A program made the translations under genes and the position numbers. The notes beneath the pieces were generated by a model. That model was not told the DNA's origin. It saw only the letters and a program-made list of their open reading frames with translations, and searched no databases. Positions 1 through 64,000 of a stretch of 64,000 nt of DNA are shown piece after piece. The stretch lies in the NCBI GenBank assembly GCA_949775045.1, contig OX459100.1, forward strand, positions 9,292,194 through 9,356,193. The letters run 5' to 3'. Positions within the stretch are counted from its first letter, which is position 1, and every line of letters begins with the position of its first letter. Origin of the DNA: Metridium senile. Taxonomy: Eukaryota; Cnidaria; Anthozoa; Actiniaria; Metridiidae.

Positions 1-441
1 AATACTTACTGAGTTATAAGCTTCTAAAAGTCGCAAAAATAAAAGACCATACATTCTCTCTTATTTTTATGATTTGTTTAAAGCCCACAAATCAGTTATT
101 ATTTGCCCAATCATTCTAAAACTTGAGAAACTTAATAATTTTAGTGTGGTCTTTCGTGTGATGGGGTTTGTTTCTTAATTAGATTAATATTTCTACACTC
201 GTTCCCAGTCCCTTCCTCAATCCTGGAAAGGCGAATTGAAAAAACATGTTTATGATTACAAACAAACAACAACTAACATTATTCACTTATTGTTGCAAAA
301 AAATATAATAAAGATTACCAGGGGCGGATCCAGAAATTTGACAAGGGGGGTGAACTTTGATATCCTTTTGGCGGATAACGGCAGACACAAGAGCACAAAG
401 ATTGTAATGTGCCTGCTTTTCTTTGCTAGAACGGGACTCTA

Positions 442-4937
<4,496 letters not shown>

Positions 4938-5430
4938 TTTGGAAGATCAGAGAGAGACTGGATCGGAGACGTCCCATGATCCTCTACGATGTGAACACAG
5001 GAAGCCCAGCCAATAAAAGAGTGGAAAGGAGAATATTGAAATAAGAAATGAAGTTATTTAAAAATTGGATATTATTATTTATATCATTTTAGATAAAGAT
5101 CTATATATTTTATTGGTCTTCATATAAGTCATTTATGCCAATAATTGATTCTACTGATAATTTTAATACGCCAGAAATGTTAAAAAGTTTATTTTAATTA
5201 TTTTTTTTAATTATTTTAAAATCATGCATTCTGAATGATTAATGTGAGCTAGCCGGCAAAATATGTATTCTTGTGAAGTTTTTAGAAAAGATTGGGTTTG
5301 GGGTTCCTGTCTCATTTTTCTCTAGGGTACATAGATCACACAGGAACCCCAAAGCTCCATTTTCCCAAAACGACCACCTTCCGCACTTTTCTCACACATC
5401 TAAAATATCTCACACATTAAAAGGTACAAA
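4938..5430. other. RNMT upstream flank
   Basis: Non-coding flank upstream of the RNMT start codon. The first ~60 bp presumably contain the 5' UTR and promoter, but I see no clear TATA or Inr element. Nothing else recognisable. Confidence 0.4.
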
Positions 5431-5487
5431 ATGGAATTATCATGATGATGATATAGGTGATGATGATGTTGATTGTTGTGATCAGTG
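5428..5487 (+). repeat. Inverted dispersed copy of the RNMT intron 3 microsatellite flanks
   Basis: TTAAAAGGTACAAAATGGAA followed by TTATCATGATGATG and GATATAGGTGATGATGATG matches, in inverted orientation, the donor end (about 1690-1665) and the far end (about 1430-1395) of the microsatellite in RNMT intron 3, with the middle missing. It includes the exon-intron junction sequence AAAAGGTACAAAATG. Confidence 0.6.
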
Positions 5488-5758
5488 GTGATGATGCTAA
5501 CTGGCCACCTTTCCTTGATACGCTGTCAGCAGTCCTACAGTGAAAAATTAAAACAGCACTAGAACGATGGGAGTCAAGTTGTGGGGTGTTCTCTGATTTC
5601 CATCATGTTTTTTTTTTTACTGTTCTAGTGTTCTGCCAATCCCAGCATGCTTATAGCTGCACACAACATGTACATGAAATATTATTATCAGTCCATAGAA
5701 TAACACTAAAAGAGCTCTAACATGATTAATCATTTGTCTAATAGTGTTCTTTCCCAGT

Positions 5759-6014
5759 TAGGGAGCGGCCATTATTTATGGTGGGGTAGGGGGTGGGTGA
5801 TTTTTTTGCTTCAAATTTACAAATTGTCACAACCTCTCCCTTGCCATAAACATGTTTTTCATGACCCTTGCTTCTGATGTTTGCCAAATCATGCTCCCTC
5901 CTTTAGTTGCCTAGGAAAATTAGTAAACACTCCTTCAGAAGCATTGAAAATTCCATAACCCCTCCTCACGATCACCCACGCCCTACCCCACCATAAATAA
6001 TTACCACTCCCTTA
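5759..6014. mobile_element. MITE-like element with GGGAGCGGCCATTATTTATGG ends
   Basis: About 255 bp with long inverted ends: AGGGAGCGGCCATTATTTAT plus GGTGGGGTAGGG at the left, CCCTACCCCACCATAAATAA plus TTACCACTCCCTTA at the right. Non-coding. Confidence 0.75.
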
Positions 6015-6263
6015 TAACAAGTTTTTTTTAAATACAAGAATGACAAAATTGTGAATATCTTTATTAATCACTCCTAAAAACTATGTGTAACAGGACTATA
6101 TTAACAACAATAATTCATATACAATGTAATCTTGTACATCACATCAAGTGTTATATTTACAATGTTTATCAACAAGATGGCTTGTAAACCTAATGGGAAT
6201 AATCATCAGTCATAAAAAGCTTACTAGCTCTTTCTTGGTGTTGCATGGTACTTCATTGTGACA

Positions 6264-6445
6264 ATAGACCTCTTTACCAGTCTCCGTATGCAAATTGACC
6301 ATTTCAGACCACGTGTCATTTTCTTGAGAATTGTTCTTTTATGATGAACGTGTTATATCATTTACATGTGAAAGAAACAATTCCCAAGGGTAGCATCACA
6401 TGATCTGAAATAGGACAACAAACAAGGAAGGTAAAGAGGTCTATT
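6264..6445. mobile_element. MITE-like element, family 'atagacctctttacc' copy 1
   Basis: Inverted ends ATAGACCTCTTTACC / GGTAAAGAGGTCTAT around ~180 bp containing CATTTCAGACCACGTGTCAT and its partial complement. A near-identical copy is at 18209-18386 and a fragment at 2515-2570. Confidence 0.8.
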
Positions 6446-6559
6446 ATACAACAGCAGAAAACAAAAAAACAAAGAACTTAGAATAAAACAATACCCTCCA
6501 AAGCAAAGAACTTGGCTCTACCTTGGTGTTACAGGAAACCTGAGGTAATATTCATAGTT

Positions 6560-6758
6560 CACTGTGCAATCTTGAAAGTTATCCGGGCCTTTTCATGAAG
6601 AGAGACAAACATACAAACATTGAGTTTGCAATGATAGAGACACATGAATAATTGTCCGACTTGTCCCACAAGGTGTTAAAAACCATTGCAAGCTCAACAT
6701 TTGTCTTGCTTTGATGCAAAGGCCCATCTACCTGTCAAGATGGCTCAGGGAACTGTGA
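6560..6758. mobile_element. MITE-like element, family 'caagatggcgcag' copy 1
   Basis: Bounded by CACTGTGCAATCTTGAAAG and TCAAGATGGCTCAGGGAACTGTG, with an inner inverted pair (GGGCCTTTTCATG / GATGCAAAGGCCC). Other copies: 37806-37990 and 49336-49478. Confidence 0.75.
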
Positions 6759-6796
6759 AGGGGACAGTATTATACAACAGCAGAAAACAATAAACT

Positions 6797-6936
6797 TAGG
6801 CCTAGTTCAAACAATGCATCTTATATCATATGTGCTGAATGAAATATTTAATTCAAACAATAGGTTTTGCTCATTTGCATTAGATTCAGGGAGTTGGATT
6901 CAGCACATGTGAGATATAACATTTGAAATAGGCCTT
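6797..6936. mobile_element. MITE-like element with GGCCTAGTTCAAACAATGC ends
   Basis: About 140 bp with inverted ends: GGCCTAGTTCAAACAATGCA at the left and CATTTGAAATAGGCC at the right; the pairing continues inward through TTATATCATATGTGCTGAAT / ATTCAGCACATGTGAGATAT. Confidence 0.7.
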
Positions 6937-7179
6937 AAAACAAAACAACACCCTACAATACAAAGAACTTAGCTCTTTCTTGGTGTCGCAGCACATCTCA
7001 GACATGTACACAAAAAAATACAATCATGAATGAAATAATACCTGAAACTCTAAACCAGAATAAAATACATCTTGCAACACCAACAAAGACAATAATATAA
7101 CACTATCATTCTCAATATCTATTACTCATGTGTATGCTGTAAAGGAATTATGTACTGGGAGTGAATGATTGGTACTCTA

Positions 7180-7408
7180 TAGAGCGAAAACACTAAAACC
7201 ATGAAATAAAAACAAAATAGCTACTAACTAACATATTTATATAGTGACTATTTAGTCAGTATCACTCAACCAGAAACATCATATACAAAAGGAAACAATA
7301 CCTCATTACAACTTTACTTGTCTTTGATAGTGACTAATAGTCACTAAATAAGAACTATTACACAGTAGTGATTTTATTTTATTTCATGGATTTAGTGTTA
7401 GCGCTCTA
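7180..7408. mobile_element. MITE-like element with TAGAGCGAAAACACTAAA ends
   Basis: Inverted ends TAGAGCGAAAACACTAAAAC / GGATTTAGTGTTAGCGCTCTA around ~230 bp with inner pairs (TAGTGACTATTTAG / CTAATAGTCACTA). It lies just downstream of ARL2BP. Confidence 0.7.
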
Positions 7409-7514
7409 CATTGGTTGGACACATTAACTACATATTTAACTTATCAACTTTACCATAAAATGTTGGTTTGCATGTACATCCAATAATAATAGTTTATCAA
7501 TACATAAATATATT

Positions 7515-10500
7515 TTAGCTGCTGTTTTGTTGATGGCTTTGGTCTTTTATTGGTGCATCTCTAGGTGATTCAGGGTCTACTTGCATATCTTCTGTAGAGG
7601 TGTCATGTGTTGTTGCTGATGATATTGGCATTACTGTCATCAAGTCACTGAAATCAACTGCTGTTCCTTCTTTACTCTACAAAATACAAACATGGCTTAG
7701 CTCCTCAGGCATTCATAGAGATGTAATGTCAAGATTATGTTAGCTTACTAATAACAATAATAGGACAATAACATGACTTTTGGAGGGGATATTGTTTATT
7801 TGCGGCCCGAGTAGCGTCATTTGCGCCTGAGTAAATATATTCTTGGTTTTCACCTATCACGTGATCATATTGAAAGTCCTTAAATTGTCACTTAAACTGT
7901 AAACAATCACTGAATTCATTAAGCACATACTTTATTTAGCAGTGTTAGCAAATATGAGGTCAGAACAATGAATATTGGCAGAGTTATAGTCAAACTATTA
8001 CTAAGATTTTTAGTAAGAAATGTATGGCAAAAGCATTTCCAGTTGTGTTGATTATATCATTAACCAGATCTTTTGTGCGATGCAAATAGCAACCTAGGCC
8101 ACATTAACTTAAAGCCAGATAACCAATTTATGATTTGCTCAAATTTGAGCTTAAATGGACTAATTGTGACCGAATACGAAGCCAGTGAATATGTGCATTG
8201 ACTACAGTGAAATGTATGGCACCGCCAAGTTGGTGTCCTTCTGAGCGACACCAACATGGCGGCCAAAAGCCAAACTTTGCAAAAAAAACAAAATTCCTTA
8301 AATTTAGGGCAAAAATGCCAGTAATTTAGCTTTCTAATGATTATTCTAAGGTTTTGAGCTCAATCAAACATCGATAAATACTAAACGGCCATGAATCTAG
8401 CTTGATTTTCGACTACTAAAGAAGTGTGACTAGAGTTGCGTGACACAATTTGTCTCGCTTATATTTCCATACCAAAACACAGCAAAGACACAAGATTTAG
8501 CACAAATGTTTGTTTAGGGGAGCTCTAAAGAGTATAACTGCCAGAAGTAAATATAACTAATATTTCCAAAATAAAAAAAATGATGACGTCACTTGAAAAC
8601 CAAGAATTAGGTCAAGTTTCAGAAAAATAAAGACATTTGGGGAATTTTCTGCAACAGGGCTGATGCGGTATGATTTGCGGCCTGCCAAAATTTATTTTCG
8701 CCTGCTAGGCGTGCATTTTCAATAGGGCAGTTTGTTATTTGGCCTAGTATATATAATTTGATGATAATTATAATCTATTTCAGACCATTTCACAAAGTCT
8801 CAATGCTTAAACAGTTTAAAATTACAATAAAATATCAACAAGATTAGGCATCCATTGAATTTTATATTGTTTTCTTAAGTTCGATCCACAATTCAAAAAT
8901 ATCAATTTACAATAACAAGTTAGTTCTGTCAATTTAACAGAAATTCAATAATAAAAAATGAGTTAATCTTTATTACATACGCCCAGTAATACAGTAATAG
9001 CCCACGTATAATAACCTGAATTTTTCAATTTAGCCTATATAGGTTCTTATATAAATGGCACTTAAACCTTAATAGGTTCTTATGTGGAGGGGGCTTAAAA
9101 TGAAACTTTTAGCCTAACAGGTTTTTAAAACCCAAGTTCTTATACGTGGGTTATTACTGTATGGAATCAGAAGACCCTCTCAACCATTTATTATTTTTAT
9201 CCTACTCATCCTCTTTCCTTCCTTTCCCTTCCCACATGATAACAAAGAATAATGGCATAGTACTTACAGCTTTATAATCTAAGAACATTTGTTTAAATGC
9301 CAAGAAATCAGTAAAGCTTACTAGCATTTCTACAATGTCAGGTCCAATTTGATCTACTCTTCTTCTGTGAATAGATAAACAACATACACTATCAATACCT
9401 ATATTCTAATTTTGACAATACATCAGAATATTTGATTATTTATTATTAAATAGATAAACTATTGATCCATACATATACACCTATTTCAAAAATCACTGTC
9501 GCAATTAAAGCTACAGTCCAAACTCTGAAGCCTGCAAAGGATGTTGGTATTTCTTCTCTTGTTATCGATTTATTCATAACATATTTTGACTGTATGTGTT
9601 TGTGTTATATGAACATAAAAAAATGTTGTAGTGGTAGATCATGAAACAAATATTTCTTATTAAAAGCTAATAAATAATTCACATATTCAGTTCATATTAC
9701 CGACATCCTTTGCAGGCTTCAGAGTATGGACTGTAGCTTCAGCTGCGACAATGATTTTTGAAATAGGTGTATCCCTTTTTCTACTCATCCCTTTATTTAT
9801 CAATTCATCCATTATCTCTTCCTTTCATTTATTTACTCATCCCTTCATCCCTTCATCCATCATTTTATCCATTTATTCATCCATCAATCCATTAATTTTT
9901 ATTATTTCTTTATCCATCTATTCACCACTTCATTCATCCATCTTTCAATCCATGCTTCAACCATTGATACATATATACTTACTCTATTGATTTCAAAAAC
10001 TCTGCCATTGAGAATGAAGACATTCGTTTAGTCAGTTCATTTTCAATATATTTTTCAATTAAATTTTCCTACAAAAACACAGAAAATAACACAATTAATA
10101 CTGACAAATTGAAGGATCAAAAGAGTCCTCTACTAACTCAGTTAATTTTGTATTTAGAGTTTATTGCTTTTCCTTCATACGAAGGCAGGACACCACAACC
10201 GCGTACAACGCCAATTGACAGTGGGCCCTCTAGTATATCTGAGACCTGACTGTTGTGCCAGGAGACAATCCCGTTCTTTTCGAAGAGCACAACAGGATCT
10301 TTTACGTCCACCTTATGCAGGAATTAGTGTTAAGGTAGACAGGACCTCTGGCTTTACGTCCTTATCCAAGAAGAGGAGGCACATAGAAAGTAAAGTGTCT
10401 TGCCCAATGACATAACGTAATCGTCCGAGTTTGGAATGGAACCCAGACTATTAGGCCCAGAATTTGATCCCCTGACCACTAGACCATTACAACTCTCTTG

Positions 10501-11954
10501 CAGGATTCCCTGTGCATCTTTCTAGTTTTCAATCTTAAGCATGTGTCACACGCTATGATTTATCGTGCAACTTGTATCACGAAAAAAAATATTGTATGTT
10601 GAGAGATCGTTTTTCACGTTTGACATCCCATGCTTCGCGCAACTTGAATTTTTCATTTGAACCAACTTCTACTTTCTGCAATAATTTTTGTAAAAATTTA
10701 CATTTGATATGGTCATGCAACTTGTCTCTTGACACAATTAGAGCGTGCGCACCAATCAGGAAGCAAGAATTTATAATGACAACAAAGCTGCTAATGTTGC
10801 TGCTGAATGATTCAAATTACACGTGCAACTTGGCACACAAGTTTTTTGCAAGACAAATTGCAGCAATTGTGCGTTTAACATGGTCTTGTGCAATCTGAAA
10901 TAATTTTTTCCAGCGACAAGTTGCACAAGGAATCGTAGTGTGTGACACAGGCTTTTGGGAATGTTTTGCAGTCTATTTTGACAAGCAATTAGAACACATA
11001 ATGCAAGCTACCAGTCTACCATACTTACGTATTCTTTAAATATGTCTGTATAAATTAATTTGTTTTCTTCCGTGTCGTCAAACTCATGAACATATTTTTC
11101 CATAAACGAATTCATCATACTTTGGAATTGCTCCTCTGTTAACAAATATGAAAAATTAGCTGATCTGCAGGGGGGAAAAACACACTTTTAATAGTTGCTA
11201 ACAGGTTGATAGTCATTTCCCACCAGTTTACATGTAAATTAATTCCAAGATTAGCTTTAGGGTTTTATATTGGATTAAGAAAGTGCTAAGGATGACAGAA
11301 AATAGTAAAAAAGAATAGCAAAGAAAAAACCTTCAACTTGAAAAAAATAAAAAAACTATAAATTTGAAAAAAAAAATTCAACTACAACACACATTGAGGA
11401 TTAATTGTATTGTTTAATATTTACCCATGATTATATCCTCAAGATAGCCGATTGTCTTGTCAAACTTTGTATCAGCTCTACTTGATCTAAAAACAATTAA
11501 AGAAAAGACTTATTTGAGGTGCAAATATCGTACTTTAAATAATATCCATATTTAGTTTCGATAGCAACAATAACAACTTTTTTAAATGGCTTCTTACTAT
11601 GATAACTCTGTATTAAAGCTAAAATTATTAACCAAATATAGCACTTTGAGCCATAAAATAGATGATCAAGTCAACAAATGCTTTATGTCTTCCAAAAAAT
11701 ACGACAAAAATGACGATTTTTTGTGCAGTTTGTAGAAATATTGGCCTCAATTCCTCAAATGAAAAATAGACGCAACAAAGGTCACAACAAAAAAATATTG
11801 CACACATTCAGGTTGAATTGAAATCACTTCATTACCTTCCTACTACAAGACTCTCTTCAAAATCTAGCGAATGTATCCCTGAAACACGAAAATAAAGCAT
11901 ATTTTTAGAAGGTAAAACAAGTTTGTACAGAAACGTATTATTCTTACCCGCCAT
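7515..11954 (-). CDS. ARL2BP: ADP-ribosylation factor-like 2-binding protein (BART), complete
   Basis: Effector of the small GTPases ARL2 and ARL3; in vertebrates it acts at the ciliary base, in mitochondria and in STAT3 nuclear retention. Seven exons on the minus strand: 11954-11948, 11878-11836, 11486-11425, 11135-11029, 10068-9983, 9364-9268, 7676-7515. All borders are GT-AG and the phases close exactly to 187 aa plus TAA. Residues 16-135 hold the BART domain, with family motifs GYLEDIIM, EKYVHEFDDTEENKLIYT, LIEKYIENELTKRM, and the C-terminal helix FTDFLAFKQMFLDYKA. The human protein, from memory 163 aa, has near-identical versions of these (GYLEDIIMDDEF, DTEENKLIYTPIFNEY). The last exon is a Ser/Thr-rich, probably disordered tail. 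Exon 1 carries only seven coding bases (ATGGCGG), so the start would be missed by ORF searches. Starts are head to head with the NACHT-WD40 gene. Confidence 0.95.
8991..9161. mobile_element. MITE-like element, family 'acagtaatagcccacgtata' copy 1
   Basis: Ends ACAGTAATAGCCCACGTATA and TATACGTGGGTTATTACTGT are inverted repeats; inside are GGTTCTTATATAAATGG and GGGGGCTTAAAATGAA. It is in ARL2BP intron 6. Copy 2 at 25179-25372 runs in the opposite orientation. Confidence 0.8.
9477..9771. mobile_element. MITE-like element, family 'acacctatttcaaaaa' copy 1
   Basis: Long inverted ends: ACACCTATTTCAAAAATCAC then GCTACAGTCCAAACTCTGAA at the left; TTCAGAGTATGGACTGTAGC then GATTTTTGAAATAGGTGT at the right. 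It lies in ARL2BP intron 5. A related copy is at 46205-46500, and a different interior with similar ends is at 43449-43668. Confidence 0.8.
10150..10500 (-). mobile_element. tRNA-derived SINE, family B
   Basis: On the minus strand it starts with a tRNA-like head: A box TGGTCTAGTGGTCAG and B box GGGTTCCATTCC. The body contains TCATTGGGCAAGACACTTT, a phrase I recall from conserved central domains of several invertebrate SINEs. It lies in ARL2BP intron 4; the 83-aa ORF across it is not a gene. Confidence 0.65.
10542..10950. mobile_element. Inverted-repeat element in ARL2BP intron 4
   Basis: Ends TGTGTCACACGCTATGATTT plus ATCGTGCAACTTGT and ACAAGTTGCACAAGGAAT plus CGTAGTGTGTGACACA are inverted repeats around ~410 bp. 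Several ATGGTCATGCAACTTGT-like inner repeats. The 108-aa ORF inside is non-conserved in appearance. Confidence 0.7.
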
Positions 11955-12679
11955 CTTTGTTTCAACTGTTATGATGGGGGATAGCCGCTGCCTAGCTTAT
12001 CTCGCGGACTACGGTACTGAATCATTCATTGAAAATAGAAAAAAATCTTAATTAAAAAATTTCAATTAAAACAATTAAATAACAATTGTATAGTTGATAA
12101 TACTAAATAATGATAAATATGAAGTCATTTACCTTTTTATTTAATAGTAGAGTACAAATATTTTTGACGATTTTTTCTTTGTGTAAAGGGGAGGGGACTA
12201 GTTCCAGTCTCCTGTGTTTGTTATCAAGGAGGAAACCTTCACATATATTTAGTTCTCCTTTCCTTTGGATTGATGGATGGAAATGTCAGAATACTACTGA
12301 CACATGGTCTTTGTGTTACTATAAACGAGAACTAAGGTCATCTAACAGCTGAAATAACGCCATTTTGGTCGTGGTTTAGGATCGGTTTGGTCGGGGTTTG
12401 CAACCAATGTAAGCTTACTGTGAAATCTGTATGATTGTAGATCGATACTAGACTTGTCTGGCGTTCCTTTCAGACCAGCCACCCATGCAAACAACTCAGT
12501 GATTGAAGAAGAGCTTGTTGTGTATCCCTGGCCCTGAGAGTCACTTGAACATCGACAGGGGAAGTAAAAGAGCAATGTATGATGTGGTTTCTTGGTGGCT
12601 CAATGCCGGATCGATTTCTTGACAATTCAAAACTAAAAAGTAGTTTTGAAGTGCTCTAAAACTTTGCTACTGGTTGACA
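11955..12679. promoter_or_regulatory. Divergent intergenic region between ARL2BP and the NACHT-WD40 gene
   Basis: The 725 bp between two start codons facing away from each other must hold both 5' UTRs and promoters. I see a CCAAT-type box (CAACCAATG near 12400) but no convincing TATA box. Short ORFs here on both strands look random. Confidence 0.45.
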
Positions 12680-12765
12680 ATGGGCTGCTGTGGATCAAAG
12701 GCAAGGCAGTCAATAGATCTAGATGATGTTTACAAGCCTAATCAGAAAGGAAGATACGCTTTGAG
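12680..12765 (+). CDS. NACHT-WD40 exon 1: N-terminal dual-acylation signal
   Basis: Encodes MGCCGSKARQSIDLDDVYKP onward. Gly2 with Ser6 fits the N-myristoylation pattern MGxxxS, and Cys3/Cys4 fit palmitoylation beside it, followed by basic residues. The donor is GTGAGT and the phase-2 junction joins exon 2 at 14433. Membrane targeting is an inference from the motif. Confidence 0.75.
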
Positions 12766-15700
12766 GTGAGTCAAAACTTTGTGGCATGTGTTTACACACA
12801 CAATGAATTATTGGTTTCGAATCATTGTATAATTCTAAATCAAAGATCCTCGCAGAACCTATCGTAGCCCTGTTTTTTTTTATGGAAGTTTTGTAAAGAG
12901 AAATCGTTAAGTCTACAAATCTGACGGGCAATCAATCTACAATGCATAAGTATTATTAGAAGTATTCACACTGATTCATTTCAATCACGTATTATAAAAT
13001 CAGTTAGTCAATTTCACATTTGTAAGTTTCACACTCTATTGTATTGTATTGTTCGCTAATTTACCGTTTAATAAAGGTTTAATTTTACTAAATTAATCTC
13101 TAGAAATGAATTTTACTTGGGCTTTTTGTTCGGTGGTTAACGCGTGATTGCATCTATCGGAATCAAAATTATAAATCTGACCGCGATCGCTTTCCTACCG
13201 CATAAATTATCATATGTGATCCACATCATGTGTTAAAATTATAAATGTTTGTTTTTGTATATCTTTAATTATGTTCTCGGTTGGTGGTGAATAGTATTTA
13301 GTCCTCCATCATTCATGATTAATGTAATTGGTTTTGCCTCGAGTTATTTATAAACTATCAAAACGTTTTCATACCCAACCCAAGCCGCTCATGTTACTAT
13401 GATGTCATTTCCTGTACTGTAAAAAAAGCCCATCATAATTTATCGTCAATTTCCTCTCTAGTTCCGTTTTCTGTTTGCCAGTTCCTGACTCTAAAACCAT
13501 AAGAAACATCTCTATCACAAGTTATTTTATATATAATCGTTCGTACGGTTAAAAAAATAGTTGGTGGGTTCCCTTTGGTCTGTTCGTCATCAAAGGGTTT
13601 GAACGATTGTCTCTCCCTGTATATGTTCAAGCATGTCATACTTTCAACATCCACTGTATCACGGAACAAAGCCGACGTCATCTCATTATTAACGAGCTCT
13701 AGCTATGTCACGTATTAGTCGACCACACCCTTGCCATATTGCTCTAAAGGTATCCAAGTTAAATACTTTAAAATATAGCGGAATCTGTGTGATACGGACA
13801 ACAAAGAACGAGAGGGATTTCCTAGAATAAATGGTGATAATTTGTGAAGGACCAAAAGAGTTCAATGTCCATATCACCTATTGTCAGCCTGCATAGCGGC
13901 CCTAAGGCCCTTTCACCGTCTAAAGTCCAAGCTCCATCTTATAATGACACTTTTTGTCATATTTTTTATGAAAAATCATTTTTTTTCCCGGACCTAAAGA
14001 TATATTTTAGGTATCAGACTGTTCAAACTAAATAAGTTTCATGTCTTTCATAAGACAATTGTATTTTTGGCTCAACTTTCTTTTTAAAATAACATTTCTA
14101 CCTGTTTAATGTTTACATCGACCGTTGTTCACGAAATTAGTTGTCTAGACAAATCGTGTTTGATTGACGGAATAGTATCGCCATCTTCGCTTCACGAATT
14201 TTTTGTCCGACGGTGCGTAGTAATGAAATATGTGGTAAAGCTACATGGAAAGGAGAGAACTGAAGTCGAAACAAGGATGTGAGGTCACTGGGAATTGAAC
14301 TTGGGACCTCTCGCGCAGAATGCTGCACACTAACCAACTGTGCCATCCTTGCTCCTGCACAGTGATAGTATATACAAAACTAGACGATAATCTATGAACA
14401 CACCAACTAATATCCTTCATTGTTTGTTGCAGTGCTGGTAAACAAGGCAGTTATCAGTCGCTTGGTCAAATCGAGGAAAATCCACCAACAGGCGACAAAC
14501 AACAACCTGACGATAAGTCCTTTGAACTAACCCCCCCGCAAGATGATGATTATCAAATTAACAGTGATGTAAAAGAGGGTTCGGTATCATCTCTTGATGA
14601 ACTGCTCGGTAGCAAGAAGAGAACCAAGAAAACAAACAATAAAACACAAAAAGAAACACAAAAAGAAACACTCAAAACGAATATCTCTATTATTCCCGAA
14701 GAAAAGCCACCAAAAAATAACAACACACACCTGGAGATACCAACACTAAATTACGAACCACGCCGACTAGTTGCAGACAAGTGGAAGAGCGAACCACTAC
14801 TTTGTGAACCCAAGAAAGAAACACCTAAAGCTACACTTACTCTCAAGCTAGGTTCTGTTCCAGATATTTCTGCAGAGCCTCAACTAGTAAACCAAAACTC
14901 GCCAAAGCTGCACGAGAAGTCGAGGTCTCGAACAGACCTTCGTACGCGCGCTATCTTGGGATTCTTGAACATTGAGGTGCCTGATGGATCTCGTATCGTG
15001 AGGTTGTATGTTAGTTCGACATTCACAGGTAGGATACTCCATAAAGTTGTCTCTAGACTGCAAACACTCCCTACTTTTGCACGTAAACCCAGACAAAACG
15101 AGTTGAGTCTGAGTGAGTGAAGTCAAATCATGGATTGTTTGTCAACAGCTAAAAGAGACGCGGCCACGCCGATTTTTCGCGCGCTTTGGTTTTAACGTGA
15201 CGTCACGTATTTCCACTGGGTTGCGCCCGTGACGTCACGCAGTGTCCTATCCAGTGTGATCCAGTGTTTTTATTATCCATGGTGAAATACAAGAATGAAT
15301 GAGTGCCTACTGTCGTTGCATTTCCCGCGCGTTTGTCTGTGCGTAAATCACTTATAAAAAATTAATTTTGTCCTGGTTTTTGCGCAAAAATGGAAGATGT
15401 TTTCCATCTTTATTCTAGTCCAAACCAAGTTTGCTACAGTCTTGTCACTTGTAAACCAAAAATCGTATTCATACGTCATTTCATATGATTTGTATCCAGT
15501 CTTCTCGGTTTGACGCTGTCTTTCCTCACTATAGATACCCAAGTGGAAAGAAACGCTCTGGTCGAGCGTGTCTACCCAAAACTCAAGGAGTACTGTCGGG
15601 AGCATGGATACGAGTTTCAGGTGATTGACATGCGATGGGGAGTCAAAGACCCTGATATGGATGATCACGTGTTTCCGGAGCTTTGCATACGGGAACTTAC

Positions 15701-16694
15701 TACTTGTCAGAAGTCTTCAACTGGTCCAAAGTTTGTGGTAAGTTTAACCTAAAAATAGCGGCCACATCTTGTTCGGTATTTTAAAAGTTGCATGCTTGCA
15801 AATATAGCTTTAAGTTTTAAGAGCCCGCGCTCGTTGCTCAACAACGTTTTTCCACACGCTAATGTCAGCGTCCCAACTTTGTGACGCGAGTTAAAAGGAA
15901 GTATCCGCAAATAGTGTAGTTGATCACTATGCGAAAATAATTGTACGTTGTTCAGTTACTCGCTGTAGTTTATTCAAAGTCTTTTTTCTTTTTGTTGAGT
16001 TACGTGGATTGGTTGATGTCTCTGTTGTCTTTTGCAGACTTTACTTGGACAGAAGTACGGCTATTGTGCTTTCCCGCCTAAAATCCCAAATGATGAGTTC
16101 GATACTCTCCTAACCGCCATTGAAGACCCAGCCAATAAGGATTTACTACGGAAATGGTTTCTAAGAGACGACAACGCAGTCCCACCGCAATACGTAATGC
16201 AGCCAATCAGTTCCCAGTTTCCTGATGCCTTCAGCTCGTCCAATAAGGAGGCCAGGAAAGTAGCTACAAGGGCGTGGAGAGAGGTATATTACAAACTGCA
16301 AAACATGCTGAGAACTGCGGCGGCCAAAGCGTTGAACAAAAACGATGCACAGAAGTACTACATATCAGGTAAATACAATCTAAATATGGTATAACACCAT
16401 CAGTCATCACCATCGTACTGATTTTACAAAACGTCTTTCCTGTATATATTATATTTGTCATGTCTGTATTGTGTGAATTAGCGATAAATGATTAGTATGA
16501 AGCCTTGTCAATCAAATGGTATAACACCGTCAGTTTCGATACTTGAAACTATAGAGCAAACTTTCAGCTTTTACAAAAACTCTTTCCTGTTTTTGTCAGG
16601 TCAGGTTTTTGTGTGTGAATTGGCGATAAACGATTGGTATGAAGACTCGTCAGTGTGTACTGTATATGCTGCCTTCTTTGCATAATAATAATAA

Positions 16695-16739
<45 letters not shown>

Positions 16740-19700
16740 TCGCGGTCATGACGTACGGAACGAGAGCAGCGAGGTCCGTACAAATGACCAAGAGCAAAAT
16801 ATTTTCCCGTACGGCCCGACCTAACTTAGTCAATAAGTTTTTTTATCACATGACCCACTCTTTTTAATTTAAAGGCCATTTTTGTTGTGATGTTTCGAGT
16901 AGCTGGTCCGTACGTGTTTGTACGGACCAGGTGAAAAAAGCCTTACGGTCCCCATCACGTGACTTTTTACAAAGGTTTTCTTAAGAGCGCGCGCCGGGCA
17001 AAATACGGGTCATATGATAATTGTTATTCTGCTGCATTAGGGTTTTCCGATTTACCGGCACAAAGGCAGATTTAGCACTAATAGTGCCAGATGATAGAAC
17101 CAGTGTTAATTTGTCATTACTTTTGCAATAGTGTTCTTATTTTTTTATTCTTACTCTGAAAATGTAATATTTTGAACACATGCAACTCCTAGAAATTCTA
17201 ATAACGGTAAACATGCACGTATGCTAATTAGTATCTGGTACTATTAGTACCAAAGTCGCTAAATCGGAAAATCCTAATGCATGCTAACTTTAACTTGATA
17301 TTTTCCTTTCCAGTAATTGATCAAGAAATACGACAAGGAATTCTAAACTCACCCGACCCAAACACCGAATGTCTGTGGTTTAAACGAACAATAACGGACC
17401 TTAAAGACAACGTCACCAACGACAAGTCGGACAAGTTCATTGACATCAAAGGCATCCGTAAATCCAAGCGAAAAGGCGAACGAATCAATCCTAGTGAAAT
17501 AGATAAAGTAGCACAAAGTCTTCTCAAGAATCTCAAAGAAAAGAAGATAAGTAAAGTGTTGGATAAGTCCAACGTCTTTCCTTACGATATCAAGTTCTCG
17601 TCAAATAGTGCAGAGCGTGAAACCAAACTGACTCATGTACAGTTTCTGAGCAGCCTTTGCCAGGACTTTTTCCTTGTTGTCAAGCGACGAATAGCAGATG
17701 GAATAAAGAAAAGAGAAGCAAGTCAACCGACCAGGGACAGCCTATTGGAAGATATAACTGAACATGTAAAGTTCGCTCAAAGAAAACTGGCAGATTTCCA
17801 TGGACAGGACGATATGATGAAGACAATCCACAACTACCTGACGAAAAGCTGCACATCTCCTTTTGTTATCCACGGAGACTCTGGGACCGGAAAGACGTCA
17901 TTGGTTGCTATGGCAGCCAAGCATGCGCGTTCTTGGGTAAAGCAAGATGCTATTGTAGCGCTGCGGTTCCTTGGTACCAATCCTAACTCGTCCAATATAC
18001 GACTGTTGTTACGTAGTGTCTGTTTACAGCTGTGTAGGGCACTGGGTGCTACCATGGCTGTTCCTAAGGTAACATGCAATTAACCAATGACAGTACGGTA
18101 ATATCGGTATTAACATCCTGTCACACAACTTTAAGTAGTCTTTAAGTAGCTACCTCTTAACTACGGCAAAACTTGTCATTTAAACATTTACCTTGTGGCT
18201 TGAGTACAATAGACCTCTTTACCTCCGTATGCAAATTGCCCATTTCAGACCACGTGTCATTCCCGTGAGAATTGTTCTTTTATGATGAACGTGTTATATC
18301 ATTTACATGTGAAAGAAACAATTCCCAAGGGTTGCATTACGTGATCTGAAATGGGACAACAAACAAGGAAGATAAAGAGGTCTATTGCTTGTTCCACCAA
18401 ACGTTTTATTCCACGAATTGCTAAGTGAGAGTTTTTACCTTTTGTAACGAGTAACTTGTTATTGCTTAAAAAGAACTTTCCAACTTTCATCCTAGCATGT
18501 TATACTGATAAGTTGCCATGACGACGTTCTTGACGTCGACTTTCTTTATCACACTTCAAACACTATTCCAGTAAAGCTTGACTCCCCTAACAACTGATAG
18601 GTAATATAATAAAACACCGTAAAAAATGTTGACTTAACTTTACTTTTTTAGTAAAGTTGACTTAACTTTACCTTTTTAGTAAAGTTGACTTAACTTTACT
18701 TTTTTAGTAAAGTTAAGTCAACATTTTTTACGGTGTTACAAATTACCTATCGTTTATATCAAATACCGACGCAGCCTATTCCAGTATAACTAGACTCCCT
18801 TAACAAGTGACACCTTTCTGATAATCTTTTTTGTTATATTGTAGGACTATCAAGAACTGATTCGTGTATTTCATGAGTGTCTCAACATGGCCAGGGCATC
18901 CAGACCAATCATCGTCTTCCTGGACTCACTAGAACAGCTGTCAATCACTAACAATGCGCACATGATGGCTTGGTTACCGAGGATGCTACCGTCCCACGTG
19001 CATATCGTGGTCAGTACGTCCAACGAGCAACAGAGCACGTGTTTACCCGCTTTGCAGGTAATGATAGTCTACTTTAACGAGGGTTAATATCTAACATACT
19101 TATTATCATAATAATTATGGTGATAATGGTATTGATGAAGATGATAATGGTAATGATTATGATGATGATGCAGGTCTTAGAGGCAATGATGATAATGATT
19201 ATGATGATAATTATGGTGATAATGGTATTGATGAAGGTGATGATGGGAATGATTATGATGATGATGCAGGTCTTAGAGGCAATCAGATGATAATAATTAT
19301 GATGATAATTATGGTGATAATGGTATTGATGAAGATGATGATGGAAATGATGGGAATGATTATGATGATGATGCAGGTCTTAGAGGCAATCAGATGATAA
19401 TAATTATGATGATAATTATGGTGATAATGGTATTGATGAAGATGATGATGGAAATGATGGGAATGATTATGATGATGATGCAGGTCTTAGAGGCAATCAG
19501 ATGATAATAATTATGATGATAATTATGGTGATAATGATGAATATGATGATGGTAGTGATGATAATAATAAACCTTTTGATAGTTCCGTTCAGTAACCACG
19601 AACAATAATTCCAAGTAGAGTCTGGAGTTACCACACATGCGGAACTTGGAAACTATCATTCGTGGTCACTGGACGGAACTGTGAAAAAGCTTTATGACGA

Positions 19701-22700
19701 TGCTGAAGGTAGCCTCCTAGCAGACGTCATTTTTGTCGGCCTATAGTGAGGGAGGAATATGAGACCGACGTCTGCTAGGAGGCTATGCTGCACTGAGGTA
19801 TTACAGCTAAAAAAGACTAATATTGAAAATTGACATAACAGAAATGTTACCTTTTCTATCCATAGAAGTTAATCCCAGATCGTTCGTGCTTTATGGAGGT
19901 TGGTCCACTATCTTGCGAGAATGCTTCATCCATCTTGTCCAATTGGCTTCTTAAACAACAACGACGACTTACAGGTGAACAGTTGAACATGATCATGACT
20001 GCCTTCTCTTCCTCGCCAACACCACTATTCCTGAAACTAGCCTATGAACGGGCTATAAGATGGAATTCTTTCTCGTCTGTACACGATACATCCTTAGAGA
20101 CCTCAGTTTCAGCGTTAATCACTTCACTTTTTGACAACCTTGAGCGCAAACACGGCCAAGTGTTCATCAAACGCCTGGTATCCTATCTAACAGTGCAAAG
20201 AAATGGTTTGAGTCAGTCAGAGCTAGAGGATGTACTCAGTTGTGATGAAGACGTTATCGATGAAGTGTATCGTTTCCGAGCTCCTCCGATTCGTCGTATT
20301 CCTCCTGCCTTGATAGTCCGAGTGTTTGCCGATATTGAGCCGTATCTTTACGAACAATGTACGAACGGTGTCCGAGTCTACTCGTGGTATTATAGACAGT
20401 TTGTTGAAAAAGCGACGAAGAAGTACCTGGATACCAGTTTACTAGTGAAAATGGCGCATTCAAACCTGGCAGACTATTTCTACGGTCGTTGGACTCAAGG
20501 AGCGAAGAAAGATGACGGGAAAGGAGTCTTAAAGGATCGCCATGTTGCAAGTCAGCCTGATATGTTCAGCAAGACGGTTTTCAACTTCCGAAAACTAAAC
20601 GAACTACCTTACCATCTTTTACAAACCGGGGATGTCGACAAACTCAAGCAGCATACTTTATGTAACTATGACTTTCTGTCAGCCAAGTTACAGGCTACGT
20701 CTCCACGACATGTTCTCCAAGACTACTCAGACGCATTATCCATGCACCCCGCTGACCAAGACCTCGCCATTGTCTTGGAAACGCTACAGTTATCACGTGA
20801 TGCACTGACGATATCCTCTGACCAACTATCGGCTCAGCTTATTGGTCGCCTGTCTGCGCTTAGGTCCGCTAGCCCAGTAATTGCGCGGTTACTCCGTCAA
20901 GCACATCATCCCGTTAGCCACTCATTCATTCCCAATGTCCCCTGCCTAAATCGACCGGGTGAGAAACTGGTTCGTTCTGTACCAAACCTCGACGGCTACC
21001 TCGCTATTAGTAATGACACTACTAAGGCTTTGTCTGTATCACGTGATAGGATGATAGTATTATGGGATGTTCGTAGTGGCGCTGTGTTGCAGACGATTGA
21101 GAGCGCAAGTGATGTCGGGTATCTAGCATTCTGTCTTGAAGACAAACACGTCGTTGCCTCTTGTCAAGGTGAAATTCGACAATGGTTCCTCAAAACCGTT
21201 AAATTAAAGTACGAGTTAGAGTCAACGAGTTGTGCTCCAATATGTGTAGCTAATGGAGGACAAACAGTTGTTGCTGTAATGAACGAAAACATCAAAATCA
21301 TTAAAGCATCCGATGGTAGTATCCTCAAGGAATTCCAAGGTGGCGACTTCATCCATGACCAGGTTGCATGCTGGGATCATCTCGTTGCCATGGCAAGCAC
21401 ACAACATCGTTACGTCAACATCTACGACCTGAGCAGTCACGAAATGGTCAAGCCTATCCAAGCCTTTGATGAGAACTCGAAGGATCTTGTTAGCTCGATT
21501 ACATTAAGTTCTTTCAATGAAGGACAGCTCATCGTCTACTCTAGCAGGTCCTCTAGCGTCAGGGTGTTTGACATAAAGTCCTCAAACTGCCTGCATGTCT
21601 TAGGCCCTGATATATTGAACCCAACAGTGACCCTCAATGGACGTTATATGTTGTGTACAAATTGCTATAATGACGTCAGTGTTTGGAACCTGCAGACTGC
21701 TATGAAGGAACGTCACGTGATTCGCCATCCACCCTCGACATCCATCCATCAAATCATTAGTCATGATGGTAAGGTCATTGTAACCACGTCTGATGACAAG
21801 CTGGTAAGGGTCTGGGATCTAGACCAAGAAGAGGTATTTATACTTTTAGTGATGAGCTTGGATGATGATGATCTGATTATGACGATATGATGTTGATGAT
21901 GATGATGTTGATGGTGGTGGTGGCGACTATGATGTGGATGATTTTGCTGATGTTGATGATTGAAAGGGTGATAAGTATGATGAGTTTGGATAGTGATCTG
22001 CTGATGACGATATGATGATGTTGATGATGATGATGGTGGTGATTATATGATGTGGATGATGATTTTGCCGATGTTGATTATTTAAAAGGTGATAAGTATG
22101 ATGAGTTTGGATCGTGATCTGCTGATGACGATATGTTGATGATGATGATGGTGGTGACTATATGATGTGGATGATAATGATGATTTTGCCGATGTTGATG
22201 ATTTAAAAGGTGATAATGATATTTGACTTGTGTGGTGTTGATGATGCGCATAACGATAACAGTGATGATCGATATTCTAATGGTCGAACTAACCTAGAGT
22301 TATTGTTTTCAGACGTGCAAGGTTGACTTCGAGGACAACAAAGGTGATCATTGTATAGAGTATTTAGGAATGATCAAAAGCAGCATCCAGAAACAAGTTG
22401 TCACCAAATCACGTGCTTCAGGTAAAACCATCAAATATGTTTGTTCATCAAACGTCGGGGAGCCATCCATCATCTAATGTCGTTAATTTTTGTGATGCTA
22501 ATAACGAACAGTGTTGGTTTATTTGTGTTACCATATAGTAAATGTTAAACTGTTGTATCACTTCTTCCCATACTTTGTCGTAAGAACAGTGTTTGTTTAT
22601 TTGTGTTACCATATAGTAAATGTTAAACTGTTGTATCACTTCTTCCCATACTTTGTCGTACGAACAGTGTTTGTTTATTTGTATTGCCATATAGTACTTG

Positions 22701-24393
22701 TTAAACTGTTGTAACACACACTTCTTCTCATACTTTGTCGTACACTGATTTATGTCCCTTCACACGTCACAATGTATTCCATACTGGCCTCGGTCCTTGT
22801 AGGGCGGCATTGAGGCACCCAAGCCCAACCTTATCATTGCCGATAAGTTTAATTTGTATTGCCATATAGTACTTGTTAAACTGTTGTAACACACACTTGT
22901 TCTCAAACTTTGTCGTACGCTGATCTCTGTTCCTTCACACGTCTACCTCAAACTTTGTCGTACGCTGATCTCTGTTCCTTCAAACGTCACAATGTATTCC
23001 TTACTGGCCTCGGTCCTTGTGGGGCGGCATTCAGGCACCCAAGCCCAACCTTATCATTGCCGATAAGTTTAATTTGTATTGCCATATAGTACTTGTTAAA
23101 CTGTTGTAACACACACTTGTTCTCAAACTTTGTCGTACGCTGATCTCTGTTCCTTCACACGTCACATTGTATTTCATACTGTTAATGCATAATTGCTCAT
23201 CATCAACAGGACCAATCAGCGTTTGGAACGTCATTACTTGTCAACCAATCAGAACTCTGGTTGGGACTAACGCAGACGAGATCTTAGTGGTAGACGAGAC
23301 ACGTGCGGTAGTACGGTCAGGTGCTAAATTAGCGTTAGTCGACTTACAAGAGGGCAAAGTCATCAAACATATGCGATCGGAGTTTTCGACAAAGGTAGAG
23401 AAAGTCAACCGGCATGCTAGTTCGTTGTACAAACGCCGTGATCTCGCTATTCGACTGGCTGAAAGTCCACGATTCAATACACGAACAAAGTCAAAGACAC
23501 GAAAGTTTAACGACTGTGCGTTGGTGGGTTCGTCGTATGTATTGGTTCTATCCAAGGACAGACTTTATATGAAACTAGCTTCACTGGAGACAGGCGAGCC
23601 CGTGGCAAAACTCAAGGCAGGTCAGCGTGCTATCATTGAGACTATCATGGTCAGTGAAAATGGAACGATAGCTGTATGCGCATGCGAAAACTTTCCTCTA
23701 CTGGTGTGGGATATCAAAGAACGACGTAAGTTGTTCTCGTTAGACATGGACGGGACGTTCCCACAGCTCGCTACGGCTGATATCAGTCAAAATGGCCGCT
23801 ACCTCGTCGATGTCATTAAACTGGACAAGAAACACAAAACGGTGGTCACGTGGGACCTAGAGACTGGGACGGTCAAGCACTTGATTGGTCAAGGCCTAAA
23901 TGTGTGGTCAGTGGCTGTATCATCGATAAGCATGCGCCTTGTAGTAACAGGAAGCAGTGGTGGTACTGAGACAATACGTATCTATGACCTTGGCAACGGT
24001 GAGTTCAAACACCAGCTGGGTGGACACACAGAACCTGTTAAAGGTGTCTGTCTGTCCAAAGATGGTCGACGTCTATTAACCTACGTACCACTGGGTGCCT
24101 GGGATCGTAGTGTCTGTCTTTGGGATATAATTACTGGGTGTCCAATAGCGTCATTTACTCCTGACCTTCCTGTATCCAGCTGTGTCTTGAATGATGATGG
24201 TGATCAGGTTGTGATAGTGATCAACAAGTCTCGACCAATCGTATCACTAGCCTTGACTCACGAGACAGGATCACGTGAGATGTCCGTCGATGTATCGAAT
24301 TCTTACTTTAACCACCCTACCCTCCACGGGGCTGTCTTTGACTTGACGTCACAGATGAACTTGGATGACGCCGGTGAGGACGACGAAAACTAG
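12680..24393 (+). CDS. NACHT and WD40 repeat protein, NWD1/NWD2-like, complete
   Basis: STAND-type signalling ATPase. Ten exons, all GT-AG: 12680-12765, 14433-15028, 15535-15737, 16038-16368, 17314-18068, 18845-19057, 19866-21833, 22313-22421, 23210-24393 (stop TAG). Counting gives nine coding exons; phases close exactly to 1814 aa. Order: acyl-anchor-like MGCCGSK; a charged disordered stretch (30-215); a DUF4062/TIR-like N-terminal domain (about 216-330: RLYVSSTFTD, ERVYPKLKEYC, YEFQVIDMRWGV) of the kind found in NWD1, NWD2 and NPHP3; a linker; NACHT with P-loop GDSGTGKTS (593-601) and Walker B IIVFLDS (Asp684); a helical STAND region; then WD40-type blades from about 1090 to the end (LWDVRSG, VWDLDQE, TWDLETG, LWDIITG). 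Vertebrate NWD1/NWD2 share this architecture. Whether it is the direct orthologue of either I cannot tell. The first ATG has an acylation motif, which supports the start. Confidence 0.9.
12766..14194. other. NACHT-WD40 intron 1, no recognisable content
   Basis: AT-rich unique-looking sequence. Short ORFs on both strands show no recognisable motifs or repeats. Confidence 0.5.
14195..14360 (-). mobile_element. tRNA-derived SINE, family A copy 2
   Basis: Same tRNA-like head as 2286-2368 (AAGGATGGCACAGTTGGTTAG ... AGTTCAATTCCCAG ... CACATCCTTG) on the minus strand with a shortened body. It is in intron 1 of the NACHT-WD40 gene. Confidence 0.7.
15198..15237. promoter_or_regulatory. Two palindromic CRE-type sites in NACHT-WD40 intron 2
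   Basis: TGACGTCA occurs at 15198-15205 and again at 15230-15237, both in the context CGTGACGTCACG. This is the consensus bound by CREB/ATF factors. Position inside an intron next to CGCGCG-rich sequence may mean an internal promoter or enhancer, or part of a repeat. Confidence 0.45.
16699..16838. mobile_element. MITE-like element with CTTATTGACTGAGT ends
   Basis: Left CTTATTGACTGAGTGGGAGG then GGACGGGAAAATATTT; right AAATATTTTCCCGTACGG then AACTTAGTCAATAAG; inverted and ~140 bp. Intron 4 of the NACHT-WD40 gene. Confidence 0.7.
17033..17282. mobile_element. MITE-like element ending 31 bp before NACHT-WD40 exon 5
   Basis: Inverted ends TGCATTAGGGTTTTCCGATTTA and TAAATCGGAAAATCCTAATGCA; interior AT-rich with TAGTGCCAGATGAT / ATCTGGTACTATTAG pairing. 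TGC flanks on both sides. Confidence 0.75.
17314..19057 (+). CDS. NACHT-WD40 exons 5-6: nucleotide-binding core
   Basis: Exon 5 (17314-18068) ends the linker and carries the P-loop GDSGTGKTS preceded by FVIH. Exon 6 (18845-19057) carries Walker B (PIIVFLDSLEQLS) and a following helix-strand (SHVHIVVSTSNEQ) typical of NACHT domains, where sensor 1 is expected. Both Walker motifs look intact, so ATP or GTP binding is plausible. Confidence 0.85.
18209..18386. mobile_element. MITE-like element, family 'atagacctctttacc' copy 2
   Basis: Copy of 6264-6445, highly similar along its length, inserted in intron 5 of the NACHT-WD40 gene. The high similarity suggests fairly recent spread. Confidence 0.8.
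18613..18737. repeat. 125-bp hairpin-forming palindrome
   Basis: AACACCGTAAAAAATGTTGA then GACTTAACTTTAC words are mirrored by GTAAAGTTAAGTCAACATTT then TTTACGGTGTT. A short direct duplication (AGTAAAGTTGACTTAACTTT) sits in the middle. It would fold into an almost perfect stem in intron 5 of the NACHT-WD40 gene. Confidence 0.8.
18738..18800. repeat. Single dispersed unit of the 66-bp satellite
   Basis: ACCTATCGTTTATATCAAAT then ACCGACGCAGCCTAT matches the unit of the array at 48350-49335. It lies directly after the hairpin at 18613-18737. Confidence 0.7.
19099..19570. repeat. GAT-rich minisatellite with ~110-bp higher-order repeat
   Basis: GATGATAATTATGGTGATAA-type repeats; the phrase GCAGGTCTTAGAGGCAA recurs four times at roughly 100-110 bp spacing (near 19171, 19267, 19373, 19482). 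Intron 6 of the NACHT-WD40 gene. Confidence 0.85.
19581..19690. mobile_element. MITE-like element, family 'agttccgttcagt' copy 1
   Basis: ATAGTTCCGTTCAGTAACCA at the left, TGGTCACTGGACGGAACTGT at the right, with AATTCCAAGT / ACTTGGAA inside. Copy 2 at 25682-25844; a fragment near 50010-50040. Confidence 0.7.
21880..22250. repeat. TGATGA-rich minisatellite in NACHT-WD40 intron 7
   Basis: Three diverged ~120-bp units share AAAGGTGATAAGTATGATGA and GATCTGCTGATGACGATATG. Non-coding; it follows directly after exon 7. Confidence 0.8.
22500..23165. repeat. Compound tandem repeats in NACHT-WD40 intron 8
   Basis: About three ~87-bp units (CCATATAGTAAATGTTAAAC, CTTCTTCCCATACTTTGTCG) are followed by two longer units with ACTGGCCTCGGTCCTTG and CCCAACCTTATCATTGCCGA. 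The small ORFs with repeated HFFPYFVVRTVFVYLCYH-like text come from this array. Confidence 0.85.
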
Positions 24394-24438
24394 TCATGTT
24401 TATGTAAAAGAGAATATTTTTTGTGGTACTTTATCTAA

Positions 24439-24482
24439 AATAAACAACATTTATAAATTATGGTCTTATAGAAGACAATAAA
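24439..24482 (+). terminator. Polyadenylation signals of the NACHT-WD40 gene
   Basis: AATAAA at 24439-24444 and again at 24477-24482, 46 and 84 bases after the stop codon, in an AT-rich 3' flank. Confidence 0.6.
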
Positions 24483-24716
24483 TTACAACATAAACTTTAT
24501 ATTTTCAAGCTGATTCAAGAAACTTAAATGTTTATTAATTTTAACATATATACATTGCTTGTCGATATACAGAATGCATTTTAGTCTTTTTAACTACTGT
24601 AATTATATGCTTGTTGGTTGACTATTTGAATCGTGCGATGAATAAAGCTTCTTATCTCCAACCGTCGTACTTCACATGAGTCGAGTCATGTTACATCAAA
24701 GAAGCCGATTGACTTC

Positions 24717-24867
24717 CTGGGGCCGAAGGGTGGATAATGTTATCCGCGGATAAATGTTATCCGCGGATAAAAGTTATCCACTGCATAGGTTTTTATAGAT
24801 TTTATCCGCTGGATAAGGATTTATCCGGTGGATAGCGCTATTCAGGCTTCGTACAACCGGCCCCTGA
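24717..24867. mobile_element. MITE-like element, family 'ggggctggttgta' copy 2
   Basis: Second copy of the element at 783-931, with the same order of internal motifs (TTATCCGCGGATAA, ACTGCATAGG, TTTATCCGCTGGATAA). It lies in the short convergent intergenic region between the NACHT-WD40 and polycystin genes. Confidence 0.75.
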
Positions 24868-25178
24868 TTATTTATTGTCATATGTTCAATTCATGTGAAA
24901 AACGACGTTTGAATGTCGTGTTCGAATTGTAACAGTATAATTAATGTGAATACTAAATGTAAATGGAAGCTAGCGAGTAAACTAGTACAGGCTGTGTCCG
25001 TGTTTGATATATGCGACAGCCAATAAAATAAAATTTGTAACGCCGTATCTATCTCACATTTCATTTCATTGAATACTAAATACTTATTTAGAAGACATTG
25101 ATGTAAAGATCAGTGGGAATATAACCGAGAATTTCCAATTGTAAATCTTTAGATGATACTAAAATTTGACTGTTGTAC

Positions 25179-25372
25179 TATAGTAATAGCCCACGTATAA
25201 GAACCTGGGTTTTAAGAACCTGCTAGGCTAAAATTTTCATTTTAAGCCCCCTCCATATAAGAACCTATTAAGGTTTTTAAACTGAAGTACCATTTATATA
25301 AGAACCTAATAAGAACCTATTCAGGCTAAATTGAAAAATTCAGGTTCTTATACGTGGGCTGTTGCTGTATTG
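25179..25372. mobile_element. MITE-like element, family 'acagtaatagcccacgtata' copy 2
   Basis: TATAGTAATAGCCCACGTAT at the left and TATACGTGGGCTGTTGCTGT at the right; the interior matches the complement of 8991-9161. Intergenic. Confidence 0.8.
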
Positions 25373-25505
25373 AGTACACTGTAATATCATTAGTAAATTA
25401 AATACTACTAAATATGCCATCTTCTCAAAAGGAATTACTATATACCAAACGTTTGTCTTCAAAATGAAGTTCTACTTTAAAAGTCACACAGTAACTAAAT
25501 ACCAA

Positions 25506-25683
25506 TGACGACTAACTAATCAATTATTTACGATGATGTATCTATAATTACTTGATTACCCACAATCCCTTAACGGGTCACGAACTGTCAAGAGTGACGA
25601 CTAACTAATCAATTATTAACGATGATGTATCTATAATTACTTGATTACCCACAATCCCTTAACGGGTCACAAACTGTCAAGAG
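25506..25683. repeat. 89-bp tandem duplication
   Basis: Two nearly identical units beginning TGACGACTAACTAATCAATT and ending AACTGTCAAGAG. A likely recent local duplication in the convergent intergenic region. Confidence 0.85.
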
Positions 25684-25844
25684 TCCTTTTCACAGTTCCG
25701 TTGAGTTACCGCGAATAATAGTTCTAAGTCGAGGTTAGCGTTGTTGCGCATAACAAAACTCAGTATAATTTATCACGCGCAACAACGCGACCTCGACTTG
25801 GAACTATCAGTGGTGGTCACTGAACGGAACTGTGAAAAGGACTA
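25682..25844. mobile_element. MITE-like element, family 'agttccgttcagt' copy 2
   Basis: AGTCCTTTTCACAGTTCCGT at the left and ACGGAACTGTGAAAAGGACT at the right are exact inverted ends; the inner stem includes GTCGAGGTTAGCGTTGTTGCG / CGCAACAACGCGACCTCGAC. Confidence 0.8.
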
Positions 25845-26108
25845 TTGCGTCACACACATCCTTTGCAAAGCTGAGGTGTTCGATACCCAATGGGACTTAG
25901 TTAAACAGGTCACAATTCTGGCTCTTTTGTTGTTGCACACTCGAGGCATTGAAACAATAGTCGAGAATAAAATCCTTAGAGCGAATAAACACCCTGCAAT
26001 ACAGATAACTGCAAACCAGTATGCAACACACCTCACAATATCAAGACCCACAATCCTTTATGGTAGTACAATTAGTAATAAGATGAACTTTACAAAAGTT
26101 TTCTGTCA

Positions 26109-46741
<20,633 letters not shown>

Positions 46742-46850
46742 CCCTAAGTATTCTGTATCATTGCAAATACCATAAAGCAATCAATCCTGTTTAGTTTCCA
46801 CGATACATTTTCCACGTTGTAAACTGTTTACTTTGTGAGAAGTCCAGTCG

Positions 46851-47340
46851 AGTTAACATGTTATTTATTTATTTATGAACAATATTTAAGATGCCCAGTT
46901 CATCATAGCTGGTTTAAATGGGGCTCTGCACAAAACATACATCACATTGCGCAAAAGATATAACTATAACTAAGAATAATGATCAATGTATATAATATAA
47001 ACATATATATACTAATGAAAATATAAGAACTGTGTTTAGTTACGAAAAAAGGACTTAAAAAGTGCCTGTTTAAAAGGCAACAAAGCTGATATATTACGGA
47101 TATTGACAGGTAGGGAATTCCATGTTTTTGCCCCGTTGTAGCGAAACGAAGATTGGTACTTAGCAGTTCTTGCTAACGGTAAACGGAGCAGATCTTTGTT
47201 TTTAGTATTGTAATGATGGAATTGACTAAAAAACCTGAATTCATTTAATAGGTATGCCGTTTGTGGTTTAAGTACAAGCCACAAAACATCGTTGTTTATG
47301 AAAAATCCTAATCCCCTTATAAATATATTTATCAAGAAAA
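46851..47340 (-). mobile_element. LINE (non-LTR retrotransposon) 3' end, 5'-truncated
   Basis: The minus-strand ORF of 99 codons reads HHYNTKNKDLLRLPLARTAK and SSFRYNGAKTWNSLPVNIRN, then FKQALFKSF, the conserved C-terminal tail of many LINE reverse transcriptases. The 3' end carries a TTTA/AAAT simple-repeat tail (46860-46875 on the plus strand). It lies upstream of the polycystin start and is not a host gene. Confidence 0.8.
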
Positions 47341-48345
47341 CAATGTCATGGTTGCATACAACATATCTTGTTTTTTACATTTTATAGCAAATATTATTAT
47401 TAAAGTATTCAAATAAAAACTTTAAAATCTAAACTAAAAAAGACGCTATTTTAGTTTTCAACAAAGGAAAATCAAAAATGACTGTTTAAGGGAGATTTTG
47501 TTAGCGTGTTGCCACACTGACACTTGTATTAATCTGTTGGAGCATAACTCGACACTCGTGTTCAAGCTCTAACAGGTAATCAGCTTTAAGTAGCTGGTAA
47601 CAAGTAAATAAATATTTCCACACTTGTTCTAAGCTAATCTACACTATCTACCAGTTCAAATTCAAATGGGACCAGAGTCCGTTAGCGTGTTCCCTCGCCG
47701 TCTAGTTTTTTTCTTATTTTGTATTCAATGTTTGTACTTAGTTTGTAATTGTTCTCGGTGATATCCTCTAAATAAAATGAAACAAAATTGTGATTTTGCA
47801 TTGTCTTTTCTTGACTGAAAGCATGGATGACTGAATAAAAACAATGGTGTTTTTATTATCCATGCTCAGAGTAAAACGACATTTTTCTCTTGTCAGATTT
47901 ACCTTTGCAAAACGCGTCATAAAACGCACCATCAAACAAAGTGTTCAGTTTTAACTTTATCTCGAACTTTTCGTTTTTAGTTTTTGAACAATTTAAAGGC
48001 TTTATTTTATGTATTAAATATTATTGTGTTATAGTTTTTCAACTTTGTGTGCAAAACGAACGGGCCTTGTTCGTGTAACTGCTTGTAGTCCGACAGGGAT
48101 TAAGATTTGCGGCTGCACTTTTAAATATCTTATAATGTTTTTTCAGTGTTTTTAACACTATGATATTGACAAGTTGCTTAAAGTATTAATAATCTCCTTC
48201 ATATAGTTTCAGAAAATCGGCTTTGTTCGTGTAACTGCTGGTAATCTGACAGGGATTTAGATTTGCGGCTGCAGTTTTAAATATCTTATAATGTTTTTTC
48301 AGTGTTTTTAACACTATGATAATGTCCAGTTGCTTAAAGTATTAA
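47341..48345. other. Intergenic sequence between polycystin and the satellite
   Basis: AT-rich. A ~110-bp diverged duplication is visible (TGACAGGGATTAAGATTTGC near 48090 and TGACAGGGATTTAGATTTGC near 48248, both followed by GGCTGCA). No genes seen. Confidence 0.5.
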
Positions 48346-48349
48346 AGTA

Positions 48350-49335
48350 TCGTTTATATCAAACACCGACGCAGCCTAAGCTAGTTTACTCGCTAGTTTC
48401 CATTCATATTACCTATCGTTTATATCAAACACCGACCCAGCCTATACTAGTTTACTCACTAGTTTCCATTTATATTACCTATCGTTTATATCAAACACCG
48501 ACGCAGCCTAAACTAGTTTACTCGCTAGTTTCCATTTATATTACCTATCGTTTATATCAAACACCGACGCAGCCTAAGCTAGTTTACTCGCTAGTTTCCA
48601 TTTATATTACCTATCGTTTATATCAAACACCAACGCAGCCTAAACTAGTTTACTCGCTAGTTTCCATTTATATTACCTATCGTTTATATCAAACACCGAC
48701 GCAGCCTAAGCTAGTTTACTCGCTAGTTTCCATTCATATTACCTATCGTTTATATCAAACACCGACGCAGCCTATACTAGTTTACTCACTAGTTTCCATT
48801 TATATTACCTATCGTTTATATCAAACACCGACGCAGCCTAAGCTAGTTTACTCGCTAGTTTCCATTCATATTACCTATCGTTTATATCAAACACCGACCC
48901 AGCCTATACTAGTTTACTCACTAGTTTCCATTTATATTACCTATCGTTTATATCAAACACGGACGCAGCCTAAGCTAGTTTACTCGCTAGTTTCCATTTA
49001 TATTACCTATCGTTTATATCAAACACCGACGCAGCCTAAACTAGTTTACTCGCTAGTTTCCATTTATATTACCTATCGTTTATATCAAACACCGACGCAG
49101 CCTAAGCTAGTTTACTCGCTAGTTTCCATTTTTATTACCAAACGTTTATATCAAACACCGACGCAGCCTATACTAGTTTACTCGCTAGTTTCCATTCATA
49201 TTACCTATCGTTTATATCAAACACCGACGCAGCCTATACTAGTTTACTCGCTAGTTTCTATTTATATTACCTATCGTTTATATCAAACACCGACGCAGCC
49301 TATACTAGTTTACTCGCTAGTTTTCTCGCTAGTTT
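48350..49335. repeat. 66-bp satellite, ~15 units
   Basis: Unit starts GTTTATATCAAACACCGACG then CAGCCTAAGCTAGTTTACTC and ends CATTACCTATC-like. Units differ at a few positions, with two alternating sub-types (CATTCATATT/CATTTATATT). Sixty-six is divisible by three and the unit is stop-free in one frame, giving an open 335-codon reading. Confidence 0.95.
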
Positions 49336-49478
49336 AAGGTATCCGGGCCTTTGCATCGAAGCGAGACGAACGTTGAGCTTGCAGTGATATAGACCTTTTA
49401 ACACCTTACGGGACTCTATCATTGCAAACGTTCGTCTCGCTTGGATACAAAGGCTACCTTTCAAGATGGCGCAGTGAA
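49336..49478. mobile_element. MITE-like element, family 'caagatggcgcag' copy 3
   Basis: Shorter copy with the same ends and core (GGGCCTTTGCATCGAAGCGA, AGATGGCGCAGTGAA), joined directly to the end of the 66-bp satellite. Confidence 0.7.
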
Positions 49479-49599
49479 GGTGACTATTGAGTGTGAGATA
49501 TTGCGCCGCTATTGTTTTTGTTTGATTGTTGTTTTTGATTGATTTATAAGCAATGAACAATAAGATATTAAATATGTTACAAACCGTATACAACTTATT

Positions 49600-50632
49600 T
49601 CAAAAAGGTTGTCACATAAGAAAAGAACATCAGTAATTTAATAAAAAAATATAAATAACAAATTAATCAGGTACAAATGATTTTTCTTTATTTGGCTTAT
49701 ATTACTAAATATTACGAAAAGAGGGCACTGCCGTTCATATTCTATAGAGATGCCTGTATCCTGCTCAAACCAGTTGATTACTTTGGTTAAGAAGCTCGTA
49801 GTTAAATGACAGCTGAAAAAGCAATGCTCAATTTAGTCCTTTTCTTTACAAAAGATTTCGAACCTATTTAGCTCGATATAATTCTTAATAATAATAATAA
49901 AACGGTCGATTGTCTGATTTCATTGTTCCTACATAAGCTATTAGTGATTTGTATATTTTGACAATATATTGAAGTTTTGGAGAAAAAGTCAGACCATTTT
50001 TTGAAACCATTTGGAACTATTATTCGTGGTCACTGAACAATTGCAATGAATAGCATTTTTAATATATATACTGTAAATAAAAATATTATTATTTGAAATA
50101 AGAATAACTAATAGGTGTTTATGTTAGATGCTTTAATAAATCTATTTCTTCTTAAAACATTGTTATGAAATTACTCTTTTGTACAGCGGTTTCATACATT
50201 AGTGACAGGCGCGCGTTTTCACAAAATGTGACGTCACTCTTGATTCGCGCGCGAAATGCGTTCATTTAAATTTGTACTAAACCCTTACAACGCTTAGGAA
50301 AAGACAAGCTCAATTGACGCATTCATTGATTTACCCTTAGGGTTTCACATTAAAGTGAAAATTGTAATAATGTAAATTACTCATAGTTCGCGGCGCGCGA
50401 GGATTTGGGTTTCCATGGCATTTCATGTGACGTAGAAGAGACTACGTAACAAACATTGGCCAATTAGAACGTCCCTTTTATCTTAATCTTCACAAGTAGC
50501 GAACATGGATTTCTTTTCGATGTTCAAAACTTAGCGAAATGTGACAAGACAAAAACCATTGAAAGATATTTTGGGTGAAATCTTTATAAGAAGCAAACCT
50601 AACTTTCTCTTAGTTGTTGAAAACTTAGCGAA
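49600..50632. promoter_or_regulatory. Upstream region of the repeat-rich gene, with CRE-type site
   Basis: TGACGTCA at 50229-50236 within GTGACGTCAC, then CGCGCG, about 400 bp before the start codon at 50633. GTGACGTAG follows near 50428. The stretch up to 50200 is AT-rich and includes a fragment of the AGTTCCGTTCAGT element family near 50010-50040. Promoter role is inferred. Confidence 0.4.
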
Positions 50633-53600
50633 ATGTCAAAAGATCCTAACTTAGGAAAGACTTTCATGGTCGATGAGGCCAAACGTGAGATGGACCAAGC
50701 TGGTGTTGGTCGGCCAGAACGGGATGACGGCCTCACGGAGGAAGAAAGGAAGAACTTTGGCTACTATCCATCACTTCATCCAATTGGCTGGAGGGTAATC
50801 GATCGACTTACTTCTCTTTCCTGTCTTCTTTGTACCTTCTTTGTCCAACTGTTATTTTTAAATCTAACGTTAATGAAATGTTTTCGATGTTTTTCAGAAA
50901 CTGACCGATGGTGTAGAAAAATCAATTGAAGAGTTAAAGTCAAGTGACGAGAACTATGACAGTGTTAACACAGCTGCAAGTACGAACGTTAATACTGCGA
51001 ATGCTTCAAGTACTAACGTTAATACTGCGAATGCTGCAAGTGCGATCGTTAACACTGGGGATACTTCAAGAACGAACGTCAACACCGAAAGTGAGATCAC
51101 TGCAAAGACAAACTCTGGCACGAACACTGCCAACTCGAACTCTACGGCCACGGCCTGTGCAGTCACGAGCTCTGCGACTACCAACAATGCAAGCTCCGAA
51201 GCTGCCAGGACCGTGAGCTGCTTGCCAACTGAAGAGTTCGAGAGCGCAGTGTTCAGTATCTTCGTCAAAAAAGTCATACCATCTTGCTACTACGACAGCG
51301 ACACTGACCTTCGTAGTAACACCCCAGAAGAACAGATCGCTGCTGAAATGGAAGCCTTTCTAGACACCTTGCACGAGCCTCAGTTTAATAACAACACACG
51401 GGTAGTCTTTGCATCAACACAAGGAACGTCTACCAACAACACCGTGAGCCTTGCAAGTACTGTCAACAACACCGGACGACTTCCAAGTACTGAGGCACCG
51501 TATGTCATCAACACCGGACGACTTCCAAGTACTGAGGCACCGTATGTCACCAACACCGGACGACTTCCAAGTACTGAGGCACCGTATGTCATCAACACCG
51601 GACGACTTCCAAGTACTGAGGCACCGTATGTCATCAACACCGGACGACTTCCAAGTACTGATGCACCGTATGTCATCAACACCGGACGACTTCCAAGTAC
51701 TGAGGCACCGTATGTCATCAACACCAGACGACTTCCAAGTACTGAGGCAACATATGTTAACACCACCAGACGACTTCCAAGTACTGAGGCACCGTATGTC
51801 ATCAACACCAGACGACTTCCAAGTACTGAGGCAACATATGTTAACACCACCAGACGACTTCCAAGTACTGAGGCACCGTGTGTCAACACCACCGGACGAC
51901 TTCCAGCTCCAGAACTAGCTACGCAAGCAGCATCCGAGGTACAAGATCTAGCACAGTACCAAGTAAAGCCGACAGTTTCTCGTGCCGATGAACCAAGCAA
52001 CGCCAAGCAGCTTGCTACGAAAGAGGATGATTTTCTTGCCTACAAACCATCATGGACTACCAAGACTAAAACAGATAATACCAGGTGTCGGGTAGCAAAC
52101 AACAGTCTGCAAGCTAATACCTTGATGCAGCAAGCAGCATCCGAGGTAAGAGATCTAGTAGAGTACCAAGTAAAGCCGACAGTTTCTCGCGCCGATGAAC
52201 CAAGCAACGCCAAGCAGCTTACTACGAAAGAGGATGATATTCCTACCTACAAACCATCATGGACTAACAAGACTAAAACAGATAATACACGGGAAGTACA
52301 CAGCAGCCAGCAAACCAACACCTTGAGCACGTACGAACAAGAACAACACTCATCGCGCAAGAATGAAAGGGGTAATACTGCTCAACAGAACACGTTCAAG
52401 TCTAGGTATTATTCCGCTGAGAGTGATAGAATTATGGAACTTTATTATCGTATGGTAGAAGAAGACATGGCTAGACAAGAGCACATGGCGAAGCCTGATA
52501 CTTGTCCTTCGATAAACTACACACAGAAGTCGTCCAGTCTTAGCCCTCAGAATACCAGAGAACAACTACCTTGTGGAGGCTTGCAGTTGAACAATGCCAA
52601 AGTATCTTCCAATGGACGGCCTTTACGTCGTGACCAGGCATGTAGTCTTGCTGGACAGAACAGCAACGAAAAACCATCCGGTGGCCGAGATTTACAGTTC
52701 AACCATGGCAAAGTATCTACCACTGGCCTGCCTTTACGTCGTGAACAGGCATGTAGTCCTGCCGTACAGAACAGCAACGAAAAACCACCCGGTGGCCGAG
52801 ATTTACAGTTCAACCATGGCAAAGTATCTACCACTGGCCTGCCTTTACGTCGTGAACAGGCATGTAGTCCTGCCGTACAGAACAGCAACGAAAAACCACC
52901 CGTTGGCCGAGGTTTACAGTTCAACCATGGAAAAGTATCTACCACTGGACTGCCTTTACGTCGTGAACAGGCATGTAGTCCTGCCGTACAGAACAGCAAC
53001 GAAAAACCTCCCGTTGGCCTATCTATTATCGATGACCAACACTGTAGTCTTGGCTTGCAGAACGTCAGAGGTAAGCATAGTGATGTGCATAATATCAGAC
53101 ATTGTGAAGAGCCCTCCGCGAGAGGCAGGCAAACTATCAACGACCGGAATACCACCTTGGATCTTAAAGAAGCTGCCATGAAACGAGAAGACGAGACCTC
53201 AGGAATGGTAGGTTCGTTGGATATATCTATCCAAGGAGCTGCCATCGTAAAACCAAGTCCTGATGCAAGGGCAGCCAATTACACAAGTTTAGACCACCTT
53301 GCCTTAGATCCTACCACAGTAGGGCTGCATTCTCTTCATGATCTAAACATCCGACCAAGTGCAAACATGCTACGGGATAACAGCACGTCTTACATGTCAT
53401 CTCGAGACAGAAACACCAGGCGTTTTGAAGGTGCATCGGTAGTACGAGCCACAGGGATGCTCTCCAGCCGTCACATGAATGATATTGCATACAAACGGGA
53501 ACAGCTTACTGGACGTCTTGGCACTCAGGAACGCTTCCAAAGACAGAAGTCTTTCTCCTTTGGTAGTGGTGTGCAGCCTGATAACAAAGAAGAACCTGGG

Positions 53601-56600
53601 GAAATAGTCGAGGTCTTTCATCGAGAACAGCCAGTAAAGGAAGAGCCCGAGGAAATAGTCGAGGTCTTTCATCGAGAACAGCCAGTGAAGGAAGAGCCCG
53701 AGGAAATAGTCGAGGTCTTTCATCGAGAACAGCCAGTGAAGGAAGAGCCCGAGGATATAGTCGAGGTCTTTCATCAAGAACAGCCAGTAAAGGAAGAGCC
53801 CGAGGATATAGTCGAGGTTTTTCATCAAGAAGAGGCAGTGGAGGAAGAACCTGAGTATTGTCCTGCCTCTCCTACTTTAGAAGTTATTGATTTGGAAGAT
53901 ACTAACAAAGGTAATACTTTGTTCTCTACTTTTACATAACCATAATACTTTCTGTTTTTTTTGGGGGGGAGGGAGGGGGAGGGGGATTGATGTTTGTTTG
54001 TTAATTCATTTATCTATTTGCTTGTTTGTTAATTCATTTATCTATTTGTTTGTTAATTCATTTATCTATTTGCTTGTTAATTCATTTATATATTTGTTTG
54101 TTAATTCATTTATATATTTGTTTGTTTGTTAATACATTTATCTATTTGTTTGTTAATTCATTTATATATTTGTTTGTTAATTCATTTATCTATTTGCTTG
54201 TTAATTCATTTATCTATTTGTTTGTTTGTTAATTCATTTATTTGTTTGTTTGTTAATTCATTTATCTATTTGTTTGTTTGTTAATTCATTTATCTATTTG
54301 TTTGTTAATTCATTTATCTATTTGTTTGTTAATTTATTCATTTATCTATTTGCTTGTTTGTTAATTCATTTATCTATTTGTTTGTTAATTCATTCATCTA
54401 TTTGTTTGTTAATTCATTTATCTATTTGCTTGTTTGTTAATTCATTTATCTATTTGTTTGTTTGTTAATTCATTTATCTATTTGTTTGTTAATTCATTTA
54501 TCTATTTGTTTGTTAATTCATTTATCTATTTGTTTGTTTGTTAATTCATTTGTCTATTTGTTTGTTAATTCATTTATCTATTTGTTTGTTTGTTAATTCA
54601 TTTATCTATTTGTTTGTTAATTCATTTATCTATTTGTTTGTTTGTTAATTCATTTATCTATTTGTTTGTTAATTCATTTATCTATTTGTTTGTTTATTCA
54701 TTTATCTATTTGTTTGTTTGTTAATTCATTTATCTATTTGCTTGTTTGTTAATTCATTTATCTATTTGCTTGTTTGTTAATTCATTTATCTATTTGCTTG
54801 TTTGTTAATTCATTTATCTATTTGCTTGTTTGTTAATTCATTTATCTATTTGTTTGTTAATTCATTTATCTATTTGTTTGTTTGTTAATTCATTTATCTA
54901 TTTGTTTGTTAATTCATTTATCTATTTGTTTGTTTGTTAATTCATTTATCTATTTGCTTGTTTGTTAATTCATTTATCTATTTATTTGTTTGTTAATTCA
55001 TTTATCTATTTGTTTGTTTGTTCATTTATCTATTTGTTTGTTAATACATTATTTATTTAATTGTTTGTCTGTTACTCATTTATAATTAAACTAAATAATT
55101 AGTTTAATAATAATAATACTAAAGTACAAACACTAAACGTGTGCAATACTTTGTACTATTTACCACTAAATAGAGTACAAACACTAAAAGTGTGCAACAT
55201 AAATACCACTAAATACTGCTAAATTATGCAAATTCTTTTGTTCTCTTTTGTTTAATCAACACTATTTAGTGGTAAATAGTACAAAGTATTGCACACTTTT
55301 AGTGTTTGTACTCTAGTGTTGATTAAAGAATAGAGAACAAAAGAATTTGCATAATTTAGCAGTATTTAGTGGTATTTATGTTGCACACTTTTAGTGTTTG
55401 TACTCTAATAATGATAATAATAATATAAATCCTGACTTTAACTTGATATAGTATATTTTATATATATTTACCTAAATTACGATTATACCTATGTTAGAGG
55501 ATAAGCCTGGATCGCCGCGAAGAGAGATGACGGAAGAAGTTAGAGAAAAATTTCGACAGCACTTGCGAAAGCGTATACAAAGACGCCGTGAACAAAGGAT
55601 TGCAGAATATATTGTCAAAAAGAAAGAAGAATACGAAGCACAAATGCAGACGGAAGACCCCGCACGAGTTCAAGCATATTCTGTACAAATCCCAGCAGAA
55701 GAACCGTTACATCAAGTGCAAGCACAAGAGCCCGAGCAAGGAGCCGCACTCGACGAGGCGACGGACACTTTTCCCGACAAACCTTTCACCAAACCTAAAC
55801 TTTTTAGACGCAAAAAGACGCAGAAGGCAACAAAGATGTATCAAGATCGCCCTGCAACTCCGTCTCCTGTAAGTAAGATGACTCTGTTTAATAGCTGTTA
55901 TTACAGTTATATGCAAATGATTTCAAACAATGGATTCAAATCGAGGCTTTCAGGCAAACCTATTGTTTTCGCCCGAAAGCCTCGACTTCAACCCATTGTT
56001 CAAAATCATTTGCATATAACTGTAATAACAGCTATTGTTAGCTGTGTGTTTTGCTGGTTGAAAATAGGTTTGTAGGTATGTTGAGTTTATAGTTGTTTTG
56101 TGTGTTGACTGGTTGTTGAGATGTTTATTTAAACACGACTAATAGGATACATGGTTTGTTGTTCAGTAGTTTAGTGTTTCGCTTGGTTAGTTAGGTAGTT
56201 AGGTAGTTCGTTGACTACTTGATTTTCTACTCAATATTCGATCATGGGCTCCGAAAGGATAGCGTAAGAAGGGAAGGCCAAAAGAGACATGGAGGAGAGC
56301 AATTGAATAAGAAAGGAAAAAGATAGGGTGGCGGGAATGGAAAGGTTGAACAGATCGCAGCGGACAGGCCAAAAAGGAGGGAGTTGTTTCTTGCCTCATG
56401 TTCCGCAAGGAGCTAGGAGAAATGAAGATTTCGATCATGACTTCTTTTTATTCTAAACGTTTAATAGAATAGTTCGCTTGATCGTTCTTGGTCACGGCGC
56501 ATCTGTAGCTTCGATTTACAACCACCAGGGGTTTTCTCCGGGTTATCTGGTTTTACTGGCTAAATACATATGAGACGTTAAAAAAGTGATTTATTTTTAT

Positions 56601-57009
56601 TGTATTTTACCAACACTGCAATGTTTTCATAGCTTCAGGTTGGTACACCAGAAGATTCTTTTTCTGAAGAACCATCTGATGAGGAGCCTGATTTAGGATC
56701 TAACGTAGTATCTCCTGTGCAAGGCAAGCGACGTCCACATTGGTTTAGATGGAACAAAGAGCGAAAAGCGCGTAGCAGACCACCAACCGCAGCCGCCAAT
56801 AGACCACCAACAGCAGCCGCTAGCAGATCACCAACAGGAGTCGCTAGCAGATCACCAACAGGAGACGCTAATAGATCATCAGAAGTAGTCGCTAGCAGAT
56901 CACCAACAGCAGCCGCTAGCAGATCACCAACAGGAGTCGCTAGCAGACCACCAACTAGAGCTAGTAGACCTGCCACAGCGGTAAGTTCTGGTGTATGAAT
57001 AACGATAGC

Positions 57010-57040
<31 letters not shown>

Positions 57041-58458
57041 AATGATAACGATGATGATAGAGATCATGAAGGAAGTAATAATGATAATTGTTAAAATATG
57101 ATTATGATAATGATAGCTATGATAACGATGATGATGATGATGATTGTGATAAGGATGAAAGTGATGATGGTAACATTCAGAATATAATAATGAAAAATGT
57201 GGAAGATAACGAATGAAATGATGATTTTGATGTTTTTTTAGACCTTGGACGAGCCCAGGAGTGACCTCAGGCCCGAAGCTGAACTTCCTCAAGCCACACC
57301 GCTTGTAAGTAGCATAGCCAATCAATAAACTATCGTCAGAAGCTGTTAAAAATAGCGAACTTTAGTTCAATCTTTGTTATTCGTTAACGAACTAGTGATT
57401 GTATTTTAAAGTGCAAATTATTGCACAACTTATTTGTACAACTTATTAACTAAAAAAAAGTTCTTATAACTTATATCTTATAGATTTAAAAATAGTTTTT
57501 TCAAATAGATTAATTTTTAGATATTTTAAGTGTATCATAATATAGTTTTAGGATTTAGGATTCATTTTTATACTTTGACTTGTGCACCTTTGATTTGTAT
57601 TTAATCAATTGAATAAAGAGATATTATTGGGTTATTATTTTAAAGGTCCCTGAAGCCAGCTTGTCAGGAGAAGCATCAGGATCTTTGACTCCAGCAAAGG
57701 AAGCCCACAAACAACGACCAGGCGCTGCTGTCCCTAAATCGATGTAAGATATGGATTGAGAAAAGCTGTTGTTGTTGTTATTATTGTTGGTATTGTCGTT
57801 GTTGGCGGTTGATGGTGACCATAACGATCAGCTGACGATAACGATAACGACATTGATGACTATAAGGATATTTCTAACTATGACGACGGCGATAACGATA
57901 ACGATATTTTTAACGATGACGATGAAGATGATGATAATGATAACGACAACAATATTTTTAACAATAACGAAGACGATAACGATAACGATATTTCTAACGA
58001 TGACGATGACGATAACGACAATGATATTTCTAACGATAACGACAACGATATTTCTAACGTTGACGATATTGATAACGACAACAATATTTCTAACGATGAC
58101 GACGATAAAGATAACGTTATTTCTAACGATAACGATGACGATAACGATGACGATAACGATAGCGACAACGATATTTCTAACGATGACGAAAAAGATAATG
58201 CTGTCATATTTGTATTTACTCGTAGGAAAACACGAAGGCTGCAGGCACTTTGTGCTGCATATAAAAACGGTGGACCAGGCGAACCTGAAGTCGCTGATGG
58301 AAACAGCTCTTCGACTGAAAGCAATCAGAGCACGCCCATTGCTACACGACGAGTTGAACCTGAGGAAGACGAAGTTCCCGTTTCCAGCCCCAAGCAGAGA
58401 TGGTTCATGGATCGTGTAAGTAAATACAGACAGACAGACAGACAGACAGACACAATAA

Positions 58459-58541
<83 letters not shown>

Positions 58542-59292
58542 AAGAAAGAGAGACACAATAAAGACAGACAGACAGATAGATAGAGAGACACAATAAAGAC
58601 AAACAGACAGACAGATAGAGAGAAACAATATATAAAGACAGACAGACAGACAGACAGATAGATAGATAGAGAGACACGATAAAGACAGACCGATTTTCTT
58701 TAGAATACAGACACAAAATCAGAATGCAGGGAGAGATAGACAGGGCAATGGACACAGATTGGAGACAGACACATTCACATACACACAAACAGAATGCTGG
58801 TAGAGATAAAGAGGGCAATGGACACATTGAAGACAGACAGACAAACACTATTTTTCCAATGTTAATGGTTGTTTGCTTTCTCGTTTAAAGCTTCGTAGAC
58901 GACGATCAGCCTCGCGAAACGACGCAGCTCAGGAACAACCAGCTCAGCCAGACCAACCGGCTGAGCCCGCAGAACCCGTAGTGCCCGCAGAACCCGTAGT
59001 GCCTGCCGAGCCCGCTGAACCAGCGGTATGTATATATTTAACAAACATGAAACAGTTTTCCGTATTTGACACTCTGATCCTAAACAAGCGCAACGCTGCG
59101 AGATATAGAAAGGACCGTATTAAACCACTATACGTGAAATTGATTCATGACTTTTGAAAATGACATCCCCATTAAAGCTAAATTGACTACTTTATTTTTA
59201 AATTATTTACTTACTTATTTACTTACTTACTTATGTACTTACTTACTTATTTACTAACTAACTTACTTATTTACGTACTTACTTATTTAATA

Positions 59293-59365
<73 letters not shown>

Positions 59366-59471
59366 GGAACCCGAGCGTCAACCAACGCCCGTCAGGAGGG
59401 TGCCTAGGATCTACAGGTTTTTGTGCTGCTTGTGCTGGCGCGGCAATCGTGTCGGGATTGCAGAAGACTGA
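50633..59471 (+). CDS. Unrecognised repeat-built protein with SUMO-site/SIM array
   Basis: I do not recognise this family. Nine exons, GT-AG, in phase: 50633-50794, 50898-53910, 55498-55868, 56639-56980, 57242-57304, 57646-57743, 58226-58415, 58891-59025, 59367-59471 (TGA); 1492 aa. The N-terminus (MSKDPNLGKTFMVDEAKREM, EEERKNFGYYPSLHPIGW) may be the only folded part. The rest is polar and low in hydrophobics, with internal repeats: 14-aa (RLPSTEAPYVINTG, about 210-355), a ~70-aa pair, 37-aa units (about 610-760), and the 17-aa VKEEPEEIVEVFHREQP array (951-1037), then LEVIDLED. After that come a basic helix (REKFRQHLRKRIQRRREQR), SRSPTGVA repeats, Pro/Glu/Ala-rich exons, and a C-terminus with FLCCLCW. 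The exon 2-3 splice is the weakest: exon 2 reads on to a stop at 53939, and exon 3 has an in-frame ATG at 55491, so two genes remain possible. Confidence 0.65.
51467..51905 (+). repeat. 42-bp coding repeat (RLPSTEAPYVINTG)
   Basis: Eleven units plus a partial one in exon 2 of the repeat-rich gene. Two sub-types alternate near the end (APYVIN and ATYVNT), as expected from unequal exchange of pairs. Confidence 0.92.
51929..52300 (+). repeat. ~207-bp coding duplication
   Basis: Two copies of AASEVxDLxxYQVKPTVSRA then DEPSNAKQLxTKEDD and YKPSW, in frame within exon 2. Confidence 0.9.
52563..53020 (+). repeat. 111-bp coding repeat (37 aa)
   Basis: Four to five units of LQFNHGKVSTTGLPLRREQA then CSPAVQNSNEKPPGGRD, in exon 2. 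The first and last units are the most diverged. Confidence 0.92.
53587..53901 (+). repeat. 51-bp coding repeat: SUMO-acceptor/SIM array
   Basis: Five units of 17 aa. Each has KEEP preceded in most units by Val (VKEE = hydrophobic-K-x-E sumoylation consensus) and EIVEV or DIVEV (hydrophobic x4 pattern next to Glu/Asp = SUMO-interacting-motif pattern). After the array, VIDLED at 53884-53901 matches a canonical SIM. Motif matches are seen; function is inferred. Confidence 0.75.
53985..55075. repeat. TTTGTTTGTTAATTCATTTA minisatellite
   Basis: Over a kilobase of 20- and 24-bp units (TTTGTTTGTTAATTCATTTA then TCTA, with optional extra TTTG and T/C changes). It separates exon 2 and exon 3 of the repeat-rich gene. 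Confidence 0.95.
55122..55406. mobile_element. Nested fold-back element
   Basis: AGTACAAACACTAAACGTGT / ACACTTTTAGTGTTTGTACT at the outer ends, with inner pairs ATAAATACCACTAAATACTG / CAGTATTTAGTGGTATTTAT and TTAGTGGTAAATAGTACAAA. It looks like two related inverted-repeat copies, one inside the other. Confidence 0.75.
55889..56037. mobile_element. MITE hairpin just after the exon 3 donor
   Basis: AATAGCTGTTATTACAGTTA then TATGCAAATGATTT at the left, AAATCATTTGCATA then TAACTGTAATAACAGCTATT at the right; inner stem GAGGCTTTCAGGC / CCCGAAAGCCTC. It starts about 20 bp after the donor GT at 55869. Confidence 0.85.
57000..57235. repeat. GATGAT microsatellite in intron 4 of the repeat-rich gene
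   Basis: GAT/GATAAT/GATAAC runs; the ORFs across it are low-complexity artefacts. Confidence 0.9.
57830..58200. repeat. GATAACGATATTTCTAACGATGA minisatellite in intron 6
   Basis: Irregular units of GATAACGA and TATTTCTAACGATGACGA; gives long Ile/Thr, Val/Ile and Ser/Leu ORFs in several frames. Confidence 0.9.
58420..58660. repeat. (CAGA)n microsatellite in intron 7
   Basis: Long CAGA runs separated by ACACAATAAAG. The minus strand reads as CLSV repeats, which are not a protein. Confidence 0.95.
59195..59366. repeat. (ACTT)n microsatellite ending in the exon 9 splice acceptor
   Basis: ACTT/ATTT units run uninterrupted into TTACTTAG, whose AG (59365-59366) is the acceptor for the last exon. 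Confidence 0.85.
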
Positions 59472-59597
59472 GTTGACTGGATTGGTGTGTCGCTTTATTA
59501 AGGTAACATGTCCTGTAATATCAAGATTAGGTCTGTTAGTGAATTGTGTATAAAATATATTTTTGAATGAAATAACTGAGGTGGGTTTATACCGTCA

Positions 59598-60115
59598 TCA
59601 TCATCATCATCATTATTACAGCTATCACTACCATAATCATCATCATTATCACTATCATTGTCTTTACAGCTATCACTACCATAATCATCATCACTATCAC
59701 TATCATTGTCATTACAGTTATCGCTACGATAATCATCATTATCATTATCATATGCACTATCACTATGATAATCATCATCATCATCACTATCATCATCATT
59801 ACAATTAATTATCACTACCATGAATCATCATCACTATCACTATCACTATCATTATAGTTATCACTACCATAATCATCATTATCATTATCATCACTATCAC
59901 TATGTTAATCATCATCATCATCATCACTATCATCATCATTACAATTATCACTACCATGAATCATCATCACTATCACTATCATTGTCATTATAGTTATCAC
60001 TACCATAATCATCATTATCATTATCATTACCATTATTATCACTATCACTATGATAATCATCATCATATCACTATCATTACAATTATCACTACAATAATCA
60101 TCATCACCATTAACC
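59598..60115. repeat. ATC-rich microsatellite downstream of the repeat-rich gene
   Basis: Imperfect CATCATTATCACTATCAT runs with ~90-bp higher-order spacing of TACAGTTATCACTACCATAA-like phrases. Possibly in the 3' UTR. Confidence 0.9.
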
Positions 60116-60119
60116 TACG

Positions 60120-61765
60120 TTCGTCGTAACTTTTCCGTACTTCTTAGATTCCATCAGTATATTTACAGTTGTCTTTGATCATGCTTATCATATTTATATA
60201 TTTATATTTATATTTCAGGATATTATTTATGTATTTGTGTTCGTGAATTATCAAACTGGAGTGACAGCTCCAACTCTCCCTTTTTCAAGTCAAACAAATA
60301 TTTCTACAGAAGCAAAACTTGTAAAATAACTTCAAACGCTTTTTTCATATTTGTAAAACAAAAATCTGGATTTTTTAAGTAGATGTTACCGTAAGAACAC
60401 TGGCTGAGCTAACGGTTATCAATATATCTTGATTTAACATAACGACCTCGTAATCACTGGGTCGATGTGGCGCTTTTTCTCTTTCGTCTATAGCCGGAGT
60501 CTCAGTTTAAAGGATAGTTATAGCAAGACAGTAGTTGTTATGACCGTAGCAATTACTGTGTGTCAGAATCCAGAGTTTTGATGGTTGGGTTTTGCAGCCG
60601 GACAGTGCGTGGAGTAGCACCAAAACGTCAACATTCAAAGTATATTTGTTGTGATTTCATAGTGTTTCGTATTGTATCGTATTGTATCGTTCAGCTTAAA
60701 TCTCATTGTTTTGTTCGGTATTATACTAATTCGTCCTTTTTCGTTTCGTTCGGTCTAATTTCGCATCATTTGTTTATTTTTGATTCACACTGTTTGTTCT
60801 TCATTTCGTTCAATTTCGCGTTTCGCTTCCTCTTATATTTTGCTCAAATTATCACTACCTTCACTTTCTCTCTCTTTATTCCTTTTTCAAATCATTATTT
60901 CACCCTATAGTTAACTTTCTTATTTTTACCATTATATTCACTTGTGTATATGCAATGAAACAGTTGTACAGCGAGGGCTGCTTCCTCCCATGCATCAGTA
61001 GAAATGTTACAGTTCTTCCTAAAGTATACTTGTATCATCTAGCTACTTGTATCGTCTCGGGAAAACACTGTAACAACAAAAGCTGCTCTGCATGTAACGC
61101 ATTTTAACAAGGGTCTTCACTGTTTAACTCCATTTTATCTCATACCCCAGATGTCTCGCAGCTCTTAGTAAGATTCATTATGATTGGCTAACCTGAACAA
61201 TAGGTTCTATTGTTTATGTATTGTTTCTATAGTTTCACTCTGGGTTGAGCCAACCAATTACCGGCAATGTTATTAGGAGCTGCGACCCTACCCTTTTATC
61301 TTACTTTTAAGAGTGCAACAGTGAAGATCCTTAAAACTTGTAATAAGCTGGCCTCACTAACTGCATCAACGTCAAAACATTTAAAGTAGATATTTCATAT
61401 CACTAGTTCTGCACCTTTGTTTTTGTACAAGCACAAACGTTTTTTGTTTTGTTTTTCTATTAATTTACTTAACTATTCAGTAATATTTATTATCTTAAAT
61501 TATTAATTTATGTATTTCCTTACTGGTAAGAGATTCGTAAATGTGTGCTAGTGGGCGACTAAAAGAGTTGTTTTGCTGCTATCGGTTGGTGGCAGTGTTG
61601 ATTATAGTTGTCGTGTCAGCAGCTAGGCCGAGTTGACTTCAATAAACGCGATCGAGAAGCTCGGTGGTAGTGATCAAGATGGCAGATTGTTAACACGTCC
61701 AAGTCGACTTAACTGACAGCCAGGCGACTCCACCGTCCCGCTACGTTTAAACTGACCAAGAATTT
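60120..61765. other. Intergenic sequence, no gene seen
   Basis: AT-rich. A 116-codon plus-strand ORF at 60560-60910 is Phe/Ser-rich without motifs. I see no repeats with clear ends. Confidence 0.5.
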
Positions 61766-61774
61766 TAGCCAGCT

Positions 61775-63015
61775 ACAGATGGACGAGCTGGACGGTCAGA
61801 CGAACCGACAGATGGACGAGAGCTGGACGGTCAGATGAGCTGACAGATGGACGGGAACTGGACGGTCAGACGAACCGACAGATGGACGAGAGCTGGATGG
61901 ACACACGAACCGACAGATGGACGAGAGCTGGACGGTCAGACGAACCGACAGATGAACGAGAGATGGACGGTCAGACGAACCGACAGATGGACGAGAGCTG
62001 GACAGTCACAAGAACCGCCAGATGGACGAGAGCTGGACGGTCAGACGAGCTGACAGATGGACGGGAGCTGGACGGTCAGACGAACCGACAGATGGACGAG
62101 TGCTGGACGGTCAGACAAACTGACAGATGGACGAGAGCTGGACGGCCACACGAACAGACAGATGGACGAGGCCAAAAGACAGATGGACGGAAACCTACTC
62201 AGTTGCATATGCAATTTGTAGGGACCTATTGCGAGAGCTGGACGGTCACACGAACCGACAGATGGACGAGGCCAACAGACAGATGGACGAGGCCAGCAGA
62301 CAGATGGACGGAAACCTACTCAGTTGCATATGCAATTTGTAGGGACCTATTGCAAGAGCTGGACGGTCACACGAACCGACAGATGGACGAGGCCAACAGA
62401 CAGATGGACGAGACCAACAGACAGATGGACGGAAGCCTACTCAGTTGCATATGCAATTTGTAGGGACCTATTGCGAGAGCTGGACGGTCAGACGAACCGA
62501 CAGATGGACGAGGCCAACAGACAGATGGACGAGACCAACAGACAGATGGACGGAAGCCTACTCAGTTGCATATGCAATTTGTAGGGACCTATTGCGAGAG
62601 CTGGACGGTCACACGAACCGACAGATGGACGAGGCCAACAGACAGATGGACGAGGCCAGCAGACAGATGGACGGAAACCTACTCAGTTGCATATGCAATT
62701 TGTAGGGACCTATTGCGAGAGCTGGACGGTCACACGAACCGACAGATGGACGAGGCCAACAGACAGATGGACGAGGCCAGCAGACAGATGGACGGAAACC
62801 TACTCAGTTGCATATGCAATTTGTAGGGACCTATTGCGAGAGCTGGACGGTCACACGAACCGACAGATGGACGAGGCCAACAGACAGATGGACGAGACCA
62901 ACAGACAGATGGACGGAAACCTACTCAGTTGCATATGCAATTTGTAGGGACCTATTGCGAGAGCTGGACGGTCAGACGAACCGACAGATGGACGAGGCCA
63001 ACAGACAGGTGGACG
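61775..63015 (+). repeat. Compound satellite: 35-bp units grading into 121-bp units
   Basis: From 61775 to 62190 the unit is 35 bp (AGCTGGACGGTCAGACGAAC then CGACAGATGGACGAG). From about 62190 to 63015 it is a 121-bp unit that adds ACCTACTCAGTTGCATATGC then AATTTGTAGGGACCTATTGC to two or three shortened 35-bp-derived pieces. About seven 121-bp units. Confidence 0.95.
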
Positions 63016-63017
63016 GA

Positions 63018-63360
63018 AATAATAAAAATAATAATAAACTTTATTAGTATTCCCAACTGGGTTTTTCGATACTAATTTACAATAAATCTTAAATAAAATG
63101 TCTTAAATCTAATATTATCTAATTTAATGCTAACTTAGTTATACAAAAATGAGAAATATATGTTATTAATTATAAATTGGATGTAAAAATGTAAAGATAT
63201 GTATATGCATATTGCTATAAGGAATTAAAATCTAAAATTACATATTAAGTAAAATAGCTATGTAACATGTCATTTTTCAGGTTCTTTTAAAAAGCTGTGA
63301 TTGAGGTTGACTTTTTTAATTCAACATTTGTATTATTCCATATTTGCACTGCCCTATAAC
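63018..63360 (-). mobile_element. LINE 3' end inserted in the satellite
   Basis: The minus strand reads YRAVQIWNNTNVELKKSTSI then, after a stop, KNLKNDMLH, like a decayed LINE C-terminal tail. A 3' end with AATAAAGTTTATTATTATT follows. It splits a GACGGAAACCTACTCAG satellite phrase, with GAAA on both sides as a possible target duplication. Confidence 0.6.
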
Positions 63361-64000
63361 GAAACCTACTCAGTTGCATATGCAGATGGACGAGAGCTGG
63401 ACGGTCACACGAACCGACAGATGGACGAGAGCTGGACGGTCACCCGAACCGACAGATGGACGAGAGCTGGACGGTCGCACGAACCAACAGATGTACGAGA
63501 GCTGGACGGTCACACAAACCGACAGATGGACGAGAGCTGGACGGTCAGACGAACCGACAGATGGACGAGAGCTGGACGGTCACCCGAAACGACAGATGGA
63601 CGAGAGCTGGACGGTCAGACGAACCGACAGATGGACGAAAGCTGGACGGTCACACAAACCGACAGATGGACGAGAGCTGGACGGTCGCACGAACCAACAG
63701 ATGTACGAGAACTGGACGGTCACACGAACAGACAGATGGACGATAGCTGGACGGTCAGACGAAACGACAGATGGACGAGAGCTGGACGGTCACACGAAAC
63801 AAAAGATGGACGAGAGCTGGACGGTCACACAAACCGACAGATAGACGAGAGCTGGACGGTCACGCGAACCAACAGATGGACGAGAGCTGGACGGTCACGC
63901 GAACCAACAGATGGACGAGAACTGGATGGTCACACAAACCGACAGATGGACGATAGCTGGACGGTCAGACGAAACGACAGATGGACGAGAGAGCTCGTCC
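63361..64000 (+). repeat. 35-bp satellite, continuing past the window
   Basis: Seventeen or so units of the same 35-bp repeat (GGACGAGAGCTGGACGGTCA then CACGAACCGACAGAT). It begins with a partial 121-bp unit and runs off the right edge. Confidence 0.95.

Follow-up and report, generated by a model that had tools for sequence, protein, structure and literature searches.

The window analysed here is a stretch of 64,000 nucleotides from the cnidarian Metridium senile. Its forward strand carries a gene (50633-59471) for which a model of nine exons and 1,492 residues was deduced. All introns are of the GT-AG type and their phases agree; this coherent model accommodates exon 2, which a sequence-only reading of the same DNA had taken as part of a gene. 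The gene lies beside NACHT-WD and polycystin genes. The features are listed in Table 1. When the whole protein was compared with Pfam, no family reached the cut-off.

In-frame repeats of the gene

Exon 2 contains five units of 17 residues in which a KEEP motif is followed by IVEV. Their existence, proposed from the sequence, was confirmed, as was that of a VIDLED motif just past them. One unit reads NKEEPGEIVEVFHREQP, two read VKEEPEEIVEVFHREQP, one VKEEPEDIVEVFHQEQP and one VKEEPEDIVEVFHQEEA; Tandem Repeats Finder describes the array as 51 bp x 5.2 with 93% matches. KEEP and IVEV are present in all five units, and the hydrophobic-K-x-E pattern, which had been noted in most of them, occurs in four; unit 1 contains an N instead of a V in front of the KEEP lysine. 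The longer stretch IVEVFH is identical in 5/5 units, with a synonymous change in one codon only.

Table 1. Exons and repeat features of the gene; positions are those of the window
Feature	Position	Strand	Description
Exon 1	50633..50794	+	aa 1-54; predicted start ATG at 50633; GT-AG gene model
Exon 2	50898..53910	+	aa 55-1058; contains KEEP array; gene model and repeat finding
Exon 2, further arrays	within 50898..53910	+	30 bp; 42 bp x10.6; 111 bp x3.9
51-bp / 17-aa units x5	53583-53837	+	(N/V)KEEPxxIVEVFHxExx; aa 950-1034, in frame, exon 2
Decayed sixth unit VEEEPEYCPASP	53838..53873	+	E in place of lysine; IVEV gone
VIDLED	53883-53900	+	aa 1050-1055; SIM-like
Exon 3	55498..55868	+	aa 1059-1182; gene model and predicted structure
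Exon 4	56639..56980	+	SPT/RSPT-type repeats, periods 24 and 72 bp; gene model
Exon 5	57242..57304	+	gene model
Exon 6	57646..57743	+	gene model
Exon 7	58226..58415	+	gene model
Exon 8	58891..59025	+	PAEPVVPAEP repeats, 18 bp period; gene model
Exon 9	59367..59471	+	C-terminus ...RIYRFLCCLCWRGNRVGIAED, then stop codon; gene model

The rest of the protein is largely repeat-built as well, in line with what had been stated: Tandem Repeats Finder located further arrays in exons 2, 4 and 8. The periods of the arrays listed within the exons are all divisible by three (30, 42, 111, 51, 24/72 and 18), and those in the introns of the gene include 28, 52, 4 and 70, and also 3, 6, 24 and 84. An exon of the neighbouring mRNA cap methyltransferase gene contains an in-frame array of 18 bp x12.3; such growth is therefore not peculiar to this gene. 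Searches of the genome found no second copy of the KEEP array, of exon 3, or of exon 2 outside the array (for the latter, 51 of 483 candidates were scored).

Homologues and predicted structure

Neither the full protein (7,980 candidates scored) nor a de-repeated version of 569 residues (7,993 candidates scored) yielded a homologue at E up to 10 in a set of 5.8 billion proteins. Both searches required shared 5-residue words and a similar length, and scored only the candidates sharing most words; word-based searches of this kind may miss a fast-diverging protein. As a control query, three joined open frames of a neighbouring NACHT-WD gene (1,082 residues) were used, which gave 57 matches at E up to 1e-10; these include proteins of Nematostella (54% over 62%), Stylophora, Montipora and Acropora. 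Since the control recovers cnidarian proteins, the empty result for the array protein carries some weight. The Pfam result agrees with the description of the protein as otherwise unrecognised.

The protein had also been called disordered. AlphaFold2, run without an alignment on a 140-residue piece including the array, gave a mean pLDDT of 52, and DSSP yielded no assignment for the model; the low confidence is in line with disorder, for which single-sequence models are weak evidence. In the piece from exon 3 (55500-55868), modelled in the same way, residues 6-51 are predicted to form one long helix that is net basic, and block means are 75-98 across residues 1-50.

Explanations of the array

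With a probability of about 0.6, we consider the array to have arisen when a single 51-bp unit was repeated in tandem, in frame, within the disordered part of a cnidarian protein that is fast-diverging or lineage-restricted. The product would act as a tether, flexible and strongly acidic: of its 85 residues, 30 are acidic and 8 basic (K or R). By adjoining the predicted long basic helix from exon 3, the tether would render the protein charge-patterned along its length. The KEEP repeat itself is not due to chance. The pairing of a SUMO acceptor motif with a SUMO-interacting motif (SIM) is less striking: both loose motifs were present in 0.04% of random 17-residue units of the protein's composition, read as an array, and in 1.9% of the shuffles of the unit's own residues. 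The 57 matches of the NACHT-WD search served as control proteins; all were kept, among them P0001, which is a piece of the window itself, and at least one protein from bacteria (P0055). In this imperfect control of mostly mutual relatives that are mostly folded, a psi-K-x-[E/D] lies within 17 residues of a loose acidic SIM core in 21/57. Whatever the first unit contained is multiplied by duplication; being near-identical duplicates, the units count as one motif and not as five. The multivalency proposed from the sequence amounts to one motif copied by duplication, with no clear enrichment of either motif in the remainder of the protein. Counts there are near the shuffle level, with 1 psi-K-x-[E/D] observed vs 1.37 expected (sd 1.17) and 2 loose SIM cores vs 0.70 (sd 0.87). 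The SUMO-like motifs are more likely a by-product of a copied unit rich in E, V, K and P than a selected function. Against this reading, the pairwise N/S ratio hints at stronger constraint in the KEEP array (0.38) than in two further exon 2 arrays (1.16 and 1.08); on column counts compiled by hand from the pairwise comparison, the contrast is not significant (Fisher p = 0.19, binomial p = 0.11). None of the six array columns with amino-acid changes falls on K, E(+2) or IVEV, which corresponds to p = 0.037 by column count, or to p = 0.075 with K and IVEV only, for columns picked after inspection of the data.

Four of the five units read PVKEEP, the proline-flanked (synergy-control) form of a SUMO acceptor, which adds to the acceptor-like character ascribed to the VKEE sites. 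With the spacing of the synergy-control pattern, four matches were found in the protein, every one inside the array. Apart from the array sites, a strict psi-K-x-[E/D] occurs once in the protein, as MKRE at residue 815. A proline-flanked acceptor arose in 0.07% of random units of the protein's composition and in 2.2% of unit shuffles. Judged by these motifs, the acceptor half appears to be the stronger half of the SUMO proposal; the predicted PVKEEP lysines may possibly accept SUMO, and should any SUMO-related property be real, it would be this one. If Ubc9 modified the four lysines, with VIDLED possibly aiding as a SIM, the protein would be a multiply SUMOylated substrate and not a scaffold. 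We regard such an acceptor cluster as rather unlikely, even though four of five units contain psi-K-x-E followed by acids, [IVL]KxE is described as the commonest SUMO site, and in transcription factors, of which Nurr1 is one, proline- or glycine-flanked motifs are known to accept SUMO (PMC3554661). All four sites go back to a single event by copying, unit 1 deviates and unit 6 is devoid of the lysine; moreover, predicted SUMO sites have not always been confirmed.

A search of the genome with PF11976 gave 14 matches, nine of them in one frame of contig C14. Of the remaining five places (on C3, C15, C13, C1 and C4), the one on C1 resembles by eye the SUMO-like domain of RAD60/NIP45 and the others look ubiquitin-like, and a canonical SUMO exon was not recognised by eye at any of them. 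SUMO genes can be intron-split, and an unrecognised exon is therefore no evidence of absence.

The IVEV part may be considered without reference to SUMO. A conserved IVEVF strand could serve beta-addition to another partner or self-association, the KEEP part being a charged spacer. The invariance of IVEVFH fits this idea. A strand with this role is nevertheless improbable: there is no candidate partner, a comparison of the array with the sequences of solved structures gave no match at E up to 10, and its single-sequence model is of low confidence and contains no assigned structure.

The proposal that had been put first was a scaffold specific to the lineage: acceptor sites would alternate with SIMs and generate a multivalent SUMO condensate in the manner of PML bodies. 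This proposal has become very improbable. The published patterns SIMa, SIMb and SIMr (PMC3395311) have no match in the 1,492 residues, the IVEV units and VIDLED included, vs 31/57, 2/57 and 18/57 proteins of the same imperfect control set. VIDLED is one residue short of SIMa, EDT coming next, and misses SIMb with an E for a T. In the array units, the core VEVF of the reversed type is preceded by I and not by an acid, and IVEV runs on into F-H-R or F-H-Q. Two ELM patterns likewise have no match in the units, and VIDLED fits one of them only. A looser description asks for a core of four residues, typically at least three of them hydrophobic with V, I or L preferred, and helpful acids (PMC12751080). 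IVEV in all five units and VIDL agree with it, having 4-5 acids per 12-residue stretch around the core; the loose pattern is a frequent one, with 2.9 occurrences per 1,000 residues of the control proteins. IVEV is hence SIM-like by the loose definition and by none of SIMa, SIMb, SIMr and the two ELM patterns, which leaves the label weak, and VIDLED, described as a classic SIM shape, fits the loose definition and one ELM pattern and misses the three published ones.

In favour of the scaffold are the five KEEP/IVEV alternations within 85 residues (four of five with psi-K-x-E) followed by VIDLED, and the acids preceding the IVEV core, an order given for anti-parallel SIMs (PMC12751080), although the corresponding pattern SIMr is missed. 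SUMO paired with a SIM ligand reportedly serves to model phase separation in the laboratory (PMC10859935), and GCNA provides the precedent of a disordered protein that is acidic, rich in repeats and equipped with SIMs (PMC5098910). Against it, an RBCC/TRIM domain was not recognised in the Pfam search of the whole protein, which adds to the absent SIM matches and the lack of clear enrichment beyond the array; a PML-like scaffold or condensate function is unsupported. Least probable of all is a cnidarian-specific disordered protein whose units each combine a synergy-control acceptor with a reversed-type SIM, by which an adjacent unit or another molecule would catch bound SUMO, giving a self-coupling SUMO polymer of variable length, grown as a minisatellite, beside the predicted basic helix.

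A literature search, with preprints and most subscription papers outside its scope, found no paper on such a tandem acceptor-plus-SIM array. A review on the tandem-repeat effectors of Ehrlichia (PMC10028187) contains the term 'SUMOylation consensus' once. If the lysines were modified, the array would be a natural repeat whose number of SUMO sites can shift by slippage, and would offer a simple test of the effect of valency on SUMO-dependent assembly. If they were not, it would be a clear case of a duplication that makes a chance motif resemble a designed multivalent array.

Comparison with known systems

Membership of the array protein in GCNA was rejected, as no Pfam family reached the cut-off in it, and the one match found in the genome to SprT-like, the Pfam name of the GCNA protease domain, lies on a different contig, C1 (G000:C1:51187417-51187551). 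The two proteins share a large acidic, repeat-built disordered region and SIMs or SIM-like motifs, and for the mouse sequence, too, alignment found no relative; human GCNA, in contrast, possesses a zinc finger in addition to its protease domain (PMC5098910). Mouse GCNA consists for the most part of repeats, and a degenerate relative is for this reason still conceivable.

PML (TRIM19) combines several SUMO sites with a SIM, as the array protein would with its putative ones; the core of the PML SIM is VVVI. The RBCC/TRIM motif of PML, described as essential for the bodies (PMC3660695), was not recognised in the array protein. The proline-flanked psi-K-x-E of synergy-control factors such as Nurr1 is that of PVKEEP, but these are DNA-binding transcription factors (PMC3554661), whereas Pfam recognised no DNA-binding domain here. 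The tandem-repeat proteins of Borg elements have in-frame units divisible by three, are mostly disordered and resemble many eukaryotic short linear motifs; the elements themselves are archaeal and extrachromosomal (PMC9879509). By analogy, motif look-alikes may arise without ancestry shared with the eukaryotic motif proteins. The most probable reading of the array is repeat growth within the frame of a disordered cnidarian protein that either diverges fast or is confined to its lineage.

The gene model and its neighbourhood

The gene that carries the array was modelled with nine exons coding for 1,492 residues; open frames were joined at GT-AG borders, all eight introns preserve the reading frame, and the start codon and transcript are putative.

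Positions of genes, arrays and repeats in the window
Feature	Position	Strand	Basis or description
Second exon matching PF03291	442-831	-	family match
mRNA (guanine-N7) methyltransferase exon	1676-2191	-	PF03291 match
In-frame 18-bp array in this exon	1854-2075		~12 KPQDDS-type units
NPHP3-like/AAA + WD40 gene pieces, NWD1-like winged helix	16017-24390 (~16.0-24.4 kb)	+	domain matches
Polycystin-1-like gene pieces: Laminin_G_3, PKD repeats, REJ, PLAT, polycystin domain + channel	26112-44655	-	domain matches
66-bp minisatellite	48348-49323		14.8 units
Array gene, nine exons	50633-59471	+	gene model
51-bp array	53583-53837	+	5 units of 17 residues
VIDLED	53883-53900	+	after decayed sixth unit
Inverted repeat	55171-55407		94-nt arms, 98%
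Inverted repeat	55890-56036		69-nt arms, 90%
Cysteine cluster RFLCCLCW, C-terminus	59367-59471	+	after basic residues
Large minisatellites, downstream	61775-63015 and 63383-63991		35-bp and 121-bp units

The tandem arrays listed for the exons have periods of 30, 42, 111, 51, 24/72 and 18 bp, every one a multiple of three, whereas the intronic arrays include periods of 28, 52, 4 and 70 bp besides 3, 6, 24 and 84 bp. This pattern is consistent with a translated, repeat-built protein. Comparison of the whole protein with Pfam yielded no family above the cut-off (top two E-values 0.12 and 0.49). The inverted repeats in introns 2 and 3 resemble small inverted-repeat elements. The 66-bp minisatellite, some 1.3 kb before exon 1, likewise has a period that is a multiple of three, and one of its frames is open for 341 codons.

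Among named proteins, the closest to the NPHP3-like/AAA-WD40 gene is a NACHT-WD protein of Nematostella, with 54% identity across 62% of the query; next comes a Stylophora coral protein at 46% across 61%. These relatives bear out the cnidarian origin assumed in the sequence-only reading. The polycystin-1-like stretch contains many simple and tandem repeats. In the cap methyltransferase exon, the 18-bp array directly precedes the family-matching stretch; its presence there shows that in-frame repeat growth is not special to the array gene.

SUMO-related motifs of the array units

The sequence-only reading had placed the array and VIDLED at 53587-53901, which is correct to within a few bases, and its motif counts were confirmed: KEEP and IVEV occur in all five units and VKEE in four. 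Unit 1 contains an Asn where the others contain a Val, and the decayed sixth unit lacks the lysine. The tandem repeat itself is not due to chance. The pairing of motifs needs more care, because five near-identical copies represent one event followed by duplication. Read as an array, ψ-K-x-[E/D] (the SUMO-acceptor motif) and a loose acidic core of a SUMO-interacting motif (SIM) occur together in 0.04% of random 17-residue units of this protein's composition and in 1.9% of shuffles of the unit's own residues. For the proline-flanked acceptor the values are 0.07% and 2.2%. Both loose motifs lie at most 17 residues apart in 21 of the 57 hits of a control search with the NACHT-WD neighbour; since these proteins are mostly interrelated and mostly folded, no more can be read from this than that such pairing occurs commonly. 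The remainder of the protein contains a single ψ-K-x-[E/D], where shuffles give 1.37 (sd 1.17), and a pair of loose acidic SIM cores, where shuffles give 0.70 (sd 0.87); these cores are the overlapping LEVI and VIDL. Such a core occurs in 1.3% of random 30-residue stretches of this protein's composition, and the adjoining position of VIDLED is thus a mild coincidence.

KEEP/VKEE had been read as SUMO-acceptor-like. Four units contain P-V-K-E-E-P followed by acids, i.e. ψ-K-x-E in the proline-flanked "synergy control" form, which has been described for Nurr1 and other transcription factors. According to the review PMC3395311, the commonest SUMO site is [IVL]KxE, and confirmation of predicted sites is not always obtained. 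This half of the reading is plausible for these four units; acceptance itself is a prediction from sequence, and the PVKEEP lysines are a fair lead, not more.

The second half, in which IVEV and VIDLED would serve as SIMs, fared worse. The same review gives three patterns, SIMa, SIMb and SIMr, and none matched anywhere in the 1,492 residues. In the units, the core is preceded by EPEE, EPED or EPGE; acids ahead of the core are described for anti-parallel SIMs, and their order is by itself no objection. SIMr, however, requires three acids or serines directly before ψ-x-ψ-ψ, and VEVF has an Ile there. The forward patterns also fail, because IVEV is followed by F-H-R or F-H-Q. VIDLED is one residue short of SIMa, a Thr being next, and deviates from SIMb by a Glu in place of a Thr. 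It matches one ELM pattern, which also matches elsewhere in the protein. A newer review (PMC12751080) defines the SIM loosely: of the four core residues, usually three or more are hydrophobic, and acids can help; the IVEV units fall within this wide definition. The label SIM is thus not established here, and by the loose definition the units are candidate SUMO binders.

The pairwise N/S is 0.38 for the five units and 0.48 for the four VKEE units. For two other exon 2 arrays it is 1.16 (42-bp) and 1.08 or 1.88 (111-bp, four units or a three-unit version); neither a Fisher test (p = 0.19) nor a binomial test (p = 0.11) makes the arrays differ significantly. The six amino-acid-variable columns spare K, E(+2) and IVEV with p = 0.037 by column count, or p = 0.075 when the count is restricted to K and IVEV, the columns having been picked once the data were known.

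A proposed acidic tether, and the search for relatives

The proposal of a lineage-specific SUMO scaffold found no support in the tests made and is, for the present, an unlikely reading. The C-terminal cysteine cluster could be a lipid-modified membrane anchor; if so, it would argue against a nuclear scaffold. We prefer to read the array as a flexible acidic tether beside a basic helix, a function that we infer. The tether would have grown by duplication of the 51-bp unit in frame. AlphaFold2 without alignment gave a mean pLDDT of 52 for a 140-residue piece with the array, for which DSSP returned nothing; in the exon 3 piece, residues 6-51 are predicted as one long helix (block means 75-98 over residues 1-50). 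In the five units, acidic residues outnumber basic ones by 30 to 8; in the helix region there are 9 acidic and 15 basic ones.

The search for copies in the 389-Mb, 169-contig genome (the window being G000:C6:9292194-9356193, on contig OX459100.1) covered the array, exon 3 and the rest of exon 2. No second copy of the array was found, the next match having an E-value of 0.18 and two internal stop codons, and exon 3 matched only itself. The rest of exon 2 gave itself and 32 others among the 51 of 483 candidates scored (best E-value 7e-17, 29% identity, with stop codons). All 32 lie within query residues 174-339, where the low-complexity 42-bp array is located; they were read as matches to the repeat and rejected as paralogues.

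Word-based searches with the full protein and a shortened 569-residue version against 5.8 billion proteins (E up to 10) found no homologue among the 7,980 and 7,993 candidates scored, while the control query gave 57 hits. The protein is thus either lineage-restricted or too fast-diverging for such a search. Mouse GCNA likewise had no alignable relative at first, and this precedent means that absence of homologues is no proof of novelty. For the motifs, a useful caution comes from a study of Borg elements, in which repeats in archaeal-element proteins were found to look like a great variety of eukaryotic short linear motifs.
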